From NCBI GenBank assembly GCA_002255575.1, contig NCAT01000004.1:124001-188000 (forward strand): 64,000 nucleotides of DNA, read 5' to 3'. The position numbers and the translations under genes were made by a program. Origin of the DNA: Acidocella sp. 20-57-95. GTDB taxonomy: Bacteria; Pseudomonadota; Alphaproteobacteria; Acetobacterales; Acetobacteraceae. A model generated the notes under the pieces. It was not told the DNA's origin. It searched no databases and saw nothing but the letters and a program-made list of their open reading frames with translations. This document shows positions 1 through 64,000 of this stretch, in pieces (the stretch's first letter is position 1; each line of letters starts with the position of its first letter).

Positions 1-1
1 G

Positions 2-940
2 TCCCTCAGCTTCGCGGACAACGCCGCCCCCGCCGCGACCGCACCGCTGCTAACAACCCCGGCCACCCCAAATGGCCAGCCCTGGACCCGCGACGCTTTC
101 CAAGCCGCCATGGCAGCCTCCGGCCGGCCAGTCACCCTGACTGATGCACAATTCGCCGCCATCCAAGCCCGCAAACCCGCCGCCATGAAAGCCATCGCCG
201 ACTATCTCAAAATGCGCCTAGGCTCAGCCGACCCGCTGGTGCTGGCCGCCTTCCAGGCCCTGCCGCGCGAATATTACCACTATATCTACTCCGAGCACCG
301 CTCCACCTGCGGCGACGCCTACGACCAGCCCCCCAAACCCTGGGCGCTCGGCTACGGCTCCGCTTTGTCGGACTATCTCGGCCAGGCCTATATGACCCAG
401 GTTTGCAAACCAGGCCCCAATGATGTCTCACTCGAAATCGGCACCGGCAGCGGTTTCCAAAGCTCGCTGCTCTCGCGCATCGTCAAAGCCGCCTACTCAA
501 TCGAAATCATCGAGCCGCTTGGCAACGCCGTCCATAAAATTTTCTCACCGCTCGGCTACGACAACATCACCACCCGCGTCGGTGACGGTTACTACGGCTG
601 GCCCGAACAAAAAGACGGCTTTGACATCATCATCGTCACCTGCGCCGCCCAATACGCCCCCCCCGCCCTCTTCGCCCAGCTCAAGCCCGGCGGCCGCATG
701 ATCATCCCCATCGGACAGCCCTTCAAACAAGGCCAGGTCTTCTACGTCTATTCAAAAGACGAAAACGGCAAAATCCACTCCCGCCGCGACATGGGCTGCT
801 TCTTCATCCCCATGACCGGAACCATGATGAAAATCCCCGCCAACGAAGCCGACTTAAAAAAAACCCTCGCCCATAGGTGTTTCAACACCTGGGAGCGAGG
901 GTTTTTTCTTAAGTCCAGGGTTCTAAGGGCGAGCCCTTAG
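2..940 (+). CDS. Protein-L-isoaspartate O-methyltransferase-like protein (5' end outside window)
   Basis: The frame is open to the window edge, so the true start probably lies upstream; the first Met inside the window is at 110. A class I SAM-binding core is visible: LEIGTGSGFQ, followed by YSIEIIEPL and a Gly-rich PGGRMIIPIGQP strand. This is the pattern of the PCMT family, which methylates damaged isoaspartyl residues so they can be repaired. The Ala/Pro-rich stretch before residue 110 could be a leader or linker, which would suit an exported variant; this is inference. The last 25 or so codons run through a perfect terminator hairpin and into a dispersed repeat, so this C-terminus looks acquired rather than part of the fold. 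Confidence 0.75.
   Translation, partial: SLSFADNAAPAATAPLLTTPATPNGQPWTRDAFQAAMAASGRPVTLTDAQFAAIQARKPAAMKAIADYLKMRLGSADPLVLAAFQALPREYYHYIYSEHRSTCGDAYDQPPKPWALGYGSALSDYLGQAYMTQVCKPGPNDVSLEIGTGSGFQSSLLSRIVKAAYSIEIIEPLGNAVHKIFSPLGYDNITTRVGDGYYGWPEQKDGFDIIIVTCAAQYAPPALFAQLKPGGRMIIPIGQPFKQGQVFYVYSKDENGKIHSRRDMGCFFIPMTGTMMKIPANEADLKKTLAHRCFNTWERGFFLKSRVLRASP
856..910. terminator. Bidirectional Rho-independent terminator
   Basis: A long hairpin pairs ACCCTCGC with GCGAGGGT and, inside it, AGGTGTT with AACACCT. It is flanked by an A tract on the left and a T tract on the right, so it can terminate on both strands between the methyltransferase and the convergent rpsO. It lies within the last codons of the methyltransferase frame. 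Confidence 0.75.
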
Positions 941-970
941 CAGGGGTCCGGGGGACAACGTCCCCTGGCC
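915..970. repeat. Convergent-junction palindromic repeat, copy 1
   Basis: Two adjoining hairpins: CTAAGGGC/GCCCTTAG, then a GGGGTCC...CCCCTGGCC block. The same architecture recurs at 28365-28450 and 36240-36324, each time between converging genes. This copy lacks the first of the three hairpins found in the others. Confidence 0.7.
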
Positions 971-978
971 TTCCTCAA

Positions 979-1248
979 CTAGCGGCGCAGGTTGAGGCGC
1001 GCGATGAGGTCCTGATAGCGCTTGAGGCTCTTGCGCTTCAAATAGTCCAGCAAGGAGCGGCGCTGACCAACGAGCACCAGCAGACCACGGCGCGAATGGA
1101 AATCTTTCGCATGGGTTTTGAGGTGTTCGGTGAGGTTCACAATACGCTCAGAGAGCAGGGCAATCTGCACTTCAGGGCTGCCAGTATCGTTGGCGGCGGT
1201 GGCGTATTCGGCAATAACTTCGGTACGGCGTTCTGGTGTAATCGACAT
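979..1248 (-). CDS. rpsO: 30S ribosomal protein S15
   Basis: The 89-residue product begins MSITPERR and matches the full length of S15, a primary 16S rRNA-binding protein of the small-subunit platform. Conserved stretches include [23 protein letters not shown] and LDYLKRK. The chosen ATG has an AAGGAT ribosome-binding site six bases upstream; a start five codons earlier would read through that site. It follows truB by 11 bases on the same strand, the usual truB-rpsO order, so it was probably cotranscribed with truB. Confidence 0.96.
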
Positions 1249-1259
1249 CGTGATATCCT

Positions 1260-2115
1260 TCACGAAAAATGTTGAATGAGACGCTCTGATTTCAGCCAGC
1301 CCTCTGAAAGGCGGGCCAGTGCCAGAACGCGTCCTGCAGCCAGCACGCGCACCAACCCGTTATCGGGGTTAGCGGCCTCTGGAATCCGCCCCATCAGATC
1401 AACCAAACTGATTGGTTGACCATTTGAGAGAGCATGTGCCTCAACCGCCGTCAGGGCCAGTGCCGGGATGTCGTCCAGCGCGGTCTCGATCGGCAGTATA
1501 AGTTCTGCAAGAGTGGCGGGCGTATGCTCCGAATTCAGCATCATGTCCATAGGAACCGCCATTTTTGTCATAAACGGCCCCACTCTCAGCCGGCGCAGCA
1601 CCACAATATGCCCAACGGTCCCACAAGCCCGCGACAAATCCCGCGCCAGCGAGCGCATATAAACGCCCTTGCCCGATGAAACTTCAAACTCGGCGGTATC
1701 CGCGTCAGGCCGGCCAATCAATATCCACCTTTATGGCCGAAAATGACGGCGGAATTTGCATAATTTTGCCCCGGAACGCCGGTAAAGCCGCATTGATCTC
1801 GGCATCAGTGGGCCGGTAATCGTGGGTTTGCGTCACCGCGCCCTCGGCATCATCGGTATCCCGCGCTTCACCGAACCTGATGGTGAAATGGTACAATTTC
1901 GTCCCATCCATCACATAGGGCACGGTTTTGGTGGCGGCCCCCAGCGCAATGGGCAAAATACCTGTCGCCAGCGGGTCCAGCGTCCCGCCATGCCCGGCTT
2001 TCTGCGCATCCAGCGCACGTTTCACCTTATTCACCGCCTGCGTGCTGGTAATGCCTTGCGGCTTGTCGAGAATCAGCCAGCCATCAATTTTGCGGCCATG
2101 CTTTTGCCGAGCCAT
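1260..2115 (-). pseudogene. truB: tRNA pseudouridine(55) synthase TruB, disrupted by an internal deletion and frameshift
   Basis: Two reading frames together cover TruB. The first (from 2115) carries the start, the catalytic-Asp motif [12 protein letters not shown] and [10 protein letters not shown], then stops at 1705. The second resumes at about residue [10 protein letters not shown] and continues through GKGVYMRSLARDL to the normal C-terminus. Compared with the family, roughly 25-30 residues between SAIKVD and GRPDAD are absent, including the conserved Tyr/Ala-Arg segment that packs against the target uridine, and the frame shifts at the junction. The enzyme makes pseudouridine 55 in the T loop of tRNA. 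As read, no functional TruB can be made. A sequence or assembly error is possible, though a deletion of this size is unlike a simple base-call slip. Confidence 0.8.
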
Positions 2116-2153
2116 AATAAGTCCAGTTCCAAATGAGAGGCGGGTGATAGCGA

Positions 2154-2513
2154 ATGACGACCAATCCGCAAGTCCCCGCCCCGCAATGCTGGCAAGAAAC
2201 GGCAGGCGGCATCATTCTGGCAGTCAAAGCCCAGCCTGGCGCCAAACGCACCGCGATCGGGACCATCATCGAAGCTGCCGCCTCCCCTGGCTGGCCACCT
2301 GCCCGCCTGAAAATCGCTGTCGCCGCCCCACCCGAAGACGGCCGCGCCAATCAGGCGATCCTGGCGGCGCTGGCCAAGCATTTTCACATAAAACCCGCGG
2401 CGGTCACACTTGAGACCGGAAGCACCGCGCGCGACAAAAAATTCCGCCTGTTGGGCGACCCCGCCAACCTTATTTCCCACCTAAACTTAACCGCTTATCC
2501 AAACCGATCATAA
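2154..2513 (+). CDS. DUF167 (YggU-family) protein
   Basis: The 119-residue protein has the DUF167 core: [13 protein letters not shown] near the start, then [20 protein letters not shown], then [11 protein letters not shown]. These are small alpha/beta proteins of unknown function, often encoded near translation or membrane genes. It diverges from truB with a gap of about 38 bases that must hold both promoters. The N-terminal ten residues precede the domain. The family assignment is firm; no biochemical role can be stated. Confidence 0.88.
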
Positions 2514-2566
2514 CCAGCCCTGATCGTTCGCAGCGTGACGGCGGTTAAAGCGGCGTGGGATGAGGG

Positions 2567-3450
2567 CTAGCGGCCGAGGGCCACCATCATCTCCGTCCAT
2601 TCGCGCTTGGACAGGCCACTGGTGGGTTGCTCAACCTGCTCACCGGATAACATACGTTTTAAAATATCCAGCATTTTGGCCGAGAACGTGACCGCACCTA
2701 AGCGGTAGTCGGTGAATGCGCCATAGCTTAAAGGCACCCAGGCTTTAACCGTCTCCATCATGGCTTCCGCATAGACGCGGATTTCGTATTGGGCGTGCGC
2801 GTCGGCGCGCAGGCGCAGGAAGTGGAAAAGGTTATGCAGGTCGGTTTTCCAGTACCATTGCGTATAAGTATTCAACGTCAAATTCATCCGCGCCAGTTCA
2901 CGCGCCAGCCCGTATTTGCTCTCATCGAGCATGTCTTCGTAGTTGGCGTAGGTTTGCTCGGCGTCCCGGCGCAATATGTTCAACACGTCAGCGGCGGCCT
3001 GGCCTTCCAGCACCGCACCACGGCCTTGCCGGTTATCAGCTGCTTGCACGGCCAGTTGCTCAGGTGCCGGGATGTAGAATTCCTTGTCCAGAATGGAATA
3101 GCGGGCGGAATACTCATTCACATTGGCGGTGCGGTGGCGGATCCACTGGCGCGCCACGAAAATGGGTAATTTTACATGGTATTTAATCTCGCACATCTCC
3201 GCATCAAATAGCGGATCAGCCCCTCATCCTCGGTGGTTTTGCGGGTACCACGACCATACGAGACGCGCGCGGCCTGCACCACAGCGGCGTCATCGCCCAT
3301 ATAATCGACCACCCGGATAAAGCCGTGGTCCAGCACCGGGATGGCGGTGAACAGCATGGCTTCCAGCGCAGGAACGCTCGGGCGCGAAGTGCTAGAGAGG
3401 TTGGCGCGGGCGGCGGCGATTTCAGCTTGTTGGTCGTGCGAGAGGGTCAT
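2567..3450 (-). pseudogene. thyX: FAD-dependent thymidylate synthase ThyX, disrupted by an internal deletion and frameshift
   Basis: ThyX converts dUMP to dTMP using methylenetetrahydrofolate and FAD. The N-terminal part, from the ATG at 3450, shows [26 protein letters not shown] and GLIRYLMR, then leaves frame and stops at 3172. The second frame starts at [18 protein letters not shown] and contains the ThyX signature [15 protein letters not shown]. In the family the block HRHTTPFE sits between LMR and MCEIK. Here it is missing, and aligning the codons implies about 22 lost bases. That block helps bind FAD and substrate. An internal start at 3196 could give a 209-residue fragment, but it would lack the N-terminal third. 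Whether a thyA gene exists elsewhere cannot be seen. Confidence 0.85.
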
Positions 3451-3479
3451 GATGCTATCTCTTTCATATCTCACCGTCC

Positions 3480-3890
3480 TTGCCTATATTAGCGATGCCA
3501 GCTTGCTGGCTATGGCGATAAACGGCACGTGGAATAAACGTTGTGGACCCGGGGGCAGTACCCGGCATCTCCACCAACCTTTTCTAGGCGGCCCGATTCA
3601 GACTACGCGGCTGCGCCGCTTCGTCATCGGGACGCCAAGAAATATTTGGGGATGAAACAGCCTCGACACGCGTGGTAAAGACCTGTCTTTTGCTCGGCAT
3701 TGTACCGCCGTTATCGGGCTATAACTTAAATGCGAACGATAACAACGTAGCATTCGCGGTCGCTGCCTAAACAGCAGCTAAGCGGCGCCGGCTGCGCTTG
3801 CGGTGCTCACGTGCTTTAGCACGCTCCGCTGCCGGTTCTCACCGACACCACCAGCTGACCTGTGAGAGCGAATTTGCCGTTTCCCAGCGC
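3480..3890 (+). ncRNA. ssrA: Transfer-messenger RNA, circularly permuted two-piece form
   Basis: tmRNA rescues stalled ribosomes and tags the unfinished peptide. The acceptor piece comes first and ends CCCGGCATCTCCACCA at 3576, with a T-arm-like GGGGGCAGTA loop before it. The coding piece starts GGGGATGAAACAGC at 3648; its GGGGATG pairs with CATCTCC of the acceptor end (one G-U pair). The tag frame runs from GCG at 3732 to the TAA at 3768-3770 and reads ANDNNVAFAVAA, with the usual hydrophobic AA end. The 71 bases between the pieces would be cut out. The outer ends (about 3480 and 3890) are estimates. Permuted ssrA is the known alphaproteobacterial form. Confidence 0.9.
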
Positions 3891-3978
3891 TTGGGTGGGG
3901 TGTCGCAAATGTGTTTTGGGGATGATCGGCGTTTTGGCTAGGCTGATGAAGCTGAAACAAAAATCAAAGGAAACGCTG

Positions 3979-4281
3979 ATGTCTGATGCTGTGCATGTAT
4001 TTGCCCATGTGGTTGCGGCCCCTGGGAAAGAGGATGAGTTGCGGGCGGTGTTGAAGGAACTGGTGAAAGAGACCCATAAAGAGCCCGGCGTGAAAATGTA
4101 TGTTCTGCACGAGGAGCCCAAGAAGCCCGGGAGCTTTCATGTATTTGAGATTTATGAAAATCAGGCAGCAGCAGATTCGCATATGAAATCTCCGCATCTG
4201 GCAGCGGCTTTTGCCAAGGCCGGGGCGCTTTTAGGGGCGGCGCCAAGTATTATTGAAACCAAAGCCATCGCTGGGCATTAG
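3979..4281 (+). CDS. Antibiotic biosynthesis monooxygenase (ABM) domain protein
   Basis: A 100-residue single-domain protein beginning MSDAVHVFAHVVAAPGKEDEL, with EPGVKMYVLHEEPKKPG and the helix-strand run FHVFEIYENQAAADSHMKSPHL. This is the dimeric ferredoxin-like ABM fold found in quinol monooxygenases and YgiN-type proteins. The start was placed at the ATG preceded by AAAGGAAA; upstream in-frame codons belong to the 3' flank of ssrA. The substrate is unknown. It stands alone between ssrA and the convergent ispDF. Confidence 0.82.
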   Translation: MSDAVHVFAHVVAAPGKEDELRAVLKELVKETHKEPGVKMYVLHEEPKKPGSFHVFEIYENQAAADSHMKSPHLAAAFAKAGALLGAAPSIIETKAIAGH

Positions 4282-4294
4282 GCCTGCACTTTGC

Positions 4295-4322
4295 AAAAAA
4301 AAGGCGGCACCGAAGTGCCGCC
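4295..4322 (-). terminator. Rho-independent terminator of ispDF
   Basis: GGCGGCAC/GTGCCGCC with a four-base loop, followed on the minus strand by eight U. It lies 124 bases past the ispDF stop and just after the convergent ABM gene. Confidence 0.75.
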
Positions 4323-4445
4323 AAGTTTAGGGAGGAAACGTCCAAGAAAGCAGCAGAGTAAACTCATGCTGCAGTGCACTGTATATGACTTCGGCGCAGC
4401 GCGAAGCAAGCATAATTGCGCAGCGCAGCAATGCTCCAAGCGATG

Positions 4446-5579
4446 TTAGGCTGGAATCATAACTATCACTGATGCTTGGGCGGCAATGCCTTCGCCTCGG
4501 CCTGTAAACCCAAGCCGCTCAGAAGTAGTTGCTTTAACTGAGATTTGTTCAACTGTGACGCCGAGAAGTTCGCTTAAGCGCGTGCGCATGGCGGTGGCAT
4601 GCGGCGTTATTTTCGGCTGTTCGCAGATAATCGTAATGTCTGCATTGCACAAAACACCACCCCTGGCGGCGATGCGTTCGGCGGCGTGGCGCAAAAAGCG
4701 CGCGCTATCCATGTCCTTCCAGGTGGCTTCGGAGGGCGGGAAGTGGCGGCCAATATCGCCTTCAGCCAGCGCACCATAAATAGCATCACACAGCGCGTGA
4801 ATGCCAACATCAGCGTCTGAATGTCCAGCCAGGCCTTTTTCGAACGGAATGGTCACGCCGCAAATAATCATCGGGCGGCCGCTTTCCATGGCATGCACGT
4901 CAAAACCAGAGCCGATACGCGGAATAAGCTGGCCGCCTAAAATATGTTGCACGCGTGAAAAATCCTCTGCGTAAGTGATTTTGATGTTTTGTTCGGCACC
5001 CGCCACCAACGCCACCGGCAAATCAGCGGCCTCCAACAAGGCGGCGTCGTCGGTTGCCACCATGCCTTTGGCCTCACCGTGCAGGCGCGCCAGGGTGGCA
5101 AAGCGGAAGGCTTGCGGGGTTTGGGCGCGGAAGAGCCCTCCGCGCGGCACGGTTTCTACAATCGCGCCTTCATGGCCGCGCTTGAGTGTGTCGGTCACGG
5201 GCACAGCAGGGATGGCCCCCTCATAGGTTTGCAGAGCTGCCAGCAGGGCCTCGATGGTCCCGGGCGGGATAATCGGGCGGGCAGCGTCATGCACCAGCAC
5301 AATATCGGGCGCGTACGGCGCCAGCGCTTGCAGGCCGTTGCGGACCGAATCCTGCCGCTCTGCGCCCCCGGGGACGATTGGCCGGTAGTCTAGACCCTCC
5401 AAAGCCGGCCCGATGATGGCAGCGTCGCCGACCGGCTGCAGGAGATCGACATGGGCAAGCAGAGCCTCGGCGGCGTGTCGCATAACCGGTTTGCCGGCCA
5501 GAAGCAGAACCTGCTTTGGCACCGCACCGCCAAAGCGTGAGCCGGTGCCGCCGGCGACCAGGATGGCTGAGATTTTCAT
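4446..5579 (-). CDS. ispDF: Bifunctional MEP-cytidylyltransferase / MECDP synthase
   Basis: A 377-residue fusion of two non-mevalonate isoprenoid enzymes. The N-terminal IspD half has the nucleotide-binding start SAILVAGGTGSRFGG, PKQVLLLAGKP and VHDAARP, and would convert MEP plus CTP to CDP-ME. The C-terminal IspF half begins near residue 217 with RIGSGFDVHAM, has GHSDADVGIHALCDAIYGA and DIGRHFPPS, and ends KATTSERLGFTGRGEGI; it would cyclise the later phosphorylated intermediate. The fusion is common in alphaproteobacteria. It diverges from dusB across 82 bases, as in many relatives, so both promoters lie there. Confidence 0.95.
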   Translation of the reverse strand: MKISAILVAGGTGSRFGGAVPKQVLLLAGKPVMRHAAEALLAHVDLLQPVGDAAIIGPALEGLDYRPIVPGGAERQDSVRNGLQALAPYAPDIVLVHDAARPIIPPGTIEALLAALQTYEGAIPAVPVTDTLKRGHEGAIVETVPRGGLFRAQTPQAFRFATLARLHGEAKGMVATDDAALLEAADLPVALVAGAEQNIKITYAEDFSRVQHILGGQLIPRIGSGFDVHAMESGRPMIICGVTIPFEKGLAGHSDADVGIHALCDAIYGALAEGDIGRHFPPSEATWKDMDSARFLRHAAERIAARGGVLCNADITIICEQPKITPHATAMRTRLSELLGVTVEQISVKATTSERLGFTGRGEGIAAQASVIVMIPA

Positions 5580-5661
5580 GAGGCGCAGATGTGACGAGCA
5601 GCGGCTTTCCCGTCAACAGGTGATTGCGTACTGCCCTGCAGGCAGGTAGTTTGCACAAATC

Positions 5662-6723
5662 ATGAGCAATATATTTACCCCTCTCATTAAACCTATCATC
5701 ATTGGCAGCGGCCCGAAGGCAGTTGCGCTCGAAAAGCCGGTTATTTTGGCACCTTTGTCCGGCGTGACGGATTTGCCGTTCCGGGCGCTGGCCAAGGATA
5801 TGGGCGCGCCGTTGGTGGTCTCCGAGATGATCGCGAGCTGGGCAATGGTGCGGGAGAACCGCAACACCATGCGCATGGCCGAAGTGGTGGCGGGCGGTGG
5901 CCCGTCCTCGGTGCAGTTGGCAGGCTGCGAGCCCGAAGCGATGGCGGAGGCGGCGCGGATTGCCGTGAATAATGGCGCAGATTTAATCGATATCAATTTT
6001 GGCTGCCCGGTGAAAAAAGTCGCCATCGGCCAGACGGCCGGCTCCGCCTTGATGCGCGATGAGATTTTGGCTGAAAAGATTTTGGCCGCCACCGTGCGGG
6101 CAGTGGATGTGCCGGTGACGCTGAAAATGCGCATGGGCTGGGATTTGCAAAGCCTGAACGCGCCGCGTTTAGCGAAAATTGCAGAAGAAGCCGGCATTGC
6201 GATGGTGACGGTGCATGGCCGGACCCGTCAGCAATTTTATGAAGGTGTCGCTGATTGGGATTTTGTGGCGCAGGTGAAGGAGGCGGTGAAAATCCCCATC
6301 ATCGTCAATGGCGATATCACCAGCATCGAGAAGGCCGTGGCAGCCTTGGCGCGCAGTAAGGCCGACGGGGTGATGATCGGGCGCGGCTCCTACGGGCGGC
6401 CATGGTTTTTAGCACAGGTGGCAGCGTATCTGACCACTGGTGAGATTGTGCCCGACCCAGATCTGGCAGCCCAGAAAGAGATTATGCTGCGCCATTATGC
6501 TTCAATCCGCGCGCATTTTGGTGAAAATGCCGGGATGCGGTTGGCGCGTAAACATCTGGCCTGGTACTCGCACGGGCTGCACGGCTCAGCGGCTTTCAGG
6601 GCGCAGATGAACCGGCTGGACAGCTCGCAAGACGTGATTGCCTTGATTGACGCGTTTTACGATCCGCTGATCGCGTCGGGCTTCGTACGCCAATCTGACG
6701 TGCAGATGGCGTTGGCAGCATGA
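5662..6723 (+). CDS. dusB: tRNA-dihydrouridine synthase DusB (NifR3)
   Basis: A 353-residue FMN flavoenzyme that reduces uridines in tRNA. Visible motifs are [13 protein letters not shown] near the start, [15 protein letters not shown], the [11 protein letters not shown] loop with the catalytic Cys, [19 protein letters not shown] and [11 protein letters not shown] for FMN phosphate binding. The stop overlaps the ntrB start by four bases (ATGA). The nifR3-ntrB-ntrC order is classic for alphaproteobacteria and implies cotranscription, although the enzyme has no known part in nitrogen signalling. Confidence 0.95.
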
Positions 6724-7871
6724 GCGGCCTTAGGCGAGCGTTCGGCATGGTGCGGCGGTCATCGCCGCCAGCCAATGTGGTGAAGCTGGATTATGGGCAG
6801 ATATTGGGGGCACTGCCAATTGCGGTGGTGGTCCTGAATGAAAATGACGCGTTCCGCTTCGTGAATTACGCCGCCGAGGAGTTTTTTGGCTCTTCAAGCG
6901 CATTACTGATGGATCAAGCGCTGAGCGATTTGCTGCCCGCGGATCATCCAATTTTTCTGGTGCTGGAACGCGCCAGGCGCGATGGGCTGACAGTGGCTGA
7001 GCATGATATGGTCCTGGAAGGGCCGCGCCTGTCGCGCCGTGGCACCTCAATTCAGGCGGCACCTCTGGCTGATGTTGCTGGCCAAGTTGTGTTGACCCTG
7101 CAGGATAGTTCGGCGGCACGCGCGCTGGACCAGCAAATGTCAGCCCGCAACGCGGCGCGCAGCATCACCGGTATGGCGGCAATTTTAGCCCATGAGGTGA
7201 AAAACCCGCTCTCGGGCATTCGTGGTGCGGCGCAGTTGCTAGAAACCAGCGCGCCACCGGCGGACCGGGAATTGGCCGTGCTGATCCGCGATGAGGCCGA
7301 CCGCATCCGCGCGATGGTGGAACGGATGGAAACGTTCGGTGAGAAAAAATTGCAGCGTGACGCTGTGAATATCCACCGTGTGCTGGAGCATGTGCGCAAA
7401 CTGGCGGGCTCCGGCTTTGCAGCGCGTATCAAATTTATCGAGAGTTACGACCCTTCCCTGCCGCATGTGCATGGTAACCGTGACCAGTTAATCCAGGTGC
7501 TGCTAAACTTGGTGAAAAATGCCGCGGAATCGATCGCCGGGATGGACCGACCTGACGGTGAAATTCATCTCTCCACCGGCTTTCAACATGGTGTACGGCT
7601 CTCTGCAGCCTCCAAACGCGGGCGCGCGAATTTGCCGTTATTCGTTTCCGTGCGCGATAACGGGCCGGGGATTCCCGATGATATTCGCAGGCATTTGTTC
7701 GAACCCTTTATCAGCACCAAGGCAACGGGCAGCGGGCTAGGGCTGGCATTGGTTGCCAAAATCGTTGCCGACCATGGCGGGTTGATCGATGTGGATAGCA
7801 GGCCGGGCCGAACCGAATTCAGAATTAATCTGCCGGTATTTGAAGAACCTTCTGAGAGTGAACATTCATGA
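6720..7871 (+). CDS. ntrB: Nitrogen regulation sensor histidine kinase NtrB
   Basis: A soluble 383-residue kinase with no membrane segment. A PAS-type region (about residues 25-135) is followed by the H box [20 protein letters not shown] with the phosphoryl-accepting His at 158, then N box [12 protein letters not shown]1 [11 protein letters not shown] and G2 [12 protein letters not shown]. NtrB responds to PII signalling and phosphorylates NtrC when nitrogen is short. It overlaps its neighbours by four bases on each side, so NtrB and NtrC should be made in step. Confidence 0.94.
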
Positions 7872-9325
7872 CCACCTTGCCGACGATTTTAATCGCTGAT
7901 GATGATCGCTCAATCCGCACCGTATTAACGCAAGCGTTGGGTCGTTCAGGGTATCAGGTCCGGGCGACATCTTCTGCCGCCACCTTGTGGCGCTGGGTCG
8001 AGGATGGTGAAGGTGATCTGGTGATTACCGATGTGATTATGCCGGATGAAAACGGGCTGGATTTGGTGCCACGCATTCGGCGCATCCGCCCCGAGATGCC
8101 GGTGATTGTCATGAGCGCGCAATCCACCCTCACCACCGCTGTGCAGGCAACCCAGCGCGGGGCGTTTGATTATCTGCCAAAACCCTTTGACCTCGCTGAT
8201 TTACTCTCCGTGGTGGACCGGGCGATTAAACAGCCGTTGCAAAACGCGGTGGCCGCTGAGGCGCCAAAGAATACTGACGAGGCATTGCCGTTGATTGGCC
8301 GCAGCCCGGCGATGCAGGAAATTTACCGCGTCATCGCCAGGCTGACCACCACCGATCTGACCGTGATGGTGAATGGCGAATCTGGCGCCGGTAAGGAATT
8401 AGTGGCGCGTGCGCTACATGATTATGGCCGCCGTCGGGCTGGCCCGTTCGTCGCCATCAACATGGCGGCGATTCCGCGTGAGCTGATTGAGAGTGAATTA
8501 TTCGGCCATGAGCGTGGCGCCTTTACAGGTGCCACCAACCGGCATGTGGGGCGGTTTGAGCAGGCCAATGGCGGCACATTATTCCTCGATGAAATCGGCG
8601 ATATGCCACCCGAAGCACAAACGCGGCTGCTGCGGGTGTTGCAAGAAGGCGAGTTCACAACGGTGGGTGGGCGCCAGCCGATCCGCGCCAACGCACGAAT
8701 TGTGGCAGCGACCCATCGCGATTTACGGGCACTCATCCGGAGCGGCCAGTTCCGTGAGGATTTATTCTACCGCCTCAACGTCGTGCCAATCCGGCTGCCA
8801 CCCTTGCGGGAGCGCGCGGATGATATTCCGGTGCTGGCGCAACATTTCTTGAACAAGGCAGCATCTGAAGGGTTGCCGACCAAGACCATCGACCCCGGCG
8901 CGATGGCGATGCTCTCGGCCTATCGCTGGCCGGGCAATGTGCGTGAATTGGAAAATCTGATTCGCAGGTTGGCGGCTTTGGTGCCGCAAGCAGTCATTAC
9001 CGAAGCCATTTTAGCGCCGGAATTGGCCGATTACGTGGCGGTGGAAGAAGTTGCTTCACCAATGCGCGGTGATGAGGCGGATACGATGGCCGCGGTGGTC
9101 GAACGGCACGTGAACCGGCTGCTCGCCACACTGCGGGAAACCGGCGAGGAAGGCGTACTGTATGAACGCGCCTTGGCGGAATTGGAGCGGCCTTTGATCC
9201 GCATGACTTTGGCCGAGACGCGCGGCAACCAAATCCGCGCAGCGGCTTTGCTCGGGCTAAACCGCAACACGTTGCGCAAGAAAATCCGCGAACATGGCAT
9301 CGGCGTGCAACGCCGCGTTGGGTAG
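7868..9325 (+). CDS. ntrC: Nitrogen regulation response regulator NtrC
   Basis: A 485-residue sigma-54 activator. The receiver domain has ADDD near residue 11 and the phospho-acceptor Asp55 in [11 protein letters not shown]. The AAA+ domain has Walker A GESGAGKE, the sigma-54 contact loop GAFTGA, Walker [13 protein letters not shown] and [16 protein letters not shown] Fis-type helix-turn-helix closes the protein ([21 protein letters not shown]). All parts needed for activation are intact. Its partner kinase NtrB is immediately upstream with overlapping start and stop. Confidence 0.95.
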
Positions 9326-9430
9326 GTGATATTTGTTCGGCTACCAGGCGGTTTTGTGGATTTGGCATTCGTTGCTGTGGCTGTTCTGGACGGTGGCACA
9401 ATTCCAGCATTTGCTGTGATGGGTTAGAAA

Positions 9431-11677
9431 ATGGATATGTCAGCGACCCTTGAACCTGACGTGAACAGCCGCTCCCGCGCATCGCGGTTGCTGGATATTT
9501 TGCTTGGGCGCATTTCCACCTTGCTGGTGGCGTCACTGGCCTTGCTGCTCGGCATTACAACCTTCGCGATTTTGGCCGGCCGGGTGAAACTGGGTGTGCA
9601 TTCATCGGTGGCGGTCGGCATGTCGGTGGCTGATTTTGCTGCCTTGCTGCTACTGATTCTGATATTGGTCGGGCGTGTGACGCGGGTGGTGCTGGAGCGC
9701 CGGCAAGGCGCTGCAGGGGCCCGGCTGCATGTGCGGCTGGTGTTGCTCTTTGGTGGCGTAGCCGCGGTGCCTGCGATATTGGTGGCAATTTTCGCAACAG
9801 TGTTTTTTAATATCGGCATTCAGGCTTGGTTTAACCAGCGCGTGCAAACCGCACTCGATGAAAGTTCGCAGGTAGCGCAAGGCTATTTGGCGGAACATAC
9901 CAACGATATCCGGCTGGATGCGCTGGCGATTGCCAATGACCTTTCCCAAAACGGCACGATTTTTTATGGTGACGCGACCGGGTTTGCGAATTTTCTATTG
10001 CAGCAGACGGCCACACGCGGACTAACCGAAGCGGTGATTTTTGAGCCTGTGACCGGGCAGGTCATTGCTTCCGCCGGCTTGCTCGCGGGCATGGGTGCCA
10101 CGCTGCCGAGCTCGACTGAAATAGCTGCCGCACGCAGCGGCCAGGTCGCGGTGATCAGTGCGCCGGATGCGACATTAGAGCGGGCGGTAATCCAGCTGGA
10201 TTCCACGCCGCCTTTGATGTTGCTGATCGAGCGACCGATTGACCCGGCGATTTTGGACCATGTCCAAAAAACCCAGGCCGCGGTTGCAGAATATCAAAGG
10301 CTTTCGCAGAACCGCAACGGGCTTGAGATCTCGTTTGCGCTGATTTTTGCGACCGTTGCATTGCTGGTTCTCTCAGCAGCGGTCTTGATCGGGTTGGTGA
10401 TTGCGAACCAGATTGCGCGGCCGATCGGGTATTTAATGCGGGCCGCGGAACGCGTGCGGGCGGGGGATTTGACCGTGCGCGTCCCTGAAACCACCACCGG
10501 CGATGAGGTGGCGGGCTTGTCGCGCGCGTTTAACCGAATGACAGACCAGCTGGCGGCGCAGCGGGCCGAGTTGATGGTGGCTTATGGCCAGTTGGATGAG
10601 CGTCGGCGCTTCACCGAAACCGTGCTGGCTGGTGTTTCAGCAGGTGTCATCGGGCTGGATGCGCAGGGGCGGATTGAATTGCCAAACCGGGCGGCGGCGG
10701 AATTTCTAGGGATCGATTTGCAGGCACGGCTGGGCGAAAAGTTGGCTGACGTGGCACCAGAATTCGCGCCGATGATCGAGGCTGTGATGACAGCACCGGA
10801 GCGCCCCATGACCGGTGAGATCGAACATGGCCCCGCGATGCAAAAACGCGTTTTGCTGGTGCGGATCGGCGCTGAGATAAAAGCCGGTATGGCCGACGGG
10901 TTTATCGTGACATTTGACGATGTAACCGAATTGCTCTCGGCCCAGCGCAAAGCGGCCTGGGCCGATGTGGCCCGGCGGATTGCCCATGAGATCAAAAACC
11001 CACTCACCCCCATTCAGCTATCGGCTGAGCGGTTGAAACGGCGCTTTAGCCGCGAAATTACCTCCGATGTCGAAGGTTTTGCACAATGTGCTGACACAAT
11101 CGTACGCCATGTGGGTGACATTGGACGGATGGTTGATGAATTTTCTACCTTTGCACGCATGCCTGCCCCGGTGATGAAGAGCGAATCGCTCGAGCGAATC
11201 GCCCGCGAAGCGTTGGTGCTGCAGCGCGTGGCGAGCCGCGAGATTGATTTTACGGTGGAGATTTTAGGGCCAGATTTGCGCGCAATGTGCGACCGGCGGT
11301 TGATCGGCCAGGCGCTGACCAACTTACTGCAAAATGCGGTGGATGCGGTGGCCATGCGCCCCGGCGCGCACCAAGTGAAATTGCAGTTATTTGCTGAAGC
11401 CGGCAACGCGGTGCTGCGGGTGATTGATGATGGAATCGGGTTGCCGGAGACGGATCGCGCCAAGTTGATGGAACCTTATGTCACCCATAAGACCAAAGGC
11501 ACCGGGCTTGGTCTTGCGATTGTGCGCAAGATCATGGAGGACCATGGCGGTCAGTTGACGCTAGATGCGGCACCTGATGGTTTTGGTGCGATGGTGAGTT
11601 TAGTATTACCGCTGCTTGAAGTTGTTGAACCCCACCCAACGAATGATGCGTTAGCCGAGGATCATGCTGCACAATGA
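9431..11677 (+). CDS. ntrY: Membrane sensor histidine kinase NtrY
   Basis: A 748-residue kinase. The N-terminal third has membrane segments (for example around residues 30-60 and 90-125), then a periplasmic stretch, another membrane segment near residues 295-325, a HAMP region (ANQIARPIGYLMRAAERV), a PAS segment and the catalytic core. The H box is ARRIAHEIKNPLTPIQLS with His519; the ATPase part has LLQNAVDAV, VIDDGIGLPE and GTGLGLAIVRKI. It is 105 bases past ntrC and overlaps ntrX by four bases. NtrYX systems are linked to nitrogen, redox and envelope responses in alphaproteobacteria. Confidence 0.94.
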   Translation: MDMSATLEPDVNSRSRASRLLDILLGRISTLLVASLALLLGITTFAILAGRVKLGVHSSVAVGMSVADFAALLLLILILVGRVTRVVLERRQGAAGARLHVRLVLLFGGVAAVPAILVAIFATVFFNIGIQAWFNQRVQTALDESSQVAQGYLAEHTNDIRLDALAIANDLSQNGTIFYGDATGFANFLLQQTATRGLTEAVIFEPVTGQVIASAGLLAGMGATLPSSTEIAAARSGQVAVISAPDATLERAVIQLDSTPPLMLLIERPIDPAILDHVQKTQAAVAEYQRLSQNRNGLEISFALIFATVALLVLSAAVLIGLVIANQIARPIGYLMRAAERVRAGDLTVRVPETTTGDEVAGLSRAFNRMTDQLAAQRAELMVAYGQLDERRRFTETVLAGVSAGVIGLDAQGRIELPNRAAAEFLGIDLQARLGEKLADVAPEFAPMIEAVMTAPERPMTGEIEHGPAMQKRVLLVRIGAEIKAGMADGFIVTFDDVTELLSAQRKAAWADVARRIAHEIKNPLTPIQLSAERLKRRFSREITSDVEGFAQCADTIVRHVGDIGRMVDEFSTFARMPAPVMKSESLERIAREALVLQRVASREIDFTVEILGPDLRAMCDRRLIGQALTNLLQNAVDAVAMRPGAHQVKLQLFAEAGNAVLRVIDDGIGLPETDRAKLMEPYVTHKTKGTGLGLAIVRKIMEDHGGQLTLDAAPDGFGAMVSLVLPLLEVVEPHPTNDALAEDHAAQ

Positions 11678-13062
11678 TTGATATTCTGATCGTCGATGAT
11701 GAGCCGGATATCCGGATGCTGGTGGAAGCAATTTTGCGCGATGAAGGTTATGAGGCGCGCAGTGCCGGGACATCTGATGAGGCTCTTGCCGCTTATAAAG
11801 CCCGCCGCCCGCATCTGGTGATTTTGGATGTGTGGTTGCAGGGCTCAAAGCTCGACGGCATCGGCATTCTGGATGTGCTGCACCAGGAAGCACCCCCGGT
11901 GCCGGTGGTGATGATCTCCGGGCATGGCACCATTGAGACGGCGGTAGCGGCCATTCAGCGCGGCGCTTACGATTTTATTGAAAAGCCTTTTAATTCCGAC
12001 CGGCTATTGCTGGTGGTCCGGCGGGCTTTAGAGGCGGCCAAGCTAGTTTCGGAAAATGCCGAGTTACGACTCCGCGTTGGACCGGCGACAGGCCTGACCG
12101 GGGAAGGCCAAGCGATCGCAGCCTTGCGCGCGGGAATAGAGCGGGTCGCACCCACCGGCTCGCGGGTGTTGATTACTGGCGCGCCAGGTGCCGGCAAGGA
12201 AACCGTGGCGCGAATGATCCATGCCAAGTCGCGCCGTGCAGAAGGGCCGTTCGTCGCGCTCAACTGTGCAATCTTGGCGCCTGAACGGTTTGAGATTGAG
12301 TTGTTTGGTGTGGAGGCTTCTAGTTCGTCGCCACGCCGGGTGGGTGTTCTGGAGCGTGCGCATGGCGGCACCCTACTGCTCGATGAAGTCTCGGACATGC
12401 CGATGGAAACGCAAGGCAAGATCGCCCGGGTGTTACAAGAGCAGAGTTTTGAGCGTGTGGGCGGCGGCGGCGATGGCCGGGTGAAGGTGGATATTCGGGT
12501 CATTGCCAGCACCGCAAAAGACTTAACCTCAGAGATGGCGGCGGGACGATTTCGGGAAGATTTATATTATCGCCTCGCCGTGGTGCCATTGCGTGTCCCC
12601 TCCTTGAAGGAGCGGCGGGAGGATATTCCGGCCTTGGCGGCGGACTTTTTGGCCCGTGCCGCCGAGACATCGGGCTTGCCTGTGCGCGGGCTGGCATCAG
12701 ACGCGATCGCTGCCTTGCAGGCGCATGATTGGCCCGGGAATGTGCGGCAACTGCGTAATATCATGGATTGGCTGATGATTATGCGGGGCGCTGAGACCAG
12801 CGATTATTTCCGTGCCGAGCATTTACCCACCGAGCTTTCCGCCCATGCGCCGCGGGCCTTGGCGATTGATCCGGCGGCAGATGTGATGGCGTTGCCATTG
12901 CGCGAAGCGCGGGACGTGTTTGAGACGCAATATTTGCAGGCGCAATTACTGCGCTATGGCGGCAATATCAGCCGCACTGCGAATTTTGTCGGCATGGAAC
13001 GCAGTGCGCTCCACCGCAAGCTGAAGCAGCTTGGTATTGGGGCTGACGAGAAGGTGGCTTAG
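11674..13062 (+). CDS. ntrX: Response regulator NtrX
   Basis: A 462-residue partner of NtrY. The receiver domain has VDDEPDIR and the acceptor Asp52 in VILDVWLQG. An AAA+ domain follows with Walker A GAPGAGKE and GGTLLLDEVSDM, then a Fis-like helix-turn-helix (GGNISRTANFVGMERSALHRKL). The GAFTGA loop that contacts sigma-54 is absent: between ELFG and GVLERAHGG only a short Ser-rich linker remains. This variant is common in alphaproteobacterial NtrX and suggests it acts with sigma-70 or as a repressor. A four-hairpin repeat element follows the stop. Confidence 0.93.
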   Translation: MIDILIVDDEPDIRMLVEAILRDEGYEARSAGTSDEALAAYKARRPHLVILDVWLQGSKLDGIGILDVLHQEAPPVPVVMISGHGTIETAVAAIQRGAYDFIEKPFNSDRLLLVVRRALEAAKLVSENAELRLRVGPATGLTGEGQAIAALRAGIERVAPTGSRVLITGAPGAGKETVARMIHAKSRRAEGPFVALNCAILAPERFEIELFGVEASSSSPRRVGVLERAHGGTLLLDEVSDMPMETQGKIARVLQEQSFERVGGGGDGRVKVDIRVIASTAKDLTSEMAAGRFREDLYYRLAVVPLRVPSLKERREDIPALAADFLARAAETSGLPVRGLASDAIAALQAHDWPGNVRQLRNIMDWLMIMRGAETSDYFRAEHLPTELSAHAPRALAIDPAADVMALPLREARDVFETQYLQAQLLRYGGNISRTANFVGMERSALHRKLKQLGIGADEKVA

Positions 13063-13067
13063 CGCCG

Positions 13068-13270
13068 AATGACATAAAAAATGACATAAAATCTGCCCGA
13101 TGGAATGGGCCAAATTTATGTCATCGCTCTCTAGAGCCGGATGACATTAAGCGGCATCGCTTTGCGATACCTCTTAATGTCTGAATCCGCCTCTAAAATA
13201 TATCTAGAGGGCGATTCAGACACAAAGTTGACCCATGGAATGGGCCAACTTTATGTCATCGCGCTCTATG
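13068..13270. repeat. Composite palindromic element of four hairpins
   Basis: Four consecutive inverted repeats: ATGACATAAA...TTTATGTCAT; GACATTAAG...CTTAATGTC; GAATC.CGCCTCTA...TAGAGGGCGATTC; and GACACAAAGTTG...CAACTTTATGTC. The first and last hairpins share the direct repeat ATGGAATGGGCCAA followed by TTTATGTCATCGC. The element fills the gap between convergent ntrX and the DUF4188 gene and reaches the last codons of the latter. It carries no coding capacity. It looks like a MITE-like or REP-like interspersed element; no second copy is in the window. Confidence 0.7.
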
Positions 13271-13754
13271 CCTTTTTAAGCTTAAGCGCCGTTAAGCGCT
13301 TGCGGGCATTGCTGCGTGGGCCGCTGGCATCATAAATATCCCCAGCGGCACCCAAGCCAAAGCGAGGCATATTCACGTAAATACTCTCCGATGTGCCGGG
13401 CGCGACCAGATAAGACTCATGCCATATCCCAACATCGCCATTGGTGCTGATCGCGCGGTTAAAGGCGGTCCAGGCCGGCAGGTGGGCATTATCGCGCGAT
13501 TGGGCATAAGCGTTAAGGTGCGCGAAGCTGCGCCAATATTGCACGATCATGCTGTTGGGAAAGCCGAAATGCAGCCGGTAATGCAGCAACCCAAGCTCCG
13601 GCTGACGGGCGAGCTCTTTCAACATTTTTGGCATCGCCGAAAACACCGGCAGCCATGTTGGTTTCCAGGGGCGGTTCAGCCTGATGCCAATGAGGAACAG
13701 TACGAAATCTCCGTCGATCTCACCGCAGACTCGCCGATTGATGGTTTCGGCCAT
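13266..13754 (-). CDS. DUF4188 family protein (monooxygenase-like)
   Basis: A 162-residue protein with the features of DUF4188: IDGDFVLFLIGIRLNRPW near the start, MPKMLKELARQPELGLLHYR in the middle, then YWRSFAHLNAYAQSRDNAHLPAW and HESYLVAPGTSESIYVNMP. Members are predicted dimeric ferredoxin-like proteins sometimes annotated as monooxygenases or heme-degrading-like; no reaction is established. It lies upstream of the exported msrB gene on the same strand, 69 bases away from that gene's end. The extreme C-terminus is Lys-rich and overlaps the repeat element. Confidence 0.75.
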   Translation of the reverse strand: MAETINRRVCGEIDGDFVLFLIGIRLNRPWKPTWLPVFSAMPKMLKELARQPELGLLHYRLHFGFPNSMIVQYWRSFAHLNAYAQSRDNAHLPAWTAFNRAISTNGDVGIWHESYLVAPGTSESIYVNMPRFGLGAAGDIYDASGPRSNARKRLTALKLKKA

Positions 13755-13823
13755 TCACCCTCTCCCGCCTTGCAAGACGGTTTATAACGGTCTGGTAAGA
13801 ATTTGGCCAGATTCACGTCTGCG

Positions 13824-14315
13824 TCATGCGGGGGTGAATGTCAGTGCCAGGCCGTCCATGCAGTAGCGTAAGCCCGTGGGCGGCGGACCATCTGGGAAAA
13901 CATGGCCGAGATGGCCGCCACAGCGGCGACAATGAACTTCGGTGCGGTCCATACCAAGCGATGAATCGTCGGATGTTTTTACGGCATTGGGGAGCGGTGC
14001 ATAGAAGCTGGGCCAGCCGGTGCCACTGTCATACTTAGTTTTGGAGTCAAACAATGGCAAAGCGCAGCCGGCGCAGTTGAACGTACCGGCGCGATGCTCA
14101 TTCAGCAGCGGGCTCGTGAAAGGCGGCTCAGTGCCTTGCTGGCGCAGAATATTATATTGCGCGGGCGTGAGCAGCTTCTGCCATTCGGCATCGCTATGGG
14201 TAACTTCGAAGGTTTCCGCGGCTTGCGCCGGGGCGGGGGCGCGCAACGCGCGGGCAATCAGCATGGCACCGACTGACGCGGTGCCGAACAGGATAAATTT
14301 ACGGCGGTTTGACAT
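13824..14315 (-). CDS. msrB: Tat-exported peptide-methionine (R)-S-oxide reductase
   Basis: A 163-residue MsrB that reduces methionine-R-sulfoxide in damaged proteins. The start was placed at the ATG preceded by GGAGGATCC. The first 30 residues form a twin-arginine signal (NRRKFILFGTASVG, then a hydrophobic run to AQAAE), so it should act in the periplasm. The mature part has LTPAQYNILRQQGTE, zinc ligands CAGC and CRRCGG, SGTGWPSF and the catalytic Cys in RYCMDG. A second MsrB without a signal is at 43643-44059 and an exported MsrA at 44159-44878. Confidence 0.93.
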   Translation of the reverse strand: MSNRRKFILFGTASVGAMLIARALRAPAPAQAAETFEVTHSDAEWQKLLTPAQYNILRQQGTEPPFTSPLLNEHRAGTFNCAGCALPLFDSKTKYDSGTGWPSFYAPLPNAVKTSDDSSLGMDRTEVHCRRCGGHLGHVFPDGPPPTGLRYCMDGLALTFTPA

Positions 14316-14400
14316 TAGGGGATCCTCCGGTTGAGTAGATCGGGTGCCGCGTGCGGCAAACAAATCAGATTTTTGTGTTCGATGGTTCAGGAGCGGTTGA

Positions 14401-14739
14401 ATGGGTGAGCGGCAGGCAGGTGATCCGGCATTGTATTTCAGCACACATGTTTTTGTGTGTGGCAACCGCCGTCCCGAAGGGCACGAGCGGGGCTGCTGTG
14501 CCTCCAAAGGGTCCGAGAAAATTCGCGACTATATGAAGGTGCGTGTGAAAGAACTGGGGATCAAGGGTGTGCGGGTAAACCAGGCTGGGTGCTTGGATCG
14601 GTGCGAACTGGGCCCATGCGCGGTGCTGTACCCCGAAGGGGTTTGGTACCGGCTGGAGGATTTCGCGGCGGTGGATAAAGTGCTGGAGCAGCATATTCAG
14701 AAGCAGAGCCGGGTGGCTGAGCTAATGCTGCCGGCGTGA
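14401..14739 (+). CDS. Thioredoxin-like [2Fe-2S] ferredoxin
   Basis: A 112-residue protein of the thioredoxin-fold ferredoxin family. The cluster ligands fit the pattern: Cys in HVFVCGNRRP, a Cys pair in HERGCCASKG, and two more in GCLDRCELGPC. The fold is like the NuoE C-terminal domain and Azotobacter FdI-type Shethna protein; the redox partner is unknown. Its stop is four bases before the TTG start of mnmE, so the two are probably cotranscribed, a pairing consistent with supply of electrons for tRNA or redox work but not proof of it. Confidence 0.87.
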   Translation: MGERQAGDPALYFSTHVFVCGNRRPEGHERGCCASKGSEKIRDYMKVRVKELGIKGVRVNQAGCLDRCELGPCAVLYPEGVWYRLEDFAAVDKVLEQHIQKQSRVAELMLPA

Positions 14740-14743
14740 TACA

Positions 14744-16033
14744 TTGAGTTTTTCAACGATCTTTGCACCGATTACCGGGCGGGGCGGCGCGGTGAGCGTT
14801 GTCCGGCTTTCGGGTGAGCGGGCGGTGCAGATTGTGGCAGGGCTGGTGACCGCCCTGCCCCCGGCGCGGCGCGCCTCGTTGCAGGTTTTGCGCGATGCGC
14901 ATGGCGCGGTGCTGGACCATGCGTTGGTGACTTTATTTCCCGGGCCGCAAAGCTATACCGGCGAGGATTGTGTGGAGCTGGCGCTGCATGGCGGCCGGGC
15001 GGTGCTAGCGGCCGTGAGTACGGCACTTGTCGCCGCCGGAGCAAGGCCCGCTGAAGCCGGGGAGTTCACACGCCGCGCCTTTTTAAATGGCCGGATGAAT
15101 TTACTTGAGGCCGAAGCGATCGCCGACTTGGTGGCAGCCGAGACCGAGGCGCAACGGCGTCTGGCGATTGACGGTGCTGATGCGTTGCAGACCGCCTGTG
15201 CCGGTTGGCGTGAGGCGCTGCGGCAGGTGATGGCCCAGCAGGAAGCGCTGATCGATTTCCCGGATGAGGATTTGCCCCCCGAAGTGGAAGCCAAATTATT
15301 GCTGGACATGCGGCGGCTGCATGACGAAATGCTGGCCGTGCTGGCGGCCTCCCCACGGGCCGAGCGGCTGCGGGAAGGTTTGGAGTTTGTGATTCTGGGC
15401 GCACCCAATGCCGGGAAATCGACGTTGTTGAATGCGCTGGCAGGGGAAGATGTGGCGATTGTCTCGGACATGCCGGGCACCACGCGTGATGCAATCGGGG
15501 CGCGGGTGGACTTAGGCGGCGTGCCGGTGCAGATCACTGATACGGCGGGCTTGCGTGATACTGATGATGCAATCGAAGCCGAAGGCGTGAAGCGGGCGCG
15601 CGCCCGGGGTGAACAAGCTGATCTGGTAATTGCGGTAGCGGCAGCGGATGCACCGCTGTTTCCACCAGTGCCAGAAAGCGCTGAGATACTATACGTGATT
15701 ACGAAATCTGATGTGCCAGTGTTTACGCCTTCGGGGTTTTTAGCCGTCAGTGCCAAGACCGGCGATGGTCTGCCAAAGCTTCTGAAAACGCTGACAGAAA
15801 AAGCGATAAACCTGACCGACACGCGTGGCGCCGCGGCTTTGGCAAGGCCCCGCCAAGTGGCCTGTGTGCGCGAAACAGCGGCTGCTTTGGCACAGGCGCT
15901 GGCGGCCGATGAGCCCGAATTGCGCGGTGAGGAGTTGCGGATTGCCGCCAGTGCGCTTGGCCGGCTGGTTGGCACGCTCGGGGTTGAAGAAATTCTTGAT
16001 GCCGTATTCAGCGGATTTTGCATCGGCAAATAA
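14744..16033 (+). CDS. mnmE: tRNA modification GTPase MnmE
   Basis: A 429-residue GTPase that works with MnmG to make carboxymethylaminomethyl-uridine at the tRNA wobble position. The N-terminal folate-binding domain starts TIFAPITGRGGAVSVVRLSG and includes PGPQSYTGEDCVEL. The inserted G domain (about residues 215-340) has GAPNAGKSTLLNAL, PGTTRDAI, DTAGLRDT and TKSD. The protein ends FCIGK with the invariant Cys. The best start is TTG at 14744, since MSFSTIFAP lines up with family N-termini and no ATG or GTG fits. Confidence 0.95.
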   Translation: MSFSTIFAPITGRGGAVSVVRLSGERAVQIVAGLVTALPPARRASLQVLRDAHGAVLDHALVTLFPGPQSYTGEDCVELALHGGRAVLAAVSTALVAAGARPAEAGEFTRRAFLNGRMNLLEAEAIADLVAAETEAQRRLAIDGADALQTACAGWREALRQVMAQQEALIDFPDEDLPPEVEAKLLLDMRRLHDEMLAVLAASPRAERLREGLEFVILGAPNAGKSTLLNALAGEDVAIVSDMPGTTRDAIGARVDLGGVPVQITDTAGLRDTDDAIEAEGVKRARARGEQADLVIAVAAADAPLFPPVPESAEILYVITKSDVPVFTPSGFLAVSAKTGDGLPKLLKTLTEKAINLTDTRGAAALARPRQVACVRETAAALAQALAADEPELRGEELRIAASALGRLVGTLGVEEILDAVFSGFCIGK

Positions 16034-16057
16034 AAAAGGGCCCCGCTTTCGCGGGGC
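16032..16057 (-). terminator. Rho-independent terminator of the GMC oxidoreductase gene
   Basis: GCCCCGC/GCGGGGC with a TTTC loop; on the minus strand it is followed by six U. It sits between the convergent mnmE and GMC oxidoreductase genes and may also slow transcripts on the plus strand. Confidence 0.75.
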
Positions 16058-16077
16058 TGCCGAGGAGATGTCGCACG

Positions 16078-17700
16078 CTACGCGGCGGCCATAGCCGAAA
16101 CTTCGTTGCGGTCGGCTAAAATCATGCGGGCAGCTTTTTCGCCGATGACCATGGTGGGGGCATTGGTGTTGCCGCCGATGACCCGGGGCATGATGGAGGC
16201 GTCAGCCACGCGCAGATTCGTAATGCCGTGAACGCGCAGACGGTCATCAACCACCGCCATTTCATCCTGGCCCATTTTGCAGGTGCCGACCGGGTGGTAG
16301 ATCGTTTCGGCATTATTGCGAATATATTCGATGAGCTGCGCATCTGAAGTGGCGTTCGGGCCGGGGTCTAGTTCCACGCCACCCGCAACATCCTTCATCA
16401 GCTTGGTGTTCATAATCCGGCGGCCCAATTTATAGCCCGCAAGCAATTCAGCGAGATCATCATCGTGGCTAAGGTAATTAGGCTGGATCAGCGGGTCAGC
16501 GAACGGGTCGTTGGATTTTAAGCCGATATAGCCTGTGCTTTTGGGACGCAACTGACAGCAATGCAATGTCATGCCGTAGCCGGGGGTGAGTTTACGGCCA
16601 TGGTCGCGCAGCATGGTGGGCAGGAAATGGAATTGAATTTCCGGGCGTTTGGATTCTGGGGTCAGGCGCGCAAAGCCACCAGATTCGGCAGCGTTGGAGG
16701 CGAGCATGCCGGAGCCAGATTTACGATATTCGAGGAAGGCTTTGAACATGGTAATGGCAGACCCCGGGCCGACGCCGACAGCGCGTTTGGTTTTGTCTCT
16801 GGTGATGATGCTGGCATCGAGATGGTCTTGGAGATTCTGGCCAACGCCGGGTAGTTCATGCACTTGTTGGATGCCATGCTTGGCAAGTTCAGCCCGCGGG
16901 CCGATGCCAGACAGCAGGAGCAATTGCGGGGAATTGATGGCGCCGCCTGCCAAAATCACTTCGCGTCGGACCATCATACGTTGCATCCCCTCGGCGGTTT
17001 TCACGTCCACGCCGGTTGCGCGTTTGCCTTCGGTGATGATTCTAGTGGCATGCGCGCCGGTGAGGATGGTGAGGTTGGGGCGGGTTTTGGCCGCATCGAG
17101 ATAGGCGCGGGCGGCTGAGAAACGGCGGCCGTTTTTCTGGGTCACTTGGTAGTGGCCAACGCCTTCTTGCTCGGCGCCGTTAAAGTCGGGGTTAAATTTT
17201 ATGCCGGTTTCGATGGCGGATTTTACGAATAGATCAGCCAGCGGGTTGGGATTGCGCAAATCCGCGACATTGAGTTCACCGTCACCACCGTGGAAATCAT
17301 CAGCACCCCGTTCGTTATGTTCGAGTTGTTTGAAAATCGGGAACAATGAATTCCAGCCCCAGCCCGGGGCCCCAAGGGCTTCCCATTCGTCATAATCAGC
17401 CGGTACGCCGCGCATATAGATCATGGCATTCATCGAGGATGAACCGCCCAAGGTTTTGCCACGCGGCCAGTACAGTTTGCGGTTGTTTAAGTTCACCTGC
17501 GGTTCGGTGTTGAAATACCAATTGTAGGTTTTGGTGGCGAGCAGCCCGACGATCCCCATCGGCACGTTGATCATGACGGAATGATCCGGCTTGCCGGCTT
17601 CCAGCACGCAGACTTTGGTCGTGCCGTCAGCGGAGAGGCGGTTGGCCAGAACCGAGCCAGCGGAACCGGCGCCAATAATCACATAATCGAAATCGGGCAT
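16078..17700 (-). CDS. GMC-family FAD oxidoreductase (choline/alcohol dehydrogenase-like)
   Basis: A 540-residue flavoprotein. The FAD-binding start is DYVIIGAGSAGSVLANRLS; GMC signature 1 is GKTLGGSSSMNAMIYMRG and signature 2 is GGAINSPQLLLLSGIG. The active-site His is in YHPVGTCKMG and the second catalytic residue is in TNAPTMVIGEKAA. It resembles bacterial choline, polyethylene-glycol and aliphatic-alcohol dehydrogenases; the substrate cannot be told from sequence. No betaine genes (betB, betI) are next to it, which argues against a dedicated choline role. No signal peptide is seen. Confidence 0.9.
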   Translation of the reverse strand: MPDFDYVIIGAGSAGSVLANRLSADGTTKVCVLEAGKPDHSVMINVPMGIVGLLATKTYNWYFNTEPQVNLNNRKLYWPRGKTLGGSSSMNAMIYMRGVPADYDEWEALGAPGWGWNSLFPIFKQLEHNERGADDFHGGDGELNVADLRNPNPLADLFVKSAIETGIKFNPDFNGAEQEGVGHYQVTQKNGRRFSAARAYLDAAKTRPNLTILTGAHATRIITEGKRATGVDVKTAEGMQRMMVRREVILAGGAINSPQLLLLSGIGPRAELAKHGIQQVHELPGVGQNLQDHLDASIITRDKTKRAVGVGPGSAITMFKAFLEYRKSGSGMLASNAAESGGFARLTPESKRPEIQFHFLPTMLRDHGRKLTPGYGMTLHCCQLRPKSTGYIGLKSNDPFADPLIQPNYLSHDDDLAELLAGYKLGRRIMNTKLMKDVAGGVELDPGPNATSDAQLIEYIRNNAETIYHPVGTCKMGQDEMAVVDDRLRVHGITNLRVADASIMPRVIGGNTNAPTMVIGEKAARMILADRNEVSAMAAA

Positions 17701-17797
17701 GGAGCTTTCCTCGCGCGTTTTTTAGTTGCCGTAAGCGGTAAGGTAATCCGGGATGACCGGCTTGTCAGCAATTTTCATTGCGGCGAGACTAGTGTGT

Positions 17798-18352
17798 ATG
17801 GCGCTAAAACCACCCACCGAACCCAAGCTATATGAGGCAGCGCTGAACCATCTGGCGCGATATGCCGCGACCGAGGTGAGCCTGGGGCAGGTGCTCTCGC
17901 GTAAAATTGATCGTTGGGCGCGGCTGTATGCGGGGGAAGATGCCGACCCGGAAGAGGTTGCACTGGCGGCGCGGGGGGCGAAATCAGCCATCCCGCGGGT
18001 GCTGGCGCGCTTGAAAGAGGCCGGGGTGTTGAATGATGCGGCGTTTGCGGCCTCACGCGGGAAGCGGCTGACGCGGGAGGGCAAATCTCGGCGTTACGCC
18101 TTGGCGCATCTGGTGGCCAAAGGGGTGGCGGCAGCCGCAGCGCAGGCGGCATTAGCGGACGACCCTGCGCGGGAATTGGCGGCGGCGGCGGCATTTTTGC
18201 GGCGTAAGCGGGCCGGGCCGTTCGGTGCGGCGCCGGAGCTAAAGGTCCTAGCGGCGATGGCGCGGCTGGGATTCAGCCAAGATGTCGCCAGACGCGCGTT
18301 ACGGCTGGAACGTGATGAGGCAGAGGCGCTGATTAAAACCCTGCATGAATAA
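17798..18352 (+). CDS. recX: Regulatory protein RecX
   Basis: A 184-residue helical protein with the RecX three-helix repeats: LYEAALNHLARYAATEVSLGQ, VLARLKEAGVLNDAAFAASR and RYALAHLVAKGV. RecX binds RecA filaments and limits strand exchange. The ATG at 17798 gives the usual length; upstream in-frame codons would add an atypical 15-residue leader. recA is not nearby. The ctaA gene follows on the same strand 44 bases downstream. Confidence 0.88.
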   Translation: MALKPPTEPKLYEAALNHLARYAATEVSLGQVLSRKIDRWARLYAGEDADPEEVALAARGAKSAIPRVLARLKEAGVLNDAAFAASRGKRLTREGKSRRYALAHLVAKGVAAAAAQAALADDPARELAAAAAFLRRKRAGPFGAAPELKVLAAMARLGFSQDVARRALRLERDEAEALIKTLHE

Positions 18353-18396
18353 TTGTGCAGGTTGTCAAAACCCAGAACCAATGCCACCTCCCGCGC

Positions 18397-19434
18397 ATGG
18401 ATATTCAGGCAAAACATTCGAATAAGGCCGTGGGGCTTTGGCTGCTGGCCGTGGCATTTATGATCTGGGTGATGGTGGGGATTGGCGGCTACACCCGCGA
18501 TTCCGGCTCTGGTCTGTCGATTATGAACTGGGACCCGGTGATGGGGACGCTGCCCCCCCTTAGTGACGCAGCGTGGAACCAAGTGTTCGCGCTCTATAAA
18601 ACCATCCCGCAAGCGCAAATTCTGCACCCTAATATCGATCTGGCTGGATTTAAAACCTTGTTCTGGCCGGAATATTTTCATCGCTTGTGGGGGCGGTTGA
18701 TCGGGCTGGTGTTCTTTGTGCCGCTGGTGGTGTTCGTTGTGCGCGGCCAAATCGAAAAACGGCTGGTGCCATGGCTAGCACTGCTATTTTTGCTGGGCGG
18801 GCTGCAAGGCGCAATCGGCTGGTTCATGGTGGCCTCGGGGTTTGACCCGAATAGTGTGGCGGTGGAGCCCTGGCGGCTCAGCCTGCATTTCTCATCCGCA
18901 ATGTTCTTGTTTGTGGCGGTGTTATGGACCGGGCTCACGGTGCTGCGGCCCGTAGCGGCCCCGGTGCCGGGCGGCTTGATGCTGCGCAGGGTGGCTTTTG
19001 TGGCCACCGCCTTGCTGGTAATGACCATGTTTGCTGGCACGTTTGTATCCGGCACGCATGCAATTGATGTCTATAACCCTGCAACCGGGGCAGGCATGGG
19101 GGCGCCGCCAGCGGATTATTTGGCTTTGCAGCCATGGTGGTTGAACTTATTTGCCAATAAGGCCGCGATTTTGTTTGACCATCAGACCATCGCGACACTA
19201 ACGGCATTAGCTGTGTTAACCGCAGCGGTGATGGCCCTGCGGAGCAGCTTGAAAGGGCCGGTGCGGGATGCTGCGTTGGCGGTGGGCGCTTTGGTGCTTT
19301 TGCAGTACGCTTTGGGTGTGACGGCGCTGGTCTCCAAAATTATTGACGTGGGCGTAATGCACCAAATGAACGCGGTGCTGCTGTTGGGGGCATTCGTGTA
19401 TATGTTGCATGGGCTACGGGGAGCTGCGCGGTGA
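18397..19434 (+). CDS. ctaA: Heme A synthase (CtaA/COX15)
   Basis: A 345-residue polytopic membrane protein (about eight hydrophobic segments) that oxidises the C8 methyl of heme O to give heme A. The family pattern is complete: GGYTRDSGSGLSIMNWDPV with TLPPL after it, then four predicted heme-ligand His residues in EYFHRLWGRL (His95), SLHFSSAM (His164), LFDHQTIATLTAL and MHQMNAVLLLG. It serves the aa3 oxidase whose genes lie at 54.8-60.1 kb. Its stop overlaps the GTG start of a second CtaA-like gene. Confidence 0.9.
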   Translation: MDIQAKHSNKAVGLWLLAVAFMIWVMVGIGGYTRDSGSGLSIMNWDPVMGTLPPLSDAAWNQVFALYKTIPQAQILHPNIDLAGFKTLFWPEYFHRLWGRLIGLVFFVPLVVFVVRGQIEKRLVPWLALLFLLGGLQGAIGWFMVASGFDPNSVAVEPWRLSLHFSSAMFLFVAVLWTGLTVLRPVAAPVPGGLMLRRVAFVATALLVMTMFAGTFVSGTHAIDVYNPATGAGMGAPPADYLALQPWWLNLFANKAAILFDHQTIATLTALAVLTAAVMALRSSLKGPVRDAALAVGALVLLQYALGVTALVSKIIDVGVMHQMNAVLLLGAFVYMLHGLRGAAR

Positions 19435-20492
19435 GCAAGCCGGACCGGCTGATCGGCAACTGGATATTACTGCTGGCTGCAATGGTATTTGGCATGGTGG
19501 CGGGCGGCGGCCATGCGCGCACCATTGGTGCCGGCTATATCATGCAGGTCTGGCAGCCTTTTACCGGATTCATCCCCCCCCGCACCGATGCCGATTGGAC
19601 CCATCTGTTCCAGCTTTACCAGCAGACCAGCCAGTATAAAGCGATGCATCCGCCAATGCAGATCGCGCAGTTTAAAGCCTTGTTCTGGCCAATGTTTCTA
19701 GACCGTGTCTGGGGGCGGATCATGGCGTTGGTGCTGCTGGTGCCACTGGCGGTGTTTATCGCGAAAGGGCGGATTTCAGCGCGGTTGGCGTGGTGGTTGT
19801 TGGCGCTGTTTGCGTTCGGGGGGCTACAAGCCGCCTATGGGTGGCTGATGGTAACCACGGGTTTACGCCCCGGCGTGCTGAACCCGCCGCCCGAATGGCT
19901 AGCGCCGCATTTTGTCTCTGGCATGGTGATTTTCGGTTTGCTGATCTGGACGGGTTTGAGCGTGAAGCGGCCTGTGCCAGAGCGAATCGAGGGCGGCGGA
20001 TATTTAAAACATTGGCTGAATCTATCGATATTTTTGATTATTTTCACAATGGGTTTGGGGGCGCTGGTGGCAGCGACCGATGCCATCACGGTTTACAATA
20101 GCTTCCCCTTGATGGGGGGGCGCTGGGTACCCGCGGATTATTTTGCGTTGCACCCAGGCTGGTTGAACTTGCTGGAAAATAAAGCGGCAGTGCAGTTTGA
20201 CCATCGGGTCTTTGCAACCATTACCGCCCTGACGGTGCTGATCACCGCAATCCTCGGTTTGCGCGAAACTTTGCCGCCAGGGCCGCGGGATGCGTTTCTG
20301 GTGATGACCGGTTTGGTGAGTTTGCAATATCTGTTGGGGATGGTGACGATCATCTCAGGTTCGGTCGATTTGGGTTATGTGCACGAGCTGAATGCGGTGC
20401 TTCTGCTGGCCGCAGCGATTGTGGCACGGCATGGTTTGCGCGGGGCGGGGCCAAGGCCCATGTTAGACACAGAATTTGCAGCGGCGGAGTGA
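19431..20492 (+). CDS. Divergent CtaA/COX15-like paralogue
   Basis: A 353-residue membrane protein that matches the preceding CtaA along its whole length, including the QxFDHRxFATIxAL segment and YVHELNAVLLLAAA near the end. It differs at key points: the first ligand His is Asp91 (FLDRVWGRI), and the conserved SGLSI loop is replaced by GAGYIMQVWQPFTGFIPP. Three of the four ligand His remain. It starts with GTG inside the previous stop (GTGA). It may have lost heme A synthase activity and could be a partner subunit, a heme-binding helper or a decaying copy. Confidence 0.8.
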   Translation: MSKPDRLIGNWILLLAAMVFGMVAGGGHARTIGAGYIMQVWQPFTGFIPPRTDADWTHLFQLYQQTSQYKAMHPPMQIAQFKALFWPMFLDRVWGRIMALVLLVPLAVFIAKGRISARLAWWLLALFAFGGLQAAYGWLMVTTGLRPGVLNPPPEWLAPHFVSGMVIFGLLIWTGLSVKRPVPERIEGGGYLKHWLNLSIFLIIFTMGLGALVAATDAITVYNSFPLMGGRWVPADYFALHPGWLNLLENKAAVQFDHRVFATITALTVLITAILGLRETLPPGPRDAFLVMTGLVSLQYLLGMVTIISGSVDLGYVHELNAVLLLAAAIVARHGLRGAGPRPMLDTEFAAAE

Positions 20493-20496
20493 ACCA

Positions 20497-21930
20497 ATGA
20501 ACGCGCTTGAGACGGCACACACACTTTTCCACGGTGATGGCGGGTTAGACCCGGTGGTGGCGGCAAGGCATATCGCCGCCGCCCTTGAGGGCACGGATGA
20601 TGGTGAATTATTCCTGGAATATCGGGAATCTGAAGGGATCAGCCTGGAAGACGGGCGGATCCGTTCAGCTAGTTTTGATACGCGGCGCGGCTTTGGCTTA
20701 CGGGCCGTGCTGGGGGATGCCAGCTATTATGCCCATGCCGGAGATTTGAGCGAGGCGGCCTTGGCCCGCGCCGCGCAGACCATTCGGGCGGCGAAGGCTT
20801 CAGAGCAGGCGATGGTGGCGGCCGGCCCGGCGGGGGCAAGTGCGCCACTTTATGCCGGGCTGAACCCGTTGGCTGAGATGCCGTTTGCCACGCGCGCCGC
20901 GTTGCTAAGCGAAATTGATGCCTATGCGCGGGCAGCGGATTCGCGCGTGACACAGGTGATGGCCAGCATCATGGGCGAGTGGCAGGTGGTTGAAATTCTG
21001 CGCGCTGACGGCAGCCGGACGGCGGATTTGCGGCCTTTGGTGCGGCTGAATGTCGCGGTGGTGATGGAAGAAAATGGCCGAAGGGAATCTGGCAGCTATG
21101 GCGCTGGAGGGCGGACATCTTACGCACCCTATATGGCGGCGTCATATTGGCAGGGTGCCGTGCATGAGGCGATCCGCCAGGCTTCGGTGAATTTAACCAG
21201 CATCGCCGCCCCGGCGGGCGAAATGCCGGTGGTGTTAGGCGCCGGCTGGCCGGGGATTTTGTTGCATGAGGCGATCGGGCATGGGCTGGAAGGTGACTTC
21301 AACCGTAAGCAGACTTCGGCGTTTGCAGGGCTGATGGGCAGCCGGATTGCCGCAAAAGGGGTGACGGTGGTGGATGACGGCACATTGCCAGACCGGCGGG
21401 GGTCTCTGACGGTGGATGATGAGGGCACGCCAACATCACGCACCACCTTAATCGAGGATGGTATTCTGGTGGGGTTCATTCAGGACCGGCAGAATGCGCG
21501 GCTGATGAATATGCGCGCGACCGGCAATGGGCGGCGGCAATCCTATGCGCATTCGCCAATGCCACGCATGACCAACACCATTATGCTGAACGGCGAGGCC
21601 ACCACCGAGGACATGATCAAATCGGTGAAACGCGGCCTGTACGCCGTGAATTTTGGCGGCGGGCAGGTCGATATCACCTCCGGCAAGTTCGTGTTCTCAG
21701 CCGCTGAAGCCTACATGATCGAGGATGGTAAAGTGGGCGCACCGGTCAAAGGCGCCACCTTGATTGGCAACGGCCCGGACGCGCTGACCAAAATTGAGAT
21801 GATCGGCAATGATTTTGCACTCGACCCGGGCGTGGGTACCTGCGGCAAGAATGGCCAGGGCGTGCCGGTGGGTGTGGGGCAGCCGACGTTGAAAATGTCT
21901 GGTCTCACGGTCGGCGGGACTGCCGCATAA
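20497..21930 (+). CDS. tldD: Metalloprotease TldD
   Basis: A 477-residue TldD/PmbA-family protein. The zinc motif is HEAIGHGLEGD with a distal ligand Cys in GTCGKNGQG; other conserved stretches are DTRRGFGLRAV, NMRATGNGRRQSYAHSPMPRM and YAVNFGGGQVDITSGKF. TldD pairs with TldE to degrade or mature unstructured peptides in the cytosol. The tldE/pmbA partner is not in the window. The ATG at 20497 follows the CtaA-like stop by four bases. Confidence 0.94.
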   Translation: MNALETAHTLFHGDGGLDPVVAARHIAAALEGTDDGELFLEYRESEGISLEDGRIRSASFDTRRGFGLRAVLGDASYYAHAGDLSEAALARAAQTIRAAKASEQAMVAAGPAGASAPLYAGLNPLAEMPFATRAALLSEIDAYARAADSRVTQVMASIMGEWQVVEILRADGSRTADLRPLVRLNVAVVMEENGRRESGSYGAGGRTSYAPYMAASYWQGAVHEAIRQASVNLTSIAAPAGEMPVVLGAGWPGILLHEAIGHGLEGDFNRKQTSAFAGLMGSRIAAKGVTVVDDGTLPDRRGSLTVDDEGTPTSRTTLIEDGILVGFIQDRQNARLMNMRATGNGRRQSYAHSPMPRMTNTIMLNGEATTEDMIKSVKRGLYAVNFGGGQVDITSGKFVFSAAEAYMIEDGKVGAPVKGATLIGNGPDALTKIEMIGNDFALDPGVGTCGKNGQGVPVGVGQPTLKMSGLTVGGTAA

Positions 21931-21984
21931 CAGTCATGAAGCTGTCGCTTCTCTGTCACGGGGGAATCTGCGATATTAGCTTTT

Positions 21985-23499
21985 ATGGATCAATTCTCCG
22001 TCGATGACCGGCATGTTGACATGCTAACCCAGCCCACGCGGCGGGCAGTGGTTGATTTGGGGTCCAACTCGGTCCGGCTGGTGATTTACGAGGGTGATTC
22101 TCGTAACCCGGTGCAAATTTTCAACGAAAAAGCAGTGCTGCGGCTGGCCAAGGGCATGACCAAAACCGGCCGCATGGATAAAGATTCGCTGGTGCAGGCT
22201 GAGACGGTGCTGCGCCGCTACGCGGCCGTGGCGCGCGCCATGGGGGCTGAGCATTTTGAAGTGCTGGCAACCTCCGCCGTGCGGGACGCCGATAACGGCC
22301 CTGAGTTTGTAAAGCATTTGCAAAAGACCATTCCAGACATGCGAATTTCCGTACTGTCCGGCAATGATGAGGCGTCGCTTTCGGGCGAGGGCGTGCTGTG
22401 CGGCATTCCCGGGGCGGATGGTATTTTGGCAGACCTGGGTGGCGGCTCGCTTGAGCTCGTGCGGCTGGAGGCCGGCAAGATCGGGCGGTCGGCAACGCTT
22501 CCGGTGGGTGTGATCCGCTTGGCGGACCGCTCCGGCGGGGATTTAATGAAAGCCCGGCAGATTGTCACCGCGGCCTTACAGGATGCGCCCTTCACCGGTG
22601 AGGCCGCGGGCCGGGATTTGTATTTATCAGGCGGCGCGTTCCGGGCGCTGGCCCGCATTCACATTATGCAAACTGGCTACCCGCTGAATATGGTGCATCA
22701 CTACACCATCGGGCGGGAAGAAGCGCGGGATTTGGCCGGCGTGATCAGCGAGGCCGGCCGCAAACTGATTGAGCGGATGCCCGGCGTGCCAAAGCGGCGC
22801 ATTGAGGATCTGCCCTATGCGGCGCTAATTTTACGGCGGCTGCTGCGCGCTTCCGGCGTGGACCGGGTGATATTCAGCGCCAACGGGATGCGTGAAGGCT
22901 GGTTTGCCCGCCTCATGCCGCCGGAAATTCGCGCCCAGGACCCGCTATTGGCGGCTGGCCGGGATTTGACGCGCGGGACATTGCGGGACCCGGCTTTGCC
23001 GCCGGCGCTAATAACCTGGACCAACCCATTATTTCCAAGCGAAACCGGAGCACAAAAAAGGTTGCGGGAAGCGGCGTGCTGGCTGTCAGATATCGGCAGT
23101 CACGAGCACCCAGAATATCGGGCCGAGCAGGCGTTTTTACGGGTGCTGCGGCAGTCTGGCATTGGGCTGGACCATCATGCCCGGGCGTTTTTAGCACTCA
23201 CCATGGCGCTGCGTTACGAGGCTGAGCCGGATAGTGCATTTTTGGCCCCCGCCAGGTCGCTGTTGGATATGCACGCGAACCGGCGGGCTGAGGCGTTGGG
23301 GGTGGCGCTGCGGCTGGCTTACACGCTCTCGGCCGGAACGCCGCAATTGCTGGCAGGAACCAGCCTGCGGATTGCGCCGGGGCGGCTCATACTGGGCCTC
23401 TCAGAAGGTAATGGCGTGTTCGCCGGGGATTCGGTGCTGCGGCGGCTTGATAGGTTGGCGCAGATGCTTGGTTTGGAAGCAGAAACCGAAAAACGATAA
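21985..23499 (+). CDS. ppx: Exopolyphosphatase, Ppx/GppA family
   Basis: A 504-residue protein of the actin-like ASKHA fold. The phosphate-binding motifs are VDLGSNSVRLVIYEG, TSAVRDADNG and ADLGGGSLELVRL, and a C-terminal HD-like helical part follows (ERMPGVPKRR onward). It would split terminal phosphates from polyphosphate or convert pppGpp to ppGpp. Family length and order are normal. No ppk gene is adjacent. Confidence 0.9.
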   Translation: MDQFSVDDRHVDMLTQPTRRAVVDLGSNSVRLVIYEGDSRNPVQIFNEKAVLRLAKGMTKTGRMDKDSLVQAETVLRRYAAVARAMGAEHFEVLATSAVRDADNGPEFVKHLQKTIPDMRISVLSGNDEASLSGEGVLCGIPGADGILADLGGGSLELVRLEAGKIGRSATLPVGVIRLADRSGGDLMKARQIVTAALQDAPFTGEAAGRDLYLSGGAFRALARIHIMQTGYPLNMVHHYTIGREEARDLAGVISEAGRKLIERMPGVPKRRIEDLPYAALILRRLLRASGVDRVIFSANGMREGWFARLMPPEIRAQDPLLAAGRDLTRGTLRDPALPPALITWTNPLFPSETGAQKRLREAACWLSDIGSHEHPEYRAEQAFLRVLRQSGIGLDHHARAFLALTMALRYEAEPDSAFLAPARSLLDMHANRRAEALGVALRLAYTLSAGTPQLLAGTSLRIAPGRLILGLSEGNGVFAGDSVLRRLDRLAQMLGLEAETEKR

Positions 23500-23514
23500 T
23501 CGTCCTTGACGATT
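23498..23514. promoter_or_regulatory. Possible operator: inverted repeat AATCGTC-CTT-GACGATT
   Basis: A perfect seven-base inverted repeat overlaps the ppx stop and a TTGACG hexamer that could serve as a -35 box; TCCTAT 17 bases later is a weak -10. It lies 64 bases before the reductase ATG, which suits a repressor site, but no regulator gene is beside it. Confidence 0.3.
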
Positions 23515-23577
23515 AATGGCGGGTACTTTCCTATAGGGCAGGCAAAAACAACATCGCCGACAACATAGGAGACCGCC

Positions 23578-24582
23578 ATGAGCATGTTCGAGAACCGTCA
23601 ATTCCGGCTGGCGGCACGCCCGGTCGGCCTGCCGAAAGCCTCTGATTGGACGTATGTGAAAGAACCGGCACGGCCACCCGAGGATGGTGAGGTACTGGTG
23701 GGCGTCGAGTATTTATCGCTCGACCCAGCGATGCGTGGCTGGATGAATGAAGGCAAATCCTACATCGCGCCAGTTAAAATCGGCGAGGTTATGCGGGCAC
23801 TTGGCGTGGGTAAGGTGGTGGAGAGCAAGGCGGCTGGCTTTGCAGCTGGGGATTACGTCTCGGGCGCGCTTGGCATTCAGGCTTATGCCACTGTGAAGGC
23901 AAAAGAACTGACCAAAATCGACCCACGCTTGGCACCGCTACCGGTGTTTTTGAATGTTCTGGGCATGACCGGCATGACCGCTTATTTTGGTTTGCTGGAT
24001 GTGGGCGAACCAAAGGAAGGTGACACTGTGGTGGTCTCAGGTGCAGCGGGCGCGGTTGGGGCCACGGTCGGGCAGATTGCCAAAATTAAAGGCTGCCGGG
24101 TGGTGGGCATTGCCGGCGGTGCGCAGAAATGTGCGTTCCTGACAAATGAGTTGGGGTTTGACGCGGCGGTTGATTATAAATCTGCTGATTTTAAAAAAGA
24201 GCTAAAAGCGGCCTGCCCAAACGGGATTGATGTCTATTTTGACAATGTCGGCGGCGAGATCTTGGATACTTGCTTGGCGCTGATTAACCTGCATGCGCGG
24301 ATTGTAATCTGCGGGGCGATTTCTCAGTATAATAACACCACCGCCATACAGGGGCCGGCGAATTATCTCTCACTGCTGGTCAACCGCGCACGGATGCAGG
24401 GAATGGTGGTGTTTGATTATGCAGACCGCTACGGGCTGGCGGCACGTGAAATGGCGGGCTGGATGGCAGCGGGCAAGCTGATCGGCAAGGAAGATATTGT
24501 GACCGGCCTAGAGAGTTTTCCGCAGACTTTGTTGAAGCTATTTTCAGGTGAGAATTTCGGCAAGCTGGTGCTGAAGGTCTGA
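23578..24582 (+). CDS. Zinc-independent NADPH-dependent oxidoreductase (MDR superfamily)
   Basis: A 334-residue medium-chain reductase. The N-terminal part has SLDPAMRGWMNEGKSY, typical of the leukotriene-B4 12-hydroxydehydrogenase/CurA group; the cofactor site is VSGAAGAVGATVGQIAKIKG; then YFDNVGGEILD and NYLSLLVNRARMQGMVVFDY. There are no zinc-ligand Cys clusters. Such enzymes reduce double bonds of alpha,beta-unsaturated ketones and aldehydes, so a detoxifying role is likely. AGGAG eight bases upstream supports the first ATG; MFENRQF two codons later is an alternative. Confidence 0.9.
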   Translation: MSMFENRQFRLAARPVGLPKASDWTYVKEPARPPEDGEVLVGVEYLSLDPAMRGWMNEGKSYIAPVKIGEVMRALGVGKVVESKAAGFAAGDYVSGALGIQAYATVKAKELTKIDPRLAPLPVFLNVLGMTGMTAYFGLLDVGEPKEGDTVVVSGAAGAVGATVGQIAKIKGCRVVGIAGGAQKCAFLTNELGFDAAVDYKSADFKKELKAACPNGIDVYFDNVGGEILDTCLALINLHARIVICGAISQYNNTTAIQGPANYLSLLVNRARMQGMVVFDYADRYGLAAREMAGWMAAGKLIGKEDIVTGLESFPQTLLKLFSGENFGKLVLKV

Positions 24583-24659
24583 GTTGTAATGCCAACAACT
24601 GACCGGTCTCTCATCAGGTTTTTGTAAAATGCGAGCGTCTGGTACAACGCGCCGCACCA

Positions 24660-25045
24660 CACCCCATCGTCATTGCGCGCCCCGCGCAATGACGGGTGAG
24701 CTTCTGCTTCGCGTCTGGCGCTACGCTCCTCCCGCGCCACTCCCGCGCAAGCGAGACTCTCCTTACCTCGCCCCACCCCATCGTCATTGCGAGCCCCGCG
24801 TAAGCGGGGCGCAGCAATCCATCTTTTACGTGGCCGGGATAGTGGCAAAAAGATGGATTGCTTCGCTTCACTCGCAATGACGGGTAGGCTTCGGCGCCGC
24901 GTCCCACGCTCCTCCCACGTCATTCCCGCGCAGGCGAGACTCTCCTAACCCCGCCCAACCCCATCGTCATTGCGAGCCCCGCGTGAGCGGGGCGCGGCAA
25001 TCCATCTTTTACGTGGGTGCAGTGGTGGCAAAAAGATGGATTGGT
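24660..25045. repeat. Tandem palindromic repeat cluster (CGTCATTGCGAG type)
   Basis: Direct copies with a period of about 180 bases: two near-identical units around 24719-24860 and 24902-25043, and a shortened unit near 24660-24700. Each unit contains CATCGTCATTGCGAGCCCCG, a GC-rich hairpin, AATCCATCTTTTACGTGG and AAAAAGATGGATTG; in the first full unit the arm CTCGCAATGACG closes a palindrome of about 110 bases. This resembles a palindromic repeat family seen widely in proteobacterial genomes. It fills most of a gap of about 570 bases that shows no gene, between the reductase and mrr. Confidence 0.8.
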
Positions 25046-25153
25046 CTTCCGGCCTGCGCGGTGGTCGCGATTGCGGGAGGGGCTGGTTTTGTAGGCGGGT
25101 GCTGCCTTGAGGTTGCGTACTTGCTGAATTTGTCCGGTCAGTTAACATAAATT

Positions 25154-26080
25154 ATGGCAATTCCAGATTATCAGTCGCTTATGCTCCCCGTTTTGAAGTC
25201 GGCTGCTCGTGGAGAAGTCAGAATTTTTAACGTCGTAGAGTTGCTGGCTGATGAGTTAAGTTTATCGTCGGATGATCGGGCGGTTTTTTTGCCGTCTGGA
25301 AAGCAGACGTTATTTGCCAACAGAGTTCATTGGGCCAAAACTTATTTGGGTAAGGCTGGACTAATCGAGCTGACGCGCAGAGGATATTTTAAGATTACGG
25401 AACGAGGCATAAAAGTGCTTCAATCTTCGCCTATCAAAATCGACAATAATTATTTAAAACAATTTGAAGAATTCAGGAAATTCACTGACAGTGCCGAAAA
25501 ATATATTTCCGGAATTAGCAAGCCTTTAGAAACAAAAGACTTTTCGGCATCTAAAGACGAAGCGACTCCCGATGAAATTATGAGATCAGCACATGAAAAA
25601 ATTAATGCGGCTCTTGCTCAAGAACTTTTGGAACGAATACTCGCCGCACCTCCAGAGTTTTTTGAGAGGCTGATCATAAATTTGTTGTTAAGCATGGGCT
25701 ATGGTGGTTCCGTGACGGATGCTGGCCGGGCTCTCGGGCGCAGCGGAGATGACGGCGTTGATGGTGTTATTGATCAGGACGCCTTGGGTCTTGATCAAGT
25801 TTATATACAGGCTAAGCGCTACGCAATTGGTAACAACATCGGTGCCGGTGCGATTCGCGATTTTTTTGGAAGTTTAGATAGGCATAAGGCATCAAAGGGG
25901 CTGTTCGTAACCACGTCAACATTTTCATCGTCGGCGCGAGATACCGCGCAGTTTTTGAGCAAAAGGATCGTACTCGTCGACGGTGAGCAACTGACTAAAC
26001 TTATGATCCGCCATAGTGTTGGTTGCCGAGTTGAAGAGACGATTTACTTCAAAAAAATCGACGAAGAGTTTTTTGAATAA
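25154..26080 (+). CDS. mrr: Mrr-type restriction endonuclease
   Basis: A 308-residue protein with the two-domain Mrr layout. The N-terminal winged-helix part (residues 1-95) has ELSLSSDDRAVFLPSGKQ and ANRVHWAKTYLGKAGLIELTRRG. A helical linker leads to the catalytic domain: PPEFFERLIINLLLSMGYGG, GRSGDDGVDGVIDQD, and the PD-QxK site VYIQAKRY. Mrr enzymes cut DNA carrying foreign methylation. No methylase is nearby, as expected for a type IV system. The gene is visibly richer in A and T than its neighbours and follows a repeat cluster, suggesting transfer. Confidence 0.92.
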   Translation: MAIPDYQSLMLPVLKSAARGEVRIFNVVELLADELSLSSDDRAVFLPSGKQTLFANRVHWAKTYLGKAGLIELTRRGYFKITERGIKVLQSSPIKIDNNYLKQFEEFRKFTDSAEKYISGISKPLETKDFSASKDEATPDEIMRSAHEKINAALAQELLERILAAPPEFFERLIINLLLSMGYGGSVTDAGRALGRSGDDGVDGVIDQDALGLDQVYIQAKRYAIGNNIGAGAIRDFFGSLDRHKASKGLFVTTSTFSSSARDTAQFLSKRIVLVDGEQLTKLMIRHSVGCRVEETIYFKKIDEEFFE

Positions 26081-26237
26081 ATTTTCCGCCGAAGCATACT
26101 TGCCTCAGATGAACCTTAACGACAGGTCACCCAACGACACTCCCATACCAGCCCCGCTTCCCCGTAATTGCCGCCGCCCCCGCCCGGTTGTATGACCCCA
26201 GCCGAAACAAACTGCCGCTGTAAGGGGACTTCGCGCC

Positions 26238-27632
26238 ATGGCTGACCAGAATTTCGACGTTATCGTGATTGGCTCCGGCCCTGGTGGCTATGTGGCGGCC
26301 ATTCGGGCGGCGCAGCTGGGCTTGAAGACCGCCTGCGTTGAAAAGCGTGCCACCCTAGGCGGCACCTGCCTGAATATTGGCTGCATCCCCTCCAAGGCGT
26401 TGCTGCAATCCTCTGAAAATTTCCACGAAATCAGCCATTCCGCAGCCGACCACGGCATTCAGGTAGGCGCCATCAAGCTCGACCTTGCCCGCATGCAAGC
26501 CCGCAAGGGTGAAGTTGTGGCCGCCAACACCAAAGGCGTGGAATTCCTGTTCAAAAAGAACAAAGTCACCTGGATCAAAGGTGCCGCCGCGTTTACCAGC
26601 CCCACCGCCATCGATGTGGCCGGCACATCCTACACCGCCAAACACTTCATCATCGCCACCGGCAGCGATTCCGTGCCGCTGAAGGGGGTTGAGGTAGATG
26701 AGAAGCGCATCGTTACCTCCACCGGCGCGTTGGAACTGAACGCCGTGCCGAAGCACATGGTCGTCATCGGCGGCGGGGTTATTGGGCTGGAGCTCGGCTC
26801 CGTCTGGCGCCGGTTGGGGGCTGAAGTGACCGTGGTAGAGTTTTTGGACCGCATCACGCCGACGATGGATTCCGAAGTCTCCACCGCCTTTCAGAAAATC
26901 CTCGCCAAGCAGGGGTTTGTGTTCAAGCTGGGCGCAAAGGTCACCGCTGCCAAAACCACTGATAAGGGCGTCACCCTCACCGTTGAACCCGCCAAGGGCG
27001 GCGCGGCTGAAACAATCGAAGCCGACATCGTGCTGCTGGCCATCGGCCGCTACGCCTACACGGCCGGGCTGAACCTGGAAGCCGCCGGCGTGGCGGTGGA
27101 TGAGCGCGGCCGGGTGAAGACCGACGCGCATTTCGCCACCAACGTGCCGGGCATCTACGCCATCGGCGATGTCATCACCGGCCCAATGCTGGCCCATAAG
27201 GCTGAGGATGAGGGCGTGGCCCTGGCCGAACGCCTCGCCGGGCAGGCAGGTCATGTGAATTACGACGCCATTCCTAGCGTGGTTTACACCTGGCCGGAAA
27301 TCGCCTCGGTTGGTAAAACCGAGGAAGAGCTGAAAGCCGCCGGCACCGCCTACACAGCCGGCAAATTCCCCTTCACCGCCAATGGCCGCGCCCGTGCGAT
27401 GGGTGCCACCGACGGCTTCGTGAAAATTCTGGCCGACAAAACCACAGACCGTATTTTGGGTGCCCATATCATCGGGCCGGATGCCGGCACGCTGATCGCC
27501 GAGCTCGTCACCGCCATCGAATTCGGTGCCTCATCTGAGGACGTGGCGCGCATCTGCCATGCTCACCCCACTTTGAGCGAATCTGTGAAGGAAGCGGCCC
27601 TGGCGGTCGACGGACGCGCCCTACATATCTAG
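26238..27632 (+). CDS. lpdA: Dihydrolipoyl dehydrogenase (E3)
   Basis: A 464-residue FAD disulfide reductase that reoxidises dihydrolipoamide in the 2-oxoacid dehydrogenase and glycine cleavage complexes. Motifs are [19 protein letters not shown], the redox Cys pair [16 protein letters not shown] (Cys43/Cys48), the NAD site [31 protein letters not shown], and the catalytic HAHPTLSE near the C-terminus. No E1 or E2 gene is next to it, so it may be a shared E3. pdxJ starts four bases after the stop. Confidence 0.95.
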
Positions 27633-27635
27633 GCT

Positions 27636-28364
27636 ATGAACCAAGCAATTCGCCTCGGCGTTAATGTTGACCATGTCGCCACCCTGCGGAACGCCCGGGG
27701 TGGTGCACACCCAGACCCGTTTACCATCGCCCAAGCCTGCGTGGCGGCGGGGGCAGACGGGATTACCATCCATCTGCGCGAAGACCGCCGCCATATCCGC
27801 GATGCCGACGCCGAGAAAATCTGCGCCGAAATCTCCGTGCCGATCAATTTCGAAATGGCCGCGACGGAGGAAATGACCACCATCGCCTGCCGCCTCAAGC
27901 CGCATGGCGTATGCATCGTCCCGGAGCGCCGCACCGAAATTACCACCGAAGGCGGGCTAGATGTCGTCTCCCACCAAGCCCAGCTAAAACCCATCATTGC
28001 CCGGCTGAACGCTGCGGGCATCGTGGTGTCCCTCTTTATCGACCCCGAACCCGCCCAGCTTGAAGCCGCGTTGGCGGTAGGAGCCGCGGTGGTCGAGCTG
28101 CATACCGGCGCCTACGCCAACAACCGCCCTGGTGAGCTGGCACGGCTCACCGCCGCCGCCGCCCTCACCACCAAGCTTGGCCTGGAATGCCACGCGGGCC
28201 ATGGTCTCACCTACGCCAATGTCGCCCCGATCGCCGCCCTGCCGGAAATCCGCGAGCTAAACATCGGCCACTACCTCGTCGGCGAAGCGCTCCTCGTCGG
28301 CCTGCCGGAAACCATCCGCCACATGAAGGGGCTGATGAGCGCGGCGCGTTTGGTGGGGAAGTAA
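27636..28364 (+). CDS. pdxJ: Pyridoxine 5'-phosphate synthase
   Basis: A 242-residue TIM barrel that condenses 1-deoxyxylulose 5-phosphate with 3-amino-2-oxopropyl phosphate in the DXP-dependent vitamin B6 route. Typical stretches are [70 protein letters not shown] and [14 protein letters not shown]. Start and stop agree with the family. It lies in a likely operon with lpdA and is separated from the convergent prpE only by a palindromic repeat. Confidence 0.95.
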
Positions 28365-28450
28365 GGGAAAGGCCAAGGGGCTCTGCCCCTTGGAACCCCG
28401 CCAAAGGCTAGCCCTTAGCGGGGTCCAGGGGCAGAGCCCCTGGCCTTTCC
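28365..28450. repeat. Convergent-junction palindromic repeat, copy 2
   Basis: The outer arms GGAAAGGCCAAGGGGCTCTG and the complementary right end flank a GGCTAGCCCTTAG centre, so the whole gap folds as nested hairpins. It fills the space between the pdxJ and prpE stops exactly. See copies at 915-970 and 36240-36324. Confidence 0.78.
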
Positions 28451-30331
28451 TTACGCTCCTGCAAACGCCTCGGTGATTTGCTCCAGCACGGCCGGGTCTT
28501 CGATGGTGGCGGGGATGGCGGGGGTTTCGCCGTTCGCGATTTTGCGCATGGTGGCGCGCAGAATTTTGCCGGAGCGGGTTTTGGGCAGGCGTTGAACCAC
28601 CAGCGCATCTTTGAAGGCGGCAACGGGGCCGATTTTTTCGCGCACCAGGGCGACGAGTTCGCGTTGCACGTCTTTCGGGTCGCGGTTGCAACCGGCTTTA
28701 AGGACGACGAGACCGAACGGGATTTCGCCTTTCAGGGCATCGGCCCGGGCGATCACGGCGCATTCTGCGACATCAATATGTCCCGCCAGAACCTCTTCCA
28801 TGACGCCGGTGGAGAGGCGGTGGCCGGCAACGTTGATCACATCGTCGGTGCGGCCCATGACCCACACATCGCCGTCCCCGTCCACCATCCCGGCGTCGCC
28901 GGTGCGGTACCAGCCGGGGAAGGCGTTGAGGTAGGCGTTGCGGTAGCCTTCCTCATTTTCCCACAAAGTGGGCCCGCAGCCAGGCGGGAGCGGTAGTTTG
29001 ATCGAGAGGTTACCGATGGTGCCGGGGGCAACAAGTTCACCCGCGTCATCGAGTGCATGCACATCATAGCCCGGGCATGGGCGGCCGCCAGAGCCGGGTT
29101 TGAACGGGGTAAGGCCAAGGCCCAAGAAACGCGCGGTAATCGGCCAGCCGGTTTCGGTTTGCCACCAATTATCGATAACGGGTTTTTGCAAAAGCTCCTG
29201 CACCCAAATCGCGGTGGGTGGGTCACAGCGTTCGCCGGCCAAGAATAAAGCCTGCATGCCGGAGATATCATATTTGGCGATCAGCTTGCCTTCAGGGTCT
29301 TGTTGTTTGATGGCGCGTAAGGCGGTGGGTGCCGTAAATAGGGTTTTCACCTTATGCTGGGCCGCCACGCGCCAGAAGGCGCCAGCATCCGGCGTGCCAA
29401 CCGGCTTACCCTCATACATCACCGCGGTTACACCGGCGAGGAATGGCGCATAAACGATATAGGAGTGCCCGACGGCCCAGCCCACATCAGCCGCGGCCCA
29501 CAGCACTTCGCCAGGTTCCACGCCGAATACCATTTTCACGGTTTGCGCGAGTGCGACGGCATGACCGCCATTATCGCGCACCACCCCTTTCGGGCGGCCC
29601 GTGGTACCAGAGGTGTAGAGAATATAAAGCGGGTCGGTGGCGTCCACGCTCACCGGCCCATGCGGGGCGGCAGCGGCTTCAGCCTCGATGAAATCATGGT
29701 CCAACCCTGGCACCATCGTGGCGCGCGCGGCATTGCGCTGAAAGATCAGGCAGGCCGAAGGTTTATGAGTGGAAAGCCCGATGGCGGCGTCCAGAATTGG
29801 TTTGTATTCAATGGTGCGTCCGGGTTCGAGGCCGCATGAGGACGCAACAATCACTTTCGGCTTCGCATCATTAATGCGGGCAGAAAGCTCGGGGGCGGCG
29901 AACCCACCGAACACCATGGAATGAATGGCCCCCAGCCGCGCACAGGCCAGCATGGTGAAGGCCGCTTCCGGCACCATCGGCATATAGCCCACCACGCGGT
30001 CGCCTTTGGTGACACCCAGGGCCGCCAACGCACCGGCGATTTTCTCAACCCGCGCCAGCGCCTGATTGTAGGTGATATGTTCCAGCCGCCCTTCCATGGG
30101 GGAGTCCCAGATGAGTGCAACGCGCTCACCGTGACCCGCCTTCACATGGCGGTCGAGGCAATTATAGGACGTATTTAGCTTAGCCCCCGGAAACCACGCG
30201 CCATAAGGGCCGCTTGAAGGCTCAAAAATTTTGCTGGGTGCAACATCCCAGTCGATCAGCTTGGCGCATTCGGCCCAATAGGTTTCGGGCTGTTGCTGCC
30301 AATGCGCATAGAGCGTGGCGTAATCGGCCAT
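28451..30331 (-). CDS. prpE: Propionyl-CoA synthetase (acyl-CoA synthetase, PrpE type)
   Basis: A 626-residue ANL-family ligase that activates propionate (and possibly acetate) with ATP and CoA. Visible motifs are the P-loop YTSGTTGRPKG, WWQTETGWPI, YRTGDAGMVDGDGDVWVMGR and the C-terminal KTRSGKILR Lys that is acetylation-controlled in the family. The segment VFGGFAAPELSARINDAKPK with GLEPGRTIEYKP is characteristic of the PrpE branch rather than Acs. A SatP-like carrier gene lies upstream on the same strand, separated by its own terminator, fitting a short-chain acid use locus. Confidence 0.9.
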   Translation of the reverse strand: MADYATLYAHWQQQPETYWAECAKLIDWDVAPSKIFEPSSGPYGAWFPGAKLNTSYNCLDRHVKAGHGERVALIWDSPMEGRLEHITYNQALARVEKIAGALAALGVTKGDRVVGYMPMVPEAAFTMLACARLGAIHSMVFGGFAAPELSARINDAKPKVIVASSCGLEPGRTIEYKPILDAAIGLSTHKPSACLIFQRNAARATMVPGLDHDFIEAEAAAAPHGPVSVDATDPLYILYTSGTTGRPKGVVRDNGGHAVALAQTVKMVFGVEPGEVLWAAADVGWAVGHSYIVYAPFLAGVTAVMYEGKPVGTPDAGAFWRVAAQHKVKTLFTAPTALRAIKQQDPEGKLIAKYDISGMQALFLAGERCDPPTAIWVQELLQKPVIDNWWQTETGWPITARFLGLGLTPFKPGSGGRPCPGYDVHALDDAGELVAPGTIGNLSIKLPLPPGCGPTLWENEEGYRNAYLNAFPGWYRTGDAGMVDGDGDVWVMGRTDDVINVAGHRLSTGVMEEVLAGHIDVAECAVIARADALKGEIPFGLVVLKAGCNRDPKDVQRELVALVREKIGPVAAFKDALVVQRLPKTRSGKILRATMRKIANGETPAIPATIEDPAVLEQITEAFAGA

Positions 30332-30390
30332 TCTTGGTCTCCTGTATTTTATTTTTTAAAGTTGGTGACGTTCGTTTGACACCTTAACAT

Positions 30391-30422
30391 AAAAAACCGG
30401 GGGCGGTTAGCACCACCCCCGG
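30391..30422 (-). terminator. Rho-independent terminator of the acetate transporter gene
   Basis: CCGGGGGCGGT/ACCACCCCCGG with a four-base loop, followed on the minus strand by six U. It separates the transporter from prpE, so prpE should have its own promoter in the next 60 bases. Confidence 0.8.
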
Positions 30423-30464
30423 AATCGTAAGTCGATTATTTTACGTCAGCTTATGTGGCGTAGT

Positions 30465-31013
30465 TTACTTGGCGCCGATCGGCAGAACCGTCTTGCCATG
30501 GGCTTCGTTGATCACATCGGCAGCGCCAAGGTAGAAGGCGAGGGCTGCAGTGATCAAACCGCCATAGCCGCCCAGCATACCGAGCACGGGAATGCCCAGC
30601 AGGTCTTTAAAGGCCAGCAGGAAGAAGGTCGGCGTCAAAGCCAGGAAGATAAGCTGCAGGGCGCGGTTCAACGCAAAGGTACCAACCAGCATAACGGTGG
30701 TGAAGCAGCCCCAGAAGAACAGGTACCAGCCCACCGCTACGCCCGGAACGCCGGTCGCAAAGAACTGCACAAACAGACCGAATGACCACCAGAACGCGCC
30801 ATATGAGCAGAACGCAACGAAGCCGAACGTGTTGCCTTTGGTGTGTTCAAGAATGCCCGCGAAGAACTGTGCGGTACCGCCGAAAGCGAATGCCATGGCA
30901 AGCACAATGCCAAGACCAGCCGGAGCCAAATTGCCAGAATTGATCAGGCTCAGCAGAAATGTAGTGAGAGCAAAGCCAAAAAGTCCGAGCGGTGCCGGAT
31001 TTGCGAGTTTCAT
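30465..31013 (-). CDS. GPR1/FUN34/YaaH (SatP) family acetate/succinate transporter
   Basis: A 182-residue protein with six predicted membrane segments. The family signature NPAPLGLFGFALTTFLLSL is at the N-terminus; other conserved parts are GGTAQFFAGILEHTKGNTFG, FWWSFGLF and LGIPVLGMLGGYGGLITAALAFY. SatP proteins are channels or proton-linked carriers for acetate and related acids. A GGAGGAT site sits just upstream of the start. Its place before prpE suggests uptake of propionate or acetate for activation; this is inference from neighbourhood. Confidence 0.92.
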   Translation of the reverse strand: MKLANPAPLGLFGFALTTFLLSLINSGNLAPAGLGIVLAMAFAFGGTAQFFAGILEHTKGNTFGFVAFCSYGAFWWSFGLFVQFFATGVPGVAVGWYLFFWGCFTTVMLVGTFALNRALQLIFLALTPTFFLLAFKDLLGIPVLGMLGGYGGLITAALAFYLGAADVINEAHGKTVLPIGAK

Positions 31014-31175
31014 GTGTATCCTCCAGATTAAAAAACTTTCTTCTTAAACGCCTGGCCACCGAAATAACTTAGCGTTGAGACCTCTTTAACGAAAACTTTT
31101 GTACCGGGCAAATTATACCCGCCCCGCATCGTTGCGATCAATTTGCACGTTATACGCACCCAGCGAGCGACCGGC

Positions 31176-32720
31176 CTAGCGGTTCGCCGGAACCGGCTTG
31201 CGCAAACAAAAGGTCGCGGCGGTAGCGGCGATCATGCCAACACCAAGCAGCCCAAACGCGTCTCCGTACGCCATGTAATATGACTGGATTCGGATCGTAT
31301 GACCTATAACTATGATCGCCTGCTGACGTGATGCAGCGGGGTCACTAATGCCATGGGCCGCAAAATATTGTTGTAATTGAGCGATTCGTTCTTGTGTGGC
31401 AGGTGCAAGCAGCGACACTTGCGGCGACAGAATGGCGGAATGAAATTTTTCCCGATTGGTCACAAAGGTTTGCACCACCGCAATCCCAACCGCGCCCCCT
31501 AGATTCCGCATCATATTAAATAATGATGACGCAGAGCCGGTATCTTTCAGTGCGATGCCGGCTGTCGCAATTGCGGAAATTGGCGGAAACACAAAAGCCT
31601 GGCCGACCGCACGGATCAGGTTAGGGAGCAACAATTGTGGACCACTATCATTGGGCCCAAGCGATAGATTCATAAAACAGCTAATTGTGAAAAGAATAAA
31701 ACCAAACGCCAGCAGCCGCCGCACATCAAAATGCTTCATGAAAAACGGCATAAAGGGAATAATCAGCAATTGCGGCAGCCCGATCCATGCCATCACCGCC
31801 CCCGCCTCCCGGGCGCTGTAACCGTGCGCTTGCGAAAGATAGATCGGGATCAAGTACACCGCACCATACAGCACAAAGCCAAGCATCACATTCGCAACCG
31901 TTGCAAAAGCAAAATTACGTGACTTAAAGAGCCTTAAATTCACCAACGGGTTTTTCTGCTTCAGCTCGATCAAAATAAAGGCCGTCAGTGAGACCACCGA
32001 AATAATCGACAACCGGGTAATCAGTACTGACCCAAACCAATCATCCTTGTTGCCTTCCTCAAGCACCACCTGCAGACTAGCCAAGCCCACCGCAACGGTG
32101 AGGATGCCCCACCAATCACCTTCGGCAAACTTACGCAGCTGCATCGGTGCTGGTTGCAAGCCGGCGAACAAGGCCGGTAGCATCACCGCACCCGGAATGA
32201 GGTTAAGAAAAAATATATAACGCCAGCCGTACAGGTCAGTGATCGCACCACCGATTGTGGGGCCGATGGCGGGCGCCATGGTGGCCGTCAGCGCAAATAG
32301 CGAAAACCCGACCGGCCGGGCACGCTCAGGCAGCAGCGTGATCACACAGGTCAGCGACAGCGGGATCAGCACCCCGCCGGCGAACCCCTGAATGGCGCGC
32401 AGCAGCACCATCTCCGGAAAGCTGGTGGCAAGACCACACGCTGCCGAAAAAATCAAAAAAATAATTGTGCTGCCGATCAAATAGCGCCGAAAGGAAAACA
32501 CTTCCGAGAGCCAGCGCGACAATGGAATCACCACAATCTCGCCAATCAAATAAGCGGTAGAAATCCATCCGCCATTATCAAGCCCGGTCCCGATGCCACC
32601 TTGAATATCGGGCAGTGAGGTATTCACCACCTGAATATTCAGCACCGCCATAAACGCACCGAGCAACGAGCCGCCAACCGCGAGCTTGTTACGGAGCGGG
32701 ATCGTACTGCTGCCCGACAC
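31176..32720 (-). CDS. emrB: DHA2-family MFS drug exporter (EmrB/QacA type)
   Basis: A membrane protein of about 514 residues with 14 predicted helices. Motif A-like and antiporter motif C-like stretches are seen: LNIQVVNTSLPDIQGG in helix 1, IPLSRWLSEVFSFRRYL, and FSLFALTATMAPAIGPTIGGAITD. I place the start at the GTG at 32720, five bases after the emrA stop; an ATG at 32792 would add 24 residues lying within emrA. Together with EmrA and an outer-membrane channel it would pump hydrophobic toxins across both membranes. Confidence 0.88.
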   Translation of the reverse strand: MSGSSTIPLRNKLAVGGSLLGAFMAVLNIQVVNTSLPDIQGGIGTGLDNGGWISTAYLIGEIVVIPLSRWLSEVFSFRRYLIGSTIIFLIFSAACGLATSFPEMVLLRAIQGFAGGVLIPLSLTCVITLLPERARPVGFSLFALTATMAPAIGPTIGGAITDLYGWRYIFFLNLIPGAVMLPALFAGLQPAPMQLRKFAEGDWWGILTVAVGLASLQVVLEEGNKDDWFGSVLITRLSIISVVSLTAFILIELKQKNPLVNLRLFKSRNFAFATVANVMLGFVLYGAVYLIPIYLSQAHGYSAREAGAVMAWIGLPQLLIIPFMPFFMKHFDVRRLLAFGFILFTISCFMNLSLGPNDSGPQLLLPNLIRAVGQAFVFPPISAIATAGIALKDTGSASSLFNMMRNLGGAVGIAVVQTFVTNREKFHSAILSPQVSLLAPATQERIAQLQQYFAAHGISDPAASRQQAIIVIGHTIRIQSYYMAYGDAFGLLGVGMIAATAATFCLRKPVPANR

Positions 32721-32724
32721 GCGA

Positions 32725-33786
32725 TTACTGCTGCTGATTGTGGCGCGTGTCGATCGCCGGTTCAACCGACATGCCAGGGCGCAGTTTACCAATTAAATCC
32801 GGGGTCAGGTTAAACAGAATTTTCACCGGCACACGCTGCACGATTTTGGTAAAATTCCCGGTGGCATTATCGGGCGGCAAAAGTGCAAATTCTTGTCCGC
32901 TGGCGGGGGCAACGCTTTCGACCACGCCCGTTACATGCAAGTCCGGGTAACCATCGACGCCGATTTTCACGCTCTGGCCCGGCGCAATATGGGTAATCTG
33001 GGTTTCCTTGTAATTGGCCTGCACGTAAACGTCAGCAACCGGAACCACTGCCATAATCGCTGTGCCTGGCTGCAAATAATCGCCAGGAGCCACAGTTTTA
33101 TTGGCGATCATGCCGTCAAACGGCGCCGTCATTTCTGTGTGGCTCAAATCCAGCGTCGCTTGTGTCACCTTGGCTTGTGCCTGCGCTTGGCTGGCAGCGG
33201 CCTGGGCGGCCTCAGCCTCCAACACATCTACCTGCCGCTGGGCCGCCAGCAGGTTCGCCTCATCAGCATCCAAACTAGCTTTGGCGGTCGCCATGTCGGT
33301 GTCAGCCTGGGAGACCGATTGCGCCGTCGAGGCGCCGGTTGCGCTGGCGCTGGCATAACGCTTGCGGTTTTGGCCGGCAAAGTTCAGCTTGGCTTGGTCG
33401 GCTGCCACAGCCGCCTGGGCGGCCGCAATTTTAGCCTGCTGTAACGAGAGTTCTGCCGTATCGGCCTGCACCGCCGCCGCCGCCGCCCGCAGGTCAGCCT
33501 TCGCGGCCGCCTGGGTGGTTTCATAATCGCGCGGGTCAATGACGGCCAAAAGCTGGCCCTTCGTGACCGTTTGGTTTTCCTTCACCAACACTTGGGTCAC
33601 ATAACCGCTGATTTTCGGTGCGATCAACGCGGTATCGGCTGCGATGTAAGCGTCATCGGTTGAGACAATAAATTGCCCGACTAGAAAATATTCTGCGGCC
33701 CAACCTAAAATGCAAAGAATAATCACCGCACCGACGGCGTAACCAAGCACACGCCGTGTTAAACCGAACATAAACAGCTGTCCCAA
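32725..33786 (-). CDS. emrA: HlyD-family membrane fusion protein (EmrA type)
   Basis: A 353-residue periplasmic adaptor with one N-terminal membrane anchor (about residues 12-32). The lipoyl/barrel halves are visible in TDDAYIAADTALIAPKISGYV and TEMTAPFDGMIANKTVAPGDYLQPGT; between them is a long Ala/Gln-rich coiled-coil hairpin (residues 80-200). It bridges EmrB to an outer-membrane channel. No TolC-like gene is next to it. It stands where rplK would be expected after nusG. Confidence 0.9.
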   Translation of the reverse strand: MGQLFMFGLTRRVLGYAVGAVIILCILGWAAEYFLVGQFIVSTDDAYIAADTALIAPKISGYVTQVLVKENQTVTKGQLLAVIDPRDYETTQAAAKADLRAAAAAVQADTAELSLQQAKIAAAQAAVAADQAKLNFAGQNRKRYASASATGASTAQSVSQADTDMATAKASLDADEANLLAAQRQVDVLEAEAAQAAASQAQAQAKVTQATLDLSHTEMTAPFDGMIANKTVAPGDYLQPGTAIMAVVPVADVYVQANYKETQITHIAPGQSVKIGVDGYPDLHVTGVVESVAPASGQEFALLPPDNATGNFTKIVQRVPVKILFNLTPDLIGKLRPGMSVEPAIDTRHNQQQ

Positions 33787-33792
33787 TACACA

Positions 33793-33832
33793 CCCCGGCT
33801 CAAGATTTCCTCAGATGTGGCCAGAGCCGGGG
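33793..33832. other. Stem-loop between nusG and emrA
   Basis: A perfect nine-base stem CCCCGGCTC/GAGCCGGGG closes a 22-base loop just before the emrA start. There is no U tract, so it may be a factor-dependent stop, an RNA-processing site or a leader structure. Confidence 0.4.
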
Positions 33833-33868
33833 GCGATGCAAGCCCGCGAGCTACGCGGTAATTATGGG

Positions 33869-34399
33869 TCAGACCTTCTCGACCTGCCCATATTCCAAAT
33901 CAACGGCGGTCTGGCGACCGAAGATGGAGACGGAAACCTTCACCCGGCCCTTATCTTCATCAACTTCTTCCACCACGCCATTAAAGCTGGTGAATGGACC
34001 ATCCGCCACACGGATTTGCTCGCCGATTTCGAACACCACAGCCGGGCGGCGATGCTCGGTGCCATCCTGCGCCTGCTTCATAATCCGTTCAGCTTCAGCG
34101 TCGGGGATCGGGCTGGGGCGCATCTTGCTGCCAAGAAAGCCGGTTACCTTCGGCACGTCCTTGACCAGATGCCAGCTATCATCGGTCATTTCCATTTTGA
34201 TCAGCACGTAGCCGGGAAAGAACTTGCGCTCGGTGTTCACCTTCTGGGCGCGGCGGATTTCCACCACCTCCTCAGTTGGCACCACCACCTCATCGATAAA
34301 GTCGCGCAGACCCTTCTGCTCGGCCTGCTCTATAATCTGGGTGGCGATTTTCTTCTCAAAGCCCGAATAAACGTGCAGCACGTACCAACGCTTGGCCAT
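33869..34399 (-). CDS. nusG: Transcription termination/antitermination factor NusG
   Basis: A 176-residue factor that binds RNA polymerase and couples it to the ribosome and Rho. The NGN domain begins KRWYVLHVYSGFEKKIA and contains ERKFFPGYVLIKMEM; the KOW domain has GEQIRVADGPFTSFNGVVEEV. The ATG at 34399 has AGGAATTACAG before it; a longer reading would run back into secE. secE lies 10 bases upstream. Unusually, emrAB and not rplK follows. Confidence 0.96.
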   Translation of the reverse strand: MAKRWYVLHVYSGFEKKIATQIIEQAEQKGLRDFIDEVVVPTEEVVEIRRAQKVNTERKFFPGYVLIKMEMTDDSWHLVKDVPKVTGFLGSKMRPSPIPDAEAERIMKQAQDGTEHRRPAVVFEIGEQIRVADGPFTSFNGVVEEVDEDKGRVKVSVSIFGRQTAVDLEYGQVEKV

Positions 34400-34409
34400 C
34401 TGTAATTCC

Positions 34410-34610
34410 TTAACCGCCGACGTTGAACAGAGCGCGCATACCGAGCCCGATAATCTGATCAACCGTCAGAAAAAAAACCGCGGTGATCAGTACCATAACG
34501 AGCACCAGCCCGGTGGTCTGCAGGGTTTCCTTGCGTGATGGCCAGGTGGTTTTCTTGGCTTCCGCCTGCACCTCGCGCATGAACTTCAGTACGTTTACCG
34601 CCACGCTCAA
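34410..34610 (-). CDS. secE: Preprotein translocase subunit SecE
   Basis: A 66-residue single-helix protein of the SecYEG channel. The amphipathic KFMREVQAEAKKTTWPSRKET segment is the SecE signature, followed by one membrane helix (LVLVMVLITAVFFLTVD). It sits in the standard secE-nusG order, with tRNA-Trp upstream. Confidence 0.95.
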   Translation of the reverse strand: MSVAVNVLKFMREVQAEAKKTTWPSRKETLQTTGLVLVMVLITAVFFLTVDQIIGLGMRALFNVGG

Positions 34611-34663
34611 AAAACTCCGTTATCGCCGGTTACAACTCAAAATTTTTTCGATGCGCTGGGAGA

Positions 34664-34740
34664 TGGCAGGGGCGGAGGGTCTCGAACTCTCAACCTCCGG
34701 TTTTGGAGACCGGCGCTCTAGCCAATTGAGCTACGCCCCT
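34664..34740 (-). tRNA. trnW: tRNA-Trp (CCA)
   Basis: The acceptor stem AGGGGCG/CGCCCCT, D loop TAGCTCAATTGGCTAGAGC, anticodon loop CTCCAAA and T loop TTCGAGA are all present. Discriminator G is followed by an encoded CCA. It lies upstream of secE, as in many proteobacteria. Confidence 0.96.
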
Positions 34741-34831
34741 AGTGCGAATGAACATCCGAACCAGCACAAGGGCGCGTTCCACACGTTGTGGCCGGATATG
34801 TCAAGTGGAAGCCGCTTTATGACAAAAAATT

Positions 34832-34905
34832 TGGAGCGGGTGACGGGAATCGAACCCGCACAACTAGCTTGGAAGGCTAGGACTCTACCGTTGAGCTACA
34901 CCCGC
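34832..34905 (-). tRNA. trnG: tRNA-Gly (TCC)
   Basis: The acceptor stem GCGGGTG pairs with CACCCGC; the anticodon loop is CTTCCAA and the T loop is TTCGATT. The CCA end is encoded. It lies about 90 bases from tRNA-Trp, a position where a tuf gene is often found in relatives. Confidence 0.96.
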
Positions 34906-35004
34906 ATCGTGCGCGATTTGCATTCGGTTACCCCACCATCCCCGCATGCAAATCGCAAAGTAAGGCAAATTAGGTGAAGTGGCCACGTGCAAAACGCAAG
35001 AATA

Positions 35005-35090
35005 TGGTGGAAGGGGTTGGATTCGAACCAACGTAGGCGTACGCCAGCGGATTTACAGTCCGCCCCCTTTAGCCACTCGGGCACCCTTCC
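35005..35090 (-). tRNA. trnY: tRNA-Tyr (GTA)
   Basis: A class II tRNA with a long variable arm (GGCGTACGCC region). Acceptor stem GGAAGGG/CCCTTCC, anticodon loop CTGTAAA, T loop TTCGAAT and encoded CCA. It is divergent to the adjacent rlmB-type gene. Confidence 0.96.
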
Positions 35091-35177
35091 GGTGAGGGGT
35101 CATTTCCGCGATTAGCTTTCGCTTGTCAACGGAAAGCCACACCGCCACGTTGTCTTTGTGCCGGACGGGGGATAGTG

Positions 35178-36233
35178 ATGCCGCCCATGAGCCAGAACCG
35201 TCCACCAAATCGCCCGCCGCATGGCAAGCCCGGCCGGTCCAACGACCGCCCGAATGACCGCGCCAATGACCGTGGCGGCGACAAGCCGCGCGGCCCGAAG
35301 CCGTTTGGTGACAAACCATTCAGCGATCGCCCGAAATTCGACGGTCCCAAGCTGACCCTTGCCGGCAAGCCCGGCGGTAAGCCCCAAGGTGAGCGCGGTG
35401 GTGACCGCGGCGAACGCTCGCACCAGGACCGCCCGCCGCGGGAGCGCAATCCGCACGACCGCGCCCCCCGCCATGAAAAAGCCGGCCCGCGCCCGCCCGC
35501 CGTGCCCAATGGCGCGGTCTGGCTGTACGGCACCCATGCCGTCGCCGCCGCCTTGGGCAACCCGGCCCGCCGCTTGCGCCGCCTGGTCATCACCGAGGAC
35601 GCCCAAGCCTCCCTCGCCGCCGAACGCCCGCAGCCCTGGGCGATCCAGCCCGAGATCACCGACCGCGCCAAAATCGACACACTCCTCGGCGCCCGCCCCG
35701 GCAGCGGCATCGTCCACCAAGGTGTCGCGCTGCTCACCGACCAGCTCACCTCCCCGGCCCTGCTCGATGCCCTGCACCGGCCCGGCCCGATCCTGGTGCT
35801 CGACCAAATCTCCGACCCCCGGAATATCGGCGCCCTGATGCGCACCGCCCAAGCCTTCGGCGCCTCGATGGTCATCGCCCAGGAACGCAACGCGCCCGAA
35901 GAAACCGGCGCGCTCGCCAAAGCCGCTTCCGGGGCGCTTGAAACCATTCCGCTGCTGCGGATCGTCAATATCTCCCGCGCTCTGATCGTGCTGAAATCCG
36001 CCAATGTATGGGTCGTCGGGCTCGATGGCACCGCCACCACCCGCCTGTCCGGCCCCGCTTACGCCAACCGCCGAGTCGCCCTGGTGCTGGGCAGCGAAGG
36101 CGAAGGCATGCGCCGCCTCACCCGCGAAACCTGCGACGAAATCGCCGCCCTCGCCATGCCAGGCGGCATGGAAAGCCTCAACGTCTCCGCCGCCGGCGCA
36201 GTAGCCCTGTACGAGCTGACTCGCGGGTTGTGA
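35178..36233 (+). CDS. rlmB: 23S rRNA (guanosine-2'-O-)-methyltransferase RlmB-type, TrmH/SpoU family
   Basis: The C-terminal SPOUT domain has its three motifs: VLDQISDPRNIGALMRTAQ, LVLGSEGEGMRRL and MESLNVSAAGAVALYEL, and a substrate-binding domain (NGAVWLYGTHAVAAAL onward) precedes it. The enzyme would methylate a ribose in 23S rRNA, or possibly tRNA. The first 110 residues are low-complexity, rich in Arg, Pro, Gly and Asp, with repeated DRP/DRA/DKP units; they should be disordered and may bind RNA. I place the start at ATG 35178; GTG 35175 and ATG 35187 are alternatives. A palindromic repeat follows the stop. Confidence 0.9.
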   Translation: MPPMSQNRPPNRPPHGKPGRSNDRPNDRANDRGGDKPRGPKPFGDKPFSDRPKFDGPKLTLAGKPGGKPQGERGGDRGERSHQDRPPRERNPHDRAPRHEKAGPRPPAVPNGAVWLYGTHAVAAALGNPARRLRRLVITEDAQASLAAERPQPWAIQPEITDRAKIDTLLGARPGSGIVHQGVALLTDQLTSPALLDALHRPGPILVLDQISDPRNIGALMRTAQAFGASMVIAQERNAPEETGALAKAASGALETIPLLRIVNISRALIVLKSANVWVVGLDGTATTRLSGPAYANRRVALVLGSEGEGMRRLTRETCDEIAALAMPGGMESLNVSAAGAVALYELTRGL

Positions 36234-36239
36234 GGTTAT

Positions 36240-36324
36240 AAGGCCAAGGGGCTCTGCCCCTTAATTGGTTCTAAGGGCTGTGCCCTTAGTGGGGGGGGCC
36301 CAGGGGGGCAAAGCCCCCTTGGCC
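36240..36324. repeat. Convergent-junction palindromic repeat, copy 3
   Basis: Three hairpins in a row: GGCCAAGGGGC...GCCCCTT, TTCTAAGGGC...GCCCTTAG and GGGGGGC...GCCCCCTTGGCC. It occupies the gap between convergent rlmB and the htrA-type gene and ends at the latter's stop codon. Confidence 0.78.
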
Positions 36325-37746
36325 TTACTCCCCCACCACCGCGATCCATCTCGGACCCGGGTCGGTGCCGGAGGCGTCGTCGCCGTCGACGAGGAGGGGG
36401 GCGGTTTGCTGGTGTTCGGCGGCGAGTTTGGTGAGGGCTTCTTTGAGGTCGGCGGCGGAGTTGACGGTGGTAGCGCCGACGGCTTCCACCACGTCGGTGG
36501 CGACAATGCCGGCTTTGGCAGCGGGTCCGTTTGGGGTGACAGAAAGAATATGGGCGCCATCCAGGGCCGAGGTTGCGGCAACTGAGATACCGATCGAGGT
36601 AAGGGCGATATTGGCGGCAGCCTCCGGGGCAACGGTACCGGGCGTTGGGTCAGGGGTTGGCGCGGCGATGGTGAAAGTGGCGGATTGCAGGCTGCCATCA
36701 CGGTAAAATTGCGCGTGCGCCGTTTGGCCGACCGGGATTTCGGCGGTGCGGATGAGCAAGGCGCGGGGGTCGGTGATCGGGGCGTTGTTGAGGGAGACAA
36801 GCACATCTCCGGCTTGTAATTTTCCGTAGGCGGGGCTGTTGGCCGCGACACTGCCGATCAGGGCGCCAGAGGTATCGGGCAGGTTCAGGAGTTTCTGGAT
36901 TTCGGGCGTTACCTCCTCGGAACTGACACCGAGCCAGCCGCGGGAGACACCACCCGTGGCTTCAAGCGAGGCAGCAATCGGCTGTGCCATGGCGGCAGGG
37001 ATGGCAAAGCCGATGCCGACAGAGCCACCGGAGGGCGAGTAGATGGCAGAGTTAACGCCGATCACCTGCCCAGCGGCATTGAAAAGCGGGCCGCCTGAAT
37101 TGCCACGATTGATGGTGGCATCGGTCTGGATGAAATCGTCATACTTACCCTCGCTGATATTGCGATGCAGGGCGGAGACGATACCGGCGGAGGTGGACCC
37201 GGCCAGGCCGAACGGGTTGCCGATGGCCAGCACCCAATCCCCCACCCGTAATTTGGTGGAATCACCAAAAGAGACAGCAGGTAGCTTGTGGCCAGCATTC
37301 ACTTTCAACACGGCGAGGTCGCCGTCTTTGTCAGTGCCTATGACCAGGGCAGGCAGAATGGTGCCGTCTTGGAACGTGACAGTGACGCTGGTGGCGCCAT
37401 CGATCACATGGTCGTTGGTGAGAATATACCCGGCAGGATCGATAACAAACCCCGAACCAAGCGCTTCCTCAGCCTTTGGTGGCGGCAATACCGAGCCGGA
37501 GGCGGGGTCGGCCGCTTGGCTTGGGGTCAGCCCGCCAGCAGCCTTGCCTTGGTCGGGCGATGCATCATCCGGTGTTGCCGGTTGCTGGCCATGGTCCGTC
37601 ACCGGCGCCGTGCTGGCCACACTGACCACTGAAGGGAGCAATTTGGCGGCCAGGTCCGCGAGGTTAGGCGGCATAGGCGGACTAGCGTGCGCGGCAGTTC
37701 CGGCGAGGCTGGCGGCGGCGATGAGAAGTGGTTTTAGGAGTTTCAT
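36325..37746 (-). CDS. Periplasmic serine protease, DegP/HtrA family
   Basis: A 473-residue protein beginning with a Sec signal (MKLLKPLLIAAASLAG...AHAS). The trypsin-like domain carries the triad His113 (TNDHVI), Asp143 (GDLAVLK) and Ser217 (GNSGGPL), and two PDZ regions follow (SRGWLGVSSEEV and the region after SIGISVAATSALDG). A Pro/Asp-rich insert of about 45 residues lies before the protease domain. Such proteins degrade misfolded envelope proteins. The ATG at 37746 gives the proper signal peptide. It diverges from mrp. Confidence 0.93.
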   Translation of the reverse strand: MKLLKPLLIAAASLAGTAAHASPPMPPNLADLAAKLLPSVVSVASTAPVTDHGQQPATPDDASPDQGKAAGGLTPSQAADPASGSVLPPPKAEEALGSGFVIDPAGYILTNDHVIDGATSVTVTFQDGTILPALVIGTDKDGDLAVLKVNAGHKLPAVSFGDSTKLRVGDWVLAIGNPFGLAGSTSAGIVSALHRNISEGKYDDFIQTDATINRGNSGGPLFNAAGQVIGVNSAIYSPSGGSVGIGFAIPAAMAQPIAASLEATGGVSRGWLGVSSEEVTPEIQKLLNLPDTSGALIGSVAANSPAYGKLQAGDVLVSLNNAPITDPRALLIRTAEIPVGQTAHAQFYRDGSLQSATFTIAAPTPDPTPGTVAPEAAANIALTSIGISVAATSALDGAHILSVTPNGPAAKAGIVATDVVEAVGATTVNSAADLKEALTKLAAEHQQTAPLLVDGDDASGTDPGPRWIAVVGE

Positions 37747-37836
37747 GATACCAACAGTGCGGTTGCTCTGGACGGTTTGCAAGGGTGCGCGTCAGCGCCA
37801 CTGGACATAAAAGGCAGGACAGCTACATCAAGGCGC

Positions 37837-38874
37837 ATGAATGAAGATAGCATCCGGGTTGCGCTCGCGAAATTTAATTTAGGCAAAATGCTGGACGGCG
37901 TGCACGCGCAGGACGGCCTGGTGCAAGTGACACTCTCGATCAAACGCGAGGAAGCCGCCACGCTAGAGCCGCTTCGCGCCAAGATCGAGGCTGAACTGGC
38001 CGCGATGAAGGGCGTGAAAAATGCGGCCGTGGTATTTACCGCGCACCGCGAGCCTGCCCCGCCGCCACCACCTGCCGCGCCCACGCTCCCTGGTGTGAAG
38101 CGTGTAATTGCGGTTGCCTCTGGCAAAGGCGGCGTGGGCAAGTCCACGGTGGCGGTGAACCTAGCGGTGGCGTTGGCACAATCGGGCCTCAGCGTGGGGT
38201 TATTGGATGCCGATATCTACGGGCCGTCGCTGCCGCGCATGTTAGGGCTGAACCGCAAGCCGGAGGTGCGTGACGGCAAGATGCTGCCGTTGCACGCCTG
38301 GGGCGTGAAATGCATGTCCATTGGGTTTCTGGTGGATGAAAATACCGCGATGGTGTGGCGCGGCCCGATGGTGATGGGCGCACTGAACCAGATGCTCTCC
38401 CAGGTGGAATGGGGCGCTTTAGATGTGCTGGTGATCGACATGCCGCCCGGCACCGGCGACGCGCAATTAACACTTGCACAGAAAGCTAATTTGTTTGGCG
38501 CGGTGATTGTTTCGACTCCGCAGGATATTGCACTGCTGGATGCCCGGCGGGGGGTGAAAATGTTTGAGCAGGTGCATGTGCCGGTGCTCGGCATTGTGGA
38601 AAATATGTCGTATTTCTGCTGCCCGAACTGCAACCACCGAACCGAGATTTTTGGCCATGGCGGGGCGGAAGCCGAAGCCGCGCGCATGAATGTCCCATTC
38701 CTGGGGGCTGTACCCCTATTACTGGCGATTCGTGAAACTGGTGACGAGGGTGCGCCGGTTGTGGCGTCCGACCCGGACGGCGCGGCGGCGGTGGCGTTCA
38801 AGGCGGTAGCGGCACAGGTCGCCGGTTTGTTACAGGGTGCCGCGCAGGCTGGCCCGAAGATTACGATCGCGTAG
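37837..38874 (+). CDS. apbC: Mrp/NBP35-type iron-sulfur carrier P-loop ATPase
   Basis: A 345-residue protein. The N-terminal DUF59-like domain (IRVALAKFNLGKMLDG) precedes the ATPase with the deviant Walker A ASGKGGVGKSTVAVNLA, LDADIYGPSLPRMLG and VIDMPPGTGDAQLTLAQ. The cluster-binding CxxC is in YFCCPNCNHR. Mrp proteins carry and transfer Fe-S clusters. The ATG at 37837 removes a 20-residue reading that would overlap the htrA promoter region. holC follows 14 bases later. Confidence 0.94.
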   Translation: MNEDSIRVALAKFNLGKMLDGVHAQDGLVQVTLSIKREEAATLEPLRAKIEAELAAMKGVKNAAVVFTAHREPAPPPPPAAPTLPGVKRVIAVASGKGGVGKSTVAVNLAVALAQSGLSVGLLDADIYGPSLPRMLGLNRKPEVRDGKMLPLHAWGVKCMSIGFLVDENTAMVWRGPMVMGALNQMLSQVEWGALDVLVIDMPPGTGDAQLTLAQKANLFGAVIVSTPQDIALLDARRGVKMFEQVHVPVLGIVENMSYFCCPNCNHRTEIFGHGGAEAEAARMNVPFLGAVPLLLAIRETGDEGAPVVASDPDGAAAVAFKAVAAQVAGLLQGAAQAGPKITIA

Positions 38875-38888
38875 CAGGTGGGCAAATA

Positions 38889-39323
38889 ATGGCCGAGATC
38901 GGGTTCTATCATTTAACCCGAACTGATGAGTTGGCAGCGCTGCCCGCCTTACTCACCCGCACGCTGGCGGTGGGCGAAAAAGCTTTGGTGCTGTGCGGGT
39001 CTGAGGCACGGGTAGCGGCTGTCGATACGGCTTTATGGCTCGCCGACTGGCTGCCGCACGGCACCGCCAAAACGCCGCACCCGCAATGGCAACCGGTATT
39101 CATCAGCGCGCGCCCGGAAAACCCGGCTGATGCAAAATTTTTATTCTTGCTGGACGGGGTGGACACAGATGTGAACGGTTTTGCCCGGGTGTTTGATTTA
39201 TTTGATGGGAATAACGAGACCGCCGTGGCCGCCGCCCGCACGCGCTGGAAGACCGCGAAGGATGCGGGCCACGCCATGACATATTGGAAGCAGAGCGAGA
39301 CCGGCTGGGCCAAGGCCGGGTAG
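38889..39323 (+). CDS. holC: DNA polymerase III subunit chi
   Basis: A 144-residue protein with the HolC pattern: EIGFYHLTRTDELAALPALL, a GEKALVLCGSEARVAAVDTALW core, DWLPHG, PVFISARPENPADAKFLFLLDG, and FDLFDGNNETAVAAARTRWK near the end. Chi links the clamp loader to single-strand binding protein. It probably shares a transcript with mrp. Confidence 0.9.
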   Translation: MAEIGFYHLTRTDELAALPALLTRTLAVGEKALVLCGSEARVAAVDTALWLADWLPHGTAKTPHPQWQPVFISARPENPADAKFLFLLDGVDTDVNGFARVFDLFDGNNETAVAAARTRWKTAKDAGHAMTYWKQSETGWAKAG

Positions 39324-39436
39324 GTTTGAAAGCGCGCTTAGTCGTCATACGCGCGTATCGCGGAATGAAAAAACTGCAAGTGATTTTTCAAAATCCTTGG
39401 TGTAAAGTAACAATGGTACAAATAAAGAGGATCGCG

Positions 39437-39877
39437 ATGCAGCGCACTCACTTTACGCAAATACTTCTGGTCGCAGCGCTGTCAGCCGCTGGGCCATGGC
39501 TCGCGAAAGCGCAAACCACGCCGCCGGCCGGGCATGAACAAGCCGTTGTGCAGGTTGATCTGGTCACCAAAGGTACCTCCAGCCAACTTGGTCAAGCGAA
39601 CGTAACACCAGGCAACCCGCTGCATCTGAGCGAAAAAGCCGGCACGCTTGGTCTGACCAGCGATCTCGACATCACCATATCGCTCGATGCCTGCCCACCA
39701 GGGCAAATCAGCTTACAACTGGTCTCCCGTCACCAAGACCCGGAATCGCAAAGCATTCAGCAGGCGTCTGACCAATTCTGCGCCGCTCTGCCGGCCACCG
39801 GCACTGGCCACAGCAAGTTTAACATCGGGAATGGCAGTGCCGTGGTGATTAGCATCACCGCCGGGCTGGCCAGTTAA
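39437..39877 (+). CDS. Secreted hypothetical protein
   Basis: A 146-residue protein with a clear Sec signal (MQRTHFTQILLVAALSAAG...AKAQ). The mature part is about 120 residues, mostly beta-prone, with two Cys residues (DACPPG and QFCAALP) that could form a disulfide. I do not recognise the family. The chosen ATG is preceded by AAGAGGATCGCG. It is separated from holC by 113 bases and probably has its own promoter. The gap to the next gene fragment shows nothing else. Confidence 0.65.
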   Translation: MQRTHFTQILLVAALSAAGPWLAKAQTTPPAGHEQAVVQVDLVTKGTSSQLGQANVTPGNPLHLSEKAGTLGLTSDLDITISLDACPPGQISLQLVSRHQDPESQSIQQASDQFCAALPATGTGHSKFNIGNGSAVVISITAGLAS

Positions 39878-39983
39878 GGCCGCGCTGGACCCTGACCGAT
39901 TAACATTAACACATGCCGCGCGGCAAACGCGTGCGTGGTTCAACTGCTTATCAAAGATTCGAAGCGCGTGCAGCTGGACGTAT

Positions 39984-40220
39984 CTAGCTCTCAGCACCTT
40001 TCAAGGTCTTCCAGAAATCTTCGATCGAATTTGTCCTCGGAAAAGCCGCAGCAGGCACTGGCACATTTAGAAATTCACAAAGCGGCGCCCAGCCTTCGGC
40101 AACGTTGAATACCAGGAGCCGCTCTGGCGGGATCGCAGCTTTTACCTGCTCAGTACGTGACCGATAAGCGGCCAATACGCTGTCGCGATCTAGCTTGCCG
40201 CCGAAGGTTTGGTCGCGCAC
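39984..40220 (-). pseudogene. Remnant of a sulfotransferase-family gene (C-terminal part only)
   Basis: A 78-residue frame matches the end of bacterial sulfotransferase-like proteins: AAYRSRTEQVKAAIPPERLLVFNVAEGW, then PLCEFLNVPVPAAAFPRTNS. The nucleotide-binding N-terminal two thirds are missing; directly upstream lies the end of the DUF74 operon. This is best explained as a truncated relic. The stretch has no clear ribosome-binding site of its own. Confidence 0.6.
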
Positions 40221-40228
40221 CAGGCAAG

Positions 40229-41044
40229 CTAGTCGTTGACTGACAGCACCATGATCGGGTCGGCGATTTTCTCCGGCGCGATTTCTTCATCGAGCGGTAA
40301 TACGGCGGTTCCAATGGCGAAGAATTCGATCACGTGGGTTTGCCAGCCATGGCTGCCTTCATGGATATCCACACCCACCACGCCTTCGGCTTTGGCGGCC
40401 GCAGCCTCAAACTGCATGCGCTCGATGGCGATTTCGCGGGCCTCGTACATGGCGGAGGTGAAATTCTCCAGCTCCACATTGCGCCCGACAGTGCCAAGCC
40501 CGGACATCACGCCGCGATGCGCCACGTGGTACACGCAACTACCCATCACCATTTCCACCGGCCGGTAGCCCGAATGCAGCAGCGACCAGAAATCTTGCCC
40601 CGAGAGATCAGAGGTAAACGGCCCACCATCATGGGCGCGGAACCCTTTATGGCCATCGCCATGCACAACACCGGTACCAATCGCGATAAATTCTAACAGT
40701 TGCGCATCCCATTCCAGGCGCTTGATGGTGAGTTTCACACCAACAATCCCATCCGCCCCCATCGCGGCGGCTTCCGCACGCATGCGGGACATTGCGAGTT
40801 CGCGCGCATGGTACATGGCTTTGGAAAGCACATCGAGCTCCTGGTTTTTATTCCAGGAGCCATACTGAATACCCACATGATACACGCAGGTCCCAACGCA
40901 TAGCCCAATCGGCTCAAACCCAGCTTTGCGCACCAGCAAAAATTCATTGACCGAAAAATCTGATGTGAAAACGCCGGTGGAATGGACGGAGCTACGCAGT
41001 CCCTTCAAACGTTCCTTGGCATGGGTTGGAATGTCACTGGGCAT
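40229..41044 (-). CDS. Double-domain DUF74 (YbjQ-like) protein
   Basis: A 271-residue protein built of two copies of the YbjQ-like heavy-metal-binding (DUF74/UPF0145) domain. Copy 1 (about residues 20-130) has GLCVGTCVYHVG, ELAMSRMRAEAAAMGADGIVGV and IAIGTGV; copy 2 (about 145-255) has MVMGSCVYHVA, EIAIERMQFEAAAAKAEGVVGV and FAIGTAVL. Single-domain homologues form pentameric rings of uncertain function. The ATG directly abuts the stop of the preceding gene (TAAATG), so translation is coupled. It is the last gene of the four-gene TelA operon. Confidence 0.8.
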   Translation of the reverse strand: MPSDIPTHAKERLKGLRSSVHSTGVFTSDFSVNEFLLVRKAGFEPIGLCVGTCVYHVGIQYGSWNKNQELDVLSKAMYHARELAMSRMRAEAAAMGADGIVGVKLTIKRLEWDAQLLEFIAIGTGVVHGDGHKGFRAHDGGPFTSDLSGQDFWSLLHSGYRPVEMVMGSCVYHVAHRGVMSGLGTVGRNVELENFTSAMYEAREIAIERMQFEAAAAKAEGVVGVDIHEGSHGWQTHVIEFFAIGTAVLPLDEEIAPEKIADPIMVLSVND

Positions 41045-41965
41045 TTATATCGCTCCCTCTTGGTCATTGGCGGCGTAGGATTGGTGGTGCTTTGCGGTGC
41101 CGGTCAGCGGTGTACCGCCGTCGTGAATATCCACCACCATTTTAATATCGTGATGAAACGGCTGGCCGCGGCGGGCATCCACCGTGGTGGCCACCACAAT
41201 GTGGCGGGCCAGATATTGTTTGGTCTCGTTGGCTTCCTGCTCGAACATTTGGCTAAAATTCAAATGCGCGAGAACGCCATTACCTTGGCTGCGCGCATGT
41301 TCGCGCAAATTCGCGTGCGCTTGCTGGCGGACGGTTTCCCACAACCGGCTGAGCGCCCAGGATTCGGTGTTGCCCTGCCAATATTGGTTGGTGGCCCCGC
41401 GCCAGTCATTCATCCATTCATAATGCGCACCAATCGCAATGCCGGTTGGCACCACATCGGCTTCCAGCAATTTCACAAACTCCAAAGCGGGTACGGTTGC
41501 CACCACCGGGTCTGGGCTGGGTGGCAGGCCTTCCACGAAAACCGCTGTGCCCACAAGGGTGAAATCCATACTGCTTGCCATATCCAGCGGTATGGTGCGC
41601 ATTTTCACATCCAGCACGGCATTGGCACCGGCGGCTTTGGCTTCTTCCTTCAGGCGCGTCAGTGCCAAATCCCAACCTTGCGCATGGCCCAGGGTCCAGG
41701 ACCAGCCATAATGCAGCCAGCACGTTGCGGACACGGTGGAAATCGGTCGCAGTCCGTGCGAGCGCACCACCAGCAATTCCGCCGGGGTAAGCGTCGCAAT
41801 CCACGGCAAGTTACCGCTGCGGGCTTTTTGCAAGCGGTCCAGCGTGCTGGTGGGCGGGCGGTTGGCCCGGATGTTCATTAAAATATCAGCCTGCCGACGC
41901 GCGCTGTCTTGCTGCGCCTGTTGCTGCTCCGGCGTTGGGGCCTTCAGGAAATCAAATAACCCCAT
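41045..41965 (-). CDS. Second double-domain DUF74 (YbjQ-like) protein
   Basis: A 306-residue protein. After a Gln-rich helical N-terminus come two DUF74-like copies: TVSATCWLHYGW with ALTRLKEEAKAAGANAVLDV and TLVGTAVF; then GIAIGAHYEWM with ARSQGNGVLAHLNFSQ and HIVVATTVDA. The second copy is more divergent. The start ATG shares one base with the stop of the upstream 125-residue gene (TGATG). No signal or membrane segment is visible, so it should be cytosolic. Confidence 0.75.
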   Translation of the reverse strand: MGLFDFLKAPTPEQQQAQQDSARRQADILMNIRANRPPTSTLDRLQKARSGNLPWIATLTPAELLVVRSHGLRPISTVSATCWLHYGWSWTLGHAQGWDLALTRLKEEAKAAGANAVLDVKMRTIPLDMASSMDFTLVGTAVFVEGLPPSPDPVVATVPALEFVKLLEADVVPTGIAIGAHYEWMNDWRGATNQYWQGNTESWALSRLWETVRQQAHANLREHARSQGNGVLAHLNFSQMFEQEANETKQYLARHIVVATTVDARRGQPFHHDIKMVVDIHDGGTPLTGTAKHHQSYAANDQEGAI

Positions 41966-42342
41966 CAGCTTGCCATGAAATTTTGTAAGGATTGGCTGAG
42001 CGCCTGTGCGTGCTCGGTGGCTTTCTGGGTCTCCTCGCCGAGTTTGGAAAACCATTCGGCGGGGTCAAGGGTTTTCGTATTCAGCGTGATGCCGCGTACC
42101 ACCATGGCGATGGAGGCACGCAAGCGTCCATCGGCAATTTCCAGCGTGTATTTATGCTCACCCAATTCCACCGAAACGCCGGTGGTCTTGCCAGATTTGC
42201 TAAAAAAGCCTTTGCTTTCATGAATCGTCACCAATTCCGGCATGGCTTCCTTCAGCCGCAACGCAAATGCCCGCAAATTGCTTTCAGCATCGGCTTTGAA
42301 GCGGCGCAGCCAGGCGGCTTGCGTATCAAAATCCATGCTCAC
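41965..42342 (-). CDS. Hypothetical protein of the TelA/DUF74 operon
   Basis: A 125-residue soluble protein that I do not recognise. It has a helical N-terminus (AAWLRRFKADAESNLRAFA), a beta-rich middle (KTTGVSVELGEHKYTLEI, RLRASIAMVVRGITLNT) and a helical C-terminus. It overlaps the telA-like stop by four bases (ATGA) and the next start by one, so it is an integral part of the operon and probably acts with these proteins. Confidence 0.7.
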   Translation of the reverse strand: MSMDFDTQAAWLRRFKADAESNLRAFALRLKEAMPELVTIHESKGFFSKSGKTTGVSVELGEHKYTLEIADGRLRASIAMVVRGITLNTKTLDPAEWFSKLGEETQKATEHAQALSQSLQNFMAS

Positions 42343-43577
42343 GGCTGTAGCGCGCGGGCATTCACGCCCTGCATCCCAATCACGAGTTTATTGCGTATAG
42401 CTGCCAACTTCGCTTCACGCTCACGGTCACCGGCGGCAATCTCACGTTCAATATCCATCACCTCATGCATGGTCTTGATGGTTTCATCCGCCACTTGCGC
42501 CAGCACATCGATATTGCGTTGATCGCCACCCAAGCTGCGCGCGGCGGAGGTTGCGGCGTCATGCGCACCTTTCGCAGCCAACAGCGTAATTTGTCTCGCC
42601 GCTTCATCAAGTTTCTCACTCTCAGCGGCCGCACGCGCAATATCCACTTGCACCACTGCCTGGCTCGCCACCGCCATTAAGCGTGGTATCACCACCAGCA
42701 TACCGTTGGAGATTTTCATCAGCCGCGTTTCGGCTGCCTGCTTGTTCTGTGCAATGATCGGGAGCAGCAATGCCGAGCCCACCAACGCTTCCCGCATCTC
42801 GGCAATTTTGCCGCGAAAATTCGCAATCGTCGAGCGCATCACCATCACCTCGGCGGCCTCAGCCGGGTCACCGGATGCCACCGCTTTTTGGCGCAACGCT
42901 TCCAGCTCATCCCCGGCACGATCAAGGGCGATTTGGCCCGCCGCGATATCAATTTTCAGCCCGTGTAAGCTGGCGCGAATGGCGGCCGCTTGCTGATCCA
43001 GCAATTGTAAAGCCACCGTCAAATCCGCTTTGGTTTTGCGTGCCTTGGCCTGCTCAGAATCCATTAAATCCAGGAATTTTTTACGGTTCTCGGTGAAACC
43101 CTTGAAGGCGGTATGGGCGTCCGCCGCCGCGCCCATGATTTTGCCGAAAATACCCTTGCGGGCGGTGGGCGCATTGGCCGATTCCGCCTGCAAATCCTCA
43201 ATCCGTAAAATCTTCACACCATCGATCACGGCAGCGGCAATCCGCCCCACCTCCCCGGCATCGCCAAGCCGCACTCCGGTCAGCAATTGCCGTGAGGCCG
43301 CAGCGATACCCGCCAGCACGCCGTCGCCATGCGCCAGCAGGCTGGTCGTGTCATGAAAATTTAACCGCGCCGCGGAAGCCTGCGCCGCAGCCAAGTCCTC
43401 GGCGTTCAGATTGCTGATATCCACCAGCCGCTCCGGCGGTGGCTCGGGCATCAAACGCGGGTCCGCCACGGCGGCCGTCTGCGCCGGCGCCGCCACCAAA
43501 GGCTGGGCAGGTGCCGGGCTGTCGAGATTGTCAAACATTGAAAGATCAAGCGGCGCGGCTGGTTTCTCGTCCGGCAA
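42339..43577 (-). CDS. TelA-family toxic anion resistance protein
   Basis: About 412 residues, mostly helical with long coiled-coil stretches, and the TelA pattern (PF05816-type): TENRKKFLDLMDSEQAKARKTKADL, LDQQAAAIRASLHGLKIDIAAGQ, SALLLPIIAQNKQAAETRLMKISNGMLVVIPRL. TelA/KlaA proteins are linked to tellurite and other toxic anions, but their action is unknown. No ATG with a good ribosome site precedes the domain; TTG at 43577 has GGGAG upstream and gives an N-terminus MPDEKPAAPLDLSMFDN. The ATG at 43538 is an alternative. It heads the four-gene operon. Confidence 0.82.
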   Translation of the reverse strand: MPDEKPAAPLDLSMFDNLDSPAPAQPLVAAPAQTAAVADPRLMPEPPPERLVDISNLNAEDLAAAQASAARLNFHDTTSLLAHGDGVLAGIAAASRQLLTGVRLGDAGEVGRIAAAVIDGVKILRIEDLQAESANAPTARKGIFGKIMGAAADAHTAFKGFTENRKKFLDLMDSEQAKARKTKADLTVALQLLDQQAAAIRASLHGLKIDIAAGQIALDRAGDELEALRQKAVASGDPAEAAEVMVMRSTIANFRGKIAEMREALVGSALLLPIIAQNKQAAETRLMKISNGMLVVIPRLMAVASQAVVQVDIARAAAESEKLDEAARQITLLAAKGAHDAATSAARSLGGDQRNIDVLAQVADETIKTMHEVMDIEREIAAGDREREAKLAAIRNKLVIGMQGVNARALQP

Positions 43578-43642
43578 TGGTTCGCTCCCGTCAGATTTCA
43601 GCCCAAGGCTAACCCGAATATGTCGGGCCGTACAGAATCCGG

Positions 43643-44059
43643 TTAACCCGCATCCGGCACAAAATTCATCGCCACACCATTCATGCAGTAGCGCTGGCCG
43701 GTCGGCGGCGGGCCGTCCGGGAACACATGGCCCAAATGCCCACCGCAACGGCTGCAATGGGCTTCAATGCGGATCATGCCATGGCTGCGGTCCACACGCG
43801 TGCCAATGGCGCCCGGCAACGGGTCATTAAACGAGGGCCAACCCGTGCCACTCTCAAATTTCGTCCCGGAGACGAACAAAGCCTGGCCGCAGCCAGCGCA
43901 GGAGAATGTCCCCGGGCGTTTTTCATGGTTCAGCGCGCAGGTGCCCGGGCGTTCCGTGCCATGGCCGCGCAGCACATTATATTGTTCCGGGGTGAGTATT
44001 TCCCGCCATTGGGCATCGCTCATGCTCACGGCAAAGCCGGTTTCGGCAACGTCATTCAT
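43643..44059 (-). CDS. msrB: Cytosolic peptide-methionine (R)-S-oxide reductase
   Basis: A 138-residue MsrB without a signal peptide. LTPEQYNVLRGHGTERP, zinc ligands CAGC and CSRCGG, SGTGWPSFNDP and the catalytic Cys in RYCMNG are all present. AAGGAGACCC lies just before the ATG at 44059. It would repair methionine-R-sulfoxide in cytosolic proteins, complementing the exported copy at 13824-14315. It diverges from the exported msrA over about 100 bases. Confidence 0.94.
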   Translation of the reverse strand: MNDVAETGFAVSMSDAQWREILTPEQYNVLRGHGTERPGTCALNHEKRPGTFSCAGCGQALFVSGTKFESGTGWPSFNDPLPGAIGTRVDRSHGMIRIEAHCSRCGGHLGHVFPDGPPPTGQRYCMNGVAMNFVPDAG

Positions 44060-44158
44060 CCTTGGGTCTCCTTTTAGCTCGCGCAGAGGTGACTGCATCC
44101 TGCGCTTAACTCACCTATATAGGGCGATGTAGCCGCAACCCAAGTTAAGGTGATCAAT

Positions 44159-44878
44159 ATGCCAAAACCAACATCTCGCCGCCATTTTGCTGCCTGGGGC
44201 TTTGGCGCTCTGTTAATCTCGGGGGTCGCGTTCGGCGCGTTCCATGCGCTACCAGCGATGGCCGAGGACGCGGTACTGGCGCCGCCGCCCGCCTATAACC
44301 CGCCAGATCTCGCCACCAGCGAAACCGCCATACTTTCTGGCGGCTGCTTCTGGGGACTGCAGGGCGTCTATGAGCATGTAAAAGGCGTGACCAAGGTCTA
44401 TGCCGGCTATGCCGGAGGCGATGCGGCAACAGCACAATATGAAACTGTCAGCACCGGCACTACCGGCCACGCCGAATCGGTTGCCATCACGTTCAACCCG
44501 CAGGTAATTTCCTACGGCCAAATTCTGCAAATCTATTTCTCAGTCGCCACCAACCCGACCGAGCTGAATTACCAAGGGCCCGATAGCGGCACCCAATATC
44601 GCGGCGAAATCTGGTACAAAACCCCCGCACAACAGCACGTGGCGCTGGCTTATATCGCCCAGCTTTCAGCCGCCCATGTATATAGTCAGCCGATTGTGAC
44701 GCGGGTGGATGCGTTCAAAGGTTTCTACAATGCCGAGGATTACCACCAGGATTACTTGGTGCGGAACCCTGACCAGCCTTACATCGCGATCAACGATATC
44801 CCGAAGGTGGAAGCCTTACAGCGGCTGTTCCCGGCATTATACCGGGCAGACCCCGTAACGGTATTCGGGGCTGGCTAA
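44159..44878 (+). CDS. msrA: Tat-exported peptide-methionine (S)-S-oxide reductase
   Basis: A 239-residue MsrA. The N-terminus is a twin-arginine signal (SRRHFAAWGFGALLISG...AMAEDA), so the enzyme should act in the periplasm on methionine-S-sulfoxide. The catalytic motif is GGCFWGLQGVYEHVKGV; AGYAGGDA, GHAESVAITFNP and YHQDYLVRNP follow. The ATG at 44159 is preferred over GTG 44150 because AAGG lies nine bases before it. A 53-residue lipoprotein gene overlaps its stop. Confidence 0.92.
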   Translation: MPKPTSRRHFAAWGFGALLISGVAFGAFHALPAMAEDAVLAPPPAYNPPDLATSETAILSGGCFWGLQGVYEHVKGVTKVYAGYAGGDAATAQYETVSTGTTGHAESVAITFNPQVISYGQILQIYFSVATNPTELNYQGPDSGTQYRGEIWYKTPAQQHVALAYIAQLSAAHVYSQPIVTRVDAFKGFYNAEDYHQDYLVRNPDQPYIAINDIPKVEALQRLFPALYRADPVTVFGAG

Positions 44879-45039
44879 TGCGCGCAGCGGCACTGCTGGC
44901 AATTGCACTTTGCCTGTCCGGCTGCGGGTTGCTGGCGGCACCGTGCCGGGTGGGCTCAGCCGTTTTGAAAATCGTGCCGGTGGTCGGTCACGCTGCAGCC
45001 ACCCCAACGGATGCCTGCGCAAGCGCGATCGACCCCTAG
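44878..45039 (+). CDS. Small lipoprotein (53 aa)
   Basis: A short gene whose ATG shares a base with the msrA stop (TAATG). The product starts MRAAALLAIALCLSGCG, an Sec signal with a lipobox (LSGC), and continues GLLAAPCRVGSAVLKIVPVV. The mature part is about 38 residues with two further Cys. It resembles small proteobacterial lipoproteins of unknown role, and its coupling to msrA suggests an envelope function alongside it. Confidence 0.7.
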   Translation: MRAAALLAIALCLSGCGLLAAPCRVGSAVLKIVPVVGHAAATPTDACASAIDP

Positions 45040-45050
45040 AGATTTAGCGT

Positions 45051-45212
45051 TTAGGCCGCCTTGGACGGCTGGGTAGCAGCCTTTTCGGTGGCCTGGGCGC
45101 GCCAGCGTTCCAGCGTGGCTTCGCGGGCCGGGGTGGAATCGCGCAAGCTGGCGGCGATCAAGCGGTCGATGACAGCGTGGCGAAGCTCAGTCTCAGTATG
45201 TACGGTATTCAT
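45051..45212 (-). CDS. Small hypothetical protein (53 aa)
   Basis: A short frame reading MNTVHTETELRHAVIDRLIA and ending TQPSKAA. GGAG lies about ten bases before the ATG. The product should be a helical, charged, soluble peptide (LRDSTPAREATLERWRAQA). It is convergent with the lipoprotein gene, ending 11 bases from it. I do not recognise a family; the codon use is normal for the region. Confidence 0.55.
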   Translation of the reverse strand: MNTVHTETELRHAVIDRLIAASLRDSTPAREATLERWRAQATEKAATQPSKAA

Positions 45213-45445
45213 AATTTGGCTCCGTCTCGAAAGTTGGTTCGGTCAATCCCGATAAAAATGAATTTCGCAGGCGACCAAGGCAAGATTGCGGCAGGTTTGA
45301 CGCCTGATTGTGATTTCGCAAAAAATTTTCAAAAAATTTGCTGCAATACGGCAAAAATAAGGCACCCAGGCCGCGCGGGAGGCTTCCCAAAATATTTCTG
45401 AAGAGTATAGAAAGTCTCAGGGTAATTTTAACGAACTGGGGCTTT

Positions 45446-45835
45446 GTGGCACGAGTTTTTGTGTCTGTTGCAATACCGATACTGGCCTTGATTGGCCTTG
45501 TTGGGTGCGCGCCTCTGTCTCCCAACGCGGCTGACACCGCCTCTAACATCCCGCTAGCGCCGTCTGACCCGCAAGCATTAGTCGGGGCAACACCGGCCGT
45601 GCTGAGTGCTGAGTTTGGCAAGCCGGCCTTGCTGCGGGTGGATGGCCCGGCGCAAGTCTGGCTATATCACGCCTCGGCCTGCGGGCTGAACCTGGTTCTA
45701 TACCCAGATGCTTCCGGCACGCCGCGCGTGGCCATGGTGGAGCCCACCGCCGATAGTGGGACACAATCTGGCTGCACCACCGCGCTACAACGTGCCCATG
45801 TGGATGCGGCCCTGGAGCACCCGGCAGCGTCCTGA
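45446..45835 (+). CDS. Hypothetical lipoprotein
   Basis: A product of about 129 residues starting at GTG 45446: VARVFVSVAIPILALIGLVGC is a lipoprotein signal ending in a lipobox. The mature part contains LVGATPAVLSAEFGKPALLRVDG and QVWLYHASACGLNLVLYPD, a pattern like SmpA/OmlA-related small outer-membrane proteins, though I cannot assign it. The preceding 230 bases are AT-rich and without a gene and probably hold its promoter. Confidence 0.65.
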   Translation: MARVFVSVAIPILALIGLVGCAPLSPNAADTASNIPLAPSDPQALVGATPAVLSAEFGKPALLRVDGPAQVWLYHASACGLNLVLYPDASGTPRVAMVEPTADSGTQSGCTTALQRAHVDAALEHPAAS

Positions 45836-45868
45836 TAAGAGACCTTCAATTGATCGATTGAGGGTTAA

Positions 45869-46825
45869 ATGCCTGCTTCCCATAAAAGCCTGAAAGTTGC
45901 GGTCCAGATGGACCCGATGACGACCGTTGATATCAACGCCGATTCGACCTTTGCCCTGATGCTGGCAGCGCAAGCCCGCGGCCACCAGCTTTGGCATTAC
46001 GAGGTGCCTGCGATGTGGCTGGACGGGGCGGCGCTGAAAGCGCGCGCCAATAAAGTGAGCGTCCAGCGCGTGGCCGGTGATTTTTATCAATTTGGCCCCG
46101 CTGAGACACTTAACCTCGCCGACATGGATGTGGTGCTGATGCGCCAGGACCCGCCTTTTGACATGGGCTACATCACCGCCACTCATTTGCTGGAACATAT
46201 CCACCCCAAAACCCTGGTGGTGAACAACCCGGCCGCCGTGCGCAATGCGCCGGAAAAATTGCTGGTCGCGCATTTCCCGGAATTGATGCCCCCCACCATG
46301 ATCGGGCGCGACCGTGACGCCATCCGCGCATTCCGGGCACGCCATAAGGATATTATTGTGAAGCCCTTATTCGGCAATGGCGGGATCGGGGTGTTCCGCA
46401 TTAAGCCCGAGGATGAAAATCTCGGCTCATTGCTCGATATGTTCTTCGCGGCCTCGCGCGAGCCTTTGATGATCCAGCGCTATGAGCCTGCTGTGCGGGC
46501 GGGTGATAAACGAATTATTCTGATTGACGGCGAGCCGCTCGGAGCCCTGAACCGCGTGCCGGCGGAAGGGGATAGCCGCTCCAACATGCATGCCGGCGGC
46601 CGGCCCGAGCCCACCAAGCTCACCGCCCGCGAGCGTGAGATTTGCGCCGCCATCGGGCCGACCTTGAAAGCCCAGGGGCTGTTGTTTACCGGCATCGATG
46701 TAATCGGCGATTACCTCACCGAAATTAACGTCACCTCCCCCACCGGTTTGCAGCAAATTGAACGCTTCGATGGGGTGAATTTAGCCACCGTGATCTGGGA
46801 GAAGATCGAAGCGATGCGCAGCTAA
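45869..46825 (+). CDS. gshB: Glutathione synthetase
   Basis: A 318-residue ATP-grasp ligase joining gamma-glutamylcysteine and glycine. Typical stretches are [25 protein letters not shown] near the start, [46 protein letters not shown] and [19 protein letters not shown]. It supplies glutathione for the glyoxalase gene at 52.6 kb. The stop overlaps the convergent HAD gene's stop inside a hairpin. gshA is not nearby. Confidence 0.95.
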
Positions 46826-46839
46826 TTTTTAAGCTGCGC
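46816..46839. terminator. Hairpin covering two convergent stop codons
   Basis: GCGCAGCT/AGCTGCGC with loop AATTTTTA. The TAA of gshB and the TAG of the HAD gene both lie in it. It has no outside U tract, so intrinsic termination is only possible. Confidence 0.4.
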
Positions 46840-47529
46840 CGCTAAATCCGGTACGGAGGTTGCCACAATCTCCCAATCCTGCGCTGGTTTGGCGCGCTCA
46901 TCGGGGGCCCCAAACTCCTGCGGGCGGGAGATAAAGCCAGCTTGCATACCGAGCTTGCGGGCGGCAGCCAGATCCTCGTTATGCGAAGCGGCCAGCATCA
47001 CCTCACCCGGCGCGAAGCCCAAAAATTTGCAGGCCCCCAGATAAACCTCCGGGTCCGGCTTGTAATGGCCAAATATGTCGGACGCGAAAATCATATCCCA
47101 CGGAAAGCCGGTATGTTTGGCCAATGCGACCTGCAATGCCACATGACCATTCGAGAGTGAGCCAATAACGACCCGCTGCTTCAGCGCGGTCAGGCCCGCG
47201 ACACTGTCCGGCCAGGGGGTGAGCTGGTGCCAGAGTTTTACCAAAATATCGAGATCAGCATCTGCCACCCCAGTGACGCCAAATTTCGGCAGCAAGGTTG
47301 CCAGCGCCCCACGATGCAGCTCGTCCAGATTGGTCCAGGCAATTTCGCCGCGCCGGACGGAATCCATCGCGGGCTTGTAGGCCCCGCGCCAGGCATCTGT
47401 GATCCCCAGCCAATCGGCTGAAATGTTACGCGCCGCCCCAAAGGCTGCCAACCCGGCACTAACGGAACCGCGCCAATCCACCAACGTGCCGAACACATCG
47501 AATAAAACCGCTTTAGCCTTGCTGGTCAT
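46822..47529 (-). CDS. HAD-family hydrolase, haloacid dehalogenase type II
   Basis: A 235-residue HAD protein. Motif I is [14 protein letters not shown] with the nucleophile Asp, motif II GSLSNGH, and motif [20 protein letters not shown] with [15 protein letters not shown]. The order fits (S)-2-haloacid dehalogenases, which release halide from short halo-acids; related phosphatases share these motifs, so the substrate is unproven. It sits after a small membrane protein gene and ends within gshB's stop. Confidence 0.88.
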
Positions 47530-47530
47530 G

Positions 47531-47722
47531 TCAGCGACCCGTCATCATCAGCAGAACCACCAGCCCGATTCCGACACCTTGCAAAATCACGCGGGCGCGC
47601 ATCAGCTTATTAGACGTGCGGGGCGACCTGTTGACATTGGCCATGCCGAGCGCACCCACCAGCATCACGATAACGACCGCGATCATATCTATCCCGAGTA
47701 GGATCATCAAAAATGTTTTCAT
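47531..47722 (-). CDS. Small twin-transmembrane protein (HIG1-like)
   Basis: A 63-residue protein with two hydrophobic segments (FLMILLGIDMIAVVIVMLVGAL and VILQGVGIGLVVLLMM) joined by a basic loop NRSPRTSNKLMRARV. This is the layout of alphaproteobacterial HIG1-domain or twin-TM proteins, some of which touch respiratory complexes. The ATG at 47722 is chosen because it opens the first membrane segment. The stop is two bases before the HAD start. Confidence 0.75.
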   Translation of the reverse strand: MKTFLMILLGIDMIAVVIVMLVGALGMANVNRSPRTSNKLMRARVILQGVGIGLVVLLMMTGR

Positions 47723-47841
47723 GCCGCCTGATATAGAATGCTTGGCCGCTTTGTGCACCTATCCTTGGAAGATTGCCCTAACATGGCCGTAACATCTTGG
47801 ACAATTGACTTCCCGCCCATTCCACCCTCTGGCTCCCGCCC

Positions 47842-50229
47842 ATGCGCCCTTTCATGATCCGCCTTTGCATCATTATCACCATTGCCCTGTTGGCCGGGGC
47901 AGCAATCCCCAGCCCCATAATTGCCCAGACGCCGGCACCAGCCACTGCCGCCCCCGTTATACCCGCCCCGGTTACAGCCGCCCCGGCCACACCCGCCGCG
48001 GCCGTCGCGCCAGCTACACCTGCCAAAGGGCTGGCCAGCGCTATAATTCCCGGCTCGCCACTTGCCGCGCTCACCGGTGCCGCCGCCCCAACCGACCCGG
48101 ACGCCACCCCGCCTGTGCCTTTCGGGACCGACAATCTCGGCGTCTCGATGGTAGGGCAAATCGCCGATGGTACCGCCCGCACGATCGCCGAATTTGTCAG
48201 AGCGATACAGCAATCCACTGAACTAACGCCGGTGGTGCAGTGGCTGCAAAGTTTCCCTAGAAGCCCCTTGCGCACTGCCCATGCAAGCCAGGCGTTACAA
48301 GGATTGTTGGAAACCATCCTACCGGCCATTCTATTCGAAACACTGGTCCGGCTGGGTTTGCGCCGTCCCCGTAACACCATCATCCGGATCGCCCTGGCGC
48401 GCGGCAAGTCCGACGAGCCGTTGGACTTGAATGGCGACGGTCTGGCCGATGCCGAAGCCGGAGAAACCGAGAAACCTCCTGCGCATTGGTTGAGCCCGCG
48501 CGCCTGGCTGGCCCGGCTCGGCCTCGCCTTTGGCTATATTCTGCTGGCCTTGCTGCCAATTGCGGGATTTGTGGTGGTCTCGGGCATTCTGATCGGCACC
48601 GGGCTCATAACCAATCAGGCCGCCCATCTGATCGTAGTGGGGTTCGGCAATGCCTATCTATTTTGCCGGCTGAGCTTGGAAGCTTTACTGTTCGTGCTGG
48701 CCCCCCGCCATACCGAATTGCGGCTCATTCACACCACGGACCAGCGTGCCGCCTGGCTGGTACGGATGCTGATGCTGATTTTAGTCACGGTGGCGTTTGG
48801 CTATTTCAGCATATCGTCCGCCGAAATTCTGGGCCTATCGCATGACGGCACGGAGGTACTTGGCCGTCTCATCGCGCTGATCGTGCATCTGGAGCTAGCG
48901 GTGCTGGTCTGGCAAAGCCGGTTCATTGTGGCGGGCTGGATCCGGGGCCAGCCGGGGGATGAAAGCAAGCTGTTCGGCTTGCGGCCGCGGTTTGCCAGCA
49001 TCTGGCATTATGTTGCGTTGTTCTACATCGTCGCCCTTTGGGTCGCCTATGCGGGCGGGGTACAAAATGCCTTCGCCGTGCTGTTGCGGATTGTGGCGGT
49101 ATTCATCGGCACACTGGTATTGGCGCGGCTACTATGGATCGGCGTCACCCAGGGGCTGGACCATGTTTTTCATGATGCCGGAACCGAGACCCGTATGCCG
49201 GTGTTCCGGGCACGCGCCAAAAGCTACAATCCGCTGCTAAAATTCCTCGCCCGGTTGGCAATCGGCGCGCTGGTGGTGGTGTTGATCCTGGAAGGCTGGG
49301 GGGTGCAGGTGATCCCCTGGCTAATTGGCAACTCATTAGCGCTGATTCTGCTCTCAGCAACCATCGCCATCATCATCACCATCACAGTGGCTTTGGTGCT
49401 GTGGGAAATCTCAAACGCGTATTTAAATGCGCGGGTTGAACATCTTTCAGCCAGCGGGCGCATCCGGCAAGCCTCCCGGTTGCATACATTGGTGCCGATA
49501 CTAAAAGCCACCATCGGCTTTACCATCGCGCTGGTGGCGGGGTTAATTTGTCTCAGCAAAATCGGGGTGGACGCCGCACCCTTGCTGGCTGGTGCCGGGG
49601 TGGTGGGCATTGCGATTGGCTTTGGGTCGCAAAAACTGGTGCAGGATATCATCACCGGGCTGTTCCTGCTGCTGGAAGATGCCATGCAGGTGGGCGATAT
49701 CGTGAACTTGGCCGGCCTGACGGGCACCGTAGAGCGGCTTTCCATTCGCACCATCCGGCTGCGCGGCTATGATGGCTCGGTTAATATTATCCCCTTCTCT
49801 GCCGTCTCGAGCGTGACCAACATGACGCGGGATTTCAGCTACGCGCAAATCTCCATCCAGGTCGGCTACCGGGAGGACCTCAGCCAAGTTTATACGCTGA
49901 TGACCGAGATTGCCAAAACCATGCGCTCCGAGCCGCGATGGGGGGCGATGATGCGCGATGATTTGAAGTTATTTGGTCTGGACCAGTTTGGCGCCTCTGC
50001 TTTGGTAATAACCGGCCAAATTCGCACAGGGCCAGGCCAGCATTGGGCGGTGCGGCGAGAATATTATATGCGCGTCAAGCAGCGCTTCCAGGCCGAACAT
50101 ATTGAAATGCCGTTTTACGTGTATTCCCGCACGGTCGAGCCGGACCAAATTGAAACAGGGGATAAAGAACCCGGGCAAGAAGAAGCCGGACCACCTCGCA
50201 GCGGTCCGGCTCCAGAACCCAAAACCTAA
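47842..50229 (+). CDS. Large MscS-family mechanosensitive channel
   Basis: A 795-residue protein with a signal sequence (MIRLCIIITIALLAGAAIPS...IAQ), an Ala/Pro/Thr-rich linker (residues 30-95), and many membrane segments in two groups. The MscS core is near residues 570-700: GLICLSKIGVDAAPLLAGAGVVGIAIGFG, QKLVQDIITGLFLLLEDAMQVGDIV and GTVERLSIRTIRLRGYDGSVNIIPFS. Such channels release solutes on osmotic down-shock. The C-terminus is acidic with a hairpin in its DNA. It ends eight bases from the convergent permease. Confidence 0.92.
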   Translation: MRPFMIRLCIIITIALLAGAAIPSPIIAQTPAPATAAPVIPAPVTAAPATPAAAVAPATPAKGLASAIIPGSPLAALTGAAAPTDPDATPPVPFGTDNLGVSMVGQIADGTARTIAEFVRAIQQSTELTPVVQWLQSFPRSPLRTAHASQALQGLLETILPAILFETLVRLGLRRPRNTIIRIALARGKSDEPLDLNGDGLADAEAGETEKPPAHWLSPRAWLARLGLAFGYILLALLPIAGFVVVSGILIGTGLITNQAAHLIVVGFGNAYLFCRLSLEALLFVLAPRHTELRLIHTTDQRAAWLVRMLMLILVTVAFGYFSISSAEILGLSHDGTEVLGRLIALIVHLELAVLVWQSRFIVAGWIRGQPGDESKLFGLRPRFASIWHYVALFYIVALWVAYAGGVQNAFAVLLRIVAVFIGTLVLARLLWIGVTQGLDHVFHDAGTETRMPVFRARAKSYNPLLKFLARLAIGALVVVLILEGWGVQVIPWLIGNSLALILLSATIAIIITITVALVLWEISNAYLNARVEHLSASGRIRQASRLHTLVPILKATIGFTIALVAGLICLSKIGVDAAPLLAGAGVVGIAIGFGSQKLVQDIITGLFLLLEDAMQVGDIVNLAGLTGTVERLSIRTIRLRGYDGSVNIIPFSAVSSVTNMTRDFSYAQISIQVGYREDLSQVYTLMTEIAKTMRSEPRWGAMMRDDLKLFGLDQFGASALVITGQIRTGPGQHWAVRREYYMRVKQRFQAEHIEMPFYVYSRTVEPDQIETGDKEPGQEEAGPPRSGPAPEPKT
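50184..50211 (-). terminator. Possible terminator of the permease gene, embedded in the channel gene
   Basis: AGCCGGACC/GGTCCGGCT, a perfect nine-base stem, sits 26 bases past the permease stop and inside the last channel codons. On the minus strand TCTTCTTG follows, a weak U tract. Confidence 0.4.
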
Positions 50230-50236
50230 ATCAGGC

Positions 50237-51628
50237 TTACTTCATGTTCGGCAGTACGGTTGATTCCAGATCATGTGCAATGCCATCCAAAACCCGCGGG
50301 TTCTTGGCTTTGATGATAAAGAACCAGGCAGCACCGATGAGCATGTAAGCGGCGAAGGCGTAAGGGAAGTAATTGTAGGGTGCAGCCGGCGCCGGATACA
50401 CGCTGCCCACCAGCGAGAGGAACATCAGCACCGCGCCGAGACCACCGATGATGATATCACCGGCCTTCAACTCACCCGTCTTCTTCAAGAAGAACGGTGC
50501 ACTGACGGAAACCAGCAAATACACGATGATGAAGCCGAAAGATGCTAGCGTACCATACCAGCCGAACGGATCGGTTTCGTTTGCATGGCCCGAGAAAGCG
50601 CAGCAGACGATCACATTCAAAATCGCGCCGAAGGTAAGCGCAATGAACGGCGTTTTGGCTTTATCATGCACAATACCCATCGAGCTATGCACGAACTGAT
50701 AGCGCCCGAGTGAGAACAGCATCCGGCCAAACGCGTTCAGTGAGGCCAGTGCGCAGGCAAACGAACTGATGGTGGCGCCGAAATACACCGGTGCCGTCAT
50801 CCAAGGGCCGATCGCGTTGGTAATATCGCCCAACGGCGCGGCACTATTGCCGAGCTTGGTGGCATCGTCATTAAAGCCCTGGGTGATGACATAGGTGGTG
50901 ATAACAAAGAAAAAGCCCGAGAAGATCGCAGTTGCCAAAATTGCTTTGGGGATTGTGACCTGCGGGTTGCGGGTTTCCTTCCCCAACGAGGCGGCGCTCT
51001 CGAAGCCCACGAAAGAGAAAATAGCAAACACAATCGCCTGCGCGATGGCGCTGAAGCTGGAGCCTTGCAAAGTGATCTGCTTCATATCCGGCTGAAAACT
51101 GTAATGTGACAATGTCACGACCACCACAGCCGCGATGATAACCACTGAAATAACTTCCAGCGTTAAACCAATCCGAGACGACATCCGAATATCGCGCGTC
51201 GCGAAAAGCCAAATCGCCAGAGAAATAACGATATAAAGTACGAAGTTAGGCGGCGCGAAGTTGAACCCGCACGAGCTGAAAAACGTTTTGATAAAAAGCG
51301 AGGTGGAAACGGTCAGCGCCATCGCGGTGAAAATATAGGCCGCCAGCATCGCCCAGCCGGCGAGCATGCCGTAAGATGGCCCAAGGCTGCGGGAGATATA
51401 GATAAAATACGATCCAGCCGCCGGGATACGTCCCGCCAGCTTAGAGATATTCAACGCCACAATCACCAAAGCGACAGTCGCGATTACATAAACCAGCCAG
51501 GAAGCGGTTCCGGCCATTCCGGCGACCACCGCAACCGCCAGGGCCGGTGTCAAAGTCGGCGACACGTTGGCGACCGATTGACCTAACGCCTCAAAAAAAG
51601 ACAGACTATCCTTACGTAGCTCCGACAT
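50237..51628 (-). CDS. APC-family amino acid permease
   Basis: A 463-residue carrier with about 12 predicted membrane segments. The N-terminal consensus VSPTLTPALAVAVVAGMAGTA, AGRIPAAGSYFIYISRSLGPSYG and the FSFVGFESAASLGKETRNPQVTIPKAI loop are typical of the APC superfamily. The ATG at 51628 matches the family start (MSELRKDSLSFFEALGQ). Substrates cannot be inferred. The 200-base upstream region is AT-rich and shows no gene; it probably holds the promoter. Confidence 0.92.
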   Translation of the reverse strand: MSELRKDSLSFFEALGQSVANVSPTLTPALAVAVVAGMAGTASWLVYVIATVALVIVALNISKLAGRIPAAGSYFIYISRSLGPSYGMLAGWAMLAAYIFTAMALTVSTSLFIKTFFSSCGFNFAPPNFVLYIVISLAIWLFATRDIRMSSRIGLTLEVISVVIIAAVVVVTLSHYSFQPDMKQITLQGSSFSAIAQAIVFAIFSFVGFESAASLGKETRNPQVTIPKAILATAIFSGFFFVITTYVITQGFNDDATKLGNSAAPLGDITNAIGPWMTAPVYFGATISSFACALASLNAFGRMLFSLGRYQFVHSSMGIVHDKAKTPFIALTFGAILNVIVCCAFSGHANETDPFGWYGTLASFGFIIVYLLVSVSAPFFLKKTGELKAGDIIIGGLGAVLMFLSLVGSVYPAPAAPYNYFPYAFAAYMLIGAAWFFIIKAKNPRVLDGIAHDLESTVLPNMK

Positions 51629-51832
51629 GAAAATTCCCCGTGGTGATTTGGAAAAACCACCGCGCGCCTGCATAGTCCCTGAACAACACCAATTTTTCGG
51701 TGTCTATTTTGCGCCAGAATGACCTTTTGAACGGTTTCCTGTTGCTTATGAAATTTTCTTTAAGGGTAAAAATTGTAATTTTCAAGCATTTTATTTGCCT
51801 GTGAGTAGATTTTATCAACCACAACCTTAAGA

Positions 51833-52540
51833 TCATATATCCGCAAATACGCGCCGCCGGGCGGGTTTACGCTTCAATGGAATCACAGCATGCAGGTCCT
51901 TGCTGGCCTCCATAATGGTAAGCCCGGCAAATTGCGGGATCAACGCCGCCCCTGCACGTTCGAATGCATGGAAGGCGCGCAAATTACCGCGCCATTGTAG
52001 GGGGGGGGCGAACAAGGCCGGGCGCTGTTGTTCAACGGTGAAGAATAGGCTTTTGAGCAACCGGCTCAGCTGACCTTGCGAGTAAGGCTGGCCATGGCCG
52101 AAGGGCGTGCTTTCAGCATAGGCCCACATGCCACGGCGATTCGGCACGATGATGATCATACGTCCATCATCCTTCAAAAGCCGCCAGGCTTCGCGCAAGC
52201 TGCGCCGCGCATGGTCGGCCTGCTCTAGCCCGTGCACCAGCAAAATCCTGTCGAAGGAGCAATCCTCGAAGGGTAGATCTTCTTCCTCCGCACAACAGGC
52301 CAGGCTAGCCCGGCCCGGCGGCCAAGCGGCTGCCCCCATATGCAAGGGGGAAAGCGCGATGCTGCGGGCGGATTGTTCGCGCCAGCATTGCAAATACGGC
52401 CCGGCATAGCCCAGCCCGAGGAGAGATTGCCCGGCACAATGGGGCCAAATATCGAGCAAAATTTGCCGCAGCAGCCGGGCAGTGAGACCACCCAACGGGG
52501 TTTTATAAAATTCGGCCGCATCTCGCGCATCAATCGCCAT
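51833..52540 (-). CDS. Class I SAM-dependent methyltransferase
   Basis: A 235-residue methyltransferase beside gloB, a frequent alphaproteobacterial pairing. The SAM loop is LLGLGYAGPYLQ, then LPFEDCSFDRILLVHGLEQADHAR and LREAWRLLKDDGRMIIIVPNRRG, the Methyltransf_11 pattern. The ATG at 52540 gives the family start MAIDARDAAEFYKTPLGGL; the longer reading would overlap gloB. Its substrate is unknown. Confidence 0.87.
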   Translation of the reverse strand: MAIDARDAAEFYKTPLGGLTARLLRQILLDIWPHCAGQSLLGLGYAGPYLQCWREQSARSIALSPLHMGAAAWPPGRASLACCAEEEDLPFEDCSFDRILLVHGLEQADHARRSLREAWRLLKDDGRMIIIVPNRRGMWAYAESTPFGHGQPYSQGQLSRLLKSLFFTVEQQRPALFAPPLQWRGNLRAFHAFERAGAALIPQFAGLTIMEASKDLHAVIPLKRKPARRRVFADI

Positions 52541-52580
52541 ACGCCCTATATACACGCTAAACCATTCTGGAGCGATAAGC

Positions 52581-53306
52581 ATGACCGTCACCGCCACCGC
52601 GATTCCGATGTTGACCGATAATTACGCCTGGCTATTGCGGGAGAGTGCAGCCGGCGCAGTAGGTATTGTGGACCCCGCAGAGGCGGAACCGGCAATTGCG
52701 GCGATTGAGGCAGCCGGCGGCAAGCTTGATGTCATTTTCATCACCCATCATCACGGCGACCATATTGGCGGTGTTGCGGCGCTGGTTGCGCGCTACCACC
52801 CGCTGGTGGTGGGCAACGCGGCTGACGCGCACCGGCTACCGAAGCTAGATGTGCCGGTACGTGAGGGTGATCTGGTAACGTTTGGCAATACCACCGCCGA
52901 GCTGTTCAACACGCCCGGCCACACGATCGGCCATATCGCTTATTATTTTGCCGATGGCGGGGTATTGCTGCCAGGCGATACGTTATTTTCACTGGGTTGC
53001 GGGCGGCTGTTCGAAGGTACTGCGGAAGATATGTTCAGCGCGTTCCAGAAATTTGCCCGCCTGCCCGATGAAACCTTGGTGTGCGCCGGGCATGAATATA
53101 CGGCCTCCAACGCCAAGTTTGCCTTGGCCAAGGACCCGGAGAATGCCGCCTTGCAGGCGCGCGCGGCTGAGATCACCGCACTCCGGGTGGCGGGCAAGGC
53201 CACCTTGCCGGTCACGTTGGGCGAAGAACGCCTGACCAACCCATTCATGCGCGCACCGACCGCCGCCGCATTTGGCGCGCTGCGGACAGCGAAGGATAAG
53301 TTCTAA
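52581..53306 (+). CDS. gloB: Hydroxyacylglutathione hydrolase (glyoxalase II)
   Basis: A 241-residue metallo-beta-lactamase-fold enzyme that hydrolyses lactoylglutathione. The metal-binding motif THHHGDHIGG is at residues 54-63, with FNTPGHTIGHIAYYF, LLPGDTLFSLGCGRLFEGTA and CAGHEYTASNAKFAL after it. The C-terminal substrate helix region ends NPFMRAPT. It uses glutathione made by GshB. It diverges from the methyltransferase by 40 bases and its stop overlaps that of the M32 peptidase. Confidence 0.95.
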   Translation: MTVTATAIPMLTDNYAWLLRESAAGAVGIVDPAEAEPAIAAIEAAGGKLDVIFITHHHGDHIGGVAALVARYHPLVVGNAADAHRLPKLDVPVREGDLVTFGNTTAELFNTPGHTIGHIAYYFADGGVLLPGDTLFSLGCGRLFEGTAEDMFSAFQKFARLPDETLVCAGHEYTASNAKFALAKDPENAALQARAAEITALRVAGKATLPVTLGEERLTNPFMRAPTAAAFGALRTAKDKF

Positions 53307-54772
53307 AGATAGCGGGCGGTTAAATGCGCTTCAAAAGCGGTGGGGTTCAACGCCTCGCCAGTGGCGCGGCGGAGCAGTTCGTTAAAGCCCAAGCTGGCGC
53401 CATGGCTATGAATATTCTGGTTCAGCCACGCCTTTAAGGGCGAGAGATCACCCTGCGCAAAGGACGCATCTAGCGTCGTGATCGCCCGCCGGGCTGCCGC
53501 CATTAATTGCGCAGCACCCATCGCGCCCAAAGTATAGGTCGGGAAATAGCCGATCAGCCCGGCATGCCAGTGAATATCCTGCAAGCAACCGCGCCGGTCA
53601 TCGGGCGGGGTGATACCCAACAGCTTGCTGAAACCTTCATTCCAGGCGCCTGGTAAGTCCGCCACCGCAAGATCGCCTGAAATTAACGCCTGTTCTAGCC
53701 GGAAGCGTAAAATCACGTGCGCCGGGTACGTCATCTCATCGGCTTCCACGCGGATGAAACTGCGCTCCACATGCCGCAGGCGAGATTTCAGCGCCGCTGC
53801 TGTGATGGGTTTATCAAAAGCTGCAGCCAGTAACGGCGCGAGGTAGGTGAGATACGCATCCGAGCGCACGGTCTGCATTTCGATAATCAGTGACTGGCTT
53901 TCATGGGCAGCCATACCGGCGGCTTCGCCCACTGGCTGGCGGCGGAAATTTGGCGGTAGGTTTTGCTCATAAATACCGTGGCCGGTTTCATGCAGAACCC
54001 CCATCAAAGCCGCGCAGAAATCATTCTCGTCATAGCGGTTGGTAATGCGCACATCAGTCGGCGTGCCACCGCAGAACGGGTGGGCGGAGCGGTCCAGCCG
54101 GGCGTGATGATAATCCAGCCCGGCCGCCTCTGAGAGGCGGCGGCAGATTTTCTCTTGAACCTCTTGCGGGTATGGGCCGGGCGGCAAGCGAGGTGCCGGG
54201 TTGGCGCGCTGCTTTGCTTCAGCTTGTGGCAGCGCTGTGGCAAGGAATTTTTCATAATTGGCGAATACCGGCGCCAATTCCGCGGCGGTAATGCCGCGCT
54301 GATAGCCCGAAAGCAACGCATCATAAGGGGAAGTTCCCAGCGCCTCACCCAAAATGACCGCAGATTGGCGCGTCAGGTTTACAACCTCGACCAAAGCCTC
54401 GCGCACCGCAGCAAAATCTGAGGCTGGGCGGGCCGTTCGCCAAATGGTTTCGCATTTGGAATTGGCCCGGCTGCTAGCTTCCACCAGATCCTGCGGTAAG
54501 GAAGTCGCCCGCTTGTGGGCATCGCGCATCAAAGCAAAGTTGGTGGCATGCCACGCATCGTTCGGTGATTCCGCTTGCGCGAAATCCTCGGCCAATTGTG
54601 GGGCTGTTAGAAGTTCGTGGCTCAGGCCAGCCAAAATGGCCATCTGCTCACCCCGGGCATCCGCCCCGCCATCTGGCATCATCGCCGCGGCATCCCAGCT
54701 TAATACTGAGGCAGCCTCATTGAGCGTGGCGATACGGGCGAAGGTAGCGGTTAAACGATTATATGCAGTCAT
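53303..54772 (-). CDS. M32-family metallocarboxypeptidase (Taq type)
   Basis: A 489-residue thermostable-carboxypeptidase-1-like enzyme. The zinc motif is HETGHGIYEQ, with HESQSLIIEMQ (third ligand region), HPFCGGTPTDVRITNRY and GYFPTYTLGAMGAAQ conserved in the family. It trims C-terminal residues from peptides in the cytosol. Its start overlaps the SURF1 stop by four bases (ATGA), so it is the last gene of the cytochrome oxidase operon. Confidence 0.94.
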   Translation of the reverse strand: MTAYNRLTATFARIATLNEAASVLSWDAAAMMPDGGADARGEQMAILAGLSHELLTAPQLAEDFAQAESPNDAWHATNFALMRDAHKRATSLPQDLVEASSRANSKCETIWRTARPASDFAAVREALVEVVNLTRQSAVILGEALGTSPYDALLSGYQRGITAAELAPVFANYEKFLATALPQAEAKQRANPAPRLPPGPYPQEVQEKICRRLSEAAGLDYHHARLDRSAHPFCGGTPTDVRITNRYDENDFCAALMGVLHETGHGIYEQNLPPNFRRQPVGEAAGMAAHESQSLIIEMQTVRSDAYLTYLAPLLAAAFDKPITAAALKSRLRHVERSFIRVEADEMTYPAHVILRFRLEQALISGDLAVADLPGAWNEGFSKLLGITPPDDRRGCLQDIHWHAGLIGYFPTYTLGAMGAAQLMAAARRAITTLDASFAQGDLSPLKAWLNQNIHSHGASLGFNELLRRATGEALNPTAFEAHLTARYL

Positions 54773-55467
54773 GGTTCGCGCAGCCTTTTGCGGGCAAAAA
54801 AGAAAAACTCCACCACCAGCACCATGGCAAAACCAAACCAGGTTAGCTCGTACTGGTAATGATTATTGGGCGGGCGCGGCAATGTTTGCGCCGGCTGTGG
54901 CAATGCTGAGCCGGGGGGCGGTAATGGCCCCATGGCGATGAGCGCAAAGGGGGCGACCTGATGAAAACCCAGTGCCGCGCCGAGCGTGGTAGTATTCAGC
55001 GTATAAAATAATCCGCGCTTAGGATCATCCGTACCGGCGAACCAACCGGCTTGGTCCGATTGGTGAATATACCCGACAGCCTCAGTTTCACCGGCCGGCA
55101 GTATCGCCGGTTGCGGTTTTTTTTGCGGCACCCAGCCGAGATCGACCAGCACAACTGGGCCGTTATCCTGTTGGAAGGGCATCACCAGCTCGCCACCCTC
55201 AATCGGACCGTTCGGGCTGTCATGCACTTCATCACTATACAAAACCGCCTTACCCATAACCCAGTGGCCAGCAATGCTCACTTTCTCAAACGGTGTGGGA
55301 TCCGCGGGCAGCGGGATTGGCGGGCTAATTTCCGCCGCGTGAATTTGCGCAAGAATACCCTCTTTCCAAACCCGCCGATGCGCCTGCCACACGCCAAGCG
55401 AGATCAGCACCCAAAACAGAATGAAGGCCGCAATGCCGGGTTTAATAAGACGACGGTACTTGGTCAT
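54769..55467 (-). CDS. SURF1-family cytochrome oxidase assembly protein
   Basis: A 232-residue protein with membrane helices at both ends (AAFILFWVLISLGVWQAHRR and YQYELTWFGFAMVLVVEFFFF) and the SURF1 periplasmic domain between, with VSIAGHWV and VLVDLGWVPQ. It helps insert heme a into subunit I. The ATG at 55467 follows the family pattern; the reading upstream crosses a terminator hairpin. It belongs to the cta operon. Confidence 0.93.
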   Translation of the reverse strand: MTKYRRLIKPGIAAFILFWVLISLGVWQAHRRVWKEGILAQIHAAEISPPIPLPADPTPFEKVSIAGHWVMGKAVLYSDEVHDSPNGPIEGGELVMPFQQDNGPVVLVDLGWVPQKKPQPAILPAGETEAVGYIHQSDQAGWFAGTDDPKRGLFYTLNTTTLGAALGFHQVAPFALIAMGPLPPPGSALPQPAQTLPRPPNNHYQYELTWFGFAMVLVVEFFFFARKRLREP

Positions 55468-55474
55468 GGTGTGT

Positions 55475-55500
55475 AAAAAAGGCCGCTCGCGCGGCCTTTT
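55475..55500 (-). terminator. Hairpin terminator between ctaE and the SURF1 gene
   Basis: GGCCGC/GCGGCC with a four-base loop and U tracts on both strands. It would reduce expression of the SURF1 and peptidase genes relative to the oxidase subunits. Confidence 0.65.
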
Positions 55501-55505
55501 GTTGG

Positions 55506-56396
55506 TTAGCCCGCCACAATCGCGCTGCGGCCCAGATAATAAATGCACACAAACAGAAACAGCCACACCACGTCCACGAAGTGCCAGTACCAGGCAGCCG
55601 CTTCAAAGCCGAAATGGCGTTGCGGGGTGAATTGGTGGCGCATCGCGCGCAGTAAGCAAACAATCAGGAAACCGGTCCCCACAATCACATGAAAGCCGTG
55701 GAACCCTGTGGCAATAAAGAAGGCCGAGGCAAACACACCGCCATGGTAAAAATTGAACGGCGAATGGGTATATTCCCAAGCCTGACCGCATAAGAAGGCG
55801 AGGCCAAGCAGAACCGTCACGGCCAAACCTTGCACGGTGCCCTTATTGTCACCTTCCAGCAGGCAATGATGCGCCCAGGTGATGGTGGTGCCAGAGAGCA
55901 ACAAAACCATTGTATTAAACAACGGGATTGCAAACGGGTCGATGGTGGTGATGCCCATTGGCGGCCAGACCGGCGCCATCGCCACGCCCATTTTGTCTGG
56001 ATAGAAGAAATAATTGAAATAGTTCCAGAAGAAAGAGACAAAGAACATCACTTCTGAGGTGATGAACAAAGTCATGCCATAGCGCAGTCCGATTTGGGTG
56101 ATCAGCTTATGCAGGCCAGGCGTAGCAGATTCCCTGACCACATCCCGCCACCAAACATACATGGTCGCCGCCGTCATCGCCAAACCAAGCGCGATGAGGA
56201 TGAAATTATGGAAATGCGCCGCGAATATAATACCGCCAGCAACGCACATCGCAGAGAACGCGCCACAGACTGGCCAGATGCTGGGGTCAACCAAATGATA
56301 CGGGTGCGGCACAGTCCCTTTTATTTGGCCGGTGGCCGTGTGGATCTGGTTATGCGTATCATGCTGGTCTTGGGCCGGGTGAACTGCAGCGCTCAT
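55506..56396 (-). CDS. ctaE: Cytochrome c oxidase subunit III
   Basis: A 296-residue membrane protein of the aa3 oxidase with seven helices. Characteristic stretches are HPYHLVDPSIWPV near the start, LRYGMTLFITSEVMFFVSFFWNYF, NTMVLLLSGTTITWAHHCLLEGD and FATGFHGFHVIVGTGFL-type sequence (ATGFHGFHVIVGTGF). It keeps subunit I stable during proton pumping. It starts 34 bases after the small 51-residue gene; no ctaG lies between. Confidence 0.95.
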   Translation of the reverse strand: MSAAVHPAQDQHDTHNQIHTATGQIKGTVPHPYHLVDPSIWPVCGAFSAMCVAGGIIFAAHFHNFILIALGLAMTAATMYVWWRDVVRESATPGLHKLITQIGLRYGMTLFITSEVMFFVSFFWNYFNYFFYPDKMGVAMAPVWPPMGITTIDPFAIPLFNTMVLLLSGTTITWAHHCLLEGDNKGTVQGLAVTVLLGLAFLCGQAWEYTHSPFNFYHGGVFASAFFIATGFHGFHVIVGTGFLIVCLLRAMRHQFTPQRHFGFEAAAWYWHFVDVVWLFLFVCIYYLGRSAIVAG

Positions 56397-56429
56397 CGTG
56401 TCTCTCTCATATCTCGACTTTAATTCTGT

Positions 56430-56585
56430 TTACCACATCTGCCCGTATTCGTGTAGCTTCACCAGGGCAATCGCGTAAATGAGCAGGCAGAACCCACCCA
56501 ATGCTGCCAGCAGCAAATAATTGCGGCCACGGCGGCGGCGCTTGAACTCCGCTACCATTTCCGGGGTCCAGTCTTCGGTTTTCAT
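56430..56585 (-). CDS. Small oxidase-operon protein (51 aa, CoxF-like)
   Basis: A short gene whose ATG shares a base with the ctaB stop (TGATG). The product starts MKTEDWTPEMVAEFKRRRRG, then RNYLLLAALGGFCLLIYAIA, one membrane helix, and ends EYGQMW. In alphaproteobacteria a small protein of this build (Arg-rich helix plus one TM segment) is often found between ctaB and ctaG. It likely helps assembly; no function is proved. Confidence 0.75.
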   Translation of the reverse strand: MKTEDWTPEMVAEFKRRRRGRNYLLLAALGGFCLLIYAIALVKLHEYGQMW

Positions 56586-57502
56586 CATATCAGCCGGTCC
56601 AGGGCACAGGCACCGAACAATAAAAATAGGTACAGGATAGAGTAGCGGAACGCCAATTTGGCTGGTGCGTCTTTGGTCAGGCTGACCCCTCTGGCATCCT
56701 GCGAATCTGAGAGGACGCGCCAGGCGTAATAGATGAAACCAAGCCCGAGTGCGGTAGCGGCAACGCCATAAACCCAGCCGGCCAAGCCAAAAAACACCGG
56801 CGAAAGGGTAAGCGGCACCAACGCCAACGTGTAGATAAACACGTTCCAGCGCGTATGACGGGCCCCCTTCACCACCGGCAGCATCGGTACGCCAGCGCGC
56901 TCATAATCACCCGAGGCATAAAGTGAGAGTGACCAGAAATGCGGCGGGGTCCAGACGAGCACGATCAGGAACAGCAAAATCGGCAGCAAACTAATCGAAC
57001 CTGTCGCAGCAGCCCAGCCGATCACCGGCGGGAACGCACCGGCGGCACCACCGATCACGATATTCTGCGGGGTGCGGCGCTTCAACCAGATGGTATAAAC
57101 GAAAACATAAAACGCAATCGAAATGGCGAGCACTGTTGCGGCCACAAAATTCGCCGCCAGCCACATCACCAGCACCGAGAATACCGAAAGTACAATACCA
57201 TAAGCCAGCGCGGCGTTCGGCTGAATCCGGCCGGCCGGGATCGGCCTGGTGGCGGTGCGCTTCATGATCGCATCAATATCGCGGTCATACCACATATTAA
57301 TGGCACCAGCGGCGCCAGCAGCGACCGTGATGCAAAGGATCGCAGTGATCGCCAAAATCGGGTTCATATGAACGGGCGCAATTACCAGCCCGATGGCCCC
57401 CGTGAACACCACCAAAGTCAGCACGCGTGGTTTCAGCAGCGCAATCCAGTCGCTGGCTTCGGCCCCGAGTTCGGTTGAATTGGCGAAAACCGTGTCACTC
57501 AT
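56585..57502 (-). CDS. ctaB: Protoheme IX farnesyltransferase (heme O synthase)
   Basis: A 305-residue UbiA-family prenyltransferase with about nine membrane segments. The Asp-rich sites are NMWYDRDIDAIMKRT and DYERAGVPMLPVVKG; LLKPRVLTLVVFTG opens the domain. It adds farnesyl to protoheme to make heme O, the substrate of the CtaA at 18.4 kb. It lies 84 bases after ctaD with a hairpin in the gap. Confidence 0.95.
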   Translation of the reverse strand: MSDTVFANSTELGAEASDWIALLKPRVLTLVVFTGAIGLVIAPVHMNPILAITAILCITVAAGAAGAINMWYDRDIDAIMKRTATRPIPAGRIQPNAALAYGIVLSVFSVLVMWLAANFVAATVLAISIAFYVFVYTIWLKRRTPQNIVIGGAAGAFPPVIGWAAATGSISLLPILLFLIVLVWTPPHFWSLSLYASGDYERAGVPMLPVVKGARHTRWNVFIYTLALVPLTLSPVFFGLAGWVYGVAATALGLGFIYYAWRVLSDSQDARGVSLTKDAPAKLAFRYSILYLFLLFGACALDRLI

Positions 57503-57532
57503 ATCGAAACTATATCCTACTGCATAAACGAG

Positions 57533-57552
57533 ATGCCCGCTTGCGCGGGCAT
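57533..57552 (-). other. Stem-loop between ctaD and ctaB
   Basis: ATGCCCGC/GCGGGCAT with a TTGC loop and no U tract. It may be an RNA-stability or attenuation structure that sets high ctaCD against low ctaB expression. Confidence 0.5.
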
Positions 57553-57586
57553 ACCGTGTTACTAGCGTCAGTAACTCAGGAAATTC

Positions 57587-59209
57587 TTACTGAATAACAG
57601 GCACATCTTCGAACGTGTGGTGCGGTGCCGGGGATGGCACAGCCCATTCCAGCGTGGTGGCACCTTCACCCCAGTAATTATCCGCCAGCTTCTCCTTGGA
57701 GGTGAAAATCCGATAGAGAATATAGAAGAACACCGCGGTGGAGGCACCCGATATCATCGCGCCCACTGAGGACACAAAGTTCCAGCCGGCAAACGCATCA
57801 GGATAATCCGGGTAACGACGCGGCATACCCGCGAGGCCGAGGAAATGCTGCGGGAAGAAGGTCAGGTTCACGCCGACGAAGGTGGTCCAGAAATGCACCT
57901 TGCCCCAGAACTCCGGGTACGGATGGCCCGACATCTTGCCGATCCAGTAATAGAAACCAGCAAAGATCGCGAACACCGCACCAAGTGAGAGCACATAGTG
58001 GAAATGGGCAATCAGGAAGTAGTCGTTGTGCAGTTCCTGGTCCAAGCCCGCATTGGCCAACACCACGCCGGTAGCACCACCGATGACGAACAGGAAGATG
58101 AAGCCGATTGCCCACAACATTGGCGTTTTGAACTCGATCGACCCACCCCACATGGTGGCAATCCAGGAGAAAATTTTGATGCCAGTCGGCACCGCGATCA
58201 CCAGGGTCGCCACTTCAAAATAGATCCGGCTATCGGTTGAAATGCCCGAGATGAACATGTGGTGGGCCCACACCACGAAGCCGACAAACCCGATGATCAC
58301 CATGGCGTAGGCCATGCCGAGATAACCGAACACCGGTTTCTTGGAGAAGGTGGAGACGACATGGCTGATAATTCCGAAGGCCGGCAAGATCATGATGTAC
58401 ACTTCAGGGTGCCCGAAGAACCAGAACAGATGCTGGAACAACACCGGGTCACCACCACCAGACGGCTCGAAGAACGAAGTCCCGAAATTACGGTCCATAA
58501 TCAACATGGTCACCGCACCGGCCAGAACTGGAATTGCCAGCAGCAGCAAGAACGCGGTCACCAAAATCGCCCAGCAGAACAGCGGCATTTTGTGCATGGT
58601 CATGCCAGGGGCGCGCATGTTCAAAATGGTGGCAATGAAGTTGATGGCACCCAGCAGCGAGGAAATGCCCGCCAAATGCAGCGAGAATAGCGAAAAGTCG
58701 GTCGCGATACCCGGCGAGAATTTGGCGTTATCAAGCGGTGGGTAGATGGTCCAACCAGCGCCAGTACCATCGCCAATCAGAAGGCCCAACATCACAAAGA
58801 TGAAGCCCATCACCAGGAACCAGAAGCTCATATTATTCAGGCGCGGGAAGGCCATGTCGGGTGCGCCGATCATCATCGGTACAAACCAGTTGCCAAAGCC
58901 CCCGATCAACGCCGGCATCACCATCCAGAAGATCATGATTAGACCGTGCGCGGTGATGATCGCGTTCCATTCGGTACCGCTGCTGACGATGTGGTTATGC
59001 GGATACATCAACTGTGCACGCATAATCATGGAGAGTATGCCGCCGACGCAACCACCGATAACCGCCGAAGTGATATACAGCGTGCCAATGTCTTTATGGT
59101 TGGTGCTCATCAGCCAACGGCGGACAAAACTCGGTTTCGCGTGGCCATGCTCGCCATGAGCGTCATGGGCCGCGTGAGTGTTGTGGTCGTCATGGGTCGT
59201 GGAGGACAT
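57587..59209 (-). CDS. ctaD: Cytochrome c oxidase subunit I
   Basis: The 540-residue catalytic subunit of the aa3 oxidase. Visible are [11 protein letters not shown], the D-channel segment [21 protein letters not shown], the [19 protein letters not shown] block with the conserved Glu, [13 protein letters not shown], and the heme-ligand region [11 protein letters not shown]. The N-terminus has a His-rich stretch (residues 5-24) that could bind metal. A second heme-copper motif set is complete, so a working enzyme is expected. Confidence 0.96.
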
Positions 59210-59239
59210 GTCTTAGCGCTCCTTAAATAAACTGGCTGG

Positions 59240-60139
59240 TCATTTTACGACCGCCAAATCAGCAAACTGGTTAACCGGCATTGGCGACGATAGCAGGTTC
59301 GGCGCAAATGAGTTCATCACATAATTGGCCTGCGCCACTTTAACCCAAGCCAGATAATCATCCATTGAGACCGCCTTAATCTCAATTGGCATAGCATCAT
59401 GGTTGACACCACAAATCTGGTTACATTCGCCATAATAGGTGCCAACTTTTGGAATAATGGTCCAGCTGGTCACCACGGTGCCGGGGATAGCGTAACGCTG
59501 TACGCCGAGCGACGGCAGGTAGAAACCATGTAGCACATCAGTGCTGGAGATATTAAACTTAATTTTCTTGCCAACCGGCACCACAATCGGGTGGTCGACG
59601 GTTAGGCGGCGAATATCGCCCGGCTGCAACTTATCATCCGGGATCATATAGCTGGTGTAATCCAAACCCGGTGTGGATTCATATTTATATTCCCAATACC
59701 ATTGGTGACCAACGGCATCGATGGTCATGTATGGGTTGCTGTCATCAGCCTCGTAATAAATCAGGCTGATCGAGGGCACGATGATCACGGCCAGCAATAA
59801 AGTAGGTATGACGATCCAGATCACCTCAACCAGTGTATTATGGGTAAATAATGCCGGGGTTTTGTTGGCGCGCGCATTAAAGCGCAGCATCACATAGACC
59901 ATCAGACCACCGACAAACGCCACGATGCCTGCCATGATCCACAGCACATATTTCATCAGCCAGTCGATCTTTTCCTGCATCGGGCTGCCAGCTTCGGGGA
60001 ACCACATCTGCCAGTTATGCGGCGCGTTCACATAAGCGTTGGCCGCCGCGGTTGGGTCGGCTGTCTGTGCCAACGCGGCATGGCTAAACAGCCCCGCCAG
60101 CAACACAACGCCAAAAATCTGTCCAAACACCCGCTTCAT
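59240..60139 (-). CDS. ctaC: Cytochrome c oxidase subunit II
   Basis: A 299-residue protein with a signal sequence ending AALAQTAD, two membrane helices and a periplasmic cupredoxin domain. The aromatic loop is GHQWYWEYKYE, and the copper A site is complete: His in DVLHGFYLPSLGV plus C-NQI-C-GVN-H-DA-M. It accepts electrons from cytochrome c. It is first in the operon; the 300 bases before it hold the promoter and a nested palindrome. Confidence 0.95.
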   Translation of the reverse strand: MKRVFGQIFGVVLLAGLFSHAALAQTADPTAAANAYVNAPHNWQMWFPEAGSPMQEKIDWLMKYVLWIMAGIVAFVGGLMVYVMLRFNARANKTPALFTHNTLVEVIWIVIPTLLLAVIIVPSISLIYYEADDSNPYMTIDAVGHQWYWEYKYESTPGLDYTSYMIPDDKLQPGDIRRLTVDHPIVVPVGKKIKFNISSTDVLHGFYLPSLGVQRYAIPGTVVTSWTIIPKVGTYYGECNQICGVNHDAMPIEIKAVSMDDYLAWVKVAQANYVMNSFAPNLLSSPMPVNQFADLAVVK

Positions 60140-60230
60140 AGGCCTGATCCTGAATACATCACCGTTTCGTTCATCCGAAACCGGAATCTGCCACCCTGAT
60201 ATAAGCCCATCCCAAGAAGATCAAGACAAT

Positions 60231-60293
60231 GGCCCTTCGATAAAAGCTACTCGGCTAGACAGCCAACGCAGCCGAGCGTTTTTTCAAAGGGCC
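60231..60293. other. Nested palindrome upstream of ctaC
   Basis: Outer arms GGCCCTT/AAGGGCC enclose inner arms CTCGGCT/AGCCGAG, with a TTTTTT run after the inner right arm on the plus strand. It lies about 90 bases before the ctaC start and 170 past the pmtA stop. It could end pmtA transcription or be a leader structure. The rest of the 60140-60461 gap shows no gene, only ATTAGT-N7-ACTAAT near 60430. Confidence 0.45.
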
Positions 60294-60461
60294 ACTCCTT
60301 AGAACGCCATGCAGCAGGACGCCATACAGCATGGCACGCGAGGCGGCGCAGCTTCCCAGTTGGACCAAAAAACCCTTGGCGGCCCGCGTTAGCTGCATTT
60401 TATGATGGGTTTGGATGAAAATGATGAGGAATTAGTTAAATCGACTAATTATCCACAAACC

Positions 60462-61157
60462 CTAGTTTTGCAGCCTAACCAGGCGGAACAGGCCCATCGG
60501 ACGCATGGCGCTGATGCTGGCGGTTTTCAGCTCAGCGGCGCTGAACATGTGGTTCAAGTGGAAATCCGGGTGCCAGCCCAGCAACGCCGAGGCCGGCGCC
60601 ATAGCGCGTTCCACCCACCAGACCGGGCCGCGTTCAGCCGCAAAATGATTGACGAACAATATTGTGCCGCCCGGCCGCACCACCCGCTTGAGTTCTGCCA
60701 CCAAAGCCTGCGGGTTTGGCACCACGCTGGCCACAAACATCGCCACCGCAATGTCAAACTGACCGGCTTCAAAGCTGGTGGCCTGGGCATCCATCTCCAA
60801 CAGAGCTTCAATATTCGGCAGGTTCAAATCCGCCGCGCGTGCACGCGCCTGGCGGAGCATAGCTGCTGAAAGGTCGATGCCCGTCACCTGCTTATCCGGC
60901 GCATATAGCGGCAGTGCGAGGCCAGTACCCACCCCCACCTCCAGCACCTTGGTGCCAGGTGCCGCATTCACCGCCGCCACCGCCGAACGGCGCGCCTGAC
61001 CAGAAATGAGCCCAAACCCAAAATCATATAATCCTGCCCAGCGGCGATAGGCGGTGCGCACGGCATCCGCGTCCATCGGGCGTTTTGGTGCGGTGGCGCG
61101 GGAACTTAACGACCCGACATTCAGTGAATTCGTCGCGGACCCGTAGATTTCAGACAT
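60462..61157 (-). CDS. pmtA: Phosphatidylethanolamine N-methyltransferase-like protein (PmtA type)
   Basis: A 231-residue class I methyltransferase. YRRWAGLYDFGFGLISGQARR opens the domain, followed by the SAM site VLEVGVGTGLALPLY, VTGIDLSAAMLRQARARA, MDAQATSFEAGQFD and RPGGTILFVNHFAAERG; LLGWHPDFHLNHMF near the end is also typical. PmtA makes phosphatidylcholine by three methylations. The first 30 residues are extra and low in structure. Confidence 0.88.
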   Translation of the reverse strand: MSEIYGSATNSLNVGSLSSRATAPKRPMDADAVRTAYRRWAGLYDFGFGLISGQARRSAVAAVNAAPGTKVLEVGVGTGLALPLYAPDKQVTGIDLSAAMLRQARARAADLNLPNIEALLEMDAQATSFEAGQFDIAVAMFVASVVPNPQALVAELKRVVRPGGTILFVNHFAAERGPVWWVERAMAPASALLGWHPDFHLNHMFSAAELKTASISAMRPMGLFRLVRLQN

Positions 61158-61249
61158 ACAAAACCCTTAACCGTCATAAAATTGCAATACAACCTTGGCC
61201 TAGAACCGGGTGCCTAGGCAATGGGGTGCGCATGGCGGGTGAATTAAGG

Positions 61250-63067
61250 TTAGGTCTTGGCAAGCGCCTCGGCGATGGTTTTAACAAATGCCGCCGGGTT
61301 TTCCGGCACCTCGCCTTCCTGCAATTTGGCCAAATCAAGCAGCAAATCCGCCTGTGGCCCAATCTCAGCCACCGCCGTCAGCGCCTTTATCCAAGGATGC
61401 TCCGGGTTGATTTCCAGCCGTGGCGCCGGGCCATAAACCGGCCGGCCAGCCCGGCGCATCAGCCGCTGCATGGCAAGGTCTGGGCCGGATTTATCGGCGA
61501 CCAGCATGGCCGGACTGCCCGATAAGCGCGACGATGCCACCACGGCTGAAACCTTCGTCCCCAGGGCCGTCGCCAACTTCGCGCAGAGGGTCGCGGTATC
61601 GGCGCTTGGCTCCGCTTGCGTGAACAAAGCGCTGGCTTGGCTCGCACTTTGCAGTTTTTTGTCTTTGTACGTCTCAAGGCGTGCCGGCCAGAATGCGTCG
61701 ATCGCGTCCGCTAGCAACAGCACCTCATAGCCCTTGGCGGCAAAACCTTCGAGCTGTGGAGAATTTTTCAACGCCGCCAGGTCAGCCCCGGCGAGATAAT
61801 AAATAGCTTCCTGCCCTTCCGGCATCCGGGCGATATACTCATCCAGGGTGGTGGTGTCGTGGGTTGTGGATGCGAAACGGATCAGCGACGCGATCTCGGC
61901 AGCGTGGCCGGTATCCTCATAGATGCCTTCCTTGAGGATAACCCCAAAATTCTCCTGGAATTGTTTGAAATCCTCAGCATCCTTGGCCTTGGTCTTCAGC
62001 TCTGAGAGCACCCGGTTAACCAGCGCCTTGCGGATTTTATCCAACACTGGCGTGGATTGCAGGATTTCACGGCTCACATTCAGCGGCAAATCCTCGGTAT
62101 CGACAATGCCGACTACGAAGCTAAGCCACGATGGCAGCAGCTTGGCGTCATCGGTGATGAACATGCGCTTGACGTGCAGCCGCACCTTCGAGTCGCGGTT
62201 TTCCTCCACCGCCATGAACGGTTTCGAGGACGGGATGAACAACAGCGCCGAGAATTCCAGCGTGCCCTCAGCGCGCCAATGGATGGTGGCCCAGGGTTCG
62301 TCAAACATATGGCCGAGATGGCGATAGAATTCGGCGTAATCCTGCTTGGAGATATCGGCTTTGGATTTGCGCCACAGGGCGGTGCCCTCGGTGATCGCGG
62401 CAAATTTTCCATCGCGTTCAAGTTCGATGGGGATGGCGATATGGTCAGCCCATTTGCGGATCACATGCTCAATGCGCATCGGCTCCAGGAAGTCCTCAGC
62501 GTCGGGCTTGATGTGCAGAATAATGGTTGTACCGGCTTCGTCTCGCGCGGCAGGTTGCAGCGTGTATTGACCGCGGCCCGCGGATTTCCATTCCCACGCT
62601 TCCGTGGCACCGGCCTTGCGGGAAATCACCTCCACCTCATCGGCCACCATGAAGGCGGAGTAGAACCCCACGCCGAACTGCCCGATCAGATTAGGCCGGT
62701 CCTCCGGCTTGGTATTGGCCAGCGTGGCGGTGAAGGCCGAGGTACCTGAGCGAGCGATGGTGCCTAGATGCTCGGACAGCTCGTCTTTGGACATGCCAGT
62801 GCCGGAATCTGCAATGGTGATGGTTTGCGCCAGCTTATCAACCGAGATTTTAATCGCCGGATTTTCCGGCAGCGCCAGCGCTTCATCAGACAGCGCCATA
62901 AACCGCCGCCGGTCAGTCGCATCCGCCGCATTCGCCACCAGTTCGCGCAGAAAAATCTCGCGGTCCGAATACAGCGAATGCACCACCAAATCGAGCAAAC
63001 GCCCCACCTCAGCGCCAAAATTGCGGGTCTCGGGGGCGGCGGTCTCAACAGTATTTGTCTCGGTCAT
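61250..63067 (-). CDS. htpG: Chaperone protein HtpG (Hsp90)
   Basis: A 605-residue Hsp90. The ATP site has [44 protein letters not shown] and [19 protein letters not shown]; the middle domain has [11 protein letters not shown]-type sequence ([22 protein letters not shown]) and [18 protein letters not shown]. The length is normal. Dimerisation is by the C-terminal third. It diverges from the helicase over about 100 bases that must include its heat-shock promoter; I could not pick clear boxes. Confidence 0.95.
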
Positions 63068-63168
63068 TTAATAATCTCCCTGCAAGCGCCCGTGAGTTAG
63101 GCGCGGGCGCGCGAATGTTCAAGAATAGATGCTTGCAAAGGACGGCAATCGCCCCAACACTTACCCCC

Positions 63169-64000
63169 ATGTCCGGATTCTCCCCCAGGGTGAAGGCTGT
63201 GCTTGGCCCCACCAATACCGGCAAGACACATCTTGCGATCGAGCGGATGCTTGGCCATTCGTCGGGCATTATCGGGTTTCCGTTGAGGCTGCTGGCGCGC
63301 GAGAATTACGACCGGATGGTGGCCCGCAAGGGGCTGAAAAACGTCGCCCTGATTACCGGGGAGGAAAAAATCGTTCCCCCGGGCGCTAAATATTTCTCCT
63401 GCACCGTGGAAGCCATGCCGCTCGACCGGCGGGTGGAATTTCTGGCGGTCGATGAAATCCAGCTCTGCGCCGACGCCGACCGCGGCCATATTTTCACCGA
63501 CCGGCTGCTGCATGCGCGCGGGTTGGTGGAGACCATGTTTTTGGGCGCCGAGACCATTCGCCGCCTGCTCAAACGCCTGATCCCGGATGCCGAGATCGAA
63601 ACCCGCCCCCGGCTTTCTGAACTCAGCTATGCCGGCCCCGCGAAACTTTCACGCCTGCCGCCGCGCTCAGCCATCGTGGCGTTTTCCAGCACCGAGGTTT
63701 ACGCGATTGCCGAGGCCGTGCGCCGCCGGCGCGGCGGCTGCGCGGTGGTGATGGGCCGCTTAAGCCCCCGCACCCGCAACGCCCAGGTGGCGTTGTATCA
63801 GGCCAAGGAGGTGGATTTCCTGGTGGCGACGGACGCCATCGGCATGGGGCTGAACATGGATGTGGACCATGTTGGCTTTGCCGGGCTTTCGAAGTTCGAC
63901 GGTCACCGGCCGCGCTTATTATTGGCCCCGGAGGTTGCTCAAATCGCCGGACGGGCCGGGCGCGGGATGCGTGATGGCACATTTGGTGTCACCGCCAACT
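63169..64000 (+). CDS. SUV3-like DEAD/DEAH helicase (3' end outside window)
   Basis: The first 277 codons of a mitochondrial-SUV3-like RNA/DNA helicase; the frame stays open to the window end. Walker A is GPTNTGKTHLAIERML; RLLARENYDRM, GEEKIVPPGAKYFSCTVEAM and the Walker B form VDEIQLCADADRG follow. In the second RecA domain are FSSTEVYAIAEAVR, ATDAIGMGLNMDVDHVGF and motif VI QIAGRAGRGM. Relatives carry a C-terminal extension beyond the window. The ATG at 63169 gives MSGFSPRVKAVLGPTN. Confidence 0.9.
   Translation, partial: MSGFSPRVKAVLGPTNTGKTHLAIERMLGHSSGIIGFPLRLLARENYDRMVARKGLKNVALITGEEKIVPPGAKYFSCTVEAMPLDRRVEFLAVDEIQLCADADRGHIFTDRLLHARGLVETMFLGAETIRRLLKRLIPDAEIETRPRLSELSYAGPAKLSRLPPRSAIVAFSSTEVYAIAEAVRRRRGGCAVVMGRLSPRTRNAQVALYQAKEVDFLVATDAIGMGLNMDVDHVGFAGLSKFDGHRPRLLLAPEVAQIAGRAGRGMRDGTFGVTAN

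Follow-up and report, generated by a model that had tools for sequence, protein, structure and literature searches.

Two genes of the COX15/CtaA family lie in tandem in Acidocella sp. 20-57-95 and raise the question of why a bacterium keeps a second copy of a heme A synthase gene whose product has an aspartate in place of the first ligand histidine of its heme pocket. A sequence-only reading of the 64,000-nucleotide stretch of DNA analysed here (the window) had proposed that this second copy was not simply decaying, and that it could form a mixed dimer or bind heme without catalysis. What the heme b bundle contributes to heme A synthesis is described as unsettled (PMC12808453) and CtaA is reported to form oligomers (PMC7327177); a natural pair with the substrate pocket in one protein and mainly the cofactor pocket in the other would allow each to be tested separately.

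The tandem ctaA genes and the fold of their products

The features of the locus are the following:

18397–19434, forward strand: ctaA1, encoding a COX15/CtaA protein of 345 amino acids with an ATG start (PF02628 match, model and alignment)
19431–20492, forward strand: ctaA2, encoding a COX15/CtaA paralogue of 353 amino acids with a GTG start (PF02628 match, model and alignment)
19420–19434, forward strand: GGAG ribosome-binding-like sequence in the end of ctaA1 and GTGA stop/start overlap (read from the sequence)
20497–21930, forward strand: tldD, after a gap of 4 bases 3' of ctaA2

Both genes are full-length and overlap, as first described for positions 18397 to 20492. The stop of ctaA1 and the GTG start of ctaA2 share the bases GTGA, and the two genes are likely translationally coupled. 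Among 51 distinct pairs, the distance from the end of ctaA1 to the start of ctaA2, the latter estimated from the alignment, ranges from -4 to 112 bases, with -4 as the commonest value (12 pairs). The two proteins share 44% identity over 339 amino acids without gaps, and a search of the source genome with PF02628 returned these two genes and no third.

The PF02628 matches are full-length for CtaA1 (290.1 bits) and CtaA2 (286.6 bits), far above the cut-off of 29.9. The proteins were modelled with AlphaFold2 with mean pLDDT values of 91.7 and 93.7, respectively, and both models display the two four-helix bundles of the CtaA fold. Foldseek gave the heme A synthase of B. subtilis (6a2j) as the best match of both models. 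The best structural matches of the CtaA2 model were 6a2j (VIA-align, Z 21.8, rmsd 3.9 over 279 residues) and A. aeolicus CtaA (8aw5, Z 17.6). Neither translation contains a cysteine, as expected for a type 2 CtaA, which has no periplasmic cysteine pairs. At the sequence level, a phmmer search of CtaA2 against the PDB found no CtaA, a profile search with CtaA1 gave no match, and the CtaA2 profile matched 8aw5 only by half. The scores against the NCBIfam equivalog of alphaproteobacterial heme A synthase (NF045570), 201.5 and 196 bits, are below the curated value of 550, which may say little about function. Since both genes match PF02628 well, such a match does not in itself prove a copy active.

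The likely user of heme A is encoded elsewhere in the window:

54769–60139, reverse strand: aa3-type cytochrome c oxidase operon coxB-coxA-ctaB-coxC-surf1 (gene names assigned by reading the translated sequences, with a family test for coxA only)

A genome-wide search with PF00115 recovered coxA alone, the sole heme-copper oxidase subunit I detected.

Distribution, origin and selection

We looked for close relatives in which the second copy is missing or broken, and found the tandem pair intact in all 38 Acidocella genomes searched, where no match contains an internal stop; in this set some pieces of G204 and G229 are cut by contig ends, and G225 carries two pairs. In the latter, a MAG, the pairs L099 (G225:C34) and L042 (G225:C35) have their partners swapped between two species groups, due either to a mixed assembly or to true recombination. 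The pair also occurs in seven genomes of the Acidiphilium group (g96) and in one of group g24, counts that cover the genomes listed with matches, the listings of matchless genomes being short by 19 and 42, so that the pair may be missing from some members of either group. Named carriers include Acidocella facilis, A. aromatica, A. aquatica and A. aminolytica, and Acidiphilium rubrum and A. iwatense; we take the former to represent the genus group of the window (g1) and the latter group g96. A contig binned as Nitrospirae (L226) contains, at bases 825–935, a stretch of 37 residues that is 68% identical to CtaA2 and is perhaps a misbinned or broken piece.

In a sample of the family, 161 of 200 genomes have a PF02628 match, and among those with two matches the tandem pair is confined to these three groups. 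The other double matches in the family and order samples have different origins: one canonical gene in overlapping assembly pieces, 98.8% identical (G041, G188); a second match below the cut-off (G091, G121, G122, G162, G173, G291, G304); two partial pieces (G330); a partial, canonical second copy (G109); and a canonical C-half fragment on the opposite strand (G193). A genome of another genus (G144) has two canonical CtaA genes on separate contigs (L067, L077) that are sisters in the tree, reflecting either an independent duplication in which the ligands were kept or a mixed bin. Across the class, 111 of 142 genomes have a match, and two matches were found only in the source genome, in G502 (a complete gene plus, on a different contig, an N-half piece) and in G532 (two complementary pieces). 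In the phylum sample, two matches, either second genes or split matches, were recorded for the source genome and for G813, G814, G849, G853, G890, G951, G962, G965 and G977. Last, the aspartate variant was searched for in DNA with the pattern F-x-D-R-x-W-G-R, which fixes neighbouring residues and can miss variants: it has 26 matches, spread over 24 of the 385 class genomes including the source genome, and of the 20 places checked only that of the window falls within a CtaA gene. Most of these matches are due to chance, because a control with the pattern reversed also matches many genomes.

The order ctaA1-ctaA2-tldD is common to all of the 27 distinct pair loci that were selected (29 when two repeats are counted). 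Among 11 genomes with a single ctaA, tldD lies directly 3' of it in three and about 3.5 kb away in one, and was not seen in the remaining seven, mostly within flanks of 1.5 kb. Because tldD follows every selected pair locus and also three of the single genes, ctaA was most likely duplicated in place. The phylogeny of the two copies agrees with this origin. Maximum-likelihood analysis of 77 rows, with 10 class sequences as the root, places CtaA1 and CtaA2 in one clade (100/100) nested among the CtaA of the family, so that an origin of CtaA2 from a distant, transferred CtaA type is not supported; quick trees of 137 and 144 rows are compatible with this. CtaA2 is itself a clade (100/100) with a long stem branch of 0.79 changes per column. 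The CtaA1 of Acidocella groups with CtaA2 (94/73) rather than with the other CtaA1, possibly as a result of long-branch attraction.

Purifying selection appears to act on both copies, with dN/dS values of 0.08–0.38 for CtaA2 (19 genome pairs) and 0.04–0.24 for CtaA1 (18 pairs); these are rough values, as the pairs were chosen by hand, some genomes were used twice and some dS are near or above 1. In CtaA2 the N half has a dN no higher than that of the C half, which argues against the N half being a mere relic, as a relic would not need such constraint. The pairwise distances of CtaA1 and CtaA2 correlate weakly beyond those of tldD, with a partial r of 0.32 over 43 of 47 loci, a value reached in 15 of 2000 permutations. 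That CtaA2 is a functionless, decaying duplicate, as its long stem branch and the loss of two active-site residues (see below) might suggest, is hardly credible given the 38 Acidocella genomes in which no match has an internal stop, the retention of the gene in the Acidiphilium group, the low dN/dS, the constant gene order and an aspartate found in 51 of 51 CtaA2. We therefore reject decay, in agreement with the sequence-only reading.

Residues of the two heme pockets

The N bundle of CtaA is thought to bind heme O and to oxidise it by means of a glutamate, and the C bundle holds heme b (PMC12808453). As summarised in the same source, mutants of the first and second ligand histidines (H1, H2) are inactive with hemes still bound, mutation of H3 abolishes activity as well as heme binding, and H4 mutants are active with weaker heme ligation; H60 (H1) and E57 are active-site residues of B. 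subtilis CtaA. The corresponding motifs of the pair are located as follows:

18670–18684, forward strand: intact catalytic motif of CtaA1, E92-Y-F-H95-R96 (E, H and R in 50/50 CtaA1)
19072–19110, forward strand: altered C-half periplasmic loop of CtaA1, YNPATGAGMGAPP for YNTFPLMDGxxxP (from the sequence)
19692–19703, forward strand: degenerate ExxH motif of CtaA2, codons M88 to D91, Met-Phe-Leu-Asp (D in 51/51 and M in 46/51 CtaA2)
20094–20132, forward strand: C-half loop kept by CtaA2, YNSFPLMGGRWVP (its P, M and last P in 51/51 CtaA2)

Residues were counted over distinct sequences of at least 300 amino acids, comprising 51 CtaA2, 50 CtaA1, 56 CtaA without a tandem partner and an outgroup of 30 from other families of the class. 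The N-pocket signature of CtaA1 is intact (GSGLSIMNW, E92YFH95R, H164) and H262 and H322 are also present; E92 and the four histidines H95, H164, H262 and H322 are each found in 50 of 50 CtaA1. Because all four histidines and the glutamate are kept, CtaA1 may be a complete enzyme by itself.

In CtaA2, the H1 position is occupied by D91 and the other three ligands are kept (H160, H258 and H318), as the sequence-only reading had it. The position holds Asp in 51 of 51 CtaA2 versus His in all 136 other rows (50 CtaA1, 56 without a tandem partner and 30 outgroup), so that Asp91 is not a matter of chance. The list of altered residues first drawn up was right on this point and incomplete on two others, the Met88 that replaces the catalytic glutamate of the ExxHR motif (E57 of B. 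subtilis) and the glutamate that follows H4. At the E57 position CtaA2 has Met in 46 rows, Asn in 4, Asp in 1 and Glu in none (0/51), versus Glu in 136/136 of the others. The supposed loss of the SGLSI loop did not hold: the loop has the same length and is substituted rather than deleted, reading GAGYIM here and GAGFxI in most relatives. H2 and H3 are histidines in 187 of 187 rows and H4 in 186, the exception being one row that ends short; the heme b ligands of CtaA2, H258 (H3) and H318 (H4), are thus present in 51/51. The protein also retains QFDHR and the YNSFPLMGG loop. Its C-half columns are partly altered too, at G219 and after H4, where E319 (codon 20385–20387) is a CtaA2-specific Gln to Glu change beside a heme b ligand: Glu is found in 51/51 CtaA2, and Gln in 50/50 CtaA1, 30/30 outgroup rows and 55/56 rows without a tandem partner, the remaining one ending short.

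Taken with an Arg92 and a His160 that are likewise present in 51/51 CtaA2, and with the low dN/dS, the invariant Asp91 could indicate an enzyme of changed chemistry, in which the aspartate acts as heme ligand or as acid/base and the heme side chain is oxidised differently or only in part. We consider this unlikely: the proposed catalytic glutamate is lost as well, the survey in PMC12808453, in the portion available, has only His or Asn at H1, and we know of neither a second product nor anything here that would use an unusual heme.

The CtaA1 of this genus is unusual as well, as both its C-half loop and its QFDHR motif are altered. The P and M of the loop are missing in 38/38 Acidocella CtaA1 rows and present in 12/12 early-branching ones; the Gln of QFDHR is absent from the same 38 and kept by the 12. 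The residue after H3 is Gln in the 38 rows, hence the FDHQ in the window where FDHR is expected, and Arg in the 12. Both sets are also clades, the former corresponding to Acidocella and the latter to the Acidiphilium group, g24 and a few named MAGs.

To compare the two halves we used signature columns (34 N-half and 17 C-half), defined by conservation in at least 98% of the rows that lack the pair. In Acidocella, 91% of the N and 57% of the C columns are preserved in CtaA1, versus 66% and 82% in the matching CtaA2; for the early-branching CtaA1 (12 rows, Acidiphilium group and g24) the values are 88% and 83%, and for the matching CtaA2 64% and 81%. The losses thus appear to be partly mirror-image, affecting the putative heme O pocket of the N half in CtaA2 and the putative heme b pocket of the C half in Acidocella CtaA1. 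From the groups that show each change, it seems that the N half of CtaA2 was altered first and the C half of CtaA1 later, in the Acidocella line only. Complementation would therefore not be universal, because the early-branching CtaA1 keeps 83% of its C columns although its CtaA2 is already altered.

Possible roles of the pair and comparison with known heme A synthases

The absence of catalytic residues from a CtaA2 that is nevertheless intact in the relatives checked suggests that CtaA1 and CtaA2 work as a pair. We propose, giving it an even chance, that they form an obligate hetero-oligomeric heme A synthase in which CtaA2 is an old pseudo-enzyme paralogue. The common ancestor of Acidocella and Acidiphilium would have doubled ctaA in place; CtaA2 would then have shed both groups that heme O oxidation is held to require (H1, now Asp, and E57, now Met) and kept the fold and most of the heme b signature of the C bundle, and in the Acidocella line CtaA1 would have lost the C-bundle loop and the Gln and Arg of its motif with the catalytic motif of the N bundle left intact. 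CtaA1 would oxidise heme O, and CtaA2 would provide an intact heme b bundle and/or an oligomer scaffold with a surface for hand-over toward CtaB and the aa3 oxidase. The published work on H1 and Glu and a trimer core built of C bundles lead us to regard CtaA2 as probably catalytically dead with its C bundle probably filled, and CtaA1 as the catalytic subunit. Binding of heme without catalysis, as first suggested for the second copy, fits the H1 mutants described above by analogy. The mixed dimer suggested at the same time is a hypothesis that the partly mirror-image losses in Acidocella favour. A stricter form of the proposal, that in Acidocella CtaA1 alone has a working heme O oxidation site and CtaA2 alone a fully competent heme b electron site, is put forward tentatively, as possible rather than probable. 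If so, electrons or heme would have to pass between subunits, in trans, and a single-chain enzyme would have been naturally split into an obligate heteromer by mirror-image decay of two ancestral halves.

We prefer the hetero-oligomer to a lone enzyme with a bystander mainly because Acidocella CtaA1 is worn where CtaA2 mostly is not. This same wear, odd for a stand-alone enzyme, weighs against a CtaA1 complete on its own and accompanied by a CtaA2 that serves as a separate heme-handling or oxidase-assembly factor, binding heme O or heme A in its C bundle or in its changed N pocket and passing it on to CtaA1 or apo-CoxA. Such a factor would agree with the E92 and four histidines retained by CtaA1, with residues invariant in CtaA2 alone (H28 in 43/43, D91 and E319 in 51/51) and with the low dN of the CtaA2 N half, as expected for a new function; we find it doubtful, if less so than an enzyme of changed chemistry. 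The copper-insertion protein Cox11 might seem to strengthen the case for an assembly factor: none was seen in the aa3 operon, and a PF04442 search of the source genome found none. This absence does not track the pair, as Cox11 was not found in 45/45 pair-bearing genomes and also not in 16/35 relatives without the pair, so that we rejected a link between the pair and the loss of Cox11. The same pattern is a hint that CuB insertion may differ in the wider group.

A purely structural role, arising by constructive neutral evolution, would have CtaA2 stabilise a CtaA oligomer or a CtaA-CtaB complex, with heme bound to no purpose. There are precedents, in that deranged respiratory proteins are retained in the same order, with structural roles suggested for them (PMC10715153), and one known CtaA trimerises through its C bundles (PMC7327177). 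The histidines H3 and H4 are found in 51/51 CtaA2, which a heme-free scaffold need not keep, and we regard this role as very unlikely.

Compared with the canonical type 2 CtaA/Cox15 of Alphaproteobacteria and mitochondria, both proteins of the hetero-oligomer proposed here are alike in their full-length PF02628 match, their H2 to H4, the lack of cysteines and eight predicted transmembrane helices in two bundles. They differ in being two tandem paralogues where most relatives have one protein, in the absence of H1 and E57 from CtaA2, and in the absence of the C-half loop motif and of the Arg after H3 from Acidocella CtaA1. The CtaA of B. subtilis and A. aeolicus, unlike the pair, are single proteins with H1 and Glu present in the active site, and the A. 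aeolicus trimer, whose core is built of C bundles, is a homo-oligomer (PMC7327177), unlike the CtaA1-CtaA2 assembly proposed here. The deranged proteins of Acetobacteraceae (bc1 complex, COX1-like; PMC10715153) belong to the same order and are likewise retained despite lost metal ligands. In that study Cox15 of these taxa is used in a phylogenetic comparison, and the available part of its text mentions no tandem or degenerate copy. Literature searches for a second, paralogous or tandem CtaA, and for the genera concerned, returned no title or abstract opening pointing to the pair, which may possibly have been noticed earlier, for instance in the supplement of PMC10715153. The pair illustrates how a duplicated enzyme could turn into an obligate pair. 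That the two heme bundles can occupy separate polypeptides is known from the type 1A CtaA of archaea, in which four-helix half-proteins work as a dimer (PMC12808453, PMC9145763). The subunits of that enzyme are identical single bundles, whereas CtaA1 and CtaA2 each have both bundles, with different signatures worn.
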